The notes: a model not told the origin generated them from the sequence alone. Shown: positions 1-64,000, counted from the stretch's first letter. The stretch: 64,000 bases of DNA from Blastocatellia bacterium (GCA_025057015.1 JANWYG010000019.1:124001-188000), one strand, 5' to 3'. A program made the numbers and translations.

Positions 1-3000
1 AACGACCGACGCTGAAGTTACATTCCGTGCTGTAATGACGAGTTTCTTATTTTTCTTGTATTCTACGGCATCTATTACTGGCCGATCTATGACGGCAAAG
101 TTGCCATCTGAAGTGTCTGAGCCCGTATTGCCTGCTCGATCGCTAGCCTTAAGCCGCAATTTAAGCTTCTCGCCCTTAGTGAGCTCTACTAGTACCGACT
201 TCGAATCAGCGCTAATTCCGCTGATGAGCCTAGCGAAAGTGTTTCCGCCGTCGGTAGAAAGTTCTAGCTCGTGACTAACTATGCCGACATTGTCCTTGCT
301 TTGCCAGCTTACTTGAATAGCTGTGTCAGATGCGAATACTTCTCCTCCATTTGGCGAAATCAGTTGCACGGTAGGAGGAGTCGTATCAGCAGCTTCTATG
401 CTAAAGTCAGCATCCGAGATGTCAGCTCCTGTCAAGCTGTGCTCATCTGTGGCCTCGACGCGTATACGTGCCTTCGTTGTCGGCTGCAGCTCGCGAGGTA
501 GATTGTAGAGTAATGACCGAACTCCGCCCGTGAGACCTTCGGCAACTGGTATGTTGAAGGTAGTTCCGCCATCAGTAGACAAGCTAATTCGTTGCGATCG
601 GATTTGAGATGAATCTTTTGCATCCCATTCGATACGAAGAACTTCGCCTGCGGTGAACTTCTCACCGCCGTTTGGCATCTTCACTTCTACTATTGGTGGG
701 CTGACGTCGGCTCGCGTGATTGCGAACACTCCGCTTTGCGTGCTAGCTCGGTTTTGCTGGCGATCTGTAGCTGTCACTCGCACTCGTGCCGAGACTATCT
801 CTATGTCTGGTACCTTCCATAGCAGAGATGAAGCAGTGCCAGTTAAGCCTGAGGCTATGATGGAACTGAACGTTGCGCCACCGTCGGTTGAGAAAGCTAC
901 CTCTTGTGTAGCAATGGCATCATTGTCGGTAGCCGTCCAACGGATCAAGTAGTTTGTGCCAGCCTGTAGTTTCTCTCCTTCGGTCGGACTGTGAATGGCT
1001 ATCTGAGGTGGGGTAGTATCTGGTAGCACTATCGAGAAAGATTCGTCTGAAATATCTTTCCCTACATTGCCTGCCACATCGACGGCGCGAACCTCGATTC
1101 GGGCGTTAGTTGTAAGCAGGTTTTGCGGTACGCTCCAGACAAACTCCTGTACGTTAGCTCCTAAACCGGTAGCCAGTCTGAAAGGAAAAGTGCGTCCACC
1201 GTCTGTAGAGAGACTGACGTCATGAGTTGCAATGCCTGCATTGTCTGAAGACTCCCATGAGATTGTGAGAGTTTTTAAGACGACTACAGCTTCTCCGCCG
1301 TTTGGAGACTTGACTCTAACTTGCGGCGGTATACTTTCTGGTTTAATCACAAACGTGGAGTCGCTTATGTCTTCTGAACGATTTCCGGCATAGTCAACAG
1401 TTTTGATACGTATGCGGGCCTTGTCGCTGAAGATGTTTACGGGTAGTTTGTAACTGTATGAAGTAGTCTTGCCGTTTAAGTATGAGGCTATTGGTATTGG
1501 GTAAGTTGTCCCGCCGTCTAGTGACAGCTCGATATCTTGCTTGGCTATGCCATTTTCGTCTGAGGAAGTCCAATTGATCTGGATAGTCGACCCACTTTCA
1601 AAAGTTTCTCCTCCGTTAGGGGAGAGTAATTTTATTAGTGGTGCTTTTGTGTCACTACCGCCGGTGGTAATAAGCGTAGAATCAACTATACCGGACCCAC
1701 CTGTAGAGTTTTTGAACAAGGTGATCCATTCATCACGAATACGCTTGAGTTTGTCTATATCTCGTTGTTCTGGTTCCCTGCCAGGAAACACAAGCAGTAT
1801 AAAGCCTACTGATAATCGACCGAGATCTGGGGACGGTGGGGGAACTCGAGGGCCTTCTACGGCCACAATCTGACCGAATGTTACGTCTTTGCGGGTGCCT
1901 GTTACCTGTATAGACTCATATTCAGGTGGGGCAAGTGGCGGAAGAGTTCGGGCTATAGGGCTACTCGGATCTAAAGCAGAACCGTTTGAGAGTATTATGT
2001 CAGGGTCAAAGTCGGTTGGGTTGCTGATGACATATACAGGTGACGGAGCTGATAGCACTCCGATGCCATATCTATCGAGTTCATTATAAGTACTTGTTGC
2101 AGCTATGGTTCTAAATCGTCCGCTGCCGAGATCGAGGTATCTATTACCTTCTAGGAATGAGGCATCGGAATTAAAAAAGAAGCTCCAATGAGCAAGCTGT
2201 CGGCCCAACAGCTCGTTGCTTGTTACTCCGCTATCATCGAAGTGGTAAAACGCTCCCCAACAGTGGCCGACTTCGTGTGAAAGTATGTCGAGGGTACTGT
2301 TTGTCAGATATGCTGATTGACTAGGATTTGCGGGATACATAAGCAGCCTGTTCATGTTGATAAAGTTCTTCAATCTTCCGCTTGAACCATAAGCCTGAGG
2401 CCCGCCGTTGAAAGCCCCTACTTCCATACCTAGTCCCATCGTTTGGTTAACTATAGGAACGTTATATGCGAGTATATTAAGTCCGGCCGTAGGAGTTGGA
2501 TAGAGCGTCTCAGCAAAGGTAACCAATATATCGTACTGGTCAGGGTGACGTTGGAAGAATCTTTTTGCTACTCTAGCTCCAAAGTCAGTCAGATCGTTTC
2601 TCTGGAAAGTGTAAAGAGTACCGTCGTCATGGATTATTGCGATGTTATCTACGTCGTAGTCTGGTTCGGTGCCGGGATATATGGACGATTGTTCCGTATT
2701 GACTGTTTCTTGAAAGAGAGCTGGTAGCCGCAAGTCCACTTGTTCTATGCCAGTAGAGGTGACTATGTGTGCTATTGCCCCTTCGACCTGCATATCAAAT
2801 ATCATCTGGTTTGGAGGCAAAGTCTTTATCCTTTCCCAACTTTGCCCGTCATAGCTGCGGTGTATGCTGTGTTCGAGAAGGTGCGAATGAATAGGGAAGT
2901 TTACCAAAATGTACGTAGCTCGATGGAGCATATCGAACGAGACGATTGCAGGTGGTACTCTGTGATGGAATTTGCCAGGCAGATCGAGGGCAACTTTGCT

Positions 3001-3573
3001 CCAAGAGGAGCCTTTGTCACGAGTTACATATACGCCTTGTGAGTCGGTACAAGCGTAGACCGTGTTCGTTTCTAAAGGGGAGACCGCAAGGCGTTTGATA
3101 GCCGCATATTTGTTGATGCCTATTGCGGGAGGCAGTCCTTCACTTGCTGGCTGCCAACTTTCTGCAGCGTCTTCAGAGAGAAAGACTCCGTGCCTGTCAG
3201 TGCCGATATATACACTGCGTTCGTCAGCAAATTGTATACTGAGGGCGACCAACTTTTCGGGTAGACCTCGGGAAGAGATTATCCAACTACTGCCTCCATC
3301 GTCTGAAATATGTATACCGGAGCGCGTCGAAGCGAGGATGCGCCCTTTGCTTACTGCTGTACAAAATGTCTCCTCGGCAAGTATTAATGATGTCTTGTCG
3401 CCGCTCTTTAGTATCAAGCCTTTGTTTGTAGAAAGGTAGGTTCTATCGTCTGATTCAAGTGCATGATGTAACTTCGAGTAAGATAATTTCGTACTCTGGG
3501 TCTTTGATGTTGGAGGCAGAAGAGCTAACGCGAGAGAGAGTATGATGAAAAGATACAGGTTTCTATAATACAT
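1..3573 (-). CDS. Giant secreted metallopeptidase-like protein with beta-propeller and Ig-like repeats (3' end outside window)
   Basis: The frame is open from the ATG at 3573 to the window edge, 1191 codons with no stop. An N-terminal hydrophobic segment (about residues 3-22) looks like a signal peptide. Residues about 30-290 hold BNR/Ycf48-like propeller strands ending in DGGSSW, DKGSSW or DGQSW. At 433-437 is HEVGH followed by CWGAFYH, a zincin-type HExxH helix with a glycine at the metzincin position but the third histidine one residue late. From about residue 640 there are five Ig-like domains of about 108 residues, each opening with a variant of SPNGGE and a W(T/E/D/Q)xxD strand. A secreted or surface-bound protease-like role is inferred; no cell-wall anchor can be seen because the C terminus is missing. 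It diverges from the gene at 3709. Confident it is a real gene; peptidase activity is less sure. Confidence 0.85.
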   Translation of the reverse strand, partial: MYYRNLYLFIILSLALALLPPTSKTQSTKLSYSKLHHALESDDRTYLSTNKGLILKSGDKTSLILAEETFCTAVSKGRILASTRSGIHISDDGGSSWIISSRGLPEKLVALSIQFADERSVYIGTDRHGVFLSEDAAESWQPASEGLPPAIGINKYAAIKRLAVSPLETNTVYACTDSQGVYVTRDKGSSWSKVALDLPGKFHHRVPPAIVSFDMLHRATYILVNFPIHSHLLEHSIHRSYDGQSWERIKTLPPNQMIFDMQVEGAIAHIVTSTGIEQVDLRLPALFQETVNTEQSSIYPGTEPDYDVDNIAIIHDDGTLYTFQRNDLTDFGARVAKRFFQRHPDQYDILVTFAETLYPTPTAGLNILAYNVPIVNQTMGLGMEVGAFNGGPQAYGSSGRLKNFINMNRLLMYPANPSQSAYLTNSTLDILSHEVGHCWGAFYHFDDSGVTSNELLGRQLAHWSFFFNSDASFLEGNRYLDLGSGRFRTIAATSTYNELDRYGIGVLSAPSPVYVISNPTDFDPDIILSNGSALDPSSPIARTLPPLAPPEYESIQVTGTRKDVTFGQIVAVEGPRVPPPSPDLGRLSVGFILLVFPGREPEQRDIDKLKRIRDEWITLFKNSTGGSGIVDSTLITTGGSDTKAPLIKLLSPNGGETFESGSTIQINWTSSDENGIAKQDIELSLDGGTTYPIPIASYLNGKTTSYSYKLPVNIFSDKARIRIKTVDYAGNRSEDISDSTFVIKPESIPPQVRVKSPNGGEAVVVLKTLTISWESSDNAGIATHDVSLSTDGGRTFPFRLATGLGANVQEFVWSVPQNLLTTNARIEVRAVDVAGNVGKDISDESFSIVLPDTTPPQIAIHSPTEGEKLQAGTNYLIRWTATDNDAIATQEVAFSTDGGATFSSIIASGLTGTASSLLWKVPDIEIVSARVRVTATDRQQNRASTQSGVFAITRADVSPPIVEVKMPNGGEKFTAGEVLRIEWDAKDSSQIRSQRISLSTDGGTTFNIPVAEGLTGGVRSLLYNLPRELQPTTKARIRVEATDEHSLTGADISDADFSIEAADTTPPTVQLISPNGGEVFASDTAIQVSWQSKDNVGIVSHELELSTDGGNTFARLISGISADSKSVLVELTKGEKLKLRLKASDRAGNTGSDTSDGNFAVIDRPVIDAVEYKKNKKLVITARNVTSASVV

Positions 3574-3708
3574 TCCTCGACCTTTGTTGCAAAGAGGAGT
3601 TTTTAGTTAAGGCGGAAAAGAAACATCGTTTGGTTCAACTATGCCTTGCTTTGGTAAAATGATAATACGTGATATGTTTTTTGCAAGTGTTCTATCGTTG
3701 AGGATTTT

Positions 3709-4191
3709 ATGCAAAAGTTTTGGCTCTGCATGTGTCTCACTTTGGTGATGAATGTCCAGGCTGAACAACTGCTAGCGCCTGATGATGAGGTTAAAGCTGC
3801 TGTTGAACGTGCTAGGGCTGAAGATCGCAGTACTTTAGTAGTACTATCCGTTCTTTGTAGCGTTGGCTTATTCTTGCCTTTGCCATTGGCACTTTTTCAT
3901 TTGTGGCGAGTACAAAAGCTCAGCGAAGAGGTGATAAAACTGAGGCAGATGCTTCTTGAGAGAGATAAGGCCTTGGCGGTTGCAGAACAGCTACGTACTC
4001 GCAATGAGAAGCTTGAGACCGAATTGAAGCGAACTGTGGAAAAACATCGCAATGCTTTGAAAATAGCTCAGGAAAAGTATGATTTGGCGAATGAAACCAT
4101 AGAAAAGCTCAAAAAAGATTTCCAAAGAGTTGAACTAGAAAATAAGCGTCTGTCTGGTATATTGTTGCTTAAGGAACAGGGTAAGAAGTAA
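3709..4191 (+). CDS. Membrane-anchored coiled-coil protein, unknown
   Basis: 160 residues. A short hydrophobic N terminus (residues 3-18) suggests a signal peptide, a transmembrane helix follows at about residues 41-64 (TLVVLSVLCSVGLFLPLPLA), and the rest (about 68-155) is a highly charged heptad-like coiled coil. The arrangement suggests an inner-membrane protein with a cytoplasmic or periplasmic helical rod. I do not recognise the family. It diverges from the giant secreted protein and precedes another unknown gene on the same strand; no function can be assigned from context. Confidence 0.7.
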   Translation: MQKFWLCMCLTLVMNVQAEQLLAPDDEVKAAVERARAEDRSTLVVLSVLCSVGLFLPLPLALFHLWRVQKLSEEVIKLRQMLLERDKALAVAEQLRTRNEKLETELKRTVEKHRNALKIAQEKYDLANETIEKLKKDFQRVELENKRLSGILLLKEQGKK

Positions 4192-4248
4192 ATTGATCTG
4201 CTTAAGTTATAGTTGACGAAACCCAAAAACTGTACTAGAGTCGCTAGC

Positions 4249-4839
4249 ATGTTCCGCGTGGGTCATCCTGTTCGAGTGGTAGACATACGGCCTAAAGCTT
4301 GCTGTAATGGCAAGATAGGAATAGTTCTCAAAGTTGAACAAGGCGAGTTTGGTGTTTGCTACGTAGTTAGGACTGATCATGTGTGCAAGACTCGTTACTA
4401 CGAGAGAGAGATAGCTCTAAGATATAATTTTGAGGACATTTGCACGGTTGTACCGGCAGAGGTTATAGAAGACTCTGTAAGTGGTGAGGAACGTGTAGTT
4501 GTATTGACCGAAAAGGTGGTCCAAGAAATAGACTCTGAACATAGAGATCCTGAGGTAGAGAAGGCGCTAGCTCTGGAAGAAACCGAGCAAGATATTCTGC
4601 AATCCCAAGCGAAGTCCCTCAGATGTGCTCTTTGCAGTAAGTGGTTTGAGTTGCGGGAAGGATGCATTTCGTATGGGGAGAAGATGGTACCTCCAGAACC
4701 AGTGCTATATGCTTGTGCTGCTTGCGTGTCCAGGTACGGAGAACCTAACGTGCTGTTGCAGCTGCAAGACAGATGGCTAGCCTGTACTAGCGCTACGGCA
4801 AGCAGCATACCCGTGATAGACATTCCCGAGGAGCTGTAG
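4249..4839 (+). CDS. Unknown protein with SH3/KOW-like N terminus and zinc-ribbon-like C terminus
   Basis: From the ATG at 4249 the protein is 196 residues; a TTG at 4213 would add 12 residues but has no visible ribosome-binding site, nor does the ATG have a strong one. Residues about 1-45 (FRVGHPVRVVD...GKIGIVLKVEQG) resemble a KOW/SH3-like barrel. A glutamate-rich linker leads to four cysteines in two CxxC pairs (LRCALCSKW and YACAACVSRYG), which probably bind zinc. A nucleic-acid or protein-binding role is possible but is inference only. It is convergent with the yjbQ-like gene, with a hairpin between them. Confidence 0.65.
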   Translation: MFRVGHPVRVVDIRPKACCNGKIGIVLKVEQGEFGVCYVVRTDHVCKTRYYEREIALRYNFEDICTVVPAEVIEDSVSGEERVVVLTEKVVQEIDSEHRDPEVEKALALEETEQDILQSQAKSLRCALCSKWFELREGCISYGEKMVPPEPVLYACAACVSRYGEPNVLLQLQDRWLACTSATASSIPVIDIPEEL

Positions 4840-4841
4840 CT

Positions 4842-4864
4842 ACACCGGATTGAAAAGGTGTTTT
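4842..4864 (+). terminator. Weak intrinsic terminator between convergent genes
   Basis: Stem ACACC (4842-4846) pairs with GGTGT (4857-4861) around a 10-base A/G-rich loop, followed by TTT on the plus strand. The stem is short, so this is only a plausible terminator for the 4249 gene. Confidence 0.4.
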
Positions 4865-5282
4865 ACTCACCTATTATTTTTATAAGTACTCGCTTATTTC
4901 TTCTGCCGTCGAATTCACCGTAGAATATTTGTTCCCAAGGACCAAAGTCGAGTTTTCCGTTGGTAATGGCCACGACGACCTCGCGTCCCATAATCTGGCG
5001 TTTGAGGTGAGCATCGGCGTTGTCTTCCCCGGTGTTGTTGTGTCTGTACTGACTGATAGGTTCATGCGGAGCTAGCTGCTCGAGCCATTTCTCAAAGTCA
5101 GCTAGTAAACCACTTTCGTTGTCGTTGATGAAAACCGAAGCGGTGATGTGCATGGCATTTACCAGTACAAGGCCTTCTTTTACTCCGCTTTCTCTTACAC
5201 AAGCTTCTACGTCCTTGGTAATGTTTACAAAGCCTACTCTTCTGGGAATGTTAAACCATAGCTCTTTGCGAAAACTTTTCAT
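4863..5282 (-). CDS. YjbQ/UPF0047 family protein (secondary thiamine-phosphate synthase-like)
   Basis: 139 residues, the normal length of the YjbQ (UPF0047) family. Family landmarks are visible: [18 protein letters not shown] near residues 38-55, the [21 protein letters not shown] block and the [14 protein letters not shown] block, whose histidines, Asp and Glu form the conserved site. Members show weak thiamine-phosphate synthase activity in vitro; the true role is not settled. The start ATG overlaps the stop of the upstream PP-loop gene by 4 bases, so the two are translated as a pair. thiE and thiD elsewhere in the window already supply the classical activities. Confidence 0.88.
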
Positions 5283-5926
5283 AGCTCCAACTCACAGATG
5301 TAGTTATAGTATTCTTGTCGAAGTTTTCCTTTACGTAGGCACAGAGGATGGTTGAAAATAGGACCATCATAGACGAAAGTGTGAAACTCTCCATATTCTC
5401 CGGCCGGATCAATCTTTGCAGGTAAGTCTTTTAAAAACTGCTCGTCAAACTCTCTACCTACGAAAGAAGCGTCTAGAAAGCGACAGTCAACACTACAGAC
5501 TATAGCTTTGTAGCCAAGTTTAAGGAAGCGTTCGGCGCACTTCATGCTACCGGAGCCCCAGAGAGGGAATGAAGCTGATACACCAAGTCTGTAGCAGAGA
5601 GCTTCTTTGTAGGAGCGTATGTCTTCAAGATGTAAATCGCCAAAGACGAGAGATAGATCTCCGTAGGAGTTTAAGAAATGTGAAATTCTTTCTTCATATT
5701 CTCTGTTACTTGCCATATGCGGTAGGGGGATGGCTAGTAGAGGTAGCCCTAAAGAGCGGGCCTGCTCGGTTAGCAGCTCGTAGCTTATACCATGGGCAGG
5801 CACGCACCGGCTGTGTTCATCGAAGGTTGTAAGCAAGCCGTCTACTTTAGGAACGGAAGATAGCGCCAGGCATGAGTCCTTGCCTCCGCTCCATGAGATC
5901 AGGATTTTGGTTAGTTTAGATTGCAT
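5279..5926 (-). CDS. PP-loop ATPase, diphthine-ammonia ligase (Dph6/MJ0570) family
   Basis: The N terminus carries the PP-loop SWSGGKDS that binds ATP in N-type ATP pyrophosphatases, followed by LALSS and the H-G-I-S-Y-E-L-L block typical of the MJ0570/Dph6 group (about 220 residues). Eukaryotic Dph6 amidates diphthine on EF-2; bacteria lack diphthamide, so the bacterial substrate is unknown. The ATG at 5926 is preferred over a TTG at 5941; neither has a clear ribosome-binding site. Only about 40 bases separate it from the divergent DNA glycosylase gene. It is translationally coupled to the YjbQ-family gene. Confidence 0.82.
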
Positions 5927-5966
5927 ACTCGAGAAGGTCAAACGTAGGTTTTGACTTAAGGAACAC

Positions 5967-6632
5967 GTGAAACTAAAATTCCTTATAATGGTTAGTCTAG
6001 AGAGTTTACTTTCTAGTTATGAAAAGCTCCAGTCTTCAATCCGGGAACGGCTTGCAGAATTTGCTACTGTAGGCAGAGAGGCTGATGATAAGAGGCTGTT
6101 CGAAGAACTTGCTTACTGTATATTCACGGCTGGAGCAAGTGCTCGCATGGGTCTTAAAAGCGTGGCTGCTGTAAAGGATATCCTTTTAGAAGCTACGGTA
6201 GAGCAGTTGGAAGCAGCTTTACGTGGTGTACATCGCTATCCACGGGCTCGAGCTGACTATCTTGTACGCACGCGCAGCTATCTTGTTGAAGACTGCGGAT
6301 TAGGCCTGCGGCAGAAGCTCGAGAGCTTCTCGGACGCTCAAGCTTGTAGAGACTATTTTGCTGCTAACAAGCAGGTAGTGGGTGTAGGTTACAAAGAGGC
6401 GAGTCACTTTTTGCGCAATATCGGCAAGCGTGGCTACGCTATTTTAGACCGACACGTACTTAGATGTCTTAGCGAGTTAGGTGTAGTGTCAACTCCGCAG
6501 CCACCGGCAAATAGAAGCAGATACCTTGAGATTGAGCAGTTGATGAAGCGTTTTGCTGAACAAGTAGGCATAGATTTTGATGAGCTGGATCTACTACTTT
6601 GGTCACAAATTACCGGAGAGGTTTTAAAGTAG
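5967..6632 (+). CDS. 8-oxoguanine DNA glycosylase/AP lyase, Ogg2 family
   Basis: 221 residues from a GTG at 5967 preceded by AAGGA; an ATG at 5988 is the alternative. It removes 8-oxoguanine from DNA and nicks the abasic site. Evidence is the helix-hairpin-helix region VGVGYKEASHFLRNIG (the lysine is the Schiff-base residue in Ogg2 enzymes) followed by AILDRHVLR, whose aspartate is the second catalytic residue, and an N terminus with the LFEELAYCIFTAGAS pattern. Ogg2 proteins are common in archaea and thermophilic bacteria, so this hints at a warm or archaeal-influenced repair repertoire, but that is inference. Confidence 0.88.
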   Translation: MKLKFLIMVSLESLLSSYEKLQSSIRERLAEFATVGREADDKRLFEELAYCIFTAGASARMGLKSVAAVKDILLEATVEQLEAALRGVHRYPRARADYLVRTRSYLVEDCGLGLRQKLESFSDAQACRDYFAANKQVVGVGYKEASHFLRNIGKRGYAILDRHVLRCLSELGVVSTPQPPANRSRYLEIEQLMKRFAEQVGIDFDELDLLLWSQITGEVLK

Positions 6633-6642
6633 GGGGGCCGTC

Positions 6643-8187
6643 ATGCGTAAGTGCATATGTCTACTTCTAGTATTATTTGTTTCACAAATATTGGCCTGGC
6701 AAGGTGAGCATAAAAAGGCAAAGCGGGAGCTGTCTGCTGGGAATTTCTCGGTTGCAGAAGCTATCTACAGAGAGATTCTCTCATCTGAGCCGGGAGATGT
6801 CGATGCACTTACGGGTTTGAGTTACGTTTTGATAAAGAGGCGCAACTTTGTTGAAGCCTACGAAACTGCTCTTAAGGTGCTTGAAAAAGATCCGCTAAAC
6901 GCCCGGGCAAATGCTCTCGTAGCAACTGCCTTGCTGCGGTCGGGGCACTTTGGCTTTGCCTACCAGTACTTGCAAGTAGCACTGTCTCAACCTAAGCGTG
7001 ATGCTTTGGCCTTGGCAAGTGCTGCTGAAATAGACCTTTATGAAAATCGTACTTCAGAGGCTTACGATAAGCTGAGGCTGGCAACCTATTTTGAGCCAGA
7101 AGAAGCCGACTTTTGGCTACTTTATGCAAGAGCGGCCTCGCGGCTAGATTATTATAGGGATGCTGCTGAGGCACTCGAGCGGTTTCTGAGATACTCACCG
7201 AAGACGGATAAAGATCGTCGTGAACGAATAGAAGGAGTTATCAAGTTTTATAAACACCTAGGTAACAGCAATATCTATAAGATTTCTGGTAAAGCTGCCG
7301 TTGTAGCTTTCAATCTAAAAGGTCGACGTCCGCATCTCGAAGTGAAAGTCAATAATCGCACTGGTGTACGTTTTGTCATAGATACAGGTGCCGGAGTAAC
7401 TGTCATTTCTGAGACTGCTGCTAAGCGCCTAGGAGTTAGGGAAGTAGCCCGTGGTGGCAATGCTTATGCTGTAGGTGGTACAGGCTCGTTTCCTATAGTG
7501 TATGGTGTTATAGATGAGCTGGTTATAGGTGAGGTAAGAATCAGGACCGTACCAGTCTACATTCGGCAGATATATACTTCAGCTACATCGCCGGAAGACA
7601 CGGTGGATGGCTATATAGGTGTTGCGGTGCTCTCTAATTTTCTGACCACTATAGACTATCTTGAGAACAAGCTAGTAATAGAAAAGCGTGACAGCAAGAA
7701 CGCTTTGACTGCGGCAGACGATGACTCAGTGATGCCTTTTAGGCTGACTGAAAGCGGTTTGATTAGTGTGGAGGTTAGGCTTGAGGACGAAGCCTCTTGT
7801 AATTTCCTTCTTGATTCTGGCGCAAGTAGTTCAGTCATTTCCGAGGAGGTTATCAATAAGCAGAACTGGCACGACAAAGTGCTTGTAAACGAATCGATAA
7901 AGATTGTCGGTGCGGCCGGAATTTCTGAGAATGTCAAAATAGCTTTTCTCAAAAAACTGCAACTAGCCGATCTGGTGCGGGAGCGGATCAGAATGCCAGT
8001 GCTAGCCCTGTCGATGCTTAACGAAGGTGCTGGCTTCGAACAGCAAGGCATACTGGGCGGGGATTTTCTAACTAACTGCAGGCTCAGAATAGATTTTGAC
8101 AGTCTGAGAATTTTTATCAAGATCGCTCCGAATAGAGCACTTAAGAGGGTTTCGGTGGCAGATAACGCAAGGGAAGGTGATTTTTGA
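6643..8187 (+). CDS. Secreted TPR protein with two retropepsin-like aspartic protease domains
   Basis: 514 residues with a signal peptide (residues 1-18). Residues about 25-205 contain tetratricopeptide repeats (AIYREIL, EAYETALKVLEKDPLNA, EALERFLRYSP). Two retropepsin-like domains follow: FVIDTGAGVTVIS with D247-T-G-A and FLLDSGASSSVIS with D391-S-G-A. Each half has the hydrophobic-hydrophobic-D-(T/S)-G-A motif of pepsin/retropepsin lobes, and the GYIGVAVLSNF and GILGGDFLTN loops are typical of bacterial aspartyl proteases (gag-asp family). The two halves could form a pseudo-dimer with one active site. It overlaps the next gene by 4 bases and heads a run with a PIN protein and HtrA protease. 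Confidence 0.85.
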   Translation: MRKCICLLLVLFVSQILAWQGEHKKAKRELSAGNFSVAEAIYREILSSEPGDVDALTGLSYVLIKRRNFVEAYETALKVLEKDPLNARANALVATALLRSGHFGFAYQYLQVALSQPKRDALALASAAEIDLYENRTSEAYDKLRLATYFEPEEADFWLLYARAASRLDYYRDAAEALERFLRYSPKTDKDRRERIEGVIKFYKHLGNSNIYKISGKAAVVAFNLKGRRPHLEVKVNNRTGVRFVIDTGAGVTVISETAAKRLGVREVARGGNAYAVGGTGSFPIVYGVIDELVIGEVRIRTVPVYIRQIYTSATSPEDTVDGYIGVAVLSNFLTTIDYLENKLVIEKRDSKNALTAADDDSVMPFRLTESGLISVEVRLEDEASCNFLLDSGASSSVISEEVINKQNWHDKVLVNESIKIVGAAGISENVKIAFLKKLQLADLVRERIRMPVLALSMLNEGAGFEQQGILGGDFLTNCRLRIDFDSLRIFIKIAPNRALKRVSVADNAREGDF

Positions 8188-8636
8188 TTAGCATATATAT
8201 AGAAACTTCAGTCGTTGGAGCATATTTGGATAATGATGATCCCTTTAAGCGGGATCTAACTATGCGATGGTGGGAACACGAATTATCTAACTACGAGGCG
8301 TATGTCTCAGGGCTGGTTGAACGCGAGCTAGAAAGGTTGCCTCAACCGCATAGATCGGCATACTTAAACCTTATAAAAGGTATGCCCAGCCTCGAGCTAG
8401 TGGAAGAAGCCGCCATACTTGCTGAGGGATACATAAGTCGCGGTATCTTTCATCGCAAGTATATAGCTAATGCATTGCATGTAGCTATAGCGTCATGGCA
8501 TAGAATAGACTTTCTTGTTACTTGGGATTTTGGCCACATTGCCAGCGTGCATAAACAAGCTCGACTGAAGGCTTTTAATACTTCAGCTGGCTTCTTTGTG
8601 CCGGAAATAGTTACTCCAGAGTTTTTGGTGAGTTAA
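8184..8636 (+). CDS. PIN-domain protein, VapC-like toxin
   Basis: 150 residues. The TTG start at 8184 overlaps the preceding stop and follows AAGGTGA. PIN landmarks are the N-terminal YIETSVVGAYLD (first acidic residues), VERELERLP, the YIANALHVAIA helix and LVTWDFGHI; together they give the usual acidic ribonuclease site, although the second motif has N-A in place of the frequent D-A. It resembles the PIN subgroup that is followed by a very small partner protein and is often annotated as a type II toxin. It would cleave RNA if active. The order toxin then partner is the reverse of classic vapBC. Confidence 0.8.
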   Translation: MISIYIETSVVGAYLDNDDPFKRDLTMRWWEHELSNYEAYVSGLVERELERLPQPHRSAYLNLIKGMPSLELVEEAAILAEGYISRGIFHRKYIANALHVAIASWHRIDFLVTWDFGHIASVHKQARLKAFNTSAGFFVPEIVTPEFLVS

Positions 8637-8637
8637 A

Positions 8638-8823
8638 GTGTATAGACGACCTAGGTTTTTAGAAGTGCTTCATAGTATACGTGAGGAAATGGCTAAACAG
8701 TGTCATTATGACGTGGGACTGTTTGCTGAAATGGTTAAACACGGAGTCATACCTACCGAGCGAGTACGTGTCGTACGCGGTAAACGTCTGCCGGTAAGAT
8801 CAAAAGGTGAGGTAGATCGATAA
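8638..8823 (+). CDS. Small partner of the PIN protein, putative antitoxin
   Basis: 61 residues from a GTG at 8638, one base after the PIN gene stop. The N-terminal PRFLEVLHSIREEMAKQ pattern matches the short proteins commonly found next to this class of PIN proteins; the C terminus is basic. It has no recognisable DNA-binding fold, so an antitoxin role is inferred from position and size only. The stop is followed immediately by the GTG of the HtrA-like gene, so the module is embedded in one transcription unit. Confidence 0.6.
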   Translation: MYRRPRFLEVLHSIREEMAKQCHYDVGLFAEMVKHGVIPTERVRVVRGKRLPVRSKGEVDR

Positions 8824-9804
8824 GTGATATTACTGCTGTTTCTAGTTCTCTTCTTTCCGGTGGCAGCCCAGAAAACTAAAAAGCCTGTTGCCGAACAGCA
8901 GTCGTGCATCTTAGACGTTGCAAGCATAGCAGAAAAAGTCAACCAGTCAGTAGTGAACGTCCAAACCTTTGGAAGAGACGGTGAGACTTCCTTTGGAAGT
9001 GGTTTTTTCATCGATCCTGGCGGGCTAATAGTTACTAACCACCACGTGATTCGGGATGCTATAAACGCTGGGGTGACCATAGGAGTAGTAACTGCTGAAG
9101 GCGAATACTATGCTGCCAGCATAAAAGGCATAGATGAAGCTACCGATATAGCTTTGCTTGAAGTGAAGCCAAAGAAGCAAATGGTGTATGCGCGGCTGGG
9201 TGATAGTGATTCCGTGCGTGTAGGTGATTGGGTGGTAGCTATAGGTAACCCTTTTGGACTCGATCATACAGTAACCTTAGGCATAATAAGTGCCAAGGGC
9301 AGAAGTGGCCTTGACGGTGAGTACGACGATTATTTGCAAACAGATGCTGCTATTAACTTTGGTAATTCCGGAGGCCCACTAGTAAATACTAAAGGTGAAG
9401 TAGTCGGCATAAATACTTTGATATTAGCTAAAGGTCAAGGTCTCGGTTTTGCCATCCCTATCAATATTCTTAAAGAAATACTTCCGCAGCTTCGCTCAGA
9501 AGGCCGAGTACGCCGTGGAACCCTTGAGGTGGAAACGGCAGACATTTCTATAGGTACTGCCAGAATGTTGGGTATTCCTGTTAGAGGTATACGTATCGTC
9601 AGAGTAGAACGCGAAACCTCGGCTGCCCGCGCAGGCTTGCGCCGGGATGATATCATCACTGCAGTCAACGGTACACCAATCAACTCAACAGGTCAGTTCA
9701 ATCGCGTCATTTCTAAACTAGCACCAGGAAGCAAGGTGGAGATAACTATAAAGCGTGACGAACGCGAGTTTACAGTTGCTGCCGAGGTAGTGGAAAAGAA
9801 ATGA
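8824..9804 (+). CDS. HtrA/DegP-type periplasmic serine protease with one PDZ domain
   Basis: 326 residues starting at a GTG that abuts the preceding stop. Residues 1-15 form a signal peptide. The trypsin-like triad is visible: H74 in IVTNHHVI, D108 in ATDIALLEV and S182 in NFGNSGGPLVN, with the GNPFGLDHTVT and FAIPI elements of HtrA enzymes. A single C-terminal PDZ domain (about 225-320) has VERETSAARAGLRRDDIITAVNG. It degrades misfolded envelope proteins. It overlaps the next gene by 4 bases (ATGA). Confidence 0.93.
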   Translation: MILLLFLVLFFPVAAQKTKKPVAEQQSCILDVASIAEKVNQSVVNVQTFGRDGETSFGSGFFIDPGGLIVTNHHVIRDAINAGVTIGVVTAEGEYYAASIKGIDEATDIALLEVKPKKQMVYARLGDSDSVRVGDWVVAIGNPFGLDHTVTLGIISAKGRSGLDGEYDDYLQTDAAINFGNSGGPLVNTKGEVVGINTLILAKGQGLGFAIPINILKEILPQLRSEGRVRRGTLEVETADISIGTARMLGIPVRGIRIVRVERETSAARAGLRRDDIITAVNGTPINSTGQFNRVISKLAPGSKVEITIKRDEREFTVAAEVVEKK

Positions 9805-10589
9805 TAAGTGCCTTTGACAGTGCTTTCGAGGCAGTAGGCTTTTATATCCCTGATGATGATGCTTATGCCAGTTTGGCTAGACAAGCTGCTGAACTTGGCA
9901 GTCGTCGTACTATTCATCTTAGGGGAGCTAAACTGCACGGATGCTGTTTCAAAATCGGACAAGGGTTAGAGGTTTGGGCTGTGGTTTACGAGCCTGAGCA
10001 GGGTACTTCCTACTATGCTGACTGCAGGCCAGCTTTCCGACCTTTGCGAGTTTACACGCTCGATACTTGGAAACTAACAGAGTACTACGAGGATGGCGAA
10101 GCTATGCTGCGTGGCATTATAGCTGGAAGCGAACTCGTCTTCGAGCTGCAAAACTTGACCGAGCTGGAAGACTCGTCTCTTAGACGCTCGCATCTCTATG
10201 TGGCTATAGCCGGACTTGGTTACTCAGCGAAAGTCTATAAAAAGGCTTTGCCTGCCCAGTTAGTGCCTGCGGTAAGAGTGCCCGAAAATACTCGTACCGA
10301 AAATAATTATGCTCTGCGCGGACAAGTACTTGCCTTTAAGGAGATTAAAAATGCCATGACGGGATCCGACCTAGTATGGGTTTGTGTGGATGTGGGAAAT
10401 ATTGAGCTTGAGACTATTTTCAACTCTCGTAGGATCAAGGGTAAGCTGGCCATAGGCAAAGCCATCTCGGCAAGAGTTTGGTTACAAGGTTACGTGCTCA
10501 ACGATAAGGATATCGAGGCTCGTTACGAGGGTGTCGATAAAGCATATCAAGTATCAGATTTTTGGCTTGCTCTTAAACGGGTTAACTAG
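9801..10589 (+). CDS. Conserved-looking protein of unknown function
   Basis: 262 residues, soluble, no signal peptide or membrane segment, codon use like its neighbours. The ATG overlaps the HtrA stop (ATGA), so it is probably co-translated. The sequence alternates strand-like segments (TIHLRGAKLHG, LEVWAVVYEPEQG, LVWVCVDVG, ISARVWLQGYVLN) and looks mostly beta, but I recognise no family. Followed by a 156-base gap with a weak hairpin. Confidence 0.65.
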   Translation: MISAFDSAFEAVGFYIPDDDAYASLARQAAELGSRRTIHLRGAKLHGCCFKIGQGLEVWAVVYEPEQGTSYYADCRPAFRPLRVYTLDTWKLTEYYEDGEAMLRGIIAGSELVFELQNLTELEDSSLRRSHLYVAIAGLGYSAKVYKKALPAQLVPAVRVPENTRTENNYALRGQVLAFKEIKNAMTGSDLVWVCVDVGNIELETIFNSRRIKGKLAIGKAISARVWLQGYVLNDKDIEARYEGVDKAYQVSDFWLALKRVN

Positions 10590-10625
10590 CGCTTGCTAGA
10601 CTTTTCTTGCCTGATTGGGCGCCTA

Positions 10626-10646
10626 AAAGAGCGGCAACAGCTCTTT
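10626..10646 (+). terminator. Hairpin downstream of the 9801 gene
   Basis: AAAGAGC (10626-10632) and GCTCTTT (10640-10646) form a perfect 7-bp stem with a 7-base loop. No long T run follows, so this is a weak terminator candidate between convergent genes. Confidence 0.35.
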
Positions 10647-10745
10647 GCTTGCTTGTCATCAATGTGGGAGTGTTCCTCGGTCAGATTGCTGTGGAGCTTG
10701 AAACAGCACTACGTCCGTGGCGTTGAGTATCGTACAGAGAAGTCT

Positions 10746-13700
10746 TCAGGTTTTACTTTGTAGCACTTTCTCAAGCTTTATGCATTTATCGGTGTAGTTG
10801 TGAAATGAGTCGTCATGGCTAACGACAAACAACTGCTGAAAGTCCTTAATCCGTCCTATCTGTTGCGCTAGGTTGTATCTTCGTTCCTCGTCAACGTTTG
10901 TGGTTGGCTCGTCAAAAAATGCTAGCCGCAGTTCCGAAAGCTCTTGTAACAGGGCTAGCCGTAGAGCTATGGCTGCTATCATTTGCTCTCCTCCAGACAG
11001 GTTGTAGAAGGATCTTTCTAGCCCGGATTCTTCTAAGACGACTTCGTAATCGTTTTTCCATCTGAGCGTTGCAGCCGAGTTGCCGGTTATCTCGCAGTAA
11101 AGTTTGTTGGCTTGAAGCGAGATATGATGCAAGTAGGTTTGAATAATGTACGGCCCGGCTTTCTTGAGACACTCTCGAATAAACTCTACAAATTCAACTA
11201 ATCTCTTAAGTTTATCTCTTTCAACAATTGCTTTTTGATGCCTGTTACTGACTGCTTCTAGCCTGGAGAGTTCTGTTTCGGATGCAAGAAGACGTTCCCT
11301 AGCATGACCTAAGTCAGACTCAGCACGTGCGATCTGTGTTGCGAGTTGAGTAACCTGCTCGCGGATGGCCAGGTGGCTGGCTTTGTCATACTCAGAAGCG
11401 AGATTGTCATAACTAGCTCTTTTTTTGCTGACTATTGCGTTACATTCTTCTATCTGTTTCAAGAGCCTATCAAAATTAGCTTCTGCTACTGGTAATTTTT
11501 TTGCTGACAGCAAATTTTGCATGTATTGCTCATAGTCTTTGCGCAAGGTTTCTAGTCTAGAGCTAGACTGCTGAAGATCTGCCTCGATGGAAGGAGTTTC
11601 ACGTAAAGCGGCTTCCAATTTAGCCAGCTCGTCACCATTTTGGCGTAGCTCTTTCTCGATGCTAGACTTTTCTGAAATTAGCTGTGGCTCACGACTTATC
11701 TGTCGCTTAAGGCTTTCTGCCGTAGCACGTACACGGGCAAGTTGCGACAGCTGTTCTTCAGCTTTACGAAGCTCTACATCTAAATCTAAGTTTAGGAACT
11801 GCTTAAGCTTGATTTCTTCCGTCTGATAAGCAGAAAGTGTTTTTGCAATTTCATCGTTAAGTTTATTCAAGGATTCTCGTAGGTAGTCTATTTTTGAATA
11901 AGAAGCTTTTTCCTGTTGTGCTATAGTCAGCTCAGCTCGCAGTTGCTGTAAGTTGTTTACGTGGATTTCTAGTCTTGCCTGTAATGTAGCTTCTTCACCC
12001 AATTGCGCAATCTCAGAACTTACTTCTTGTCGCTTTTGAACGGCTTCTTGCAGTTCGGTGAGCATCTGCTCACAGGTAGCTGAAATGCTCTTAATTTCAG
12101 CTTGGTTATCTATGTCTGCACGAGCTTGTTGTATTTGCTTATACAGATTAGATAGTTGTGACTCTTTTTCTTTAAGCAGAGAGTGCCGCTCATCTAGTTG
12201 GATTTGAAAGTACTGCTCTAAGGTTTGTCCCTCTTTCATGTTGAGACATTTTTGCTGTAGCAAGGGGCATAAGCCTCCATGAATCTGTCTGAGAATCTGT
12301 GCGTTGTGGTCTATTTTGGCCTTTACTTCAGCTAATTCTTTTGTAAGCAGGTTGTAGTTAAGTTCCAGTTTGTCGAGCGAATCACCTTGCCAGCGGCGTT
12401 CAAAGAGACTTTGAAGCTTAGCCTTCTGTCGGGCCAGATCATTCTCTAGTTTATCGATTTGGCTGTCGAGTTCTGTTGCTCTCTTACTAAGGTGTGTTAG
12501 TTTTTCTAATCTTAGTCTGATATCGGTTAAGGAGCTTTCTTGATGGCTCAGCTCGGACTCTAATGCGGCTACTTTTTGGTCCGAGTTCTTAAATCTTTCT
12601 AGTTCTTCTATTCGCTTGGAGATACTTGTATGTTCGCCTTGTAGGCGATCTAGTTCTTTGCCCAAGTTGGAGAGGGTTTTTTTGCACATTTCTCTCTCGA
12701 ATAGCTTTTGTTGTAAAGAAGTCTTCTGCTTCTCAAGACGGTCTAATGGTTCCAGCTTTGCAGTGAGCGCTTCAAGCTCATTTCTATCGGCCGCTATCTG
12801 AGCGAGCAGCTTTTCATGGTGGTCGAATTTGGCTTCGAGCTTTGCACGCAGCTGCTCCATTTGAGTCTTTTTTGCGAGTAATGCCTGTTGTTCTCTTCGT
12901 TTTTTTTCAAGTTGCTCTATTTTCTTGTGGGTAGATAGATACAGTTCATATCCGGGCCGAGACTGCTCTACTGCTTGTGCAGCTGCTTTAGCTGTGTCTA
13001 ACTGCTTCTGCAAGGAAGCTCGCTGCTCGAGTTGCTGAGAACGCTTTCCTTCTAGTCCTTCGAGCTCCCTTGACAGTAGGTTTAGTTTTTCATAAATAGC
13101 CTCATAATGCGAGAGTTTATCTCTAAGGTTTGTGTAACAGTTTTTGTACTCTGTAAGTTTTTGTTCAAGCAGGCTACATTTTGACAAAAGCTCTTTGTGT
13201 TCTTCTACCACTGACTTATATCTGACAAGTTCTCCTTCATCACGAGCTATTGATTTTTCTAGCTCGTCTATTTTCTGCTGAATGTATCTGACTAGATCCT
13301 TTAGTTTCTCTGCGGCTTTTGTGTATTCATCTACTTTCAAGATCTTGTCAAAAGTCACCTTACGGTTTGAAGGAGTGTCGGCAAAGTCGTAGGTGAATGT
13401 GCCTTGAGGAACGCCTATAGTTATTCGGAAGAGCGTAGCCAGGTCTGTTCCTGGTTCTACTCCGTGTTGTTGGCAGAGCCATTTGAGTACCTCATTTTTC
13501 TGTTGAGCTATGCGAGTCTGCGTTACTACGTCGTAGACATAGTAGTTGCCCAGTGAGTCTCTGTGTACTGAGTATTCTTTTCCATCTAGGCTGGATACGA
13601 GAGTTACCGTACAGCTTCCTTTACGAGCTCCTTTGCGCACGAAGTCTTCTTTTTTGTAATTCAAATAGTCAAAAAGTACCCATGCTATCGACTCTATGAT

Positions 13701-13814
13701 ACTGGTTTTGCCGGCACCGTTAGGGCCGCATATTGCTGTTACGCCCATGTCAAAGTCAAACGAGCTATCCTCATGGCTTTTTATGTTCTTTATTTCTACT
13801 CTTTTGATTATCAT
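10746..13814 (-). CDS. Rad50/SbcC-like AAA ATPase with long coiled coil
   Basis: 1022 residues. The N-terminal Walker A GPNGAGKT (residues 30-37) and the C-terminal LSGGEQ signature and Walker B LAFFDEPTTNVDEERR form the split ABC-type head of the Rad50/SbcC/SMC class. About 700 residues of charged coiled coil lie between. The hinge at about residues 515-522 has CPLLQQKC, two cysteines six apart instead of the CxxC zinc hook; similar spaced hooks occur in some bacterial SbcC-like proteins. Rad50/SbcC works with an Mre11/SbcD nuclease to process DNA ends, but no nuclease gene is adjacent. Role in double-strand end or hairpin processing is inferred. Confidence 0.88.
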   Translation of the reverse strand: MIIKRVEIKNIKSHEDSSFDFDMGVTAICGPNGAGKTSIIESIAWVLFDYLNYKKEDFVRKGARKGSCTVTLVSSLDGKEYSVHRDSLGNYYVYDVVTQTRIAQQKNEVLKWLCQQHGVEPGTDLATLFRITIGVPQGTFTYDFADTPSNRKVTFDKILKVDEYTKAAEKLKDLVRYIQQKIDELEKSIARDEGELVRYKSVVEEHKELLSKCSLLEQKLTEYKNCYTNLRDKLSHYEAIYEKLNLLSRELEGLEGKRSQQLEQRASLQKQLDTAKAAAQAVEQSRPGYELYLSTHKKIEQLEKKRREQQALLAKKTQMEQLRAKLEAKFDHHEKLLAQIAADRNELEALTAKLEPLDRLEKQKTSLQQKLFEREMCKKTLSNLGKELDRLQGEHTSISKRIEELERFKNSDQKVAALESELSHQESSLTDIRLRLEKLTHLSKRATELDSQIDKLENDLARQKAKLQSLFERRWQGDSLDKLELNYNLLTKELAEVKAKIDHNAQILRQIHGGLCPLLQQKCLNMKEGQTLEQYFQIQLDERHSLLKEKESQLSNLYKQIQQARADIDNQAEIKSISATCEQMLTELQEAVQKRQEVSSEIAQLGEEATLQARLEIHVNNLQQLRAELTIAQQEKASYSKIDYLRESLNKLNDEIAKTLSAYQTEEIKLKQFLNLDLDVELRKAEEQLSQLARVRATAESLKRQISREPQLISEKSSIEKELRQNGDELAKLEAALRETPSIEADLQQSSSRLETLRKDYEQYMQNLLSAKKLPVAEANFDRLLKQIEECNAIVSKKRASYDNLASEYDKASHLAIREQVTQLATQIARAESDLGHARERLLASETELSRLEAVSNRHQKAIVERDKLKRLVEFVEFIRECLKKAGPYIIQTYLHHISLQANKLYCEITGNSAATLRWKNDYEVVLEESGLERSFYNLSGGEQMIAAIALRLALLQELSELRLAFFDEPTTNVDEERRYNLAQQIGRIKDFQQLFVVSHDDSFHNYTDKCIKLEKVLQSKT

Positions 13815-13876
13815 TTGAGTTCTGCAGCTTAGATTACTGACTTACAGTGGCATAGTATATGCGATCTTTCTAGTAT

Positions 13877-13970
13877 GTAACAAGTTTAGGATAGTCAGAG
13901 TGGATACTTTGTTACCAATATGGCATAAATTGAAGATACAAAGTAGCCAGCAGTATGTATATTTTGTATC
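13877..13970. promoter_or_regulatory. Two inverted repeats upstream of the giant FG-GAP gene
   Basis: GTAACAA (13877-13883) pairs with TTGTTAC (13909-13915), and GATACAAA (13935-13942) pairs with TTTGTATC (13963-13970), both perfect. They lie in the 206-base spacer between divergent genes, so they may be operators or stem-loops in the leader of the 14021 gene. No regulator can be named. Confidence 0.4.
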
Positions 13971-14005
13971 AGGTGACTAAGAAGTAATTCACGCGTGAGA
14001 GTGAG

Positions 14006-14011
14006 AGGAGG
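14006..14011 (+). promoter_or_regulatory. Ribosome-binding site deciding the start at 14021
   Basis: AGGAGG directly touches the ATG at 14012 (spacing zero) but lies 9 bases before the in-frame ATG at 14021, which is therefore the likely start. Confidence 0.75.
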
Positions 14012-14020
14012 ATGTATTTA

Positions 14021-17000
14021 ATGAGAGGAAGGCGCGAGATATGGATAATAGCGGTGGCGCTATCCTGTTTGCTAGGCAGCATGATACTGCTCTCGTCTAG
14101 TAGAGCTGATAGGGCAGGCAGAGTGTCGGGTGTAAAGCCCTCGAGTGCTGCTGCAGCGGGTGCGGCGCCGCTTAAGGCTGGCAATGCGGGCAGCAAGATT
14201 ACGTTGCAGGTTGGCGAACTCCAACGGATTGGTTTCGTCAATGCGTCTGATCTTGCTGAGCCCGTAGCCAGTCTTAGCTCAGATAGTAAGCCTGTGATCA
14301 TAGACCAGGGTGACATAAATCAGGACGGGCAAATAGATTTGTTTGGGGCCTATGTTGGCAGTAATGGCAGCGAGCTTCGCCTGAGGCTTGGCGATATTGC
14401 TGGTGAAATTGGGTTACCGCAGGTCTATGCCCTGGAAGGTCTACACGCAAGCGGCATAGCGATGGGTGACTTAACTAACGATGGGCTTCCTGATATAGCG
14501 GTCAGCACGCTGCAAGGAAAACTGGTTTTGTTTGCTGGTAGTGAAGATAACAGGCTGCATCCTGCTGGGCAGGTTAATCTTGGCGGAAGACTCGGTGCTA
14601 TAACTGTAGCCGAGATCGATCACGACGGTATAGACGACTTGCTAGTTGTAGACACTGAATCGAATACCGTCAAGATGCTCGTAGGAAACGGCGACCTGCC
14701 GAATGCTCAAGTGAAAGTCTTTGCTCCTCAGATCTCAGCTATAACCAGCGTAGCGGTGGCTGATTTTGATAACGATTTTTGGACAGATATAGCTATTGCA
14801 GGTAGCAACGCCGTCGTGGTGCTATACGGGAATGAGGCTCGCGGGTATGAGCGTGAAACGCGGCTTTCCTTTTATGGCGAAGCTAGAAACATAGTAGTTA
14901 AGGATTTCAACGGTGACCATTATCCTGATCTAGCTTTGGCGAGCTCTAATGGCTTAGCTATCTGGCATACTCGGCTGTCTAAAGGATTCTCCAAGGCTAA
15001 GACATATTTGGTAGGCAGGGCTCTCAGCGCGGTCAGCGTGGGTGACTATAACAGAGATGGTCAGTTTGACTTATCAGTGATAGAGCAAGGCAGAAGGCAC
15101 ATATTGGTGCTTCTTAATGTGGGTAATGGCTTCGGTAAAGCTATGCAGATGGAAGTTACGAGCGAGCCTCTAACGATAGCTTCCGGCAACTTCCGCCGTC
15201 ATGGAACTGACGGTATCGCTATAGGTAAAGCCGATGGTGGGCTGGTAATGGCCATAGCCCCACAAGTGGTGGTAATAGACGTATCGACGGTTAACGATGA
15301 AAATGACTGTCCTACATGTACTACTACTCAACTACAAGCACTCACGCCTCCAGGAGGAGGTACGGGTATTAGCTTACGTGAGGCGATCACGGCAATTAAC
15401 AACGACTTTCTGCTGCAAAACAGAACTAATCAGGGTATAGGTTTTCAGAATCTTTCTACAGTTGTGTCGGCTGTAAATCCGATTGCAGATGTTCTCTCTA
15501 CTTGCGGCGTACCAACGCAGACATATTGGTTCCTGCTCGTACAAAACTCACCTTTGCCACCTATATTAGCTCCGGGAGCTTCTATAGAAGGAGACCGAGT
15601 GGCTGCACCTACGGCCGGCGGTCCGACAAACACCCTCGGGCCGAAGGTTTTTGTAAGCGGTGGTAACCTTATAACGGGTGGTTTTGTTATAACTTCTTCT
15701 GCTCCGGGTGTGATAATCAAAGAGCTTGGGATCAGAAGTTTCCTTGGAAATGCGATCACTGTTCAGGGGAATAGTGCTCAAATACTTAACAATGTGATCG
15801 GCTACGACTGCGACACCTTGACTACTGGTGTACCGGCAGGCATTACTGGAAATACTGGTGTAGGGATAATCCTTTCTGGTACTTCTAACTCTAGGGTAGC
15901 AGGTAACTTTGTGGGAGCAAACGGCGACGATGGGATTCAGGTAAACGGTATATCTCTCGCCATACCTGTTCCACAAAACAACGTGATAGAAAACAACACT
16001 GTAGGCCTGAACCGCCTGGGAAACAGAAACGGTGCCAATAATGCTGGTAACATTAACGGCAATACAGATGACGGTATACATTTACGTTCTGGAGCAGTTG
16101 GAAATAGAGTAAGGAACAACGTTGTTGGAGCTAATGGTGGGATCGGAATTCGTGTAAGCGACAACATCACAGCTGACAACATTATTACTGGCAATAAGGT
16201 AGGCATCGATCCCTCGGGTCAGTCCGAACGTGGTAACGGCCAAGACGGTATAGCTATTTCAGATGTAGGTAACTCTAAGTTCAACCAAGTGAGCCAGAAC
16301 CTTGTTTCAGGTAATGGCGTTGATGAAGCTGATCCTGGCGATCCTACTAATAATCCGTTTGTAGCGAATGGCATAAGGCTTAGCAGTGCTGATACCCAAG
16401 CGCAGTTCAACATAATCAACAATAACAAGATAGGAGTAAATGCTGCCGGCTCTGTTCAAGTACCAAATATTGGAAATGGTATACTGATTACGGGTCTTGC
16501 CAGCAATAACACTGTAGGTGGCTCACAACGTGCTGCGTTTAACCAGATCTCTGGTAATAACGGCAGGGGCGTGTACATCGGTGGTGGAGCTGCTTCGCCT
16601 GCCACAAGGCCTAACAACAACGTAATTCGGTTCAATGATATCGGCCCGAATAACCTGCTTACTGGTGCACCTTTTGATCCAGCCAACCCAAGCGATCCTC
16701 AGCCACGTTCGAATAAAGGTGGCGGGATGGTGATCGATGGAGCGTCGTTTTCTAACATCATTGCTCAGAACAACATAGCCTTCAACAATGATTCCCAATT
16801 GATAACTCCTCCTATACCAAACGATTTCTTTTTGGTTCCTTTGCCTTTCTGCTCGGGCATAACACATGTGAGTGGCAATGGTGGTGCAGGTGTTCAACCC
16901 CAGTTCAACACGATCACCAGAAACAATATTTTCCTAAATCCTCCTCAGCGGGTAGCCGGCACGCCAACGCCGCATATTTGGATAACTCCGCCTACTGGTG

Positions 17001-19321
17001 TGGCTAATGGTGCCGAGGGGATGCGTAATACACAAATAGCACCGCCTGTGTCTCTTACTTCACTTATAGAGATCAACTCTGTGGTGACGGTAAACACTAC
17101 CGGGCAGACTACAATCAAGGGTACAATCAACTACTTAAACAACGGCATTACGGCTAACATCAACCAGTCTACGATAGAGATCTTCGTAAGCCGCCGAGGT
17201 CAGGAGTACACCGGCGGAGGTATTCCAGCTGCACAAGCAGCACAAGCACTTGCCGAGGGACAACTCTATCTTGACGCTGTAGTTTCTTTCCAGCCAAATC
17301 CAATCAACCCTAATACGCTCGATTGGTCAGCGAGCGTGGTTATTCCGGCGCAATTTTTGAACCCTTCAAACACGCCTACGGTGTATGTGACAGCTACGAC
17401 CACGACAGGTGATGGCAGCACTTCTCCGTTTTCTATCGCTAAGGTGCCGCAGTTTGTAAGCGGTGTCGGGAATTGCTCGCTTACGGTTAATCCGAATCCT
17501 ATCAGTTTCACTAATGCGCCTGTAGGAGCAGTTACGCAGCAGACCGTTACGCTCACTAATTCGGGTACGTCTATTTTGGTGATCTCTAGCCTTACGATCA
17601 ATCAGAGCGGGACTCAATTTAGTGTAGCACCGACGAATCCGAACACGCTGCCTATTACGCTTAATCCGGGTCAAGCGGCCACGATAACGGTCTCGTTTAC
17701 ACCGACGAATAACAACACAGTCACAGCTCAACTGGTCATAGGCGAGAGCTGTAACGGGCAGACTTTCGTACCCATCTCAGGCCAAGGGTGTCAACCTACT
17801 ATTCAGGTCAATCCGACTGCTGTGAATTTTGGGACTGTACAGGTAGGCAACACGGCTACAGCTACGGTTCAGGTGTCGAATACAGGTTGTTCAACGTTGG
17901 TCTTTACTGCGGCACTTTCTAACAACACGCCTTCGGCGTTCTCGATTACTAACGTCACTTCTGGTACGCCGGCGAACGTAAATCTTGCGTTTACTCCGCT
18001 AGCTCCTGGCACATTTAACGGGACATTGATAATTAGCAGCACGAATGCCAGCAACTCACCTGTGAACGTGCCTCTTACAGGGCAAGCGACGCAACCGCAG
18101 CAGCCGAACTTGGTGATAATACCTGCAAACGTCATCTTTGGAGACGTTCCCGTAGGCACTACGGCTACTCAGGCCGTGACCATCAGAAATGCTGGCAACG
18201 CTCTCCTTACGCTAAGTACGCCTGTAGTTCAGACAGGTGCGAACCTTGGCTTTGGGTTAATACCTCCACCGACGCTGTCGATACCGCCAAACGAGTTTAC
18301 CACTATGCAGGTCTCGTTCACTCCCGTGCAGACAGGTCAGGCAAACGGCTCGATATTGGTATCAAGCAATGCTGGCAGCCAGACAATAGTGCTGAGTGGT
18401 AATGGTGTAGCGGCGAGGATAGCGGTAGCGCCTGGATCAGTAGACTTTGGAACCATACCCGTAGGTCAACCAGCTCAACCGCGTACGCTTACCGTTAGCA
18501 ACCTCGGTACAGGGCCGCTGGAAGTAAGATCGCTGACGATCTCTGGAGGTACGGCAAATGGATTTTCTATACCGAATAGTGCTCCATTTACTGTACAGCC
18601 GGGATCATCGGGAGCAATTTCAGTAGCGTTCACTCCTAATAGAGTAGGACCTGTGACCGATTCGTTGATCATAACCAGTAACGATCCGAGCAGTCCTACG
18701 GTGACGGTAACGCTTGCTGGTGCTGGTGGTGACAACATACCACCTACGGTTAGTGTGCAGGCTCCGACGGCTGGTCAGGCAGTGGGTTCTGGACAGCAGT
18801 TTACTGTGAGGTTTACTGCAAACGACAATATAGGGCTCACGACGTTTGAGATCAGGCTTTCTACTAATGGTGGTGGTTCGTTTGATAACACTATAGGCAG
18901 CGGGAATGCAGTTTCTGGTGCAAACAGCTTCACTGCTGTAGCTCCTGTAGGAGTAAACACTTCTCAGGCAGTAGTACAAGTGCTGGTACGTGATACAAGC
19001 AACAACGTAGGTACTGGGACGAGTCCAGCATTTGCGATAGTTCCGCCGCCAAACATCTTCGGTCCGTCACTAGTAAACGGTAAGTTTAGCTGCGTAGCTT
19101 CTGGATCCAACATTCAGCCCGGAGCTGTACTGGTAGTGGGCAATGATACCTTTGCTATGTCAGCAAACAAGAGTGGCTCGAAGTTCTTGGTGAAGAGAAG
19201 CACTGTTGGATCGGGTGGGCGTACTTTGAAACAACTTGTTCCTACTGGTACTACTGTACAGGTGGTGGTACGCAATCCTAATGGTGTGTCGTCTTCTCCT
19301 GCATCCGTGACGGCAAGATAG
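14021..19321 (+). CDS. Very large secreted FG-GAP / right-handed beta-helix / choice-of-anchor protein
   Basis: 1766 residues from the ATG at 14021. A signal peptide (about residues 6-30) is followed by seven or so FG-GAP/VCBS-type repeats (DINQDGQIDLF, DLTNDGLPDIA, EIDHDGIDDLL, DFDNDFWTDIA, DFNGDHYPDLA, DYNRDGQFDLS) of the integrin-like calcium-binding propeller. Residues about 430-1000 form a right-handed beta-helix with N-rich repeated NTVGLN, NNVVGANG and NKVGID coils (NosD/pectate-lyase style). Residues about 1145-1570 hold four ASH/choice-of-anchor D domains (VNFGTVQVGNTATATV, VIFGDVPVGTTATQAV, VDFGTIPVGQPAQPRT), then one Ig-like domain and a C-terminal IPT-like strand region. A surface adhesin or extracellular matrix protein is likely. 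A strong terminator follows. Confidence 0.88.
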   Translation: MRGRREIWIIAVALSCLLGSMILLSSSRADRAGRVSGVKPSSAAAAGAAPLKAGNAGSKITLQVGELQRIGFVNASDLAEPVASLSSDSKPVIIDQGDINQDGQIDLFGAYVGSNGSELRLRLGDIAGEIGLPQVYALEGLHASGIAMGDLTNDGLPDIAVSTLQGKLVLFAGSEDNRLHPAGQVNLGGRLGAITVAEIDHDGIDDLLVVDTESNTVKMLVGNGDLPNAQVKVFAPQISAITSVAVADFDNDFWTDIAIAGSNAVVVLYGNEARGYERETRLSFYGEARNIVVKDFNGDHYPDLALASSNGLAIWHTRLSKGFSKAKTYLVGRALSAVSVGDYNRDGQFDLSVIEQGRRHILVLLNVGNGFGKAMQMEVTSEPLTIASGNFRRHGTDGIAIGKADGGLVMAIAPQVVVIDVSTVNDENDCPTCTTTQLQALTPPGGGTGISLREAITAINNDFLLQNRTNQGIGFQNLSTVVSAVNPIADVLSTCGVPTQTYWFLLVQNSPLPPILAPGASIEGDRVAAPTAGGPTNTLGPKVFVSGGNLITGGFVITSSAPGVIIKELGIRSFLGNAITVQGNSAQILNNVIGYDCDTLTTGVPAGITGNTGVGIILSGTSNSRVAGNFVGANGDDGIQVNGISLAIPVPQNNVIENNTVGLNRLGNRNGANNAGNINGNTDDGIHLRSGAVGNRVRNNVVGANGGIGIRVSDNITADNIITGNKVGIDPSGQSERGNGQDGIAISDVGNSKFNQVSQNLVSGNGVDEADPGDPTNNPFVANGIRLSSADTQAQFNIINNNKIGVNAAGSVQVPNIGNGILITGLASNNTVGGSQRAAFNQISGNNGRGVYIGGGAASPATRPNNNVIRFNDIGPNNLLTGAPFDPANPSDPQPRSNKGGGMVIDGASFSNIIAQNNIAFNNDSQLITPPIPNDFFLVPLPFCSGITHVSGNGGAGVQPQFNTITRNNIFLNPPQRVAGTPTPHIWITPPTGVANGAEGMRNTQIAPPVSLTSLIEINSVVTVNTTGQTTIKGTINYLNNGITANINQSTIEIFVSRRGQEYTGGGIPAAQAAQALAEGQLYLDAVVSFQPNPINPNTLDWSASVVIPAQFLNPSNTPTVYVTATTTTGDGSTSPFSIAKVPQFVSGVGNCSLTVNPNPISFTNAPVGAVTQQTVTLTNSGTSILVISSLTINQSGTQFSVAPTNPNTLPITLNPGQAATITVSFTPTNNNTVTAQLVIGESCNGQTFVPISGQGCQPTIQVNPTAVNFGTVQVGNTATATVQVSNTGCSTLVFTAALSNNTPSAFSITNVTSGTPANVNLAFTPLAPGTFNGTLIISSTNASNSPVNVPLTGQATQPQQPNLVIIPANVIFGDVPVGTTATQAVTIRNAGNALLTLSTPVVQTGANLGFGLIPPPTLSIPPNEFTTMQVSFTPVQTGQANGSILVSSNAGSQTIVLSGNGVAARIAVAPGSVDFGTIPVGQPAQPRTLTVSNLGTGPLEVRSLTISGGTANGFSIPNSAPFTVQPGSSGAISVAFTPNRVGPVTDSLIITSNDPSSPTVTVTLAGAGGDNIPPTVSVQAPTAGQAVGSGQQFTVRFTANDNIGLTTFEIRLSTNGGGSFDNTIGSGNAVSGANSFTAVAPVGVNTSQAVVQVLVRDTSNNVGTGTSPAFAIVPPPNIFGPSLVNGKFSCVASGSNIQPGAVLVVGNDTFAMSANKSGSKFLVKRSTVGSGGRTLKQLVPTGTTVQVVVRNPNGVSSSPASVTAR

Positions 19322-19349
19322 ATTTAGTCTTCGATAGAAGACAATAGGA

Positions 19350-19378
19350 GCCGAGGTTTTAGAGACCTCGGCTTTTTT
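19350..19378 (+). terminator. Strong intrinsic terminator
   Basis: GCCGAGGT (19350-19357) pairs perfectly with ACCTCGGC (19365-19372) around a 7-base loop, followed by six T residues. It closes the giant gene. A second 11-bp inverted repeat (19331-19341 with 19386-19396) flanks it and could extend the hairpin. Confidence 0.93.
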
Positions 19379-19403
19379 GCGTTTTTCTTCTATCGAGGAT
19401 CTT

Positions 19404-19745
19404 ATGTTGAGGTTTTGTACAGAGTGTGGGGAACGAGTAGATGTTAGTCGATGGCATCTATTTATCCACGGATGTAGTAGATGCGCTAAGTGTAAGAAGA
19501 CAGATTTTGCAAGACTACCGGCTTTGCTGTTCTTAGTACTCTCATCGTGTTTTTTGGGTTTCGTAGTGGGCAAACTTTCACCTACTACGTCTTCCTGTGA
19601 ACATGGAAGATTGCGGACGTTGACAAGCCTTCGTTCAAGCGTGAGAGTAGAGGTAGGTAAACAATGTGCGGGCAAGACACGTTCTGGCAGGCGGTGTAAG
19701 AGGAAGATCGAAGAAGGTAATTACTGCTGGCAACATCGTAGGTGA
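19404..19745 (+). CDS. Zinc-ribbon, single-span membrane protein with C-terminal CxxxxxxGxxCxR...CWQH motif
   Basis: 113 residues from the ATG at 19404 (GAGGA just upstream); a TTG frame extension would begin inside the terminator and is rejected. The N terminus has cysteines CTEC and CSRCAKC, likely a zinc ribbon. One membrane span lies at about residues 37-57. The C terminus, CAGKTRSGRRCKRKIEEGNYCWQH, matches the small Cys/His motif (DUF5763-like) seen in phage, plasmid and bacterial proteins; its function is not known. It lies 6 bases before rnhB and is probably co-transcribed with it. Confidence 0.7.
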   Translation: MLRFCTECGERVDVSRWHLFIHGCSRCAKCKKTDFARLPALLFLVLSSCFLGFVVGKLSPTTSSCEHGRLRTLTSLRSSVRVEVGKQCAGKTRSGRRCKRKIEEGNYCWQHRR

Positions 19746-19751
19746 CTGCAC

Positions 19752-20396
19752 ATGTCAAAAAGAAGCTGTTGTTCTGATAGGATAGAGCGCGAGCTTTGGG
19801 CAGCAGGGTACAAGTTAGTAGCTGGTGTTGACGAAGCAGGGCGAGGAGCACTTGCTGGACCTGTTGTGGCTGCGGCGGTGATCCTTAATCCAGAAGGTAT
19901 ACCGCAGGGTATAGACGATTCTAAGAAGCTTTCTAGGAAGCGGCGTGAACGTTTGTTTGACCAGATAAGGTCTTCTGCGATGGCCATATCTGTTGCTATG
20001 GTCAGTGCTGCAGAGATAGATAGAATGAACATACATGCAGCTAGCCTAAAGGCAATGTCTGAAGCTATCGAAAGGCTATCTCTTGTGCCAGACTATGTTC
20101 TCGTGGACGGGTTTGTTTTGAATACTTGCGGCGTACCGCATCGTGCTATAATTAGAGGTGATGCTCTGTCGGTGTCAATAGCTGCTGCTTCTATAATAGC
20201 GAAGGTGACGCGAGATAGGCTTCTTGCGGAGTATGATGACAAGTGGCCGGGATATGGGTTTGCAGAGCATGCTGGTTACAGTACTCTACGACATAGGTTG
20301 GCTATTTTGAATTTGGGGATTACGCCAGTACACAGAACCAGCTTCCGGCCAGTTGTAAGTGGTCGACAGAAGAGTTTTGATTTCGACGAACAGTGA
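19752..20396 (+). CDS. rnhB: Ribonuclease HII
   Basis: 214 residues, the usual length. It cuts RNA in RNA-DNA hybrids and removes single ribonucleotides from DNA. The signature VAGVDEAGRGALAGPVVAAAVIL carries the first catalytic Asp-Glu pair, DSKKLSRKRR follows, VDGF gives the third acidic residue and the SIAAASIIAKVTRDR block is typical. Starts 6 bases after the zinc-ribbon gene. Confidence 0.96.
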   Translation: MSKRSCCSDRIERELWAAGYKLVAGVDEAGRGALAGPVVAAAVILNPEGIPQGIDDSKKLSRKRRERLFDQIRSSAMAISVAMVSAAEIDRMNIHAASLKAMSEAIERLSLVPDYVLVDGFVLNTCGVPHRAIIRGDALSVSIAAASIIAKVTRDRLLAEYDDKWPGYGFAEHAGYSTLRHRLAILNLGITPVHRTSFRPVVSGRQKSFDFDEQ

Positions 20397-20450
20397 GAAA
20401 AAGCTTGCTAAGTGTAGATATATGTTGACTTTACCGGCTTTAAAAATCGG

Positions 20451-20480
20451 TTGACAATAGAATTCACGTTATGGTAATTT
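20451..20480 (+). promoter_or_regulatory. Sigma-70-like promoter for the TPR gene
   Basis: A perfect -35 TTGACA (20451-20456) with a weak -10 TAATTT (20475-20480) at 18-base spacing, in the 214-base gap before the 20611 gene. Confidence 0.45.
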
Positions 20481-20610
20481 TCACAACAACTTTGCGAAAA
20501 GCTGGCGTCTTTGCTTGTGAGAAATAAGTTCTTACTTGGGAGTGCTTGAGGCTTGGAAAATAAAGTCAAGTATTATTTCTAACTAAACAAACTTCAAAGA
20601 GGCCTGAGTT

Positions 20611-23600
20611 ATGGCATTTAATAAAGCTAAGTCTCTGAAAGTAGCAGAGAAGTATGTTCAGCAAGGTAAGATAGCTGCCGCTATAGAAGAGTATAAGAAA
20701 ATAGTGGAAGCTGATCCTAATGATCTGACGATGATCAACACCTTGGGTGATCTGTGTGTGAGGGCTGGGCGCACGGAGGAGGCGATATTTAACTTCTCCA
20801 AGATAGCCGAGAATTATCGTCAAAATGGCTTCACGTTGAAAGCAATAGCAATGTACAAAAAGATAAGCAAGCTGGAGCCAAACAACTTTGACATACTGCT
20901 CAAGCTTGCTGATCTATATGCCAAACAAGGTCTGGTAGTAGACGCTAAGCAGCAGTACTTGCAAGTTGCAGAAGCTTATAAGCGCGGCGGACAGTCTAGA
21001 AAAGCTATTGATGTGCTCAAGAAGGTTGCTGATCTAGATCCGGCAGATACAGCAACGAAGCTGAAGCTGGCAGAAAGCTATCAGATGGAAGGAATGAATG
21101 CCGAGGCTCAGGAAGTATTTGTGGCTATAGGTCAAGAGCTCCAGCGCAAATCTAAATTTGTAGAAGCTATACAGGCTCTTCAGAGAGCACTGTCGATATC
21201 TTCTGATTCGAAAGTAGCTTTAAAGTCTCTGATAGACTGTTACATCCAGCAGGGTGACACTCAGCAAGCTCTGTCACTTATAAACTCGGCTCTTGAGAAG
21301 AATCCGACAGATACTGATCTACTTGTTCTCCTTGGAAAGACTTATCTGAATGCAAAGATGCTAGCGGAGGCAGAAAATGCCTTTACGCGCCTAATTTCTG
21401 TCGATAACTCTAGATATGATTATTTACTGGAAGTTGGCAAGAAATATCTAGAGCGGGGGATGTTTGATAAAGTCCTCGCAATATCTGATAAATGTGTCGA
21501 GCAGGTTTTAAAGCGTAGGACAGAGGAAAAAGTTGTCTCTCTACTTAAGGGAGTATTGGAGTATGACTCAAATAATCTGAAGGCTTTGAAGAAGCTTTCC
21601 GATATCTATACTCGCGTTCGAGAGGAGCACAACTTAGCTGATACTCTCAAGAAGATTGTCGATGTCGCGTTGCGGACTGGAGATAAAGATGCTGCAATAG
21701 ATGCCTTAAAGACACTCACAGAGATTGAGCCAGATGAGACAGCTCATCGTCAGCGCTTGGCGAATTTGGGAGCGATTGCTGCTCCTCAGCCTTCACCACC
21801 TTCTACTCGCTCGCTTCCCATAGGTAGCAAACCGGAAGGCATAGGACCTCTTATCCCAACTGTTGCACCTATCGCTGCACCTGTATCGCCGATCATAGGC
21901 ACAGGGACAAAGCCACTGCCGCCACCGCTTTCTGGAGATGCAGAAAAGAAGCTTCAAGAGGCCCGCTTGTTTATTAGCAGAGGCTATAGTGCCCATGCTG
22001 CTGGTATTTTGGAAAATCTTCTCGAAGATCACCCGCACTACATAGAGGCCCGGGTTGAGCTTAAAAAGATATATGAAGAAGGAGGGGAAGTTAAGAAAGC
22101 TGCCGGACAGGCATTAGAACTGGCAAGACTGTATGAAGCCAGAGGAGATGTGGCTCTAGCCCAGCAGATGCTGCAAGAGTCTAGAAAACTTGAGGCTAAA
22201 TCGCCAGCAGGAGCAGCTACCTTAGCTTCTGGATTCGGAATAACTGGCGTTTCGCAAGCTGAAGCAGAAGAGTCCTACGAGGTTGAAATAGACCTAAGTG
22301 CTCCAGATACGATTTCAGATAAGAGTGCTATACCAGTAATCGAACCTGAACCCTTTTCTAGCGCAGGGATGAACCTTTTTGGTGGGACTCCTGTTTCACC
22401 TACGCAGCCGTCGCCGCCAGTTTCGGACATTTTCGGGGGGTTACCTGGTAGTAGCAGTTCGCCTGCTTCTGGTGCAGGGATGAACCTTTTTGGCGGGACT
22501 CCTGTTTCACCTACGCAACCGTCGCCGCCAGTTTCGGACATTTTCGGGGGGTTACCTGGTAGTAGCAGTTCGCCTGCTTCTGGTGCAGGGATGAACCTTT
22601 TTGGTGGGATTCCTACTTCACCTACGCAACCGTCGCCGCCATTGGGGATGGTTGTTGATGGGCGCCAATTGGGGGAGCCTGGCAGTAGTCAGCGAGGGGC
22701 TGGCTCTGCGGAGATGCCACATATAGGCATCAAAGGTGCAGCGTCGACCGAGGTATCGTCTATCGAGTTTGAAATTCGCATGGATGAGGACGTCTCTTCT
22801 AAAGAAGGAGCGCTCAGTAGTGCTTTGGAGGAGATAGATTTCTATTTGCGACATGGTTATGCAGAACTGGGAAAGGAAAGATTGGATGCTCTCTGCAAAG
22901 AGTATCCCAATCATCCGGAGGTGATGCGGCTACTAGCGAAGCTAGGGATAGCTACTGTTGATGCCAAAGTTTCTCAGCCGGAGTCGAAAGGGACTATGGA
23001 AGTCTTGCAATCTCCGGTAGAAGTGCCGTTTGATGAACTGATTAATGATACTGCTTTTGGTGAGACAACCCTTTCTGAAGTCAGGGATATTCTTCCTCAA
23101 CAACAGCCAGCTAAGAAAGATTCCTCTGATGTGGGTGTCGGTGTGACGGTGAGCAGTGGTATTAGCGTAGATAAAGAGGAAGACGATGATCTAGCAGCGC
23201 TCTTTGACGATTTTAAGCAGGAAATTGAAGTAACTCAGGAGGTTGATTTCGAAACTCATTATAATTTAGGGCTGGCCTATAAGGATATGGAACTTTATGA
23301 AGAAGCTATAGAGGAATTTCAGACTGCCTGTAAGGCTACCGATCCTAATAGTACTGACGGTAGGTACTTTGACTGCTGTAACATGCTAGGCTTCTGCTTC
23401 CTCCAGAAAGGCCAGGCTAGACCGGCAGCATTGTGGTACAAGAAGGGCCTAGAGAGTCCTGCCAGGTCTGAGGAACAGTATCAAGCTATGCGCTATGATC
23501 TTGCTATTGCCTATGAGAGATTAGGTGAATATGATAAAGCTCTCGAGCTGCTGCAAGAAGTCTATGCCTTGGATATAAATTATCGCAACGTAGCTGCCAA

Positions 23601-23637
23601 GATAAAGGAACTAAAAGAATCAAAGAAGTTGGCATAG
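20611..23637 (+). CDS. Large cytoplasmic TPR protein with internal Pro/Gly-rich tandem repeat
   Basis: 1008 residues, no signal peptide. Residues about 1-400 are tandem tetratricopeptide repeats (KVAEKYVQQGKIAAAIEEY, KAIAMYKKISKLEPNNFDIL, KAIDVLKKVADLDPADTATK). A further TPR block is at about 450-530 and a C-terminal one at about 870-1005 (THYNLGLAYKDMELYEEAIEEF). Between them lies a low-complexity linker with 37-residue repeats containing MNLFGGTPVSPTQPSPP and SDIFGGLPGSS. Similar long TPR proteins are common in Acidobacteria and Deltaproteobacteria and act as scaffolds; the partner here is unknown. The FGG/PSPP linker may be a docking or disordered region. Confidence 0.85.
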   Translation: MAFNKAKSLKVAEKYVQQGKIAAAIEEYKKIVEADPNDLTMINTLGDLCVRAGRTEEAIFNFSKIAENYRQNGFTLKAIAMYKKISKLEPNNFDILLKLADLYAKQGLVVDAKQQYLQVAEAYKRGGQSRKAIDVLKKVADLDPADTATKLKLAESYQMEGMNAEAQEVFVAIGQELQRKSKFVEAIQALQRALSISSDSKVALKSLIDCYIQQGDTQQALSLINSALEKNPTDTDLLVLLGKTYLNAKMLAEAENAFTRLISVDNSRYDYLLEVGKKYLERGMFDKVLAISDKCVEQVLKRRTEEKVVSLLKGVLEYDSNNLKALKKLSDIYTRVREEHNLADTLKKIVDVALRTGDKDAAIDALKTLTEIEPDETAHRQRLANLGAIAAPQPSPPSTRSLPIGSKPEGIGPLIPTVAPIAAPVSPIIGTGTKPLPPPLSGDAEKKLQEARLFISRGYSAHAAGILENLLEDHPHYIEARVELKKIYEEGGEVKKAAGQALELARLYEARGDVALAQQMLQESRKLEAKSPAGAATLASGFGITGVSQAEAEESYEVEIDLSAPDTISDKSAIPVIEPEPFSSAGMNLFGGTPVSPTQPSPPVSDIFGGLPGSSSSPASGAGMNLFGGTPVSPTQPSPPVSDIFGGLPGSSSSPASGAGMNLFGGIPTSPTQPSPPLGMVVDGRQLGEPGSSQRGAGSAEMPHIGIKGAASTEVSSIEFEIRMDEDVSSKEGALSSALEEIDFYLRHGYAELGKERLDALCKEYPNHPEVMRLLAKLGIATVDAKVSQPESKGTMEVLQSPVEVPFDELINDTAFGETTLSEVRDILPQQQPAKKDSSDVGVGVTVSSGISVDKEEDDDLAALFDDFKQEIEVTQEVDFETHYNLGLAYKDMELYEEAIEEFQTACKATDPNSTDGRYFDCCNMLGFCFLQKGQARPAALWYKKGLESPARSEEQYQAMRYDLAIAYERLGEYDKALELLQEVYALDINYRNVAAKIKELKESKKLA
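22363..22641 (+). repeat. 111-bp in-frame tandem repeat, about 2.5 copies
   Basis: Copies begin at GCAGGGATGAACC at 22363, 22474 and 22585, exactly 111 bp (37 codons) apart. The first two are nearly identical at DNA level, implying recent duplication; the third diverges after about 57 bases. Confidence 0.92.
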
Positions 23638-23644
23638 AGCTGTT

Positions 23645-23980
23645 GTGTCCGCTAAACTTACCATAATATTCTACATACTGATCTGCTTTGAAGTAGGCAT
23701 AATACTTCTTATCCTTCCATGGCATACCTACTGGGAGGAAAACTTCTTTCTCTACTATGCTGCTGCAAAGTTGCATTGGCAGTGGCTGATAGATTTTGCC
23801 CACAGCGGTTACGTACGTGGCGCTGTTTCGGGTATCGGCATAATTAATCTGCTAATAGGCTGTTGGGAAATAGTGGATTTCCGGAAGACGGTCACGGCCT
23901 TGTCACCTGAGAAAGTGCATGAAGAACAGACCTCTGCTTTGCTTGATAACCGACCAGCAGAGGATAGCTCTGCGAACTAA
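23645..23980 (+). CDS. Small membrane protein, unknown
   Basis: 111 residues from a GTG at 23645, 7 bases after the TPR gene stop. Two hydrophobic spans (about residues 5-25 and 56-75) are separated by an aromatic loop (YWEENFFLYYAAAKLHWQWL). Not recognised. Its last 62 bases overlap the start of thiE in another frame. Confidence 0.6.
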   Translation: MSAKLTIIFYILICFEVGIILLILPWHTYWEENFFLYYAAAKLHWQWLIDFAHSGYVRGAVSGIGIINLLIGCWEIVDFRKTVTALSPEKVHEEQTSALLDNRPAEDSSAN

Positions 23981-24548
23981 CGTATCTGACACGGTGGCCT
24001 TTTGCCGTCTTGCAGCAACAGCAGGCGTTGACTTGATCCAGATCAGAGAGAAGGCTCTCTCTGCAAGAGAGCTGTTTGAGCTTGCCTGTGGAGTCGTTTC
24101 TGCGGTCAGGGGAACTGAAACTCGCGTCCTAGTTAACGACCGTGTAGACGTAGCTCTGGCTGCTAAAGCTCACGGTGCCCATCTCACTACGCAATCGCTG
24201 CCGCTTGCTGAGGCACGTCATATTACCGGCAAAGGTTTTCTTCTTGGCGTATCTACTCATTCTCTAGAAGAAGCGATAGAGGCCGATCGTGGTGGTGCTG
24301 ACTACGTGCTACTAGGACCTGTGTTTGATACTCCATCTAAACGAGCCTATGGAAAGCCCTTGGGGCCAGAGGTGTTGTCTGCTGCCGTTGCTAATTGTAA
24401 GTGTTCGGTTATTGCCCTTGGGGGGATTAACTTGCAAAACTACCAAGATGTCCTACGCACCGGTGTGGCAGGAATAGCCGCTATAAGGCTATTTACGGAT
24501 AGCTTCGATCTGGTTGATACCATAGCTCACCTCAAGTTGCCGATATGA
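23919..24548 (+). CDS. thiE: Thiamine-phosphate synthase
   Basis: 209 residues, normal length. It joins HMP pyrophosphate and thiazole phosphate to make thiamine phosphate. Landmarks: CLITD at the start, IQIREKALSARELFELA, VLVNDRVDVALAAKAHGAHL, the GVSTHSLEEAIEADRGGADYVLLGPVFDTPSK core and IALGGI. It overlaps the preceding membrane-protein gene by 62 bases and thiD by 4 bases. Confidence 0.95.
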   Translation: MKNRPLLCLITDQQRIALRTNVSDTVAFCRLAATAGVDLIQIREKALSARELFELACGVVSAVRGTETRVLVNDRVDVALAAKAHGAHLTTQSLPLAEARHITGKGFLLGVSTHSLEEAIEADRGGADYVLLGPVFDTPSKRAYGKPLGPEVLSAAVANCKCSVIALGGINLQNYQDVLRTGVAGIAAIRLFTDSFDLVDTIAHLKLPI

Positions 24549-25342
24549 ACCTTCCTCCTGTAGTACTTACGATATCGGGTTTTGACCCTTGTTCTGGAGC
24601 AGGTGCACTGCTCGACTTGCGAGTATGTAGCGAGCTTGACTGTTACGGTATTGCCGCCATAACTGCACTCACGGTACAAAATACTTCTCAAGTTTATTTC
24701 GCTCAGGCCGTAGGAGAGAAAGTTTTGACTTCCACTTTGGAAAAACTTGCTGAGGACTTTGAAATAGCGGCTGTCAAGACTGGTATGCTGGCTGATGAGA
24801 AAACCGTCTGCTGCGTGGCGGAATGGGTAAGTGCCTATCGCCCTGCTGCATTAGTAGTCGATCCGGTAATACTGTCTACTAGTGGGAAAAGGCTCTTGTC
24901 ACCGCAGGGAGTACGGACATTGATAGACCGACTTCTTCCTCTTGCCGATCTAGTTACACCTAATTTACCAGAGCTTGCTATGTTAACAGGGCAGCAGGTG
25001 AACGATCTTGCAGCCAGTGAGGTCGCTGCCAAAGCACTTTTGAGATTGGGTGTAGCTGCTGTACTCGTCAAAGGAGGTCATTCATCTGATGTTCATGTAG
25101 TGAGAGATTGTCTAGTTACTTCTGCAGATTCAACGATATTTGCCGCAGAAAGATTGGATATAGGAGAAGTGCACGGTACGGGATGTGCTCTTTCGGCGGC
25201 ATGTGTGTGTTACTTAGCACGAAGACTATCTTTGCGTGAGAGCGTGACAAATGCCTTATCTTATACGAGGAAGCTAATCAAGCAAAGTATCAAACTTGGT
25301 AAAGGATCTAGATTGTTATGGAAGTCAGAGCACTGGTATTAG
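24545..25342 (+). CDS. thiD: Hydroxymethylpyrimidine/phosphomethylpyrimidine kinase
   Basis: 265 residues, PfkB/ribokinase-like fold. It phosphorylates HMP and HMP phosphate, supplying the substrate for ThiE. Visible: TISGFDPCSGAGALLDLRV near the N terminus (usual SDSGGGAG variant), ALTVQNT, KTGMLAD, VVDPVILSTSGKRLL, VTPNLPELAMLTG and VHGTGCALSAA with the catalytic Asp position replaced in context GTGC as in the family. ATG overlaps the thiE stop by 4 bases; its end overlaps the next gene by 25 bases. Confidence 0.94.
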   Translation: MNLPPVVLTISGFDPCSGAGALLDLRVCSELDCYGIAAITALTVQNTSQVYFAQAVGEKVLTSTLEKLAEDFEIAAVKTGMLADEKTVCCVAEWVSAYRPAALVVDPVILSTSGKRLLSPQGVRTLIDRLLPLADLVTPNLPELAMLTGQQVNDLAASEVAAKALLRLGVAAVLVKGGHSSDVHVVRDCLVTSADSTIFAAERLDIGEVHGTGCALSAACVCYLARRLSLRESVTNALSYTRKLIKQSIKLGKGSRLLWKSEHWY

Positions 25343-25800
25343 TATTTTGCTCTATTATAATCACAGTCGATGCCCAGGACAAAAAAACTACAAAAAGTCA
25401 ACCCGTTAGGCAGCAAAAGCGGTCTTCTGTTCCCAGCCTGCAGGAGCGATTAGAAGCACATCGCCTTGCAATTAAACGCGGCGAAGAGCGTGAGCCGTCC
25501 TCCGTGTATCTCATAGACGAGCTGACTGTGACCGGAGTGTACAAGTCAGTGGAAGGGTACGGTGCTTTCCTTCGTGCTGTGAATAACCGAACTTTTTTTG
25601 CTTATACTGGCATGCAATTCTATGATGGAGTAGTCACTGCGATAACGCCAGAGATGGTAGTCTTTGAACAGAATGCGGGTGGAAAGAAGAAAAAGGTGGT
25701 CAAGATTTATGACCCTAATGCTCTCCGACAAGAAGCTCAAAGAAAGGCAGAAGAGGCTCAAAAAAGTGAGCGCTCTCAACAGAAGGATGATGACGAGTAG
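25318..25800 (+). CDS. Small secreted protein, PilP-like, unknown
   Basis: 160 residues with a signal peptide (1-18). The middle (LIDELTVTGVYKSVEGYGAFLRAVNNRTFFAYTGMQFYDGVV) has the beta-strand pattern of PilP, the periplasmic lipoprotein of type IV pilus assembly, but lacks a lipobox and no pil genes are adjacent. The C terminus is a charged low-complexity tail ending DDDE. PilP relationship is a suggestion only. Convergent with fabG, sharing no gap. Confidence 0.6.
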   Translation: MEVRALVLVFCSIIITVDAQDKKTTKSQPVRQQKRSSVPSLQERLEAHRLAIKRGEEREPSSVYLIDELTVTGVYKSVEGYGAFLRAVNNRTFFAYTGMQFYDGVVTAITPEMVVFEQNAGGKKKKVVKIYDPNALRQEAQRKAEEAQKSERSQQKDDDE

Positions 25801-26532
25801 CTACATTGCCAATCCGCCGTCTACTTGGATGACCTGTCCTGTGATGTAAGCAGCGTCTTCAGATACTAGAAATGCAGCGATGCGAGCTATTTCGTCAACC
25901 TGCCCAAAGCGCCTAAGCGGAATCTGCTCTAGCAGGCTCTTCTTGTAGTCTTCTGAAAGTGTGGCCGTCATGTCTGTTTCGATCATCCCAGGTGCGAGAG
26001 CATTTACGGTTATGTTACGGCTACCGAGTTCTTTAGCAAGTGCTTTAGTAAGACCTATCAACCCAGCCTTTGATGCGGAGTAATTTGCCTGCCCTGCCAT
26101 GCCGACTATGCCGCTTATCGAGCTTATGTTGAGTATTCTACCACTTTCCTGCTTGAGCATAATCGGAGTTACTGCTCTGCAGAAGTTGAAAGCGCTTTTC
26201 AGATTTGTATCGAGCACTTTGTCCCAGTCTTCTTCTTTCATTCTAACTATCAGCTTGTCGTTCGTAATACCAGCATTGTTTACGAGTATATCTATTCGTC
26301 CTAGCTTACTTTTTACGTCTTTAACCATATCTTGTACTGCTGGAAAATCTGCCGCATCTACTTGATAAGCTAGTGCTTGTCGGTCTGTAGAAGTACACTC
26401 CTTGACAAGTTCTTCAGCAGCTTGCGTCGAACGTGTATAGTTAAACACTATGTTACATCCTCTTTTGTACAGTTCCAGAGCTATTGCTCTACCTATGCCT
26501 CTTGATGCACCGGTGATTATAGCTACTTTCAT
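25801..26532 (-). CDS. fabG: 3-oxoacyl-ACP reductase
   Basis: 243 residues from the ATG at 26532, which has GGAG 7 bases upstream; the frame continues 19 codons further but that extension is not FabG-like. NADPH-dependent reduction of 3-oxoacyl-ACP in fatty acid synthesis. TGASRGIGRAIAL (cofactor), NNAGIT, SISG with the catalytic serine, YSASKAG (Tyr and Lys) and the VNALAPGMIETDMT and YITGQVIQVDGG blocks are all present. It could also feed PHA synthesis as a PhaB analogue. Confidence 0.93.
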   Translation of the reverse strand: MKVAIITGASRGIGRAIALELYKRGCNIVFNYTRSTQAAEELVKECTSTDRQALAYQVDAADFPAVQDMVKDVKSKLGRIDILVNNAGITNDKLIVRMKEEDWDKVLDTNLKSAFNFCRAVTPIMLKQESGRILNISSISGIVGMAGQANYSASKAGLIGLTKALAKELGSRNITVNALAPGMIETDMTATLSEDYKKSLLEQIPLRRFGQVDEIARIAAFLVSEDAAYITGQVIQVDGGLAM

Positions 26533-26616
26533 TTTCTGCTCCGTAGGTAAATGATGGCCGATTATAAGTGCTCTTGATGGTGCGATCAACCTACTTATCT
26601 GATATCATCGATCGCT

Positions 26617-27789
26617 ATGTTTGAACGAGGCCCTCTTACGGGAATATATGTTTTGGATCTATCTAGGATACTTGCCGGGCCTTTTTGTACTCAGATCCTG
26701 GGGGATTTTGGCGCCGAAGTGATAAAGGTCGAGCGTCCTAATGTAGGTGATGATACTCGCTACTGGGGGCCGCCTTTTCTTGCCGATGGAATGGCTGCTT
26801 ATTTTACCTGTGCAAACCGCAACAAGCGATCGATCGCGGTAGACATTAAGACTGAAAAAGGAAGGGAGATATTGCGACGGCTCGCTTGTCGTGCGGATGT
26901 GCTGGTAGAGAATTACAAAGTAGGGCAGCTACGATCTCTTGGGCTTGGCTATGACGACTTGGCAAAGCTCAATCCGCGACTAGTCTACTGCTCAATTACT
27001 GGCTTTGGACAGACCGGCCCTCGGGCGAGCGAGCCTGGATATGATTTTCTCATGCAGGCAATGGGCGGACTTATGTCTATTACTGGTACTGCTGATGAGC
27101 CTTGTAAAGTGGGAGTTGCTGTAGCCGATTTGTTTACTGGTCTATGGGCAGCTGTAGCTATACTGGCGGCGCTTCGCACTCGTGAACTGACCGGCAGAGG
27201 ACAGTACATAGATCTGGCACTCTATGATTGCCAACTCTCGATGCTTGCAAACGTAGCTGCGAATTGGTTCGTATCGACTGAACGTCCTGTGAGATATGGT
27301 AATGCCCATCCTAATATAGTGCCTTATCAAGTCTTTCAGGCTGCCGATGGACTGTTTGCACTAGCCATAGGAAACGATAAGCAGTTTAAGGATCTATGTA
27401 TTGCTTTTGATAGCAAGCTCTACTTGGACGAACGGTTTGCTACAAATGCAGCACGGGTTGTTAACCGCAACGCTTGCGTCGGCGAGCTATCGAAGTTGTT
27501 TATCCGAAGGAACCGCCGAGAGATACTAAAATTGTGCGCTTCTGTAGATGTTCCTGCAGGGCCGATTAATAGTGTGGATGAAGCATTTCTAGATCAGCAG
27601 GCCCTCCATAGAAATATGGTTGTCGAGCTGGATGGCGTAAAGACGATAGCTAACCCTGTAAGATTCAGCGATACTGCGGTCAGCTATAGGATACCACCTC
27701 CCAAACTCGGTGCAGATACGACGAACATACTAAGGTGGCTTGGCTACACTGACAGTGAGATAGAAGCTATTGGTAGGCAAGGAACTTGA
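26617..27789 (+). CDS. CaiB/BaiF (class III) CoA-transferase
   Basis: 390 residues, normal length. Moves CoA between carboxylic acids. The N terminus LDLSRILAGPFCTQILGDFGAEVIKVE is the family hallmark, SIAVDIKTEKG and GFGQTGPRASEPGYDFLMQAMGG follow; the aspartate in GYDF is the catalytic nucleophile. The real substrate cannot be told from the sequence. Starts on the plus strand 84 bases from the divergent fabG start. Confidence 0.93.
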   Translation: MFERGPLTGIYVLDLSRILAGPFCTQILGDFGAEVIKVERPNVGDDTRYWGPPFLADGMAAYFTCANRNKRSIAVDIKTEKGREILRRLACRADVLVENYKVGQLRSLGLGYDDLAKLNPRLVYCSITGFGQTGPRASEPGYDFLMQAMGGLMSITGTADEPCKVGVAVADLFTGLWAAVAILAALRTRELTGRGQYIDLALYDCQLSMLANVAANWFVSTERPVRYGNAHPNIVPYQVFQAADGLFALAIGNDKQFKDLCIAFDSKLYLDERFATNAARVVNRNACVGELSKLFIRRNRREILKLCASVDVPAGPINSVDEAFLDQQALHRNMVVELDGVKTIANPVRFSDTAVSYRIPPPKLGADTTNILRWLGYTDSEIEAIGRQGT

Positions 27790-27790
27790 G

Positions 27791-28810
27791 ATGGTTTTAA
27801 GAGCGTTGCTTTGTCTAGTGTTATTGACTGCCTGTAAAACACAGAAGCCTGGCAAGTGGGTTGCAGTCGATTTTGGTCGTCCTGATAGTGTTATCTTCGA
27901 GCTTAATTTTGTCTCTGATGGTATCGGATGGATGACTACTTGGAACGGAGAGGCCAAAGGAACCGAAGGATGGGAAGTTTTCAAGACGACTGATGGAGGT
28001 AAGAGCTGGAGTTTGTGGGCTAAGCAAGCTGAACTGAAGATCAAATATACGTATTTTGTGACCGATAAGCTTGGTTGGGCGTTAAGCCTCAAGAACGATA
28101 TCTTACACACTACAGATGGTGGTGAAAGTTGGTTCGTGCAGCGAACAGCCGGTAAGTCTAAGGTAAGGTACAAGGACAGGCCTTCGATGGAGGTTATTGA
28201 GCCCATAAACCAGCTGTACTTTGTGAGCCCGCGGGTGGGTTGGGCTTGGGGTGGTGGGAAGAAAGAGGACTCTTTCGAGCAGGAAGGGATTTTTCTTTTG
28301 ACAGTAGACGGTGGTAAGACATGGCATCGACAAAAGTACCCTTTTGATCACGAGTTGCAGGCGATTTTCTTTCTAGATCCCGATATAGGCTGGGCATCTG
28401 ACCGCAAAGCTGGGCTGTTTCGGACTGTAGACGGTGGCAGTAGTTGGCAAAAAGAACCTGACGATATCAGACGTCCTCCTATCACCGACATCTTTTTTAC
28501 AGACCTGATGCATGGATGGATAGTAGGACCTGATGGATATACGGCGCATACTACAGATGGCGGCAAGAAATGGTTGCGCGTGCGGCTTCAAAAGCGCAGC
28601 TATCTTCGTTCGGTAGCTTTTATCGATAGCAGTAACGGTTGGGTAGCAGGTGAAGACTCAACTATCTGTCGGACTACGGACGGCGGACAGACTTGGTCTA
28701 TGGAGGAAGTTGAAGTCAAGCAAGCGACTATTACTAAGCTGCGAATATTACCTTCTGGGGCTGTCTGGGCAGCCGGTAACGGCGTACTGCTTAAGCTTCA
28801 AGCGGAGTAG
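27791..28810 (+). CDS. Ycf48-like beta-propeller lipoprotein
   Basis: 339 residues from the ATG at 27791 (AAGGA 7 bases upstream); a TTG 7 codons earlier is unlikely. The N terminus MVLRALLCLVLLTAC ends in a lipobox (LLTAC), so it is probably a lipoprotein. Six propeller repeats carry T(T/V)DGGxxW (SWSLW, SWFVQ, TWHRQ, SWQKE, KWLRV, TWSME), and between them the GWAW/GWIVG strands. The name comes from Ycf48, a photosystem II assembly factor, but in heterotrophs the fold is a generic scaffold. Overlaps the convergent ABC ATPase gene by 13 bases. Confidence 0.86.
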   Translation: MVLRALLCLVLLTACKTQKPGKWVAVDFGRPDSVIFELNFVSDGIGWMTTWNGEAKGTEGWEVFKTTDGGKSWSLWAKQAELKIKYTYFVTDKLGWALSLKNDILHTTDGGESWFVQRTAGKSKVRYKDRPSMEVIEPINQLYFVSPRVGWAWGGGKKEDSFEQEGIFLLTVDGGKTWHRQKYPFDHELQAIFFLDPDIGWASDRKAGLFRTVDGGSSWQKEPDDIRRPPITDIFFTDLMHGWIVGPDGYTAHTTDGGKKWLRVRLQKRSYLRSVAFIDSSNGWVAGEDSTICRTTDGGQTWSMEEVEVKQATITKLRILPSGAVWAAGNGVLLKLQAE

Positions 28811-29577
28811 TAGGACAACGGGTAAACAGTGATGCTACCTTCTGGAGAAGTGAGTATTTTCGCTTTCAGCCGAAAATACCTTAACAGGCAATCTTCAGTA
28901 AGCACTTGGTTAGGGCTGCCATCGGCTACTATGCGTTTATCTGATAAGACTACCAAGCGGTCACAGTACCTAGCAGCCAGCGATAGATCGTGAATAGAAA
29001 GCAAAATAGCACGGCCGCGAGTGTGAGCCAGTCTTTGAAGTATTTCCATGATTTCTAATTGATGCGCCAGGTCGAGACTGGCAACAGGTTCATCGAGCAG
29101 CATCAGCTCAGTTTGCTGTGCTATGGCTCGTGCTATGTGGACACGTTGACGCTCGCCACCGGAAAGTTCCAGAATAGAGCGTTTTGAAAAAGCAGTGGTT
29201 TCGGTCAGCTGCATAGCCTCAGCTATTGCTTCACGATCGGCGCGGGTGAGCCGACTAAATCGGCTCAAGTGAGGCGTGCGACCCATGGCGACTATCTCTT
29301 GTGTTTCGAAATCTGCCGTTGGCGGATTTTGTGCGACAAACGAAACTATTCTAGCAATTTCGCGTCTCTGCATTTCGTTGATGTCTCTGCCAAGAAGCAA
29401 TATCTTTCCAGATGATGGTTTGAGTAGCCTGAGTATAAGTTTAAGTAGCGTCGACTTACCACTGCCATTGAGTCCGATTAAAGCTACTAGCTCACCTTGT
29501 TTTACCTCAAGGCTTATATCTAATAGTGTTGGGCTATTATAGTAAGCGAAGCTGATGTTCTGTAGTGATAGCATCAA
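28798..29577 (-). CDS. ABC transporter ATPase, iron/cobalamin (FecE/BtuD-like) family
   Basis: 259 residues. Walker A GLNGSGKST, Q-loop FVAQNP, signature LSGGERQRVHIARA, Walker B LMLLDEPVASLD and switch histidine SIHDLSLAARYCDR. The family powers Fe-siderophore, heme or B12 uptake with a BtuC-type permease and a binding protein, but neither is in the neighbouring genes. Its ATG overlaps the stop of the kinase gene, so it is translationally coupled to a signalling kinase, which is odd. Confidence 0.88.
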   Translation of the reverse strand: MMLSLQNISFAYYNSPTLLDISLEVKQGELVALIGLNGSGKSTLLKLILRLLKPSSGKILLLGRDINEMQRREIARIVSFVAQNPPTADFETQEIVAMGRTPHLSRFSRLTRADREAIAEAMQLTETTAFSKRSILELSGGERQRVHIARAIAQQTELMLLDEPVASLDLAHQLEIMEILQRLAHTRGRAILLSIHDLSLAARYCDRLVVLSDKRIVADGSPNQVLTEDCLLRYFRLKAKILTSPEGSITVYPLSYYSA

Positions 29578-31085
29578 AGGCGTTCTTCTTTAGTGGTAGT
29601 AGCTTCTATGATCCGCTCCAATTTACATATGACGCTCTTTAGGTTGTCGATAGCTTGTTTCATTTCGTGCAGGAAGAGCAAGTCTATAGGTTTTTTAGCT
29701 TCGAGGTCAGCTGCTACTATTTGCATCAAAATGGGGGTTTCTTTAGTCAATTGTAACAGCTGCTCGTATAAACCTTGGTAGTCTTCTATATCTTCGAAGT
29801 TTCCACTTGAGTAAGTTTCAAATCCAGTTTCATCAGTGCCTCGCTGCACAGTAACTTCACTTTCTGAAAGTGAAATGAAGGTGGCAGTTATCTGTGGTTC
29901 TTGTATAGTTTCAGTTGGGTCAAAGTTACTTTCTAAAGGACGCGTACCTTTTGGAGCTTCAAGAGCACGAGTCTTTTCGGTAACTCTGTTGGGCGAGTGC
30001 GAGGCATCTGTTTTGCGGCCTGCACGGCGTTGCTCAAAGCGCTCTCCTGGAGTAGAGGTAAGTAGCAGTGCAGCTTCTAGGTCCTCATCGCTAGCATTTA
30101 GGAAGACACTGCGGAATTCCTTCTCTTGCAGTACTTTCATGGCTGCTTCTAGCTCTTGTGCGAATGCCATGACGCTGGAGGGGCGGTTTTCGGGTCGCTT
30201 TTCGAGAGCATGCATCACTACGGCATTTACTATATGTGGTATATCTGGCTGTATCTCGTATATAGGCTTGGGTTTTTCCCGCGCTTGCTTGACAGCTACT
30301 ATAGAAAGCGACCGATCATCGAAGGGAAGCTGGCCGGTGAGCATTTCGTAGAGGATAATGCCCAGGCAATAGACGTCTGAACGGGCGTCAACTTCGCGAC
30401 CATAGCACTGTTCGGGTGACATGTAGTGCGGCGTGCCTATCAGTATTCCTTCTTGTGTCAGTCGCATAGATCGCTTTGCATGTTCTTCGTTTATGGACTG
30501 TAGCTGTGCTATGCCGAAATCTAGGACCTTGACCACTTCCTCTGATTTACCGTGGCGGTCGAGGAAGATGTTTTCTGGCTTGAGGTCTCTGTGAATTATT
30601 CCTATGCGATGTGCTACGTTTAGTGCTTCGCACACGGGTTTGATAATTGCGTAGGCTTCTTCGAGGGAGAAGACTGGGTGTTCTTCAAGCCTATCGCGTA
30701 GTGTTATGCCTTCAAGCAGCTCCATTACTACGTAGACTAATTGATCAGACGTGATACCAAAGTCGAGAACTGCTATGGCGTTAGGATGACGTATTTGCAT
30801 CGCTGCATAGGCTTCGCGCCGGAAGCGTTCTACAGCTACGGGGTCGTTGCTAAACTTGTGATGCAGTATCTTGACAGCTACAGTCATATCGAGCTTTATA
30901 TGCGAAGCTCGATAGACAATCCCTGTCCCGCCTTCTCCTATCTCCTGTTGGATCAGATACTTATTATCTATGATTCTGCCGATTATTTGATCGCCATGTT
31001 CGGCAAAAAGCTTCTGTCCGTGCAGAGGGCAGAAATTTTTCCCTTCGTAGTACCGGTTACATTGTGGGCAAAATCCGGTTATCAT
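29574..31085 (-). CDS. Zinc-ribbon Ser/Thr protein kinase
   Basis: 503 residues. N-terminal zinc ribbon with CPQC (6-9) and CPLHG (19-23). Kinase domain about 44-310: glycine loop GEGGTG, K72 in VAVKIL, HRDLKPEN (165-172), DFG (189-191) and GTPHYMSPEQ. The C-terminal 190 residues are unstructured then helical, with no membrane span, so the kinase is cytoplasmic. An Acidobacteria-typical architecture. Upstream -35/-10 boxes place transcription start next to the ATG. Overlaps the ABC ATPase stop-start and diverges from the DUF454 gene. Confidence 0.92.
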   Translation of the reverse strand: MITGFCPQCNRYYEGKNFCPLHGQKLFAEHGDQIIGRIIDNKYLIQQEIGEGGTGIVYRASHIKLDMTVAVKILHHKFSNDPVAVERFRREAYAAMQIRHPNAIAVLDFGITSDQLVYVVMELLEGITLRDRLEEHPVFSLEEAYAIIKPVCEALNVAHRIGIIHRDLKPENIFLDRHGKSEEVVKVLDFGIAQLQSINEEHAKRSMRLTQEGILIGTPHYMSPEQCYGREVDARSDVYCLGIILYEMLTGQLPFDDRSLSIVAVKQAREKPKPIYEIQPDIPHIVNAVVMHALEKRPENRPSSVMAFAQELEAAMKVLQEKEFRSVFLNASDEDLEAALLLTSTPGERFEQRRAGRKTDASHSPNRVTEKTRALEAPKGTRPLESNFDPTETIQEPQITATFISLSESEVTVQRGTDETGFETYSSGNFEDIEDYQGLYEQLLQLTKETPILMQIVAADLEAKKPIDLLFLHEMKQAIDNLKSVICKLERIIEATTTKEERL

Positions 31086-31093
31086 GTAACAAT

Positions 31094-31122
31094 ATTATCT
31101 GTCTATATCGTCAAGCTTGCAA
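31094..31122 (-). promoter_or_regulatory. Promoter of the kinase gene, probably leaderless
   Basis: On the minus strand TTGCAA (31117-31122) is 17 bases before GATAAT (31094-31099), only 8 bases from the ATG at 31085, so the mRNA would begin almost at the start codon. Confidence 0.55.
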
Positions 31123-31167
31123 GCAATTTAGCGACATTTCGGTTTTTTATCTAGAGCTGAGAGCTAG

Positions 31168-31554
31168 ATGGAGATAGAGAGTGCTTTTGGACAGCTCAAA
31201 AGGTCGGTGCTGATAGTTCTTGGCAGCTTCTTTGTCATGCTGGGGATAGCAGGCATCTTCTTACCGCTTATACCTGGCATGCCCTTCTTCTTAGTAGCTG
31301 CCTGGTGCTATGCTCGCAGCTCGCGCAAGTTCTATACCTGGCTGCTGCAAAACAACCTCTTCGGGCACTATGTCCGTGACTATCAGCAGCAGCGAGGGAT
31401 GAGGCCATTAGCCAAAGTAAAAGCAATCTCTGTTTTGTGGGTTGGTATATTGTGTGCCACATTTTTTGCAGAAAGTGTGCTTCTGCAGATGACTATGATA
31501 GCTACGGCTGTCGCTGTTACTTATATCATTCTCTCCGTAAGAACTGTCAGGTAA
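31168..31554 (+). CDS. DUF454/YbaN family inner-membrane protein
   Basis: 128 residues. The YbaN pattern GIAGIFLPLIPGMPFFLVAAWCYARSSRKFYTWLLQN is diagnostic of DUF454, with hydrophobic spans at about 14-45 and 84-122. Function unknown. It diverges from the kinase gene. Confidence 0.9.
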   Translation: MEIESAFGQLKRSVLIVLGSFFVMLGIAGIFLPLIPGMPFFLVAAWCYARSSRKFYTWLLQNNLFGHYVRDYQQQRGMRPLAKVKAISVLWVGILCATFFAESVLLQMTMIATAVAVTYIILSVRTVR

Positions 31555-31563
31555 ATTGAGCTG

Positions 31564-31579
31564 AAAAGCAGTAGCTTTT
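31564..31579 (+). terminator. Hairpin after the DUF454 gene
   Basis: AAAAGC (31564-31569), loop AGTA, GCTTTT (31574-31579): perfect 6-bp stem, short T run inside the stem only. Weak terminator. Confidence 0.35.
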
Positions 31580-31763
31580 GTACTACTTTCTACTTCTCGG
31601 ATAACGTTTCGGCCATACATCGATCGCCTTCATAGTTGGCTGACACGAGTATAGTTTGCTAGTGTGCTCTAGGTTAATACGCTTAGACGAAGATTTGTGT
31701 GGCTTTTACGCTGTGGATACTGAGTTCTTTGAAAAAGAAACAGTCAGCTAGCTACGATAGTTC

Positions 31764-31792
31764 TGTACAGTCATTGATAGATCACATATTAT
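31764..31792 (+). promoter_or_regulatory. Possible promoter of the PP2C gene
   Basis: TGTACA (31764-31769, 4 of 6 matches) 17 bases before TATTAT (31787-31792). It overlaps an 8-bp palindrome CTGTACAG (31763-31770). The rest of the 259-base gap shows no gene. Confidence 0.35.
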
Positions 31793-31813
31793 TGCTTGGA
31801 AAGGGAAGCGGAT

Positions 31814-33088
31814 ATGGAAAAGTTAGTTACTACGTTGGTAGCGGGGCTTAGTGATATAGGTAAGGTACGCAAGAGCAACGAGGATAATTTTCTTATAGCT
31901 GATCTTGGCAACGGGCGTGTGTATCTTATACCTCAAAAGATCACTCATAAGCTGGAGCAGAATAGGCTATTGCTTGCTGTTTCGGATGGAGTAGGGGGCG
32001 CAAATTTCGGCGAAGTTGCTTCTAGCATGGCTGTTCACTCGATGCGTGTCGAGCTTCTTAAGAAGAATAGACTGTCACTTACACCAGTTGAGCAGCTTAT
32101 CCGAGCTGTAGAGCGTGCAAACGAGATTATCTGGACGGAAGCCCAGAATAACCCTGCCCGCAAAGGTATGGCGGCCACGATAACTGCGGCTTTGATAGAC
32201 CACGATATGGCGTATGTTGCTGAAGTTGGCGATAGTCGTGGGTACCTTATACACGGTGGACGTATCAAACAGATTACTACTGATCAGTCACTTGTAGGTA
32301 TACTCCAGCAACGTGGCTTAATAAGCAATGAGCAAGCAAAGAAGGCTCCGGCAAGGAACATTATCCTACAGTCACTTGGATATCAGGCAAACGTAAAAGT
32401 AGCTGTTACTTCTATAGAACTTACCGTCGGTGATTATTTGTTGCTGTGTAGTGATGGTCTTTCAAACAAGCTTCGGGATGAAGAAATGCACGCAATAATA
32501 ATGGCTAGCGAGAACCTAGAGCAGGCATGCAAGGATTTGATATCGGAGGCAAACCGTCGTGGCGGCGAAGATAATATTACGGTAGTGCTAGCTCGATTCG
32601 AGGGAAGTGGTCTACGGCCTACTTCACATACAGCCTCTCTTACTACTAGAATTGAGGTTCTTTCATCTTACAATCCTGACGCAAAATCTGCCAAGGAAAC
32701 TGACAAGAAAACTAAACTAGCTGAAAGTACACCTGTTACACCACCAGCTACTAGCGATGCAGGGACTTTGGAGATGGAATCGGGAAGGCATATTGCAGAA
32801 GCAGTATTTGCGAAGATCGCACAACCAGCTAAGTCGCCTACTCGCTATAATCGCGTACAGCTTACAGAACAAGCAAAATCTGCTCTTAACCAAATCGTAC
32901 TGGCTAATGCTTCGCTGAGAAAACTCCAGGAAATAGTCGAAAGTTTCGCTTATTGGGAACAAGATGAATCTCAACAAGCAGAATTGAAAAAGCTATCTCT
33001 TTTCCTTTTGGAAATGTGTAGCGATATAGAAAATAAAAAGCAAAGCGTAGAAGAGATGAACCGATTTCTAAAGAATCTGAAGACTTAA
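31814..33088 (+). CDS. PP2C-family Ser/Thr phosphatase with C-terminal helical extension
   Basis: 424 residues from the ATG at 31814 (AAGGGAAG upstream); a TTG six codons earlier is less likely. PP2C residues: SDIGKVRKSNEDNF, SDGVGGANFGE, EVGDSRGYLIHGG, LLCSDGLSN and GGEDNITVVLARF, giving the Asp set that binds two metal ions. It would dephosphorylate targets of nearby Ser/Thr kinases. Residues about 260-424 are a linker and a helical region unrelated to the phosphatase. A palindromic hairpin follows. Confidence 0.92.
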   Translation: MEKLVTTLVAGLSDIGKVRKSNEDNFLIADLGNGRVYLIPQKITHKLEQNRLLLAVSDGVGGANFGEVASSMAVHSMRVELLKKNRLSLTPVEQLIRAVERANEIIWTEAQNNPARKGMAATITAALIDHDMAYVAEVGDSRGYLIHGGRIKQITTDQSLVGILQQRGLISNEQAKKAPARNIILQSLGYQANVKVAVTSIELTVGDYLLLCSDGLSNKLRDEEMHAIIMASENLEQACKDLISEANRRGGEDNITVVLARFEGSGLRPTSHTASLTTRIEVLSSYNPDAKSAKETDKKTKLAESTPVTPPATSDAGTLEMESGRHIAEAVFAKIAQPAKSPTRYNRVQLTEQAKSALNQIVLANASLRKLQEIVESFAYWEQDESQQAELKKLSLFLLEMCSDIENKKQSVEEMNRFLKNLKT

Positions 33089-33112
33089 GCAGGGGCACAC
33101 TGTGCACCCTGC
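33089..33112. terminator. Bidirectional terminator between convergent genes
   Basis: GCAGGG (33089-33094) pairs with CCCTGC (33107-33112), with GCAC/GTGC extending the stem inside. It lies between the stops of the PP2C and LuxR-type genes. T runs are short on both sides. Confidence 0.6.
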
Positions 33113-33119
33113 CCTGACT

Positions 33120-33326
33120 TTAATCAACCGCTGCTATGCCGTTCTTTATGGCATATTTGATTAGCTCTGCTAGATTGTGCATTCCGAGCTTCCTGTAAAT
33201 GTTTGCTCGGTGCGCTTCTATTGTCCTCGGACTTACAGACAGATTTTCGGCTATCTCTCTGCTCGAAAAACCATCTGCTATCAGCTTTACTATTTGTCTT
33301 TCTCTACGACTAAGCACATCACGCAT
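33120..33326 (-). CDS. Single-domain LuxR-type regulator
   Basis: 68 residues from the ATG at 33326, preceded by GAGGGAG; an upstream in-frame start at 33452 would add 42 residues with no recognisable domain. The whole protein is a GerE/LuxR helix-turn-helix: LSRRERQIVKLIADGFSSREIAENLSVSPRTIEAHRANIYRKLG. No receiver or ligand domain, so its activity may depend on expression level or an unseen partner. It lies between signalling genes. Confidence 0.85.
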   Translation of the reverse strand: MRDVLSRRERQIVKLIADGFSSREIAENLSVSPRTIEAHRANIYRKLGMHNLAELIKYAIKNGIAAVD

Positions 33327-33452
33327 ATTTTTCTCTCCCTCTTTTCGTTTAGCCCTTTTCAAAGGCAACGAGTTCACTTGATGGTAGAGCAAACTCTGTG
33401 CCACTACTGGTCTATCTAAGTGACTTGCTCTATCCTGTTGAAAATCAACCAA

Positions 33453-33960
33453 ATAGTGTAAGCATAGCGATTTATTTGTTTTTGCTGTAACTTTTCATAT
33501 CGAAAAACTGACTGAACAGTGCTTTTCACAATAAAAACTTAATCAGATCAGTTTATGTAAGAAACTCGGTGAGCAAGTTGAAACATGTTGCTGGCACTTG
33601 GGCTGTCTATGCTGGTTAGTTGGCTAGATCTGAGGGCAGCTGTTATATCAGCTGAGCGCTCAAGATCGAGTGTGGAGTAGTTGTTGGTTTTAGGCGGTAG
33701 TGCTGATTGAGCTAGGTGCCGCTGAGCTTTCCTATGACTCTTGATTGGAAATTTGACTGGAGTTAACTGAAAGATCGCAGTTCTAGAACATCATGTGCGT
33801 TACTTGATCTTGTATACCGAAGAGTGGAGATAAAGCGCGTCGAGTATGATATAAGCCAAGCTTTGGCTGCTATCATTGCGGCTGGCTTGCCTGTGCAATT
33901 TGCTGAAAGGTTTTTCGAGGCCGCTGATCTTGTAAGCAAGCAATACTAAAATTTCTGGGA
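33453..33960. other. Gene-free stretch with possible gene remnant
   Basis: The only gap over 300 bases. No complete gene is seen. A 41-codon open segment on the plus strand (GTG 33824, TAA 33947-33949) reads like protein (DISQALAAIIAAGLPVQFAERFF) but lacks a ribosome-binding site, and a start-less open segment on the minus strand spans about 33552-33797. A TGAGCGCTCA palindrome and two CAGCTG sites also lie here. Most likely a decayed gene; weak evidence. Confidence 0.35.
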
Positions 33961-33966
33961 AAGGTC

Positions 33967-33972
33967 TATAAT
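33967..33972 (+). promoter_or_regulatory. -10 box of the aldolase gene
   Basis: A perfect TATAAT 30 bases before the ATG at 34003; no good -35 is visible at 16-18 bases upstream. Confidence 0.4.
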
Positions 33973-34002
33973 CACGTATCTACATTCAATTGAGGCTGTT
34001 AC

Positions 34003-34998
34003 ATGACTAAGAAGACAGCGAACCTAAAGGGAGTATTTCCTGCCATAGTAACCCCGTTTTATGAAGATGGCCGAATAGACTTGCTAGGCCTTCAGTCGAA
34101 TATAGCAATTTGGAACTCTAAGGGTGTCAAAGGCTATTTAGTACTAGGGTCTACAGGTGAAGTAGCGCATCTTGATAGAGGTGAAAAGCTTGCGGTGCTA
34201 GAAGCAGCGCGGGCTGCTATTCCTCCTGAATATCCTATGATAGTTGGTACGGGAGTGCATTCGACACAGGCGACCATAGCGTTTACCAAGCGTGCTGCAG
34301 AAATCGGTGCTAGTTATGCCCTTGTAGTCACGCCTCACTATTTCAAGCGTGACATGACTGATAAAGTTCTAAGAGCTTATTTTGAAGCTGTAGCCGAAGC
34401 AAGCACTATACCCGTGTTGATTTATAACGTTCCGCAGTTTACTGGAATAAATATGTCAGCGGAACTGATAGCAACGCTTGCACGGCATCCGAATATAGTG
34501 GGTGTTAAGGACAGTTCCGGCGATATGAAGACTCTAATCAAGCTTTTGGGTATGGTAGTAGATAAGGATTTCGCTGTTTTGACCGGAAGCGCCTTGGTGC
34601 TTTATCCATCTCTAATGGTAGGTGCGGCTGGGGCGATACTTGCCGTAGCTAACTTTGCAGCGGAAGCTTGTATAGAGATCTACGAGTTAGTGAGAGAGGA
34701 AATAGGGTTGGAGTGGGAAGTGCCGGCCGAAAATCAACAGGTCAGGATAATGAAAGCGATAAGCGGCAAGTATGCCAGTAGGAAACGGGCTATGAAATTG
34801 CAAGAACAGCTACTTGTGATAACAGAGACGGTAATAGGTTGTAGCGGTATAGGTGGCATAAAGTATGCTATGAATTGCTTGGGCTACTGTGGTGGGTACG
34901 TAAGAGAGCCGCTAGTGATGCCTGACGAAACGATGAAGGCGGCGATACGCTCAGTAATGAAGGCAACCCTATTTCCCAATCTAGTGCTAGAAGAGTGA
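34003..34998 (+). CDS. DapA-family aldolase
   Basis: 331 residues, the class I aldolase (beta/alpha)8 family. FPAIVTPFYEDGRID, the GSTGEVAHL phosphate/pyruvate loop, the catalytic tyrosine in IYNVPQFTG and the Schiff-base lysine in IVGVKDSSGD are present. It could be dihydrodipicolinate synthase, but GSTGE and the PHYFKRDM segment are closer to 4-hydroxy-2-oxoglutarate aldolase-like members; the substrate cannot be fixed by eye. The GTG of bshC overlaps its stop by 4 bases. Confidence 0.88.
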   Translation: MTKKTANLKGVFPAIVTPFYEDGRIDLLGLQSNIAIWNSKGVKGYLVLGSTGEVAHLDRGEKLAVLEAARAAIPPEYPMIVGTGVHSTQATIAFTKRAAEIGASYALVVTPHYFKRDMTDKVLRAYFEAVAEASTIPVLIYNVPQFTGINMSAELIATLARHPNIVGVKDSSGDMKTLIKLLGMVVDKDFAVLTGSALVLYPSLMVGAAGAILAVANFAAEACIEIYELVREEIGLEWEVPAENQQVRIMKAISGKYASRKRAMKLQEQLLVITETVIGCSGIGGIKYAMNCLGYCGGYVREPLVMPDETMKAAIRSVMKATLFPNLVLEE

Positions 34999-36575
34999 AT
35001 ATAGATCTACGCAACCTTCCTGGATTTAGTCGGCTACTGCTTGACTATATCTACAATTTTGACACCGTGGCGAGTTTCTATGACCATGGTTTGGCCGCTA
35101 GTGAGGCCGAAATTGCCCGGAATCTCTCTTTACGGTTTCCCCCTCGTATTCGCTCTGCTGTCAAAAATATCCTCTTACGGCAAAATGAGGTCTTAGGTGC
35201 TTCAGCTGTGACGATTGCGAATATTGAACTATTAGGTGAAAGTGATGCCTTTGCTGTAGTGACGGGTCAACAAGCAGGACTTTTTACAGGGCCGCTTTAT
35301 ACGATCTATAAAGCCATCACTGCGATAAAGGTTGCGCAGCAGCTGACTCTTAGCCAACTGCGGGCGGTACCGGTTTTTTGGGTGGCCAGCGATGACCACG
35401 ATTGGGCAGAGGTAAACCACTGTTTCGTGATTGATACCCAAGGTAACTTGCAGAAAGTGGTTTATCAGGACTGCGAGCTGCGAGGTTATCCTGTAGGTGG
35501 CAGGATCTTAACTGCTGCTGCAGAAGATGCTGTCAAGTGCTTGTTTACTTGTCTACCAGACTCAGAACATATTGCCTTTTTTGCTGAAGAGCTGATGGAA
35601 TGTTATCGACCGGGAAGAGGTTTTGTAGAAGCATTTTCGAGGCTTTTGCTGCGAATGTTTCCTGGTTTGATAGTGCTCGATCCGCAGGATCGTATGCTGA
35701 AGCAGCTAAGTGCTGACGTTTTTGCTAAAGTTCTGAATAATAGCGAAGAGATATCGAGACGGCTTTTTGAGCAAACCAGACAGCTTCTCTTGGCTGGTTA
35801 TGAAGCTCAGGTCAGGGTGGAAGAGGCCTCTTTGCCAATCTTTGTTCATGAAGACGGCAAGCGTTTTAAGTTGCGGCTTTCCGGTAGAGGCTTTGTTTCT
35901 GCCAGTGGCCGTGAGTACGAGAAGGACGAGCTACTTGCGCGTCTAGCTGAGAGGCCTGAGGATTTCAGTCCGTCGGCGTTATTTCGTCCTATCCTGCAGG
36001 ATAGTTTACTGCCGACGCTCGTCTATATTGCAGGGCCTGCAGAAATAGCTTACTTTGCTCAGCTACGGGCTGTTTATGACTACTTTGGGCTGACGATGCC
36101 AAAGCTAGTACTGCGTGGTGGGGCTACGCTGCTACCTGAACGCTCGCTTAAGCTTTTGGAGCGCTATGGGTTGTCTGTAATGGATCTGCTTGACGATGAG
36201 CGAGTACTGCAAGCAAGCAATGTAGCTGATGAAGGTTCGTTAGAGTTACTAAGAGTTACTGAACAGGATCTGGTAGCAAGGTTTATTCTCTTGCGGAATC
36301 TAGAACCGGCTTTGCTACGCGCAATAGCAAGTACTGAGCAGAAGGTATTGAATCAACTGCAGGTGCTAAGGGAAAAAATACTTGCTGAGCATAGTCGCAG
36401 CGAACGGTCGACTTTAGGCAAGCTTGCACGCCTCAAAGCGTTGTTATGGCCTGCAGGTGAACTACAGGAGCGTCGTCTGAACATTTATTACTTCTTGTCT
36501 AGGTGGGGACGGAGCTTCATAGATCGGCTCTATGAAGCTCTTGATAGCGGAGCGCACAAGTTGGTTGAACTTTAG
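34995..36575 (+). CDS. bshC: Bacillithiol synthase (cysteine-adding enzyme)
   Basis: 526 residues, normal BshC length. Adds cysteine to glucosaminyl-malate, the last step of bacillithiol synthesis. Recognised by VVTGQQAGLFTGPLYTIYKAI (nucleotidyltransferase-like core), PVFWVASDDHDWAEVNH and the C-terminal coiled region. GTG start coupled to the aldolase gene. bshA and bshB are not in the window. Overlaps the convergent rplI by 4 bases. Confidence 0.9.
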   Translation: MNIDLRNLPGFSRLLLDYIYNFDTVASFYDHGLAASEAEIARNLSLRFPPRIRSAVKNILLRQNEVLGASAVTIANIELLGESDAFAVVTGQQAGLFTGPLYTIYKAITAIKVAQQLTLSQLRAVPVFWVASDDHDWAEVNHCFVIDTQGNLQKVVYQDCELRGYPVGGRILTAAAEDAVKCLFTCLPDSEHIAFFAEELMECYRPGRGFVEAFSRLLLRMFPGLIVLDPQDRMLKQLSADVFAKVLNNSEEISRRLFEQTRQLLLAGYEAQVRVEEASLPIFVHEDGKRFKLRLSGRGFVSASGREYEKDELLARLAERPEDFSPSALFRPILQDSLLPTLVYIAGPAEIAYFAQLRAVYDYFGLTMPKLVLRGGATLLPERSLKLLERYGLSVMDLLDDERVLQASNVADEGSLELLRVTEQDLVARFILLRNLEPALLRAIASTEQKVLNQLQVLREKILAEHSRSERSTLGKLARLKALLWPAGELQERRLNIYYFLSRWGRSFIDRLYEALDSGAHKLVEL

Positions 36576-37024
36576 GCTTTCGTCACGGTTACTTTTATCG
36601 TGACGCGAACCTCGCGGTGAAGTTTTATTTCTACTTCAAACTCGCCTTCAGTCTTTATAGGCTCTTTGAGCACGACGCGGCGCTTGTCTATTTCGTATCC
36701 TTTTTCTCGAAGTGCTTCAGCTACGTCAAGTGCAGTGACTGAGCCATATAGTATTCCGTGTTTGCCTACTTTGCGCTCAAAGTTTAGCACCAAGTTACGT
36801 AGCTGCTCTGCTTGCAGTTCAGCTGTGGACTTGGCAACAGCTTCACGTTTAAGCAGGGCGGCACGTTGTCGCTCTATCATTTTTCTGTTTGCGGCCGTTG
36901 CCTCGATGGCAAGCTTGCGGGGTAGCAAGTAGTTACGTCCGTAGCCAGCTTTGACGCGCACTATTTCGCCACGTCCACCTAGATTGTCGAGATCTTCAAT
37001 CAGAAGTACTTCCATCGTCGCCAT
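36572..37024 (-). CDS. rplI: 50S ribosomal protein L9
   Basis: 150 residues. The N-terminal EVLLIEDLDNLGGRGEIVRVKAGYGRNYLLPRKLA is the L9 signature, followed by the long helix and the C-terminal domain. Last gene of the rpsF-rpsR-rplI set. Confidence 0.98.
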   Translation of the reverse strand: MATMEVLLIEDLDNLGGRGEIVRVKAGYGRNYLLPRKLAIEATAANRKMIERQRAALLKREAVAKSTAELQAEQLRNLVLNFERKVGKHGILYGSVTALDVAEALREKGYEIDKRRVVLKEPIKTEGEFEVEIKLHREVRVTIKVTVTKA

Positions 37025-37043
37025 GGTATTCTCTCCGAGAGGA

Positions 37044-37277
37044 TTAAAGCGTCAGATAGGGCAAGATGGCTATGTTACGAGCTCGTTTTATAGCCGTCAT
37101 GAGCATTCGTTGGTGCGTCGAGCAGACACCTGAGATTCGCCTCGGCAAGATCTTGCCGCGTTCAGGGATAAATTGACGCAACAGTTTTTCATCCTTGTAG
37201 TCTATATAATCTATGCGTTCTGTGCAAAAGTAGCAGACTTTGCGCTTTCTGACGTATTTCTTAGGTGTAGTAGCCAT
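37044..37277 (-). CDS. rpsR: 30S ribosomal protein S18
   Basis: 77 residues. [62 protein letters not shown] is textbook S18, with four potential zinc ligands (two CxxC/H pairs). 19 bases before rplI. Confidence 0.98.
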
Positions 37278-37295
37278 GTTGATCTCCTCTGGGCT

Positions 37296-37694
37296 TTATT
37301 CTTCTTCAAATTGCTCTTCTTTTTGTTCTTGTTGTATCTCGCCACTGGGACGTCTCAACAAGCGAGCTTGCCTACGAGCTTTTATCTTCTCGGCGCGTTT
37401 CAGATCTTTGTCTATCCGGATCGAAATATAGCGCAGCACCAAGTCTGAATTTACTCTGAGACGTCTTTCTAATTCAGCTATCTCCTGACCGCTACCTTCT
37501 ACTACGAGAAGGACAAACTTTCCTTCACGGAACTTGCGTATAGGGTAGGCGAGGCGACGTAGTCCCATACGTTCAACCTTGACTACTTTGCCTCCTTTGT
37601 CCGCTACTGCTTGTTCGTACTGAGCTATGAGCTTGTCTATTGTTTCGTCGTCAGCAGTTGGTATTACTATGAATGGCACTTCGTAAGTTCTCAA
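37296..37694 (-). CDS. rpsF: 30S ribosomal protein S6
   Basis: 132 residues from a TTG at 37694 with TAAGGAG upstream, giving MRTYEVPFIV, the usual S6 N terminus; an upstream ATG at 37745 would add 17 residues not found in S6. The AYPIRKFREGKFVLLVVEGSG block and a basic, glutamine/glutamate-rich tail follow. Confidence 0.96.
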   Translation of the reverse strand: MRTYEVPFIVIPTADDETIDKLIAQYEQAVADKGGKVVKVERMGLRRLAYPIRKFREGKFVLLVVEGSGQEIAELERRLRVNSDLVLRYISIRIDKDLKRAEKIKARRQARLLRRPSGEIQQEQKEEQFEEE

Positions 37695-37751
37695 TGCTTT
37701 ACTCTCCTTATGGATAATAGAGCCCCAACTCTTAGTTTGGAGCAAGGAAAA

Positions 37752-38318
37752 CTAATCACTTCTAGAAGCAGTTGCTGCGGCTTTTTCTATACCGCAACTT
37801 AGCCAAGTTTGTACCACCTCGGTGGCACGTTCAAGCATTCGGTCGACTAGAGGCTGTTCGGTAACAGTGAAGTTTTCGAGCACGAACTCCGCTAGATCGA
37901 CGACGTCAAATTCTGGTTTTATTCCTAGCCTGAGCCTGGCAAATTCCTGTCCTGTAAAAGATATAATAGACTTTAGGCCGTTGTGGCCTCCGGCTGATCC
38001 TTTTGCTCGTATTCGGATTCGGCCTAGTGGGAGAGCCACGTCGTCACTTATTACCAATAGGTCTGTCTTAGCGTCAACATAGTACTTGTTTAGCAAGCAG
38101 GCTACAGACTGACCGCTTAGGTTCATAAAAGTCTGTGGCTTAGCAAAGATGGCTGTAGTACCCGCTATACTGCCTTTGTGAACCAAAGCCTCACACTCCT
38201 TGCAATCGAACTGTCCAGTAGCTAGTACGACCAGTCTGTCGAGCAGCATGAAACCTAGGTTATGGCGACTGCGTTCGTATCTGCGACCGGGATTGCCTAG
38301 CCCTACGATGAGCTTCAC
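37752..38318 (-). CDS. pth: Peptidyl-tRNA hydrolase
   Basis: 188 residues. Recycles peptidyl-tRNA. IVGLGNPGRRYERSRHNLGFMLLD includes the catalytic histidine, KPQTFMNLSGQSV and SDDVALPLGRIRIRAKGSAGGHNGLKSI follow. Its start codon shares a base with the rplY stop. Confidence 0.97.
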   Translation of the reverse strand: MKLIVGLGNPGRRYERSRHNLGFMLLDRLVVLATGQFDCKECEALVHKGSIAGTTAIFAKPQTFMNLSGQSVACLLNKYYVDAKTDLLVISDDVALPLGRIRIRAKGSAGGHNGLKSIISFTGQEFARLRLGIKPEFDVVDLAEFVLENFTVTEQPLVDRMLERATEVVQTWLSCGIEKAAATASRSD

Positions 38319-38962
38319 TATTCTTCTTTTTCCACCTTACCCTTCTTTATCACTTCAGGTTCAGCAGGTTCTGAAGTGGCGGTGGTTAGTGCTTCAGAAA
38401 CTCTATGTCCTAGTATTGCGGCTATTGCTTGTTCTGGAGATGTGAGCAAGCGTATCCCTGCGGGCAGCTTGACGTCCTTAGCATAGATGTGATCACCTAT
38501 TCTAAGGCGGCTGATATCAACATCTATGTGTTCGGGTATCTCTGTTGGCAAGCACTCAATTTCTATTTCACGTATTGGGTGGTCAAGCAGTCCCCCTTCG
38601 TTCTTGACGCCAAAAGGTTCACCTACTAGATGTATGGGCACTTTCACGCGAGTCTTTTCTGTCATGGAGACGCGATAAAAGTCTGCGTGTATGAGCTTTC
38701 CTTTGACTGGATCTAGTTGCCAATCTTTGATAATAACCGTAGTAGTTTCTTTATCTTCAGTTTGCAGCTTGAAGATAGTGTTATGGCCTGATTCGGAGCG
38801 TAAAATAAAAGTTATCTGTTTTGCTTCTACTGCTACCGAAACCGGGGCCTTGTGGTCTCCGTAGACTGTAGCGGGTATTAGTCCTCTTCGACGTAGTCTT
38901 CTAGACTCTGCCGAACCGGTTTTAGTTCTAACTACTGCTTTTACTATAATATCCGAGATCAT
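38318..38962 (-). CDS. rplY: 50S ribosomal protein L25 (CTC/TL5 type)
   Basis: 214 residues, the long CTC form. N-terminal 5S-rRNA-binding domain (RTKTGSAESRRLRRRGLIPATVYG) plus the C-terminal CTC domain (VPIHLVGEPFGVKNEGGLLDHPIREIEIECLPTEIPEHIDVDIS). Ends in a Glu/Lys-rich tail. Confidence 0.97.
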   Translation of the reverse strand: MISDIIVKAVVRTKTGSAESRRLRRRGLIPATVYGDHKAPVSVAVEAKQITFILRSESGHNTIFKLQTEDKETTTVIIKDWQLDPVKGKLIHADFYRVSMTEKTRVKVPIHLVGEPFGVKNEGGLLDHPIREIEIECLPTEIPEHIDVDISRLRIGDHIYAKDVKLPAGIRLLTSPEQAIAAILGHRVSEALTTATSEPAEPEVIKKGKVEKEE

Positions 38963-38978
38963 TTTGTCTTACTCCGCT

Positions 38979-39920
38979 CTATATGAACAACTTACTTACC
39001 GAAGTTTCTTCGTGTATAGAACTTATGGCATCGGCAAGGAGTTTAGCTATACTCAAGCGTTTTATTTTTGGTGAATCGTGTGCTGGGTCTAGTGGTATGG
39101 AATTTGTTACAACTAGCTCTTTTATTGGCGAAGAGTTTATTCGCTCGATAGCAGGACCGGACAAGATAGCGTGTGAACAGCAGGCGTAGATCTGTTCAGC
39201 ACCTTCTTCTTTGAGAGCAGCAGCTACTTGGGTAAGAGAGCCGGCTGTATCGACTATATCATCTATTATCAATGCGTTGCGACCTTTAACGTCCCCGACT
39301 ATGTTCATTATTTCAACTACGTTTGCTTTCTCTTTTGAGCGGCGTTTGTCGGCTAATGCAAGGTCAACGTTGAGGCGCTTAGCGTATGCTCGTGCTCGCT
39401 CTGCTCCCCCAGTGTCAGGAGAGACGACTACCACATTGGGAATAGGGTTTTGGGTGAAGTAGTCTATAAATACCGGAGCGGCGAACAGATGATCTACGGG
39501 AATGTCGAAGAACCCTTGTATCTGCCCAGCATGTAGATCCATAGTAAGTACTCTGTTTGCTCCTGCAGCAGTAATTAGGTTTGCAATCAACTTGGCAGAG
39601 ATAGGAACTCTAGGCTTGTCTTTCCTATCCTTTCTGCCGTAGCCGTAATATGGTATCACAGCTGTGATACGCTCTGCTGAAGATCGCCTGAAGGCATCAA
39701 GCATTATAAGTAGTTCCATTACATGCTCGTCTACAGGAGGGCAGGTGGGTTGCACCAGGAAGACATCAGCACCTCGAACGTTCTGTAGGATCTGAAAATT
39801 GAACTCTCCGTCGCTAAAACGAGAGGTATTTGCCTTACCTAGGTCTATCTTCAAGTGGTAACAGATCTCTTCTGCCAATTTTCTGTTGGCGTTTCCGGAA
39901 AAGACCAGTATCTCACTCAA
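38979..39920 (-). CDS. prs: Ribose-phosphate pyrophosphokinase
   Basis: 313 residues. Makes PRPP for nucleotide, His and Trp synthesis. Key blocks: FSDGEFNFQI, VFLVQPTCPPVDEHVMELLIM, IPYYGYGRKDRKD, the DLHAGQIQGFF catalytic flag and PRPP loop LIIDDIVDTAGS. Lies just downstream of tRNA-Gln. Confidence 0.98.
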   Translation of the reverse strand: MSEILVFSGNANRKLAEEICYHLKIDLGKANTSRFSDGEFNFQILQNVRGADVFLVQPTCPPVDEHVMELLIMLDAFRRSSAERITAVIPYYGYGRKDRKDKPRVPISAKLIANLITAAGANRVLTMDLHAGQIQGFFDIPVDHLFAAPVFIDYFTQNPIPNVVVVSPDTGGAERARAYAKRLNVDLALADKRRSKEKANVVEIMNIVGDVKGRNALIIDDIVDTAGSLTQVAAALKEEGAEQIYACCSHAILSGPAIERINSSPIKELVVTNSIPLDPAHDSPKIKRLSIAKLLADAISSIHEETSVSKLFI

Positions 39921-39950
39921 CTGTCCTTACTCCATAGAAAATTAGGATGG

Positions 39951-40022
39951 CTGGGGAGGCAGGATTCGAACCTGCGAATGCCGGTTCCAAAGACCGGTGC
40001 CTTACCGCTTGGCGACTCCCCA
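39951..40022 (-). tRNA. tRNA-Gln (anticodon UUG)
   Basis: The minus strand gives a 72-base cloverleaf. Acceptor TGGGGAG pairs with CTCCCCA, followed by discriminator G; the anticodon arm CCGGT-CTTTGGA-ACCGG places TTG at positions 34-36 (plus 39988-39990); the T arm contains GGTTCGAATCC. The U1-A72 pair is typical of Gln. CCA is not encoded. Sits between ispE and prs, the usual acidobacterial arrangement. Confidence 0.96.
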
Positions 40023-40046
40023 GCAGTCTACCTCTTAGGCCGACAA

Positions 40047-40904
40047 TCAAAGAATCACTCTATACTCGCTTCTACTGATTGTAGAAACTTCAAACACTTT
40101 GAAGCTTTCTAACCGGAGAGCTTCAGCCGCTTTGCGACGCTGCTTGTTATCGGCAAAAGCTGCCCAAACCGTAGGACCGCTGCCTGAAAGCCCAGATGCT
40201 TGGGCTCCTAAGTGCTTGAGTCTTTGCTCTAAAGTAGCTATCTGCGGCTTCAACTCCTGCACTACTCTAGAAAGCGAGTTACGTACCTGTTTAAAGAGCT
40301 CATTCTTACTGAAAAAAGAGCAAGTGGGCAGTATAATATCACCTTGTGAGTTTGTCAACAGATCGAACCTTGAATAAACTTCGGCAGTAGAGATTTCATA
40401 GCCAGGGTTTGCAAGCAACAGGTGTTCGACGCGTATGTCTTCTGCTGGCAAGATTTCTGTACCTCGGCCAAGTGCCCACGCCGTGCCTCCGTAGAGGAAG
40501 AACGGCACGTCAGAGCCCAACTTCGCAGCCACTTCAGCTAGCTGATCTAAACCGAGTTCCAGTTGCCAGAGTTGGTTAAGTGCTATAAGCGTCACTGCGG
40601 CATCAGCACTGCCGCCACCGAGGCCAGCTGCTATCGGTATATGCTTTTCTAGTTTTATACGAGCCCCAAAGTAGCTCCCAGATTTAGCTTGTAGGAGGCG
40701 AGCAGCACGTATTACTAGGTTGGATTCGTCTGTAGGTAATGCGCACGTTGTTTGTAGCGAGAGTCGAGTGTCTTTCTCGAAGTATAGTTTGTCATATAGG
40801 CTCACAGTTTGCATTAGCGTCGACACGTCATGATAGCCATCTGCTCTAAGACCGCCGACATCTAAAATCCAGTTGATCTTCGCGTAAGCTCTAGCTGAAA
40901 ACAT
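40047..40904 (-). CDS. ispE: 4-diphosphocytidyl-2-C-methyl-D-erythritol kinase
   Basis: 285 residues, GHMP kinase of the MEP isoprenoid pathway. AYAKINWILDVGGLRADGYHDVSTLMQTV and the ATP loop IPIAAGLGGGSADAAV are diagnostic; the C-terminal SGSGPTVWAAF follows. First in the minus-strand run ispE-tRNA-prs-rplY-pth-rpsF-rpsR-rplI. Confidence 0.97.
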   Translation of the reverse strand: MFSARAYAKINWILDVGGLRADGYHDVSTLMQTVSLYDKLYFEKDTRLSLQTTCALPTDESNLVIRAARLLQAKSGSYFGARIKLEKHIPIAAGLGGGSADAAVTLIALNQLWQLELGLDQLAEVAAKLGSDVPFFLYGGTAWALGRGTEILPAEDIRVEHLLLANPGYEISTAEVYSRFDLLTNSQGDIILPTCSFFSKNELFKQVRNSLSRVVQELKPQIATLEQRLKHLGAQASGLSGSGPTVWAAFADNKQRRKAAEALRLESFKVFEVSTISRSEYRVIL

Positions 40905-40938
40905 CAGTTCTACCTGTTTGCGAACTTTCGTGCCTGAG

Positions 40939-40944
40939 TATAAT
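40939..40944 (+). promoter_or_regulatory. -10 box for the kinase-receiver gene
   Basis: A TATAAT hexamer with TTTGCG about 16 bases upstream, in the divergent space between ispE and the 40997 gene; leader of about 46 bases. Confidence 0.4.
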
Positions 40945-40996
40945 TAATAGAAGATATCAATCGAGAAAAGGCAGTTTTCCTAAGAAGAGAACTCTT

Positions 40997-42478
40997 ATGA
41001 GAGAATGCACGGCTTGCCATCGATGCTACGAAGATTATGCTACATACTGTCCAGTAGATGGCAAACTTCTGTCTCTTAGCCTTCCCTATCCGCTCGTCAT
41101 AGCTGGTAAGTACAAAATAGAGTATCTGATAGGTCGCGGTGGGATGGGAGCTGTTTATTGCGCTAGTCAGCTTGAGCTGAACCGTCAGGTAGCGATAAAA
41201 GTACTGCGGCCGGAGATACTTGCTTCTGGAGTTTCACCCATCGAGCTAAAGAACGAAGCGTTGGCTTCGGCTCGTATAGAACATATAAATGTGGTTACCA
41301 TCTATGACTATGGCACGCTTGATAACGGCGTAGGTTATCTTGTGATGCGGCTGCTTAAGGGTAAGACACTTACCCAAGAACTGATGCGGGTTGCTGAAGT
41401 AGGTTTTCCTTTCGAACGTTTCTTCGGAATACTGCTACAATTGTGCGCTGGTGTTGAAGCAGCACATAAGCTCGGCATAGTGCACTGCGATCTCAAACCG
41501 GATAACATAATTATCGAATCAACTGAAGATGCCGAAGTAGTACAAGTGCTAGATTTCGGTATTTCAAGGCTTGCGAAGACGTCTCAAGAAAACCTTTCAG
41601 ACGCTTTCTTTGTCACCCCATTCTACGCTGCGCCTGAACTGATAGCTAACGCACGGCTCGATTTTAGGTCAGACATATACTCTATCGGAGTGATAGCGTA
41701 TGAGATGCTTACAGGGCGCGTGCCATTTAGTGGGGATTCCGTTATGGAGATCCTTCGCAAGCACATAGAGGCTCGTCCAATTTCACCCAGCAAGTACCGT
41801 TCCGACATACCAGAGGGGCTTGAACGGATTGTGCAGATTGCGTTGGCGAAGTCGCCTGATAGACGCCAGCAGACCGTCAGCGAGCTGATAGACCAGTTGC
41901 AGATAGTAGCTCGACAGATGAGTAGCTGGGGATTGCTTGATTTGGGCTTACTACCAAAGGTAGGCAAAAGAACAGGACGGTTGCAGCCTGTAGACATGAG
42001 TTCTTCTGTGCCGGAACATCCTACTCTCAAAATAGCTAAAGAGGAAGCTGCAGAAGAAGTAGGATCTTTTCGACAACCGCTCATAATGCTTGTAGATGAC
42101 GAGCCTGATGTTTTGGTGATCTTGAAGGCTCTGCTCGAACAGCTTGGCTACAGGGTGGTAGAAGCTCAATCTGCAAAGGAGGCGCTTGCAGCACTCGAGC
42201 AGGAGATTCCAGATCTCATCATCTCTGACGTGATGATGCCTAGCATGGATGGTTATGAGTTTTATACTCTTTTGCGCAAAAGGCAAGGTACTGAGTCAGT
42301 GCCGGTAGTCTTTCTCACAGCGCGTAATATCCAGGATGACAAGCTCAAAGCATTGACGAGCGGTGCCGAAGATTTTTGGATAAAACCGTTTGATATCAAG
42401 GAGATACGCTTGCGAGTGAAGCGCATTATCGATAGAAAACTCGAACTTGATCGGCTGCGCAAGCAATCTAAGGTCTAG
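40997..42478 (+). CDS. Zinc-ribbon Ser/Thr kinase fused to response-regulator receiver domain
   Basis: 493 residues. Zinc ribbon CTACHRC...YCPVDG (4-22), then a kinase domain about 38-310: glycine loop GRGGMG, K68 in VAIKVL, H163-C-D165-LKPDN in the catalytic loop (Arg of HRD replaced by Cys), DFG 186-188. C-terminal receiver domain about 362-480: acidic pair D367-D368, phospho-acceptor D411 in IISDVMMP, T441 and K463 in WIKPF. A one-protein link of Ser/Thr kinase and two-component signalling. Cytoplasmic, no membrane span. Overlaps the convergent VWFA gene by 11 bases. Confidence 0.92.
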   Translation: MRECTACHRCYEDYATYCPVDGKLLSLSLPYPLVIAGKYKIEYLIGRGGMGAVYCASQLELNRQVAIKVLRPEILASGVSPIELKNEALASARIEHINVVTIYDYGTLDNGVGYLVMRLLKGKTLTQELMRVAEVGFPFERFFGILLQLCAGVEAAHKLGIVHCDLKPDNIIIESTEDAEVVQVLDFGISRLAKTSQENLSDAFFVTPFYAAPELIANARLDFRSDIYSIGVIAYEMLTGRVPFSGDSVMEILRKHIEARPISPSKYRSDIPEGLERIVQIALAKSPDRRQQTVSELIDQLQIVARQMSSWGLLDLGLLPKVGKRTGRLQPVDMSSSVPEHPTLKIAKEEAAEEVGSFRQPLIMLVDDEPDVLVILKALLEQLGYRVVEAQSAKEALAALEQEIPDLIISDVMMPSMDGYEFYTLLRKRQGTESVPVVFLTARNIQDDKLKALTSGAEDFWIKPFDIKEIRLRVKRIIDRKLELDRLRKQSKV

Positions 42479-43502
42479 CGACTTTGGCTTGATAGCTTTT
42501 GCGATAGCGCAATTTACCTTCTACTGCTTTCAGTGAAAGTTGAATCTTACGTGTTCCGCCACTTTCTATTGGGTTGGAAGGATAATAGCCCAGCACATAC
42601 ACATGTCTGAGTTCGCTTGCTATTTTATGCCAGATGTTTAGCAAACTGTCTCTACTGCTAGCCCTATAAAGATCTCCTCCGCTTAGCTCAACTAGGGTTT
42701 TGAGAAAAGTAGCATCTGGATAATCTCCACTGCCAGGTGTGGGGAAAGTAGGTGGTAAGATAATGCTTCTGCAGGATTGATTTGGCAAACCGGGAAATTG
42801 TATGACATAGACAAGCGCACCTGACTCAGCCACGGCGTTTGCTGCTACTTGTACTTTTGTCTTGCTAATCGTGTCTTCGCCGTCGGTAAGTAGTATTATT
42901 GCCTTGCGCCTGTCTATGGCCTTCAGGCGTTTTGCTGCTTCATACAGTCCGTCATAGAGGCGGGTACCACCGCCTGCTTTGGTCTGTCGGATGCTTTGTT
43001 CTACCTCAGTTTTGTCTGAAGTAAGCTCTGTAAGCACTCTGACCTTGCTGTTGAACTCTATGACGCTTACGCGATCGCCTTCATCGAGCTGGTGGACAAA
43101 TCTGCAAGCACTATCTTGAATGGCACTGAGGCTTGCGCTGATGCTACGGCTTGTGTCCATCACGATTATCACGTCAAACGGCACGCGCTCCGCAGCAAAG
43201 AAAGTTATGTCTTGTTGAACGCCATCTTCTTTGAGCACGAAGTCAGAAGGCTTTAAAAATGGAACATACCGACCAGCGTAGTCAATGACTATCGCAGGCA
43301 CAGTCACAAGCGTAGCATCTATTTTGAGCATAGCTAGGTCTGAAGCTTCGGCGTCCTCTTCTGCATAAACGACCTTTTGTAGCTCTTGTGTTTGTTTGAT
43401 TTGAGTCGGTGGGCTAGGTGGGTTTCGGCGTATTCTGCCTGATTGTGCAGCTGCTTGCACTAGCAGAAGTAATAACAGAATCATAGCAAGTCTTGCTGTC
43501 AT
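42468..43502 (-). CDS. Secreted VWFA-domain protein (acidobacterial type)
   Basis: 344 residues. Signal peptide (1-19), a leader with Pro/Gln, then a pre-VWA strand block (IDATLVTVPAIVIDYAGRYVPFLKPSDFVLKEDGVQQDITFF) typical of the VWFA-related acidobacterial domain, and a VWA domain with MIDAS DTSRS, AGGGTRLYDG and LLTDGEDT. Probably a metal-dependent adhesion or scaffold protein in the periplasm. The start overlaps the end of the paralogous upstream gene by 4 bases. Confidence 0.9.
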   Translation of the reverse strand: MTARLAMILLLLLLVQAAAQSGRIRRNPPSPPTQIKQTQELQKVVYAEEDAEASDLAMLKIDATLVTVPAIVIDYAGRYVPFLKPSDFVLKEDGVQQDITFFAAERVPFDVIIVMDTSRSISASLSAIQDSACRFVHQLDEGDRVSVIEFNSKVRVLTELTSDKTEVEQSIRQTKAGGGTRLYDGLYEAAKRLKAIDRRKAIILLTDGEDTISKTKVQVAANAVAESGALVYVIQFPGLPNQSCRSIILPPTFPTPGSGDYPDATFLKTLVELSGGDLYRASSRDSLLNIWHKIASELRHVYVLGYYPSNPIESGGTRKIQLSLKAVEGKLRYRKSYQAKVARP

Positions 43503-44458
43503 TTCGATCCCCTAGAACTCCCGGTCGCTTTTGCAGCGTAATAGCCGGAACGAGTACGCACGACTAGATCTTTGCTGTTTAGAAGTTTGACCTGTATTTT
43601 TCTGAAGCTGCCATCTAGTCGCTGGTTGGTAGGATAGTAACCTATCGTGTATTGAGAGCGTAGATCCGAAGCTATTCTCTGAGCTATAGCTTCTATCTCG
43701 CTAAGTTCTTTAGGAAAATACGCTTGGCCTCCAGATTCGGCAGCTAGCTTGTTTATCAGTTCTATAGCTCTCTTTTTCGGCGATCGCTTAAAAAGGCCAG
43801 CGTCTTCCGAAAGGTCGTCGGGAAAGCCTATCAAGTAAAGCTGTACGTCATATTCACGAATCTTGTCGAGCGTCTCTTCTACGGTGTATGTGCTGTCACG
43901 TTCATCTCCGTCGGAAATCACTACTAATGCCTTACGCCTGTTCTTGCCTTTAGTGGCATACTCTGCTGAGACGACTATACCGTCAAGTAGGGAAGTACCG
44001 CCACCGGCTACCATATTGTCTAAAGCGTCTATCGCGTCTTCGAAATATGGCGTAAACTCTTCGACAAGCTCTATGTTTTGCGAATCTTTCATATCTACTA
44101 TAAAGATTTCATCTCCGGGTTTGCTTAGTGACACCAGCAGCTTTGCGGCCTGTATTACCGTGCTGAGACGGCGTCTCATAGATCCTGAAGTATCGATGAC
44201 TATCCCGTAGCTTATTGGTACTTCTTCTTGCGAGAAAAATTCTATGTTTTGCTGGATCTGATCTTCATAGACCTGAAATTGTGACCGATCTAGGTTTCTA
44301 ACCAGCTTATTATTGCGGTCGAGTACTGTGACGTCAATGAGTACGAGTTCTGATTTGATCTTTATCACTGCCTCGTCATCGTCTGAAACTTGCTTTCTGC
44401 TCGGATCCTGAGCAGTAAGCAGTGCTATTAGGCTTAGAACTACCAAGGTGTTCACCAT
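43499..44458 (-). CDS. Second secreted VWFA-domain protein
   Basis: 319 residues from the ATG at 44458 (MVNTLVVLSLIALLTA signal peptide), which starts one base after the upstream stop; the longer frame would overlap the 44460 gene. Same architecture as the downstream gene: IKSELVLIDVTVLDRNNKLVRNLDRSQFQVYEDQIQQNIEFF, MIDAS DTSGS, VAGGGTSLLDG and VISDGDERDS. Tandem paralogue. Confidence 0.9.
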   Translation of the reverse strand: MVNTLVVLSLIALLTAQDPSRKQVSDDDEAVIKIKSELVLIDVTVLDRNNKLVRNLDRSQFQVYEDQIQQNIEFFSQEEVPISYGIVIDTSGSMRRRLSTVIQAAKLLVSLSKPGDEIFIVDMKDSQNIELVEEFTPYFEDAIDALDNMVAGGGTSLLDGIVVSAEYATKGKNRRKALVVISDGDERDSTYTVEETLDKIREYDVQLYLIGFPDDLSEDAGLFKRSPKKRAIELINKLAAESGGQAYFPKELSEIEAIAQRIASDLRSQYTIGYYPTNQRLDGSFRKIQVKLLNSKDLVVRTRSGYYAAKATGSSRGSK

Positions 44459-44459
44459 A

Positions 44460-44927
44460 TTATTCAAAGAATCCCTCGAAAAGATTGCTAAGTGCTTTGT
44501 CTCTGATAAGAGCAAGGTCTTCTATAAGTGGTTCTAGCTCTTCGCAGTGTTGCTGTGGTAGATTGTAGCGCAAGTCTTCAAGCTTGCCGAGGTCTGTTCT
44601 GAGGCGCTGTTCTAGCTTCTTGAAGACGCGCTTTTTGTCCTTATCGCTTCTTAGCTTGGTCGCTTGTTCTAGTACGTACCTACATATTGCCCGGTAGTTA
44701 TTGATATTTGTTGCTATGCTATCGTATTGCTGTTGTTCAGCAGACAGGAAGGCAGTCATGAGCCTAGCCGTTGAAAATTTGATGAGTAGTTCGAGGGAAT
44801 CCTTTAAATCAGTTTCACGAGCTAGCTGAGCACGCTCTTCACGAGTAAGAACTTGTTCGACACCTATTTCCTGAGCCACGGTTGTAGACACAGTTAAGAC
44901 AGCAATAATGAAGAAGAAATCTTTCAT
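44460..44927 (-). CDS. Secreted helical protein, unknown
   Basis: 155 residues from the ATG at 44927; the frame upstream (TTG 44948) is less likely. Signal peptide followed by an all-helical charged protein. Not recognised. Co-oriented between the Ycf46-type ATPase and the VWFA pair, so probably part of the same operon. Confidence 0.65.
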   Translation of the reverse strand: MKDFFFIIAVLTVSTTVAQEIGVEQVLTREERAQLARETDLKDSLELLIKFSTARLMTAFLSAEQQQYDSIATNINNYRAICRYVLEQATKLRSDKDKKRVFKKLEQRLRTDLGKLEDLRYNLPQQHCEELEPLIEDLALIRDKALSNLFEGFFE

Positions 44928-44956
44928 AGCTTGCAAGAGGTGTATCAATCTCTAGA

Positions 44957-46435
44957 TCATTTAGATGCGTTCAGGGCGCGCGTATGTGCCCAGCTTTTGA
45001 TGTATTTTATCTGCTCGGTCATCGTACGGGATAATGGTATAGTGCGGGTGATTATTTTTGTAAGGTAGTTTTGTGATAGAGGTTGCCCTTCGTTGTATGC
45101 TTCGATTGAAGCACTATGTACGGCAGTTTCTAACTCTGCGCCGTTCCAGTCTGCCGTAGCTTTTGCGAGCATCACTAGGTCAAACTTAGTCAGATCTGCA
45201 CCTTTACGCCTTAAATGTACGCTGAGTATGGCTTTACGTTCTTCTTCATCTGGCAGATCGAGAAAAAACACCTGATCGAAGCGCCCTTTGCGGATAAACT
45301 CTGCGGGTAGTAAGTCTATCCGGTTGGCTGTGGCAGCGACAAATACCAGCGAGTCTTTTTCTTGCATCCAGGTCAAGAAAGTAGCAAAGATGCGGGATGC
45401 AGGACCAGCGGAGCCCTCTTTGACACCTATCATGCCTGATTCTATTTCGTCTATCCAAAGCACTGCTGGACTGAGTGCTTCCATAGTAGAAATAGCTCGT
45501 GAGAATGCTTGCTCTGGCGGACCGTAAGCGCCGGAGAAGACATTAGACATGTCCAGCCTGAAAAGAGGTAGGTTCCATAAGGTCGAAATTACCTTTACAG
45601 CAAGGCTCTTACCGCAGCCGGAGATGCCCATCATCAGTAAGCCCTTGGGAATGCTAACTCCTGCTGCTGCTGCTTCTTTGGTGAATACTTTGGCACGTTT
45701 CATCAGCCAATCTTTAAGAACTGCATAGCCGCCTACATCTTCTATCCTAAAGCGAGGATAGATGAACTCGAGTAATCCTTCTTTCTTAGTAATCTGCTCT
45801 TTTTCAAGCAAGATCTGCTCGACTATTTGTGGTGTGAGCATTTGCTTACCTAAGAAGAGCGAGTTAAGTACGTGCTGGATCTCGTTAAGCGTCATGCCTT
45901 TTAATCCAGCAATGATCTGGCTGCGGAGCCGATCCTCTTGGACTACCATCTTGAAGTACCGCTGCGTCATAGCATCTAGCACAGGACCTATCTCGTCCTC
46001 AGCTGGTAGCGGTATGTCTATCAAATATATTTCTTTGCTTAGCTCGTTAGGGATATGTATCTGCGGGGATATCAGCATTACAAACTTCAACTTATCTCTG
46101 AGCTGGTAATACGTATCGCGCAACTTGCGGATAAGATGATGGTTGTTTTCAAGCAGACTGGGAAAGTCTTTCAGCAGATAAAAGCCTCGTTCTCCTTCCT
46201 TAATGATAAAGTCTAGTACCTTCACCGGATCAGTGGTAGCAGGGATAAGCGATTTGGCGTCTCGCAGACCTTCTGAGAGTGTCCAGCTATATACCGGAAC
46301 AGGCTGGGCAAAACTACGTGCTATGGCAGTTACAAGCTTTTCAGCTCTGTCTTCTTCCCAAGTAAGTAGATAAATCAGCGGATATTGAGCTATTATTGCT
46401 TTCCTTATCTTTTCCGTAGGACTAAGTCTTTGCAT
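44957..46435 (-). CDS. Ycf46-type AAA+ ATPase
   Basis: 492 residues from the ATG at 46435; a TTG at 46471 coincides with the -35 box and is rejected. N-terminal domain, then AAA core with Walker A GISGCGKS, Walker B VLWIDEIESG, FATFLTWMQEKDSLVFVAATANRIDLLPAEFIRKGRFDQVFF with sensor and arginine fingers. This is the Ycf46 group known from algal plastids and cyanobacteria, linked there to inorganic-carbon use; in heterotrophs the role is unclear. Heads the run with the VWFA proteins. Confidence 0.86.
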   Translation of the reverse strand: MQRLSPTEKIRKAIIAQYPLIYLLTWEEDRAEKLVTAIARSFAQPVPVYSWTLSEGLRDAKSLIPATTDPVKVLDFIIKEGERGFYLLKDFPSLLENNHHLIRKLRDTYYQLRDKLKFVMLISPQIHIPNELSKEIYLIDIPLPAEDEIGPVLDAMTQRYFKMVVQEDRLRSQIIAGLKGMTLNEIQHVLNSLFLGKQMLTPQIVEQILLEKEQITKKEGLLEFIYPRFRIEDVGGYAVLKDWLMKRAKVFTKEAAAAGVSIPKGLLMMGISGCGKSLAVKVISTLWNLPLFRLDMSNVFSGAYGPPEQAFSRAISTMEALSPAVLWIDEIESGMIGVKEGSAGPASRIFATFLTWMQEKDSLVFVAATANRIDLLPAEFIRKGRFDQVFFLDLPDEEERKAILSVHLRRKGADLTKFDLVMLAKATADWNGAELETAVHSASIEAYNEGQPLSQNYLTKIITRTIPLSRTMTEQIKYIKSWAHTRALNASK

Positions 46436-46441
46436 AACACG

Positions 46442-46471
46442 ATAGTAACTGAAAAAGGCATCGATTTTCAA
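46442..46471 (-). promoter_or_regulatory. Promoter of the Ycf46-type gene, probably leaderless
   Basis: Minus-strand TTGAAA (46466-46471), 18-base spacer, TACTAT (46442-46447), 6 bases before the ATG at 46435. Confidence 0.45.
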
Positions 46472-46567
46472 CTATGACTATTGTTGTAGGCTGTAGAGTC
46501 GAGTTAAGATTGACGCCTTTGTTGCTGCTGACAGAAAGTAGGAAAAAATTCGGTTTCGGGTAAAGTT

Positions 46568-47899
46568 ATGGCTAATCCTACGCATATACAGAGATTGCTA
46601 ATGCCTGATTGGAATCAGTGGAGGACTTCTAACGGTGTCAGTACACCAGACTTCACTAATGCTGATTTGAGGAACGTGGATCTATCAAACAGAGATCTGA
46701 GCGGTGCCGATCTAACGAAAGCGGTGTTCAGTGGCTCTAAGATGTCTAACTGTAACCTAAGACAAACGACTTTGACAGATGTAAATCTGCGGGGAACAGA
46801 CCTAAGCAATGCCAATCTCGAGCGAGCTAACCTTACCGGGATAGACTTTAGCGGCGCAATACTGGCCGGGGCAAATCTCAGAGGAGTCAATCTCAATCGA
46901 GCTAACCTCAGCAAAGTTAACTTGCGGGGATGTAACTTGGAGGCAGCCAGGTTTGAAGCAACTAATCTCGAGGGTGCAGATTTTACCGCTGCTATGATGA
47001 AAGACGCTACTTTTCGCGGTACAGGACTTGCTGGATGCTGCCTCGAACAAGCTAACCTTGAAAATGTTGCGTTGGACAACCTCGATCTCAGCAAGGTGAA
47101 TTTCAAAGGCGCAAATCTGAGCGGCGCCAGTCTCAAATATACTAAAATGCGCGACTGTGACTTGAGTTTGGCTAAGTTTACCAACGCAAGCCTTATAGGA
47201 ACTGACTTTGCTGGCTCGACACTCTATCGTGCCGAATTTGATATGGCTACCTTAATAGAAGTCAAATTTGATAATGTCAATCTACAGATGGCATCTTTCA
47301 AGGAAGCTCGTCTTGAAAAAGTCTCGCTTTCCTCAGCTACTATTGATGATGTGCGGTTTGAAAAGACCCGGATGATAGTAAACTTGCAAGGTATGGATCT
47401 TCGGCCAGCGCGCCTTCCTGAAGCACAATTTAGCGGTTCGAATCTAAACGGTACAGTTCTACAAGGCATGGATTTGCGCGGTGTGGTCTTTAGAGGATGT
47501 AGTCTGATAGGTAGTAAGTTGAACGATGCTAATCTCGAAGGAGCTTTACTTGACGGCTCAAACTTTAGCAGAGCGACTTTCCGACAGGCCAACCTTTCTA
47601 AAGTCTCGGCCATAGGTGCTACCTTTGATGAAGCTGAGATGTCTGGCGTCAACTTTACCGCAGCTACTCTCTGTAGGGCCAGTTTTCAAGCGGCCGACTT
47701 GCGGTTTACTAAGTTTGTGCGAGCAAACCTAGAAGAAGCTAAATTCCAACGAGCTAACCTTTCAGGAGCACATATTTCTGAAGCAAATACTAAGAAGGCC
47801 AACTTTTGGGCTGCAAAAACCTCAGCTGGATCTAAAATAGAATGCCCATTCTATTGGAAACCTATCCTTCTTGTCTTCAGGTTGATGTCTAAAGGCTAG
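46568..47899 (+). CDS. Pentapeptide-repeat protein
   Basis: 443 residues, almost entirely A(D/N)LxX repeats (ADLRNVDLSNRDLSGADL and dozens more), forming a right-handed quadrilateral beta-helix. A short basic hydrophobic tail (YWKPILLVFRLMSKG) may touch the membrane. Such proteins can mimic DNA or act as scaffolds; no specific role is visible. Convergent with the glycerophosphodiesterase gene, 7 bases apart. Confidence 0.88.
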   Translation: MANPTHIQRLLMPDWNQWRTSNGVSTPDFTNADLRNVDLSNRDLSGADLTKAVFSGSKMSNCNLRQTTLTDVNLRGTDLSNANLERANLTGIDFSGAILAGANLRGVNLNRANLSKVNLRGCNLEAARFEATNLEGADFTAAMMKDATFRGTGLAGCCLEQANLENVALDNLDLSKVNFKGANLSGASLKYTKMRDCDLSLAKFTNASLIGTDFAGSTLYRAEFDMATLIEVKFDNVNLQMASFKEARLEKVSLSSATIDDVRFEKTRMIVNLQGMDLRPARLPEAQFSGSNLNGTVLQGMDLRGVVFRGCSLIGSKLNDANLEGALLDGSNFSRATFRQANLSKVSAIGATFDEAEMSGVNFTAATLCRASFQAADLRFTKFVRANLEEAKFQRANLSGAHISEANTKKANFWAAKTSAGSKIECPFYWKPILLVFRLMSKG

Positions 47900-47906
47900 A
47901 TGGCAG

Positions 47907-48641
47907 TCAGCTTCGGTCAAGTATTTCACGTAGAAGCTCAGGTCGATCGGTGATAATCGCGTCTACGCCGAGGTTTACTAACTCAATCATCCTTTCCTTT
48001 GAATTTACTGTCCAGGCGTTGACTGCATAGCCGCGTCTGGTTGCTGCAGCCATATAGTCTTCGGTTATAAGCTGCTCATCAGGGTGTAGCGCATCAATTG
48101 CTCGGGTGCAAAATATCCTATCGATTATGCTAATCGGTAGCCTCAAGTTATGAAGAAATCCGATTCGGACCTTGTTGTCGACGCTGCGAAGTCGCCGAAG
48201 TGCAAGCGGATCGAAAGAAGAAACCAGCACTCTATCGTAGAGATGATTCTTGGAAATGATTTCGGCCACAGCTTCTACTGTCTTGCGATGCCCTGGCAGA
48301 ACGGTTTTTATCTCGACGTTTATCATGGTTGTCTTTGATAGGGCATCTATTACTTCTTGCAAAGTGGGTATCTTCTCGCCAGCGTATGTTAATGAAAAGT
48401 GACTCCCAAAATCCAATTCCTTGAGAGTTTTTAAAGAAGTACTTCTGACTCGGCCACATCCGTTTGACAGGATGCTTAAATCATCATCATGCGTGACTAC
48501 AAGTTCGCCACTACCGCACAGAAGTACGTCTAATTCAACACCATCAGCTCCTAGCTGCTCGGCTAAAAGAAACGCCGGTAAGGTGTTCTCTGGAGCTATA
48601 GCACTTGCTCCTCTATGCGCTATGTTCAGTGGTCGCTTCAT
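47907..48641 (-). CDS. Glycerophosphodiester phosphodiesterase
   Basis: 244 residues, cytoplasmic (no signal). NIAHRGASAIAPENTLPAF holds the metal-binding and catalytic histidine/arginine/glutamate, GVELDV the acidic pair, and VVTHDDDLSILSNGCGRV the second catalytic histidine. GDPD/UgpQ family; it releases glycerol-3-phosphate from deacylated phospholipids. Confidence 0.93.
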   Translation of the reverse strand: MKRPLNIAHRGASAIAPENTLPAFLLAEQLGADGVELDVLLCGSGELVVTHDDDLSILSNGCGRVRSTSLKTLKELDFGSHFSLTYAGEKIPTLQEVIDALSKTTMINVEIKTVLPGHRKTVEAVAEIISKNHLYDRVLVSSFDPLALRRLRSVDNKVRIGFLHNLRLPISIIDRIFCTRAIDALHPDEQLITEDYMAAATRRGYAVNAWTVNSKERMIELVNLGVDAIITDRPELLREILDRS

Positions 48642-48706
48642 TTTCTTCCTGCGAACAGTTATTGTACGGCGTAAGTTTAGGGTTTATATATATGTTCTAG
48701 GATTTT

Positions 48707-49543
48707 GTGAGTATGAACAAACAAACCAGACGAAAAGTTGAAATAGACGGTGTGACCATATATCTAGCACATCCAGACGAGTTACCTATGCGCTGGATAG
48801 GCCAGCAGGAACTCATGCTACAGCTACATGCCTGCTGGCGTCTGATAGATGAGCGGGATTTACCGCTCTCGCCGCGGTTGATAGGTAAGCCTGGAGTAGG
48901 CAAGACTACTCTGGCCTATGCTGCTGCTCGACAGCTAGGCAAAGAGGTCTACATCTTTCAGGCAACTATGGATACTCGACCGGAAGATTTGCTTATTACG
49001 CCAGTAGTGGCTGAGGGACAAAAGATAAACTACGTGGCAAGCCCTATAGTTACAGCCATGATAGTTGGTGGCGTGGCCATTTTAGACGAAGGTAACAGAA
49101 TGTCCGAAAAGTCTTGGGCGTCGCTGGCACCTCTGCTGGATACACGCCGCTACATCGAATCTATAGTTGCCGGAGTCAAAGTTAAAGCGCATCCGGATTT
49201 TCGCATGGTAGCTACCATGAACGATGATGCAAGTACGTTCGAGATACCTGAATATATCCACTCACGACTACAACCACAGATATATATAGACTTTCCTGAG
49301 CGTGACGAAGAGCTTGAGATATTGCGCGAGAACTTGCCGTTTGTGGACGAAAAGATACTTAACTATGTGGCTGACTTCTTAGAGCGTTGCCACGCTAGCG
49401 ATGAGCCATATACCGTGCGCGACGGAATCAACATAGCTCGCTATGTAGCTAAAAGGTTGACTACAGGGAGGCATAACTTGCAGCGCCTTCTACAAGAGGC
49501 AACAGTGAAAGTCCTTGGCGAGTCAGCGCTACGCTATCTCTGA
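48707..49543 (+). CDS. MoxR/CbbQ-type AAA+ ATPase
   Basis: 278 residues from a GTG at 48707 (AGGA 5 bases upstream); an ATG two codons later is possible. Walker A GKPGVGKTT, Walker B VAILDEGNRM, sensor VATMNDDASTFEIPEYIHSRL. MoxR/CbbQ ATPases load metals or remodel protein complexes together with a VWA-domain partner; no cytoplasmic VWA partner is next to it. Confidence 0.85.
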   Translation: MSMNKQTRRKVEIDGVTIYLAHPDELPMRWIGQQELMLQLHACWRLIDERDLPLSPRLIGKPGVGKTTLAYAAARQLGKEVYIFQATMDTRPEDLLITPVVAEGQKINYVASPIVTAMIVGGVAILDEGNRMSEKSWASLAPLLDTRRYIESIVAGVKVKAHPDFRMVATMNDDASTFEIPEYIHSRLQPQIYIDFPERDEELEILRENLPFVDEKILNYVADFLERCHASDEPYTVRDGINIARYVAKRLTTGRHNLQRLLQEATVKVLGESALRYL

Positions 49544-49577
49544 AAAAAGTCACCTTCAGCCTAAAAGCCGAGCTCGG

Positions 49578-50789
49578 TCACTCTTTCAGCCAGGAAAGAA
49601 TCTGCTTTACCGCTGTTTCTTCCCAACCAAGCTGTAAGTGATTTAATCGCTCCATTACCTTCACATCAGCCAGGTTTCTTATTCCTTGTCGGTAGGTAGC
49701 ACTGGATACAAACAATAACCCGTCGCTCGGAGCACTCTTTTCGTTGAAGACAAACGGTATGTTGGCCGCTCCGCCAGCAAGAATGTAGACTTTTACCGAC
49801 TCAGGGGTTCCTCGACGATGCATCTCTGCTATGAGCGAGTCCTTCATTGCAACATCTATTCCCAAGCTCAGTGAATGCTCTCCGCGTCCGCCATAATAAG
49901 TCGTCTTCCAGTCAGTAGTCGTTTCCTCGACCGGATGTATCGAGTCAAGCTTGTTGAGCATCTGTCGCTGACCGGGGAAACAGTCTCCAGCGGCCGTCTT
50001 GTAAATAGAGTATTCAGCTGCACTGATCCACTTACCGCCACATTCGACTTCAATGTGTGGTCCTGGCCCGTTGACCTTTAATTCAGAACTGCCGCAACCT
50101 GGATAAATAAACTCGCTGAAGGTCGTTCCATGCCTAAAAGCAAAGTCTATGCCGTTGTTTGGACAACCAAGTAAGATCAACTTTCTTACATCTTTCTGAT
50201 ACCCTTTGCCCCAAGCTGGCTTCATATCACTTGCATAGAGCCTTGCAGCAAAACCTCCTTTGCTCCAACCTATAATGTCAACTTGGGCTGCGTGCGTGTG
50301 CTTTCTTATTAGCTCTAGCGCAGCGCGTATGTTCTCGCTCCAGGCAAAGTTGTCACCGTGCTTGTGGGCGAAGTTGATAGCAAATACTCTAAGACCTGCT
50401 TCAACTAGGGCTTGCATCAATCCTTTTGAGGGACAGACAAGGCTACCGCAGCCAAAACCTAGTTCATTAGGATTAGCCCAGGCTCTGTCAGCGTTATCAT
50501 TAGTGCCGTGTATAAGTAGTATAGGGGTAGTAGTAGTTTTCTTGTCCCAGCCGGGGGCATAGTAAAGTAGAAATTTGCTCGAATGCGGGCGCTGTTCGCC
50601 AAAATATCGCAGCCTGTGCCTGTCAACGTCACCACGCCCATCCGGCGGATAGTCTTCTTTAGGATAACCTGTAAGAGCGTCTCTATAGCGCTCGACCTTC
50701 TGCCAACCATGCGCTGGATCGGTGAAAGCTTCTTCAAGAAGAACGTCTTGTGTCATAACTATAAATACCAATAGATAGATGCTCGCCAT
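49578..50789 (-). CDS. Secreted alpha/beta hydrolase, lipase-like
   Basis: 403 residues, start ATG with AGGGA upstream, signal peptide at 1-14. PILLIHGTNDNADRAWANPNELG (oxyanion hole) and the nucleophile elbow GWSKGG with S176; disulfide-type cysteines CGSLVC and CPNN. Resembles secreted triacylglycerol lipases. A His near the end (NHLQLGW) may complete the triad. Confidence 0.82.
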   Translation of the reverse strand: MASIYLLVFIVMTQDVLLEEAFTDPAHGWQKVERYRDALTGYPKEDYPPDGRGDVDRHRLRYFGEQRPHSSKFLLYYAPGWDKKTTTTPILLIHGTNDNADRAWANPNELGFGCGSLVCPSKGLMQALVEAGLRVFAINFAHKHGDNFAWSENIRAALELIRKHTHAAQVDIIGWSKGGFAARLYASDMKPAWGKGYQKDVRKLILLGCPNNGIDFAFRHGTTFSEFIYPGCGSSELKVNGPGPHIEVECGGKWISAAEYSIYKTAAGDCFPGQRQMLNKLDSIHPVEETTTDWKTTYYGGRGEHSLSLGIDVAMKDSLIAEMHRRGTPESVKVYILAGGAANIPFVFNEKSAPSDGLLFVSSATYRQGIRNLADVKVMERLNHLQLGWEETAVKQILSWLKE

Positions 50790-50833
50790 ATAATGATCCC
50801 TAGTAGGGTTCTAACATAGCGAGTGGAATTATG

Positions 50834-51862
50834 TTAAGTCGAAACTTTGCGCATCTTACCAGAACGTTTGGCTAACCACGCAGCCGATCGAGGCCAGACT
50901 ACCTTGATGGCGCTCAGCCCTATCGATAATCCATGATGACCACCCTTTACTCGCAACTCCTCTTTGTCAGTACTGCCTACTAGTTTTAGCAATGGCTCGC
51001 TTGATACCGGCGGAACTATATCGTCATGCTCGGCTATCACGTTTAGTATAGAGCAAGTTACTTGAGCCAGATTGATCGTCTTGAGCCCCACTTTCATCTT
51101 GTTTCTTACAAATAAGTTGTCTTGATAAGTACCTTTCATAAACTGCCTGAAAGTCTCGCCCGGTATGGCTACAGCATCGTTTACCCAGTAGTCAAAAGCT
51201 AAAAAGATCTTGACGTACTCCTCGTTGTCTATGTTTTCTAGAAGATCGATGTACTTAGTCAAGTTTTTCATCGGCTTGAGCATTGAAAAAGCGCTGCGTA
51301 ATACATCAGCGGGGATGTTTCCATAAGTGTCTACTAGCGCATCCACATCTAGGTTTCTGCCCCATATGCTCAGAGTTGAGTCATTGTGGAAATCTACTGG
51401 CGTGGCAAGCAATACCAGGTTTTTCAAATATTCAGGATGCAGTGCAGCATACATAAGCGACATCGTCCCGCCCATACAGTAGGCAATGAACGATATCCTT
51501 TTTGCACCTGTATAGCCCAGAACAGCATCAACCGCATGCGGCAGGTACTTGTTGATATGCTCGCCGAGAGAGACAAAGCAATCTTCATCTCGTGGCGTAC
51601 CCCAATCAAGCATAAATACGTCGAAGCCCTGCCCTAAAAGGTATTCGACGTAGCTTTTTCCCGGCGTTAGATCGAGGATGTAGTACTTGTTGACAAGCGA
51701 GTTAACTATTAGTATCGGTAAGGAGTATACGCGTTCTGCATGCGGCCTGTAGTGTAGTAGCCGGATGCGATCTTCAGCGTATATTACATCCGCCGGCGTG
51801 GGTGCTATTTCTGGCCTTTTGAGCCCTCCTAGTAGCGCAGCTATCTTTTCTGTATTCATCAT
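50834..51862 (-). CDS. PhaC-like polyhydroxyalkanoate synthase
   Basis: 342 residues, the size of a class III PhaC. Polymerises hydroxyacyl-CoA into PHA. Nucleophile C129 in IAYCMGGT (the first Gly of the lipase-like box is Ala), Asp in AEHDDIVPP, His in KGGHHGLS. LDLTPGKSYVEYLLGQGFDVFMLDWG is typical. The alternative Met2 start is equally possible. Last gene of the minus-strand PHA run, 11 bases after the CoA ligase. Confidence 0.88.
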   Translation of the reverse strand: MMNTEKIAALLGGLKRPEIAPTPADVIYAEDRIRLLHYRPHAERVYSLPILIVNSLVNKYYILDLTPGKSYVEYLLGQGFDVFMLDWGTPRDEDCFVSLGEHINKYLPHAVDAVLGYTGAKRISFIAYCMGGTMSLMYAALHPEYLKNLVLLATPVDFHNDSTLSIWGRNLDVDALVDTYGNIPADVLRSAFSMLKPMKNLTKYIDLLENIDNEEYVKIFLAFDYWVNDAVAIPGETFRQFMKGTYQDNLFVRNKMKVGLKTINLAQVTCSILNVIAEHDDIVPPVSSEPLLKLVGSTDKEELRVKGGHHGLSIGLSAIKVVWPRSAAWLAKRSGKMRKVST

Positions 51863-51873
51863 ATTTGCTGTAA

Positions 51874-53652
51874 CTAGCTGTAGAGTGCTTCCAACAGATG
51901 ACCATAGTTTTTCGCTACCACATTGCGTTTTATCTTGAGCGTAGGAGTAATCTCGTCAGCTTCGAGGCTTAGGTCATGGTCTAATATTACAAACTTCTTT
52001 ATCGCTTCGGTAGATGAAACGCGGGCATTTACAGCGTTTACTATCTGCTCTACGAGTGAGACTATCTGCGGATGCTTGGTCAGCTCGGCAAAAGAGCCAT
52101 ACTCTATGCCGCGGCTTCGAGCATACTCTTCGGTCTCGGCTTGGTTGAGCGTAATCAATGCCGTAATATAGCTTTTGCCGTCACCATAAGCCATAGCTTG
52201 ACTTATAAGGTGGTGCTCTTTGAGTAGGTTTTCTAGCAGTGCTGGAGCGACGTTTTTGCCCGTCGAGGTGACTATTAGCTCTTTCTTTCTGCCTGTAATC
52301 TTGAGAAATCCATCTTCGGTCAGCTCGCCTAAATCGCCGGTCAGCAACCATCCATCACGAAACATCTCTGCTGTCTTTTCAGGTTCTTTGTAGTAACCTG
52401 AAAACATCATCTCGCTACGGACAAGTATTTCACTATCCTCAGCAATTCGGATCTGGCAACCAGGCATAGCCGGGCCTACAGTTCCGAAGCGATAATTGTC
52501 AGGTCGATTGAAGGCGACGCAGACGTTTTCAGTAAGGCCGTAAGCTTGCAGTATAGGCAGACCCAGTGCGTCAAAGAATTCTGCTATTTCAAGCGGTAGC
52601 GGTGCACCACCTGAAGTGGCTATCCTGATACGGCCACCGAAGTAACCTCTTACTTTTTCTATCACCGGACGAGCTAGTGCGTCATATTCAGCTTGCACTT
52701 CCTCAGGTACCTTTTGTTTAGCTTGACGGGCATGACTAATATGCCGCCCTAAGTCCAGCACTTTATAAAAGAGCTCCTTGTCTTCTTGAGAAGACTTTTC
52801 AACATCGGCTAGTATCCTTGCGTGGATCTTCTCGTAGAACCTGGGTAGACTGCCAAAGACCGTGGGCCGCACTTCTTGCATATACTGCCATAGCTTATTT
52901 ATGTCATCTACAAAGTAAGCTGGCGCTCCAGCATAGAGCCTGTTATAAAGCCCTGAAATCCGCTCAGCTACATGGCAGTACGGCAGGTATGAGAACGATG
53001 TGTCTTCAGGAGAAATAGGTATAGTCTCAAGCAGCGACTCGCAACTATTGATTACGTACCTGTGGCTAAGGCAGGCTCCTTTTGGCAAACCCGTCGTTCC
53101 CGATGTGTATACCATTATTGCTGTGTCTTCCGCAGTTGCAGCACAGGCACGGTTTATGACTTCTCTTCTAGCTTCATTTGCAGCTTCACCCATCTTCAAG
53201 AAAGTTTTGAAAGGGATGACCTCACTGCTGGAACAAGACTCGTCAAGTACCAGTAAGTAGCGTAGCTTGGGAAGAGAGTTTCGCACTTGCAGGATCTTTT
53301 CAAGCTGTGTCCTAGTGTCTACTACTACGTACTCTGCGTCAGAATGTTCTATTATGAAGCGACACTGTTCTGGTGATGAGGTAGGGTAGAGACCTACGCC
53401 TATGCCGCCGGCAATGATAGTGCCAACATCAGCTATCGGCCATTCTGGAACGTTTGACATAAGTATGCAGACCGAAGTGCCCGGTTTAAGACCTGTACTG
53501 ACAAGCGCCTGAGCAAAGTAGTAAACATCTTGCTCGAATTTTTCCCATAAAATGGGCTGCCATATGCCTTCGCGGCGGATATAGAAGATAGGCTTAGAAC
53601 GATTGGCACTTGTGCGATCGCAAAATAGTTTGTATATATTTGCGTACTTCAT
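51874..53652 (-). CDS. Long-chain acyl-CoA synthetase (AMP-forming)
   Basis: 592 residues. AMP-binding motif YTSGTTGLPKGACLSH, VFGSLPRFYEKIHARI, ATSGGAPLPLEIAEFF, QAYGLTE and GWLLTGDLGELTEDGFLKITGRKKELIVTSTGKNVAP. It supplies acyl-CoA from free acids; inside the PHA gene run it may activate hydroxy acids from or for the polymer. Overlaps the upstream phaC-like stop by 4 bases (ATGA), so translation is coupled. Confidence 0.93.
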   Translation of the reverse strand: MKYANIYKLFCDRTSANRSKPIFYIRREGIWQPILWEKFEQDVYYFAQALVSTGLKPGTSVCILMSNVPEWPIADVGTIIAGGIGVGLYPTSSPEQCRFIIEHSDAEYVVVDTRTQLEKILQVRNSLPKLRYLLVLDESCSSSEVIPFKTFLKMGEAANEARREVINRACAATAEDTAIMVYTSGTTGLPKGACLSHRYVINSCESLLETIPISPEDTSFSYLPYCHVAERISGLYNRLYAGAPAYFVDDINKLWQYMQEVRPTVFGSLPRFYEKIHARILADVEKSSQEDKELFYKVLDLGRHISHARQAKQKVPEEVQAEYDALARPVIEKVRGYFGGRIRIATSGGAPLPLEIAEFFDALGLPILQAYGLTENVCVAFNRPDNYRFGTVGPAMPGCQIRIAEDSEILVRSEMMFSGYYKEPEKTAEMFRDGWLLTGDLGELTEDGFLKITGRKKELIVTSTGKNVAPALLENLLKEHHLISQAMAYGDGKSYITALITLNQAETEEYARSRGIEYGSFAELTKHPQIVSLVEQIVNAVNARVSSTEAIKKFVILDHDLSLEADEITPTLKIKRNVVAKNYGHLLEALYS

Positions 53653-54929
53653 CGCTGTTGTCCTCTAGCTTTTCTTTCGGGCTGCTTTGCGTGTGAACGA
53701 GTCGACAGCCACTTGGTAAGTTTAGGCCAAAAGTTTACTATAGCAGCGTCAGAAACAGACATAGATATATGTCCAGCAGAAAATTCGAAATGCTCTTTAT
53801 CTTGCGAAGATATCCTTTGCATTAGCGCTATAGAGCTACGCGTAGGTACTATGTGGTCGTGGCTACTGGTTACTAGTAACACAGGCATGCTAATGTTGGC
53901 AAGGTCGACTTTTTCTGAACCCACTTCAAACAAGTTTCGTACTAGCTTGTTCTTCTGGTACAAGTCTTTTACTAGCTTGCGATAGAAAGTACCAGCGATC
54001 GAAACATTGTCGTGTGCCCATATCTCCAAGGCTAGAAAGTCTCGTAGATAAGCCTCGTCATTGGGATGTTTGAGTAGATTGACATATTTTGTCAGGTTTG
54101 TTGCAGGTTTAAGCATTACGAAAGCAGTTTGCACAAGCTCTGCGGGAGCTACTTTGCAAGTATCTATTAGAGCATCTACGTCGAAGTAACGCTCATCTGC
54201 CCATTTGCTTATGAGGCCTGCTTGATCGAAGTCTATAGGAGTGGCCATCAGCACTAAGTTTTTGATTAAGCTGGAGTTACGTGCTGCATAGATAGTGCAA
54301 AGTAGACCTCCTATGCAGTAGCCGAGCAATGTCACTTGGTCGCTACGGGATAGCTGCAGGATCTTTCTTACGCTGCGGTCTATAAAGCTGTCGTAATGCT
54401 CGAAACCGTAATAGTGCTCTTCAGCGGTGACGCGTCCCCAATCAATGATATATACGTCGTAACCTTGTGCCAAGAGGTATTCTACTAAGCTTCTTCCCGG
54501 AGTAAGATCGAGGATGTAGTACCTATTGACTAACGAACAGACCATGAGAATTGGGATGGAGTATTTACGGGTGGTGCTGCGATAGCGTAGTAGCCGCATA
54601 TTTGCTTCATCGTAGACGACGTCACAGGGTGTATCTGCAAGCCGCGGCAGCAGATCTTTACCGCTGATTTTGACGAAGTTTTTGGCGGCAATCTTCATAA
54701 ACTCTGTGCTGGCCGAGATAAACTCTCTAAGAAAGTCGTCCGAAGCTGCTAATCCGAATGCGCTGGCAAGAGCACTATAAGTTTTGCGGAAAGCTAGTAA
54801 GACAGATAAGTTTCTGTTCATAGCCTCTACCACGACGGGTTGTGCTGACCATTCTTCCCATACGTGATCTGCCGCCTTTTGCCATAGCTCGAATACTTCG
54901 TAACAGGTCTTCATCGTCTGTTGTAGCAT
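53649..54929 (-). CDS. Second PhaC-like polyhydroxyalkanoate synthase, with N-terminal extension
   Basis: 426 residues, start ATG preceded by GGAGG. Residues 1-100 are a helical extension absent from the shorter paralogue. C205 in LLGYCIGGLL is the nucleophile, Asp in SSHDHIVPTRS and His in SAGHIS complete the triad. Similar to class III/I PhaC proteins; the paralogues share LVN(R/K)YYILDLTPG(R/K)S. First of three coupled genes. Confidence 0.9.
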   Translation of the reverse strand: MLQQTMKTCYEVFELWQKAADHVWEEWSAQPVVVEAMNRNLSVLLAFRKTYSALASAFGLAASDDFLREFISASTEFMKIAAKNFVKISGKDLLPRLADTPCDVVYDEANMRLLRYRSTTRKYSIPILMVCSLVNRYYILDLTPGRSLVEYLLAQGYDVYIIDWGRVTAEEHYYGFEHYDSFIDRSVRKILQLSRSDQVTLLGYCIGGLLCTIYAARNSSLIKNLVLMATPIDFDQAGLISKWADERYFDVDALIDTCKVAPAELVQTAFVMLKPATNLTKYVNLLKHPNDEAYLRDFLALEIWAHDNVSIAGTFYRKLVKDLYQKNKLVRNLFEVGSEKVDLANISMPVLLVTSSHDHIVPTRSSIALMQRISSQDKEHFEFSAGHISMSVSDAAIVNFWPKLTKWLSTRSHAKQPERKARGQQR

Positions 54930-54963
54930 ACCACCTCCGTCGCAGTAGGACTATTGGAAAGGG

Positions 54964-55227
54964 TTATTTAGTTGCAGTTGCGAAACGAAAACCTGCTTCG
55001 AATACCTTTTCCGTAGCTTCGTTTGACCGCTTGAGCAACTCTCGCTGAAGGTTGCCTAGGGTATTGAAGTACTCTTTAGCAACCTTAATTTGTGCTTCTT
55101 GCGCTGCTACACAAGCCTCTATCATCCCATAGACCATCTTTTCGGTTGCCTGTTGTGCCTGTAAGCTGCTGTTAAATAAGAAACTTAGATTCTCCTGTGC
55201 CACTTTGCTGAAATCTGTCTTTTCCAT
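54964..55227 (-). CDS. Phasin-like granule-associated protein
   Basis: 87 residues from the ATG at 55227 (AAGGAGG 5 bases upstream); an earlier in-frame start at 55260 is rejected. Entirely helical and amphipathic (QEAQIKVAKEYFNTLGNLQRELLKRSNEATEKV), in the style of phasins that coat PHA granules. Recognition is by character and position, 34 bases before the phaC-like gene. Confidence 0.78.
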   Translation of the reverse strand: MEKTDFSKVAQENLSFLFNSSLQAQQATEKMVYGMIEACVAAQEAQIKVAKEYFNTLGNLQRELLKRSNEATEKVFEAGFRFATATK

Positions 55228-55259
55228 GTTTGCCTCCTTTTTTCGATTTTGGTACGTCA

Positions 55260-55288
55260 AGAGTAAACCTGGATGTTAGAATTGTCAA
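55260..55288 (-). promoter_or_regulatory. Promoter of the phasin/PHA operon
   Basis: Minus-strand TTGACA (55283-55288), 17-base spacer, TACTCT (55260-55265), about 32 bases before the phasin ATG. The operator-like motif lies 9 bases upstream of the -35. Confidence 0.5.
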
Positions 55289-55296
55289 GTAAAATT

Positions 55297-55313
55297 TTTG
55301 CAGTTGCACAAAA
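55297..55313. promoter_or_regulatory. Putative PhaR operator, copy 1 (phasin side)
   Basis: TTTGC-AG-TTGCACAAAA. Fifteen of 17 bases match the copy at 55426. TTGC/GCAA-containing repeats are the known targets of PhaR in other bacteria; assignment here is inference. Confidence 0.6.
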
Positions 55314-55425
55314 TTTTTCCGTACAGACTGAAAGTGAGGCTATTATAGTGGTTTAACGTACTCTCTAGTGCAGAATGGAACTATGCTCCTTAGAGCATGA
55401 CCTAGTATAATTTAGGTGATGAAGG

Positions 55426-55442
55426 TTTGCTATTGCACAAAA
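55426..55442. promoter_or_regulatory. Putative PhaR operator, copy 2 (phaR side)
   Basis: TTTGC-TA-TTGCACAAAA, same orientation as copy 1 and 129 bases from it; directly before the -35 of phaR, consistent with autorepression. Confidence 0.6.
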
Positions 55443-55444
55443 GG

Positions 55445-55474
55445 TTGACAAGTTGCCATAGATAGTACTTAAAT
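55445..55474 (+). promoter_or_regulatory. Promoter of phaR, probably leaderless
   Basis: TTGACA (55445-55450), 18-base spacer, TTAAAT (55469-55474), 6 bases before the ATG at 55481. Confidence 0.45.
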
Positions 55475-55480
55475 GTTACT

Positions 55481-55912
55481 ATGGGCAAAGTAGTGATAAA
55501 GAGGTATGGCAACCGCAGGTTGTATAATACGGAGACGAGCAGGCATATAACGATGGGGCAGCTAGTCGAGCTGATACGTAGCGGTCGCGACTGCGTGGTG
55601 ATTGACTCTAAGACTAACGAAGATATCACGAAATTGATATTGGTTCAGATCATCTTAGAAGAGGAAAAGAGTGGCAAGAATCTATTACCAGTGGAGTTTC
55701 TCTATCAGCTGATTCGCAACAGGGAGGAGAGTTTTCACGATTTCTTTTACAACTACATGACGGCAAGTTTCGAGGCATATCTAAAAGCACGCAGCGAGTT
55801 CGAGCGGAGATTCAAGAGTTGGCTCGAACTAGCTGCTCCGCAGATGTGGGAAAAGATCTTTCCGATGCCCGAAGCTGCCCGGCGACTGTGGGGAATCAAG
55901 GACGAAGACTGA
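55481..55912 (+). CDS. phaR: PHA synthesis regulator PhaR
   Basis: 143 residues. IKRYGNRRLYNTETSRHITMGQLVELIRSGRDCVVIDSKTNEDIT is the PhaR/PhbR N-terminal DNA-binding domain; residues after about 60 follow the PHA-accumulation regulator pattern (LVQIILEEEKSG). It represses phasin and PHA genes until bound to polymer. Divergent from the phasin; its 3' end overlaps the convergent FabH-like gene by 17 bases. Confidence 0.93.
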   Translation: MGKVVIKRYGNRRLYNTETSRHITMGQLVELIRSGRDCVVIDSKTNEDITKLILVQIILEEEKSGKNLLPVEFLYQLIRNREESFHDFFYNYMTASFEAYLKARSEFERRFKSWLELAAPQMWEKIFPMPEAARRLWGIKDED

Positions 55913-56897
55913 GCCATTTGAGGACGACGGCAGCCATGTTCAGCCCGCCACCAGATGCACATAGCACCAGAATATCGCCATCTTTGACGCGGTTGGTCTG
56001 TACGGCGTCATGCAGTACCATAGGTATACAGGCTGAGCCTGTATAGCCCCACTTCTGCATGATCGTATGTGTAAGAGACATGGGAAGTTCGAGCCTTTCC
56101 ATTGCTGCTTTGATAGAGCTTAAGTTGACTTGGGTAAAGAGGAGCAAGTTTACGTCAGCTATGCTCAGGCCGGCGCGGGCTAGCACTTCTTTGACGAGCT
56201 TTGGCCATCCTTCTATGTTTACTTCTGGTGGGTAACGCTGCAGAAAGCGCACTCGGTTGAATTTACCTTCTGAAAGGACTTTTTCATCTATAGGCATACG
56301 TGTGCCGCCGGCTAGTATACCCATGTAGTCATGGTATTTGCCATCGGCTACAAGTTTTGAGGCCATTATTCCAGGTCGATCGGAAGAACATACTACTACT
56401 GCACCGGCCCCATCGGCAAAGATCGTGCAGGTTTTCTTGTCTTTCCAGTCGATATACTTGCTCATTGCGTAGGTGCCTATGACGAGGACATTGTTGTAGT
56501 GTCGGTCAGCAATAATGTACTTAGAAGCTACGTCGAGCGCCGTGACGAATCCTGCACAGGCACAATTTATGTCGAAAGTGCCGGCGTTTGTCGCTTTTAG
56601 ACGATGCTGCACGACTACAGAAGTGGCCGGGGAAATATATTCAGGCGTATCGGTGGCGACTATTATGAGATCGAGCTTGTCGGCTGTAATACCGGCATTT
56701 TCTAGCGCTCTTGCAGCAGCAAAGTAGGCTAAGTCGGCACTCGATTCGTTTTCGGCTGCTATGTGTCGCTCTTCGATACCTACGACTTGAGAGACAAATT
56801 CGTTGATGTTTTCACCGAGCATATTGCTCAGATCATCATTGATCAAGGTGCGTGCTGGCACGTAAATCCCTGTACCTGCTATCGCAGCATGTCTCAT
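55896..56897 (-). CDS. FabH-like 3-oxoacyl synthase III with atypical active site
   Basis: 333 residues. Thiolase fold with nucleophile C114 in NCACAGF. In FabH the His is in PHQAN and the Asn in GNTSA, here the equivalent places read F-T255-Q-V-N and G-Y285-T-G, so both partners are missing while the cysteine stays. The KWGYTGSACIPMVL block looks like a conserved subfamily seen in other bacteria. It may use a different acyl acceptor, or release a ketone or acid, rather than make acetoacetyl-ACP. Overlaps the upstream TetR gene by 62 bases. Confidence 0.88.
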   Translation of the reverse strand: MRHAAIAGTGIYVPARTLINDDLSNMLGENINEFVSQVVGIEERHIAAENESSADLAYFAAARALENAGITADKLDLIIVATDTPEYISPATSVVVQHRLKATNAGTFDINCACAGFVTALDVASKYIIADRHYNNVLVIGTYAMSKYIDWKDKKTCTIFADGAGAVVVCSSDRPGIMASKLVADGKYHDYMGILAGGTRMPIDEKVLSEGKFNRVRFLQRYPPEVNIEGWPKLVKEVLARAGLSIADVNLLLFTQVNLSSIKAAMERLELPMSLTHTIMQKWGYTGSACIPMVLHDAVQTNRVKDGDILVLCASGGGLNMAAVVLKWLSLRP

Positions 56898-57534
56898 AAT
56901 ATCTCCTTGACGTTTCAGGACTGAGTATCCCGCGGCAAAAAATCTCGCAGAGACGCTCTATTGCTTGAGAGTCTGTGATGCCTAGATGGTGATTCCCGCC
57001 GAAGAGCTTTTCTATCAGGAAGTAGTTGAAAAACTGCAAGTACGCCACTGAGAAACCTAATGCTGGATCGATCCCAGGATTAATTAGTCCTTTAGCTTCT
57101 AGCTCGCGGAAGTGCTTGTCAAAACGCCTGCGAAGCTTATCGGTCAATCCTTCAAACATCTTCCTGAAGTGGCAATTTTCAAATTCCAGAACATCTATGT
57201 ACATAAGAAGCCAGTAGTCGTAATGTTCCTCGACCAACATACGCACGAGATGTCCAAATCGGGCAAGGTTTGCCGGTAGCAGCGGTTCTTCTACTTCTTC
57301 GTATATCTTGTTTATCTTCTCGGTTACTGTTTGTTGGTAACGGAGGATGAGCGATTCTAGAAGTTCTTCTTTCGTCCTGTAGTAGTTGTATAAATTACCA
57401 AGCGAGACGCCGGCTTCGGCAGCTATGTCTCGCATCGAGGTTCCATGAAAACCTCGCTTGATGAACAGCACCTTAGCCGCTTCTTCTATCTTTTCTCTGC
57501 GCGCTTCTAGTTCTTCATTGCTCAGTTTCGGCAT
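56836..57534 (-). CDS. TetR/AcrR family regulator
   Basis: 232 residues. N-terminal helix-turn-helix FIKRGFHGTSMRDIAAEAGVSLGNLYNYYRTKEEL; the C-terminal ligand domain has VEEHYDYWLLMYIDV and C-rich tail. Its end overlaps the FabH-like start by 62 bases, so it probably controls that gene and itself through the site at 57545-57557; fatty-acyl ligands are likely by analogy to PsrA/FadR. Confidence 0.9.
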   Translation of the reverse strand: MPKLSNEELEARREKIEEAAKVLFIKRGFHGTSMRDIAAEAGVSLGNLYNYYRTKEELLESLILRYQQTVTEKINKIYEEVEEPLLPANLARFGHLVRMLVEEHYDYWLLMYIDVLEFENCHFRKMFEGLTDKLRRRFDKHFRELEAKGLINPGIDPALGFSVAYLQFFNYFLIEKLFGGNHHLGITDSQAIERLCEIFCRGILSPETSRRYYETCCDSRYRDLRASTHLDQ

Positions 57535-57544
57535 GCATACCTCA

Positions 57545-57557
57545 AAACGAACGTTTG
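57545..57557. promoter_or_regulatory. Inverted-repeat operator before the tetR gene
   Basis: AAAC-GAAC-GTTTG, 10 bases upstream of the ATG at 57534; inside it AAACG-AA-CGTTT is a perfect inverted repeat. Close to the PsrA consensus (G/C)AAAC(N2-4)GTTT(G/C). Confidence 0.5.
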
Positions 57558-57612
57558 TATTTTTAATCTACGAGCCAGATAAGTCAAGCTTTTCTTCAGA
57601 GATATTAAATTT

Positions 57613-57642
57613 TTGTAACAGGGTTGTAACATTTTTGTAAAA
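57613..57642. repeat. Three 11-bp-phased TTGTAA(C/A)A repeats
   Basis: TTGTAACA at 57613 and 57624, TTGTAAAA at 57635: exactly 11 bp apart, about one helical turn, in the space between tetR and the small membrane gene. Suggests repeated protein binding on one DNA face. Confidence 0.6.
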
Positions 57643-57684
57643 ACAGTGGTAATATTATCTGCACTAAGGCGTAAGGAGGGGAGT

Positions 57685-57858
57685 ATGTGCAGGACGCTGA
57701 AGGCGCTTTTTTCCTTAGTGCTGGCAATTTATGCGGCGGTTTTTATTGCTTTGTCGATGAAGACCGGCATTTATGAGACGTTGGCGTTTCTCTTCATTCC
57801 TCTTCCTCTTCCACTGCTTCTTGTCTGGTCGAGGTCGAGGAAAGAAGAAGATCTTTAA
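57685..57858 (+). CDS. Small two-span membrane protein
   Basis: 57 residues from the ATG at 57685 with AAGGAGGGG just upstream; the frame upstream is untranslated. Two hydrophobic spans (LFSLVLAIYAAVFIALSM and LAFLFIPLPLPLLLVW) and a basic tail RSRKEEDL. Unknown function. TATTAT at 57653 may be its -10. Confidence 0.6.
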   Translation: MCRTLKALFSLVLAIYAAVFIALSMKTGIYETLAFLFIPLPLPLLLVWSRSRKEEDL

Positions 57859-57879
57859 GAGGATGCTCTGCGCATCCTC
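57859..57879. terminator. Bidirectional terminator
   Basis: GAGGATGC (57859-57866) pairs with GCATCCTC (57872-57879) around a 5-base loop, between convergent genes, flanked by TTTAA and TTAAAA. Confidence 0.65.
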
Positions 57880-57880
57880 G

Positions 57881-58267
57881 TTAAAACTTAGGTATGATGA
57901 GCTTTTGCCCGACCTTGATCAGGTTAGGGTCTTTCAGTATATGTCTGTTTGCCTCAAAGATCTGCATATAACTAAGCTTTCCGTTACTGAGTTTCTTAGC
58001 TATTCCTGAAAGAGTATCCCCAGGACGTACTTCATACTCGCCGAAAATGTCCTGACGCTCTACCTTAAGGTCAAGCGTTAAGTCATTGTCGTCTAGTTCC
58101 GGATCGATCTCTTTTGTCTTGTCCCAAATCTGGTTACATATGTATTGCGTAGGGCAAATGGCGCTTATATACATCCTTCCATCTTTTTCTACTGCATTGA
58201 GTTCCTTACATCCTAGCCGCTCTGCTAGAACGTAAATTGCTCCGTACTTGTCAGTCAGTTTTGACAT
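57881..58267 (-). CDS. BON-LysM protein, Kbp/YgaU-like
   Basis: 128 residues from the ATG at 58267 (GAGGTGG upstream). The N-terminal 70 residues (YVLAERLGCKELNAVEKDGRMYISAICPTQYICNQIWDKT) look like a BON-like domain; the C terminus YEVRPGDTLSGIAKKLSNGKLSYMQIFEANRHILKDPNLIKVGQKLIIP is LysM. No signal peptide. Same layout as Kbp, the potassium-binding protein of E. coli; role here is unknown. Confidence 0.83.
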   Translation of the reverse strand: MSKLTDKYGAIYVLAERLGCKELNAVEKDGRMYISAICPTQYICNQIWDKTKEIDPELDDNDLTLDLKVERQDIFGEYEVRPGDTLSGIAKKLSNGKLSYMQIFEANRHILKDPNLIKVGQKLIIPKF

Positions 58268-58374
58268 TTTCCACCTCAATAGTCTTCGTTTTGCCGCAAT
58301 TATACACCTTTACGGACAGATTCAATCAGGATTTGTTATACTTACTGCTTTAAGGCTTGTAAAGCTTATATTAA

Positions 58375-58854
58375 ATGTCGGTAACTTCGATGAAGCTCGA
58401 TGCTGATTTTTATCGAAATCTTCTTAATTCGCTTTCAAAGCATGCAAGGCCCCGACTACAACCTACTGGTTGGGGCAATAGCAAAGAACTGCTTTCCTTG
58501 ATGAAACAACTGATGGAAGACTCTTCAGCTCGGCATGTTTTCGTGGTCGAACGTACCGGCAAACAGTCAGCTTCGTATGGAGATTTGGGACATATAGATA
58601 TTACTGACTTTACCGCATTGGTAGTAGCCAAGCTTCTCTCTAGCGAGGCACTTTCAGAGTTAGTAGACGAAAGTCGATTTTCCACAGCCTCGATCGAGGG
58701 CAAGCGTTGGGGGGCTTTTTTTGCCTCGGTTAATCCTGCTGCAGTACTAATAGTTGTCTTTGATCATCAGACTAACGTCGATAGAGTAGCCACCCGCGTA
58801 AGACGCATCCTACCAGAGTTGAAATCTGCTCTTGCCAATTTGCAAAAAATGTGA
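58375..58854 (+). CDS. Roadblock/LC7-like protein
   Basis: 159 residues, soluble. Residues about 35-159 show the Roadblock pattern (SARHVFVVERTGKQSASYGD, TALVVAKLLSSEALSELV, WGAFFASVNPAAVLIVVFDHQTNVDRVATRVRR). Such small proteins dimerise and partner with MglA-type GTPases; no GTPase is nearby. Moderately sure. Confidence 0.65.
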   Translation: MSVTSMKLDADFYRNLLNSLSKHARPRLQPTGWGNSKELLSLMKQLMEDSSARHVFVVERTGKQSASYGDLGHIDITDFTALVVAKLLSSEALSELVDESRFSTASIEGKRWGAFFASVNPAAVLIVVFDHQTNVDRVATRVRRILPELKSALANLQKM

Positions 58855-58857
58855 CAC

Positions 58858-58884
58858 TTGACAGGCTTGAAATAAGTATATTAA
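58858..58884 (+). promoter_or_regulatory. Possible promoter of the 58941 operon
   Basis: TTGACA (58858-58863) immediately after the preceding stop; TATTAA (58879-58884) at 15-base spacing. Spacing is short, so weak. Confidence 0.35.
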
Positions 58885-58940
58885 AGTCTCAGTTAATTTA
58901 TATCTTAAATATTTATATCTCGAACATTGAGGCTTAAAGC

Positions 58941-59723
58941 GTGTCGATAGATCTTTCTGGTAAGACTGCATTGGTAACAGGTGCAAGCCGTGGCATTGGA
59001 CGTGCCTGCGCACTGAAACTTGCGCAGGTAGGGGCAAGTTTGGTGCTAGCTGGCCGTAATCAGCCACAGCTCGAAGCTGTTGCCAGTGAAGTACGCTCTC
59101 TTGGTAGAGAAGCACTGCCACTGCTGATGGATGTACGTAGTACGGAAAGCGTGGAGGCTGCTTTTGAAAAAGCCAGACAAGTTTTTCCCTCTATAGATAT
59201 CCTAGTAAACAACGCAGGAATAGCACATAGCGCTCCGTTTCAGCGTTGGACGGATAGAGACTGGGCGGAAGTCTTCGAGGTTAACGTTAATGGAGTCTTC
59301 AGATGTAGCCGGGCTGTGCTGCCGATTATGCAGGAGCGCCGCTGGGGCAGGATAGTAAACATAGCGTCTGTAGCCGGGAAAGCTGGTGCCGCTTACATTA
59401 CGGGCTATGCTGCCTCAAAACATGCAGTGCTAGGCCTTACGAAAGCACTGGCTGTGGAAGTTGCCGAACGCGGCATCACAGTTAATGCTGTCTGTCCAGG
59501 ATACGTTGAGACTGACATGGCGATGATGGCCATAAAGACGATCACCGAGAAAACTAAACTGAACCAACAGCAAGCTCTTGAATACCTGCGCTCTCAGACT
59601 CCGCAGAAACGGCTCTTTCAAGTCGACGAAGTAGCTGCCCTAGTCGTCTATCTATGTAGCGAAGCCGCCGCAGGCATAAATGGTCAAGCGATAAACATTT
59701 GTGGAGGAGCGTTGCCTTACTGA
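58941..59723 (+). CDS. SDR-family dehydrogenase, hydroxyacyl-CoA type
   Basis: 260 residues from a GTG at 58941. NAD(P) site TGASRGIGRACALKLA, NNAGIA, SVAG catalytic serine, YITGYAASKHAV (Tyr, Lys) and INGQAINICGGALPY. Resembles FabG/3-hydroxybutyrate dehydrogenases. First gene of a six-gene overlapping unit; a 3-hydroxyacyl-CoA dehydrogenase role in a beta-oxidation-like degradation is inferred. Its stop overlaps the RidA start (TGATG). Confidence 0.92.
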   Translation: MSIDLSGKTALVTGASRGIGRACALKLAQVGASLVLAGRNQPQLEAVASEVRSLGREALPLLMDVRSTESVEAAFEKARQVFPSIDILVNNAGIAHSAPFQRWTDRDWAEVFEVNVNGVFRCSRAVLPIMQERRWGRIVNIASVAGKAGAAYITGYAASKHAVLGLTKALAVEVAERGITVNAVCPGYVETDMAMMAIKTITEKTKLNQQQALEYLRSQTPQKRLFQVDEVAALVVYLCSEAAAGINGQAINICGGALPY

Positions 59724-60136
59724 TGGACACTTTTAAGATTATCAATCCTCAACAGTGGCCGCAGCCGCGCGGTTACAATAACGGTCTATTGACCATAACT
59801 GAGGGTAGGTTGCTGTTTGTTGCTGGACAAATAGGCTGGGATAGCCGAAAGCACCTCGATGAGAAATTCTGCAGGCAGTTCGAACGGGCACTTGAAAACG
59901 TCTTAACTGTAGTTCGTGATGCAGGTGGCTCGGCAGAAAACATTGCTCGGCTGACTATCTTTGTTACCGATAAGCAAGAGTATTTGCAGCAGCTCAAAGA
60001 AGTAGGCGCAGCTTATAAACGCCTCATGGGAAAGCACTTTCCTGCTATGTCGTTGCTTGAAGTCAAGTCGCTACTGGAACCAAATGCCAAGGTAGAAATA
60101 GAAGCCACGGCGGTTATACCTTATGGAAAAAGCTAA
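59723..60136 (+). CDS. RidA-family protein
   Basis: 137 residues from the ATG at 59723 (the frame 8 codons up lies within the SDR gene). RidA members hydrolyse reactive enamines/imines. VAGQIGWDSR, ENVLTVVRDAGGSAENIARLTIFVTDK and AMSLLEVKSLLEPNAKVEIEATA are the family blocks; the usual catalytic Arg is shifted (EVKSLLEP replaces VxxLxxP...), so activity toward a cyclic imine rather than 2-aminoacrylate is possible. Overlaps marR by 14 bases. Confidence 0.88.
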   Translation: MDTFKIINPQQWPQPRGYNNGLLTITEGRLLFVAGQIGWDSRKHLDEKFCRQFERALENVLTVVRDAGGSAENIARLTIFVTDKQEYLQQLKEVGAAYKRLMGKHFPAMSLLEVKSLLEPNAKVEIEATAVIPYGKS

Positions 60137-60557
60137 ATTGGCGGTAGGTACGTGGATTCGGCTGATGAAGAGTTACAATCTGATCTTACGTCGTACGCGT
60201 AGAAGGATCAAGGAATGTACCTTATCGCAGTTTGATGTGCTGGCACAGTTAGAGCGTCATCCTGAAGGTGTCACTTTCAGTGAGTTAAGTAAAGAGCTGC
60301 TTGTCACTGCTGGAAATCTGACTGGTGTAGTAGACAGGCTGGAAAAGTCAGGACTGGTGGTTCGCTCTAGTGTGCCTACGGACAGACGAAGCGTATTGTT
60401 GCGGCTTACTGAGAAAGGCGACACGCTTGCAAAGCGGTTGATAGCGCGTCATAGAAGGGATCTCAAATTTGTTTTCAGCGTGCTTACCGAAGAAGAGCTA
60501 GTGCAGTTACGAAACCTGCTGGACAAGCTACAGCAGGCGCTTGAGGAGGAGAAGTGA
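60123..60557 (+). CDS. MarR-family regulator
   Basis: 144 residues. Winged helix with FDVLAQLERHPEGVTFSELSKELLVTAGNLTGVVDRLEKSGLVVRSSVPTDRRSVLLRLTEKG. In aromatic and phenylacetate/aminobenzoate gene sets such regulators sense the CoA-thioester. Placed inside the operon it may control the whole set. Overlaps RidA and the hydratase. Confidence 0.93.
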   Translation: MEKAKLAVGTWIRLMKSYNLILRRTRRRIKECTLSQFDVLAQLERHPEGVTFSELSKELLVTAGNLTGVVDRLEKSGLVVRSSVPTDRRSVLLRLTEKGDTLAKRLIARHRRDLKFVFSVLTEEELVQLRNLLDKLQQALEEEK

Positions 60558-61360
60558 CCCCGAAGACGTTTGATTATAACCAACAGGATGACGGTGTTGG
60601 CGTGATTACGCTAAACCGTCCTGAGAGGCTAAATGCCTTGACTTTTGAGGTTTATCGCGAGCTTACGGACTTTTTCAGGGAACTTCAGCATGATAATAAG
60701 CTAGGTGCAGTGATAATCACGGGCACAGGCCGGGGCTTTTGTTCTGGCGGAGACGTAAAAGACATAATTGGTAAGCTCTTAGACAGGCCTGCTGATGAGC
60801 TGCTCAAGTTTACGAGGATGACCTGCGAGCTGGTTGCTAATATTCGCGCGCTGCACAGACCCGTTATCGCAGCTATAAATGGCGTAGCTGCTGGAGCAGG
60901 TGCGATGATAGCTCTAGCAGCCGATCTCCGAATAGCTTCTGAAGAAGCTCGCATAGCGTTTCTTTTCGTCAAGGTTGGCTTAAGTGGTGCCGATATGGGT
61001 GCAGCGTTTCTGCTGCCGCGGATAGTTGGACTGGGTAGAGCTACGGAGCTGCTCTACAGCGGCGATTTCATTACGGCACAAGAAGCCGAGCGAATAGGAC
61101 TTTACAACCGAGTTGTACCAGCAGCGGATCTGATGAACGAAGCATATTCGCTAGCTAAGCGGCTTGCCAACGGGCCGCGCTTTGGACTGGCGATGACTAA
61201 GCAGATGCTGAATAGAGAATTTAGCCTAGGTCTTAGCGAAGCGTTGGAGGCTGAGGCTCAAGCGCAAGCTATCTGTATGCAGCATCCTGACTACAAAGAA
61301 GCTTACTTAGCATTTGTAGAAAAACGCAAACCAGAGTTTAATATAAATGATTCCCTATGA
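60554..61360 (+). CDS. Enoyl-CoA hydratase/isomerase family
   Basis: 268 residues, GTG start overlapping the marR stop. VGVITLNRPERLNALTFEVYRELTDFF, oxyanion-hole RGFCSGGDVKD and INGVAAGAGAMIALAADLRIASEEARIAF are present; one of the two usual catalytic glutamates is at the LSGAD position (D/E alternatives). It hydrates or isomerises an acyl-CoA intermediate in the degradation set. Confidence 0.93.
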   Translation: MTPKTFDYNQQDDGVGVITLNRPERLNALTFEVYRELTDFFRELQHDNKLGAVIITGTGRGFCSGGDVKDIIGKLLDRPADELLKFTRMTCELVANIRALHRPVIAAINGVAAGAGAMIALAADLRIASEEARIAFLFVKVGLSGADMGAAFLLPRIVGLGRATELLYSGDFITAQEAERIGLYNRVVPAADLMNEAYSLAKRLANGPRFGLAMTKQMLNREFSLGLSEALEAEAQAQAICMQHPDYKEAYLAFVEKRKPEFNINDSL

Positions 61361-62477
61361 TGAGAGTTACAACCAGCTGCTACGTGAGCTAGAGAAATTC
61401 ATCGAGTCTCATAAAGACCTACTTGCCGAAGAGTGGGACGATGATTTAGCTCAAGCACGGAGTATACTGAAAGCCTTGGCTGAAGCGCGCTTGATCGAAT
61501 ACGTTGTTCCCGCAGCTTACGGTGGACGAGGAGATAAGGTAAGGGCACGCCTTATATGTCTTGCCAGAGAAAAACTTGCCTATGAGCACGCACTTGCCGA
61601 TCTGATGTTTGCGATGCAAGGGTTGGGTAGCTACCCGATTACGCTTGCTGGTAGCGAGCGGCTTAAGTCGCGCTATCTGCCGGCGGTAGCAAAGGGTGAG
61701 AAAATAGCAGCCTTTGCGCTCACTGAGCCGGCGGCGGGTTCAGATGTAGCGGGTATCTCAACTCTTGCCGTACGTACTGCAGATGAGTATTTGATAACTG
61801 GTACTAAGACTTATATCTCGAATGCTGGCATAGCTGATTTTTACGTCGTATTCGCAAAAACTGATCCGCAAGCGGGCAAGAACGGCATATCTGCTCTTGT
61901 AGTTGATGCAGACCAGGTAACCGTTCGAGCGCTACGTATGCTTTCAGCTCATCCTATAGGTGAAGTCACTTTCAATTGTCGCGTGCCTACAAGTCAGTTG
62001 CTTGGTGTTGAGGGTGAAGGCTTCAAAATAGCTATGCAGACACTCGATCTGTTTCGTCCGACCGTGGGTGCTGCTGCCGTTGGTCTAGGTAGACGTGCTC
62101 TTGCCGAGAGCCTCGAGTACGCAAAGCGTAGGATGCAGTTTGGCAAGCGGCTTGCTGATTTTCAAGCGATAAGGTTTAAGTTAGCGGATATGTATACTCA
62201 GTTAGAAGCTGCGGCGCTGATGGTAGAGCGGGCAGCTTACGTAGTAGATAGGGGTGTTTCGGCGACCTTGGAGTCCTCTGCAGCGAAGTTATTTGCTACT
62301 GAAGCAGCCCAGTATGCGGTCGATGAGTGTTTGCAGATACACGGTGCTTCTGGGCTGCTTAAGGGAGCAGTGGCAGAGCGCCTCTATCGTGACTTGCGTG
62401 CTATGCGTATTTACGAGGGTACTTCTGAGATACAACGCATAGTCATAGCAAATCAGTTGTTGAAGGGAAGCGTATGA
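61347..62477 (+). CDS. Acyl-CoA dehydrogenase
   Basis: 376 residues, FAD-dependent. AFALTEPAAGSDVAGISTLAVRT, YITGTKTYISNAGIADFYVVFAKTDP, QFGKRLADFQAIRFKLADM and QIHGASGLLKGAVAERLYRDLRAMRIYEGTSEIQRIVIANQLL. The catalytic glutamate is in the IYEGTSE segment. Overlaps the hydratase by 14 bases and the reductase by 4. Confidence 0.95.
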   Translation: MIPYDESYNQLLRELEKFIESHKDLLAEEWDDDLAQARSILKALAEARLIEYVVPAAYGGRGDKVRARLICLAREKLAYEHALADLMFAMQGLGSYPITLAGSERLKSRYLPAVAKGEKIAAFALTEPAAGSDVAGISTLAVRTADEYLITGTKTYISNAGIADFYVVFAKTDPQAGKNGISALVVDADQVTVRALRMLSAHPIGEVTFNCRVPTSQLLGVEGEGFKIAMQTLDLFRPTVGAAAVGLGRRALAESLEYAKRRMQFGKRLADFQAIRFKLADMYTQLEAAALMVERAAYVVDRGVSATLESSAAKLFATEAAQYAVDECLQIHGASGLLKGAVAERLYRDLRAMRIYEGTSEIQRIVIANQLLKGSV

Positions 62478-63895
62478 AGTTATTCGAGCCTATACGGATC
62501 AATTCGATGGTCTTAGAAAACCGTATAGTACTACCGGCGATGGTCACGCGGCTGTCAGGAGAAGACGGGTATGTAAATAAAGACATTCGCGATCGGTATC
62601 TGCGGTTTGCTAAAGGTGAGGTTGGGCTAATAGTGCTCGAAGCTATGGCGGTGCATACGGCAAAAAGTGGGCCGCTACTGCGCATCTGCGACGATCAGTT
62701 TAAGCCTGGGCTAGCTGAGCTTGCTCGGATGATACACGATACAAGTCCGTCTAAGGTAGTACCGCAAATAATTCATTTCCTCAAGATTTCTCGTTCGGGT
62801 TGGCGACAGAAGATCTCTGATCTGAGTATTGAGGAGATAAAGCAGATAGTAATTAACTATGCTGATGCTGCTATGCGAGCTCAGGATTGTGGTTTTGATG
62901 GAGTTGAATTGCACATGGCGCATGCCTACACGCTGAGTTCATTTCTTTCGGCTAAGAATGCGCGTAACGATGCCTACGGACGTACGTTAGAGAACCGAAT
63001 GCGGCTAATGAGTGAGGTAATAGTTGCTGTACGCAAACGTGTTGGTGCAAGTTTTCCCGTGGGAGTGAGATTTGACGGTGAGGAGTGTATCAAGGGTGGT
63101 TATACTCTGAAAGATTCGCAAAAGATAGCGCTACGTATGGCACAGCTTGGAGTAGACTATATCAGCATTTCTGCTGGCGGCAAGTTTGAAGATGCAATAC
63201 CTAAGCCCGGAGAACCACTTTATCCCTACACGGGTTACAGTGGTGACCGATGCATGCCGAGTGCGGACTATCCTGACGGAGCAAATGTCTATCTTGCTGA
63301 GGGGATTAAGCAATATATTAACAGCAACGGCTACTATACTCCGGTAATAGCTACTGGCAAGATCAGCACTCCTGAGTTGGCTGAGCAGATACTAGAGTCG
63401 GGGCGTAGCGACCTCATAGGTATGGCGCGGGCGCTGCTTGCTGATCCGGATTGGCCTAAGAAAGTGCGCGAGGGGCGTTGGGGCAACGTCATTCGTTGTA
63501 TTTACTGTAATGTCTGTAAAAGTTTGGACGAGAATTTCCGTCGAGTGACTTGTACTCTTTGGCCGAAAGGTAGTTTGCAGGCTCCTTATAGTGATGATAA
63601 GATTGCGCCTACTTGGAGCAAGCAAGATCCGCTCGGTGTGCAGTTATATACGGGCTGCACTCGGTTAGTCTGGAGCGAAGCGAAGGATAACGAAGGCGTA
63701 TACGGTTACGATATCTTCCGGAGTGAGAATGGTGGCCCATATTTTCGTTTAACGGCCGTCAAGAGGCTAGGCTATTGGGACACCGAAGTAGTTGGAGGTA
63801 ATACTTACAGCTACTACGTGCAGGCATATGATTTTGCTGGCAACAGATCTGAGCCGTCAAATAAGGTCGAAGTGACCATACCTTTTCCTGTGTAG
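62474..63895 (+). CDS. Old-yellow-enzyme/dienoyl-CoA-reductase-like oxidoreductase with C-terminal fibronectin-like domain
   Basis: 473 residues, ATG overlapping the dehydrogenase stop. TIM-barrel flavin oxidoreductase: FEPIRINSMVLENRIVLPAM, DGVELHMAHAYTLSSFLSAKNARNDAYG, PVGVRFDGEECIKGGY, and LIGMARALLADPDWPKK. Cysteines at 342, 345, 348 and 360 (CIYCNVC...C) match the 4Fe-4S cluster of 2,4-dienoyl-CoA reductase with one spacing shorter. Residues about 385-473 are unlike this family and form a fibronectin-III-like domain (LVWSEAKDNEGVYGYDIFRSENGGPYF...YSYYVQAYDFAGNRSEPS). In aminobenzoyl-CoA degradation an OYE-type domain reduces the hydroxylated ring; here it may play that role. Confidence 0.9.
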   Translation: MKLFEPIRINSMVLENRIVLPAMVTRLSGEDGYVNKDIRDRYLRFAKGEVGLIVLEAMAVHTAKSGPLLRICDDQFKPGLAELARMIHDTSPSKVVPQIIHFLKISRSGWRQKISDLSIEEIKQIVINYADAAMRAQDCGFDGVELHMAHAYTLSSFLSAKNARNDAYGRTLENRMRLMSEVIVAVRKRVGASFPVGVRFDGEECIKGGYTLKDSQKIALRMAQLGVDYISISAGGKFEDAIPKPGEPLYPYTGYSGDRCMPSADYPDGANVYLAEGIKQYINSNGYYTPVIATGKISTPELAEQILESGRSDLIGMARALLADPDWPKKVREGRWGNVIRCIYCNVCKSLDENFRRVTCTLWPKGSLQAPYSDDKIAPTWSKQDPLGVQLYTGCTRLVWSEAKDNEGVYGYDIFRSENGGPYFRLTAVKRLGYWDTEVVGGNTYSYYVQAYDFAGNRSEPSNKVEVTIPFPV

Positions 63896-63907
63896 GATCA
63901 AGTAGAG

Positions 63908-64000
63908 ATGCAAGATGAGCTACTTCGTTGGCGCAGTGAGTTTCCAATCTTAGAGAAGACTGTTTATATGGTCAGTCATTCGCTTGGAGCAATGCCGCGC
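63908..64000 (+). CDS. Kynureninase-like protein, 5' end only
   Basis: Open frame from the ATG at 63908 to the window edge, 31 codons. WRSEFPILEKTVYMVSHSLGAMPR matches the N terminus of PLP-dependent kynureninase (class V aminotransferase fold). Kynureninase cleaves kynurenine to anthranilate and alanine. It starts 12 bases after the oxidoreductase stop, so it belongs to the same operon. Confidence 0.7.
   Translation, partial: MQDELLRWRSEFPILEKTVYMVSHSLGAMPR

Follow-up and report, generated by a model that had tools for sequence, protein, structure and literature searches.

Class III PHA loci, which contain phaR, phaE and phaC, occur in Planctomycetota, Verrucomicrobiota and haloarchaea. Their PhaC is short and lacks an N domain, and in the families related to that of the locus studied here a PhaE-like gene lies 5' of phaC. 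In Pseudomonas, phaZ is located between two synthase genes. The class II locus of this genus (PhaC1, PhaZ, PhaC2, PhaD, with phaFI) combines two synthase genes in one operon with phasins, and an acyl-CoA synthetase, ACS1, is found on the PHA granules (PMC5658603). Two expressed PhaC paralogues are also known from Bradyrhizobium, for which a PhaC1–PhaC2 heterodimer was proposed (Quelas 2013, as cited in PMC12863089). On a Sinorhizobium plasmid, class III synthase genes are followed by a CoA ligase gene (phaE-phaC-CoA transferase-acs, CP140962). PhaC-like domains and acyl-CoA synthetases even seem to be joined in one protein family, because the N-terminal part (about residues 28–366) of the 994-residue 'acyl-CoA synthetase' NCBIfam NF005898 (PRK07868) was matched by both PhaC proteins described below, although their scores of 69 and 91 bits are far below the cut-off of 925.

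The window, a stretch of 64,000 nucleotides from the 3.33 Mb, 23-contig assembly of a member of the Blastocatellia (Acidobacteriota; genome G000), was found to contain a real class III-type PHA locus that departs from the usual class III arrangement (Table 1). It has in common with class III loci the PhaC subfamily, PhaR and the catalytic triad, and its PhaC2 is as short as theirs. Unlike them, it carries two PhaC genes that go back to a local duplication, with an acyl-CoA ligase gene in between. An earlier note on this DNA had reported that no phaA, phaB or phaE gene is immediately adjacent, and this was confirmed; elsewhere the genome encodes thiolases, FabG/PhaB-like reductases and an unlinked PhaE-like protein. 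Compared with the Pseudomonas class II locus, the window has PhaC of another class, a ligase instead of a depolymerase between the synthases, and regulation assigned to PhaR. The Sinorhizobium operon differs by its single PhaC, the presence of PhaE and an acetate–CoA ligase, and NF005898 differs in that the corresponding genes of the window are separate. For the Bradyrhizobium pair, PMC12863089 mentions neither a ligase nor a Ser nucleophile, unlike what was observed in Blastocatellia.

Table 1. Features of the PHA locus and its flanks (positions within the window)
Feature	Position	Strand	Basis
Lipase-like alpha/beta hydrolase (403 aa), next gene after PhaC2	49578-50789	-	PF01674 Lipase_2, 28.3 bits vs cut-off 20.3
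PhaC2, class III-type PHA synthase, 342 aa, box AYCMGG	50834-51862	-	TIGR01836, tree, AF2 fold
AMP-forming acyl-CoA ligase, 592 aa	51874-53652	-	PF00501 + PF23562
PhaC1, 426 aa, Cys form	53649-54929	-	TIGR01836, tree, AF2 fold
Phasin-like helical protein, 87 aa from ATG behind AGGAGG	54964-55227 (ORF start possible at 55260)	-	size, position, G001 homologue
Intergenic control region, two TTGCACAAAA copies (55304, 55433)	55261-55480	.	candidate PhaR operator
phaR, PHA-responsive repressor	55481-55912	+	TIGR01848 above cut-off, PF07879
KASIII (FabH)-like protein, part of the older acyl module	55896-56897	-	precedes ligase in PhaC-less relatives
TetR-family regulator, same module as KASIII-like; ORFs overlap	56836-57534	-	PF00440

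The positions and orientations of the phasin-like, PhaC1, ligase and PhaC2 genes, opposite phaR, were as previously described. On the minus strand the genes are transcribed in the order TetR, KASIII-like, phasin-like, PhaC1, ligase, PhaC2 and lipase-like hydrolase, and phaR, on the plus strand, lies between the KASIII-like and the phasin-like gene. A single transcript is likely, because PhaC1 overlaps the start of the ligase gene by 4 bases and the gap between the ligase and PhaC2 is 11 bases. The explanation that we prefer, and to which we would give even chances, is that a class III-type PHA locus has become part of an older acyl-activation module, is fed by lipids, and uses PhaC2 as the core synthase and PhaC1 as its partner.

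Judged by HMM scores, phylogeny and predicted fold, both PhaC proteins are genuine class III-type synthases. The best model for both was TIGR01836 (class III PhaC), which gave 329 bits for PhaC1 and 355 bits for PhaC2, just under the cut-off of 365.3; for this reason they are named class III-type, and not class III. The class I model TIGR01838 gave 152–162 bits against a cut-off of 622.65, and the class II model gave 85 bits. In a 116-row tree both proteins fell inside the class III/IV radiation, from which class I was separate, and neither belonged to an unrelated alpha/beta hydrolase clade. Alignment showed that the Cys-Asp-His triad is intact in both (C205/D358/H387 in PhaC1 and C129/D280/H309 in PhaC2), as the earlier note had stated, and that PhaC1 has the box GYCIGG where PhaC2 has AYCMGG. 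The first residue of the latter, Ala, is a private change, the box being GYCMGG in the 15 other PhaC2 of the tree. Near-invariant class III columns are kept at 30 and 33 of 35 positions in the two window PhaCs.

The AF2 models (pLDDT of 88.8 for PhaC1 and 92.0 for PhaC2) had their best PDB fold matches in PhaC of Aeromonas, Cupriavidus and Chromobacterium, followed in the case of PhaC1 by lipases and the PhaZ depolymerase of Bacillus. The model of PhaC1 exhibits a predicted N domain (residues 2–89) of three helices (2–28, 31–57 and 63–89), which is missing from PhaC2. Both proteins retain the conserved CAP-region Trp (W304 in PhaC1 and W226 in PhaC2). By a motif-based alignment made here, this residue was equated with the Trp of Cupriavidus PhaC whose mutation disrupts dimerisation (PMC5509742).

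In a 46-row PhaC tree, built with the nucleophile box masked, PhaC1 and PhaC2 formed sister clades (support 100/96, with 100/99 for each of the two clades), and the pair is therefore attributed to a duplication inside Blastocatellia. The sequences indicate that the two synthases are not equals: PhaC2 is better conserved (54–63% identity) and would be the core synthase, and PhaC1 is a fast-evolving duplicate (29–51% identity) whose orthologues keep 25–32 of the 35 synthase-type columns. It was also found that all 13 PhaC1 orthologues from families other than the window's have Ser as nucleophile, with Asp and His retained; the boxes are GYSMGG or GYSLGG, and all Ser codons checked were TCN. Cys is present in every PhaC2 and in every class III-type PhaC among the retrieved named loci examined; of the PhaC1 orthologues identified across the class, those of the window genome and its relative G001 have it. 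A single Cys-to-Ser change was favoured by the tree (96/92), with the window retaining the older state. Parallel changes are possible, because the species-order tree was not rejected in the AU test (p 0.059). A literature search that covered sources other than subscription journals found no report of Ser-type PhaC or of PhaC pairs in Acidobacteriota. When related loci were searched for with PhaC1 alone nothing was obtained, and the PhaC2 alignment as query did yield loci. A third, divergent PhaC is encoded at G000:C13:234512-235576 (L003, L051), adjoining a proline dehydrogenase gene; it has Cys in the window genome and Ser (GYSMGG) in its G002 and G003 orthologues, a further Cys/Ser switch and the second within this family.

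The gene directly 5' of the Ser phaC1 encodes a PhaE-like coiled protein in 13 of 13 cases. At E 0.01, members of this group matched PF09712 (6 of 9) and PF05597 (7 of 9), and their profile also picked up ORFs located 5' to the phaC genes of Dadabacteria, Planctomycetota, Verrucomicrobiota and one haloarchaeon. There is no such gene at the window locus. A PhaE-like protein of 141 aa with a sub-threshold PF09712 match (8e-05) is encoded, unlinked, on contig G000:C8, by which complete loss of PhaE from the window genome was ruled out. Fusion of PhaE into the N terminus of PhaC1 was considered; the profile comparison between the N domain and the PhaE-like proteins was weak, with a probability of 42.6. 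In the Chloracidobacterium-like genome G010, a PhaE-like ORF lies divergently beside an unpaired PhaC2 (L050:8713-9267).

These differences suggest that PhaC1 and PhaC2 may act as an uneven team, and a heteromeric synthase is plausible. The heterodimer idea of the earlier note gains new, indirect support from the conserved pairing of the two genes, the dimer-region Trp retained in both proteins and the Cys-to-Ser change. In a stricter form, PhaC1 and PhaC2 would be an obligate or preferred heteromer in which PhaC1 gives a helical, PhaE-like contact domain and PhaC2 performs most of the catalysis; we hold this only tentatively. The pair is conserved, PhaC1 occurring without PhaC2 in G013 alone, a genome that is 85% complete. 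The faster evolution of PhaC1, the occurrence of Ser in PhaC1 and never in PhaC2, the extra three-helix domain predicted for PhaC1 and, by analogy, the heterodimer suggested for Bradyrhizobium are all consistent with it. However, PhaC2 is present without PhaC1 in three genomes (G002, G028 and G041), phaC1 and phaC2 lie roughly 20–70 kb apart in Chloracidobacterium-like genomes, and the profile comparison of the N domain with the PhaE-like proteins gave a weak match. It is likewise rather doubtful that the two are independent homomeric synthases which differ in monomer preference or expression. The full triads and conserved columns of both window proteins would agree with this, and several phaC paralogues are common elsewhere, for example in Haloferax mediterranei and Rhodospirillum (PMC12863089), but neither the presence of Ser for Cys in PhaC1 alone nor the conserved pairing would be accounted for.

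A further possibility, which we consider unlikely, is an asymmetric PhaC1–PhaC2 synthase (with the PhaE-like protein) in which the active site of one subunit may lose the catalytic Cys; it would be a natural half-site enzyme, having a Ser-Asp-His partner in Chloracidobacterium and relatives and the older Cys/Cys arrangement in the window. It is debated whether the PHA chain grows on one active site or moves back and forth between both cysteines of the dimer (PMC5509742), and a natural Cys/Ser pair with a Cys/Cys sister lineage, represented by the window, would give a direct test of this question. It is improbable that PhaC1 is becoming or has become a granule-bound hydrolase or thioesterase, with depolymerase-like Ser forms and an ancestral Cys form in the window: the 13 PhaC1s retain Ser, Asp and His as in a working Ser hydrolase and unlike a dead subunit, and the next-best folds are lipases and PhaZ, but PhaC1 is closest to PhaC by HMM and fold, keeps its synthase-type columns and stays behind the PhaE-like gene. 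In the preferred explanation, PhaC1 would be a partner or modulator of the conserved core synthase PhaC2, a role accompanied by the Cys-to-Ser change in the sister families.

The ligase contains an AMP-binding domain (PF00501) and a C-terminal domain (PF23562), both over their cut-offs, and the motif YTSGTTGLPKG. Its best NCBIfam match was the FadD11 fatty acid–CoA ligase, with 367 bits; because this is far under the cut-off of 950, the protein is without a named equivalog. Orthologues with 52–69% identity were found class-wide downstream of a KASIII-like gene. In G014, G016, G023, G027 and G031, the KASIII-like gene is followed by the ligase gene (52–66% identity), and a PhaC match is absent or only weak. 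Since the KASIII–ligase pair exists in PhaC-less Blastocatellia, the PHA genes appear to have been inserted into an older lipid/acyl module, and the earlier description of the locus as built around the ligase was misleading. In the window's family, phaR, the phasin-like gene and the PhaC pair sit between or beside the KASIII-like gene and the ligase gene. Upstream of the ligase, the module consists of the KASIII-like gene, mostly with a hydrolase gene before it, and often a TetR gene and a gene for a TonB-type outer membrane protein or lipase further up; TetR orthologues head it in G001, G004, G005, G014, G027 and G031. In G002 an orthologue of the lipase-like hydrolase immediately follows PhaC2, and in G003 one follows the ligase.

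The ligase gene and phaC2 are adjacent in G000, G001 and G002, within ∼2.2 kb of each other in G071 and G076, 4.2 kb apart in G028, and unlinked in G004 and G005. Of the 8 genomes in which both could be placed, 6 show this linkage, in three families with three different gene orders, which would hardly be expected from chance placement in genomes of 3–8 Mb. Chloracidobacterium-like genomes lack the ligase orthologue but have kept the PhaCs, so PHA synthesis there does not depend on it; like the unlinked ligase of G004 and G005 and the absence of MaoC genes from the window locus, this counts against the preferred explanation. The ligase of G001 is split into two ORFs in one MAG contig (L042:4318-6104), likely owing to a frameshift or sequencing error. 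The KASIII-like protein keeps the active Cys, and its catalytic His and Asn are replaced by Thr255 and Tyr285, which are invariant in 14 Blastocatellia orthologues. This FabH relative, found class-wide beside the ligase, probably transfers acyl groups without condensing them. Comparison with structures gave 3e-60 for FabH and about 6e-16 for 3fk5/3row-type chains, which we take to be OleA. The protein being FabH-like and not OleA-like, an olefin (OleABCD) cluster was ruled out for the hydrolase, KASIII-like and ligase genes.

In G001, G002 and G003 the block immediately 5' of the ligase gene contains a MaoC hydratase gene (in the first two as the first of two small ORFs), and in G076 one lies ∼1 kb from the ligase. 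The window locus is without MaoC genes, and one PhaJ-like MaoC protein is encoded, unlinked, on another contig of the genome. Because MaoC genes adjoin the ligase in relatives, we infer from known pathways that fatty acids are the ligase substrate and that (R)-3-hydroxyacyl-CoA is formed via enoyl-CoA. The likeliest role of the ligase is thus in a route from fatty acid through acyl-CoA and (R)-3-hydroxyacyl-CoA to PHA. The ligase would charge fatty acids, imported or released by the adjacent lipase-like hydrolase, to acyl-CoA, which beta-oxidation and a PhaJ/MaoC hydratase would convert to (R)-3-hydroxyacyl-CoA. Polymerisation on phasin-coated granules would then fall to PhaC2 and PhaC1, with the unlinked PhaE-like subunit as a probable third component. 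Such a link to acyl activation suggests a lipid-fed PHA route in Acidobacteriota, for which the literature found has little experimental PHA work.

An acetyl-CoA-based supply is also possible, because the window genome has five full thiolases as well as FabG/PhaB-like reductases (in the window at 25801-26589 and 58941-59723). Class III PHA synthases usually prefer short chain length (PMC5509742), which is no less compatible with this supply than with fatty acids. The ligase might act directly on free 3-hydroxy acids, the earlier note having proposed activation of hydroxy acids, but no observation favours this over the ordinary activation of fatty acids, and that reading gives way to the older acyl-activation module. 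The ligase could also recharge free (R)-3-hydroxy acids from polymer breakdown or uptake, which would make the locus a polymer recycling unit. The location of ACS1 on Pseudomonas granules, the CoA-transferase and acetate–CoA ligase genes behind the Sinorhizobium phaE-phaC genes, and the hydrolase gene directly after PhaC2 would be in line with recycling, but we think it improbable: the ligase–KASIII pair is retained where PhaC is missing, which makes a PHA monomer an improbable ancestral substrate, and the best named family match of the ligase is a fatty acid–CoA ligase. Further along the window, at 58941-63895 on the plus strand, genes for an SDR, a RidA-like protein, MarR, an enoyl-CoA hydratase (PRK08258), an acyl-CoA dehydrogenase and an old-yellow-enzyme-like ORF stand in a row, an arrangement that resembles an operon for degradation of aromatic acyl-CoA of the 2-aminobenzoyl-CoA type.

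The phasin-like protein of the window had no match in a Pfam search that included the phasin families. Its G001 homologue showed a weak Phasin_2 match (E 0.0026), and the position of the gene opposite phaR is conserved in G001, G004 and G005; the phasin call is based on size, position and homology to the G001 protein. PhaR (PF07879) scored 117.3 bits with TIGR01848, above the cut-off of 109.45. In the lipid-fed explanation, it would repress the phasin and synthase genes when polymer is absent. The two copies of TTGCACAAAA in the 220-base gap between the phasin-like gene and phaR are the only ones in the window, where 0.16 per 64 kb would be expected from base composition. The phasin–phaR gaps of G001 and G005 carry the same motif, and it is a candidate site at which PhaR may bind.
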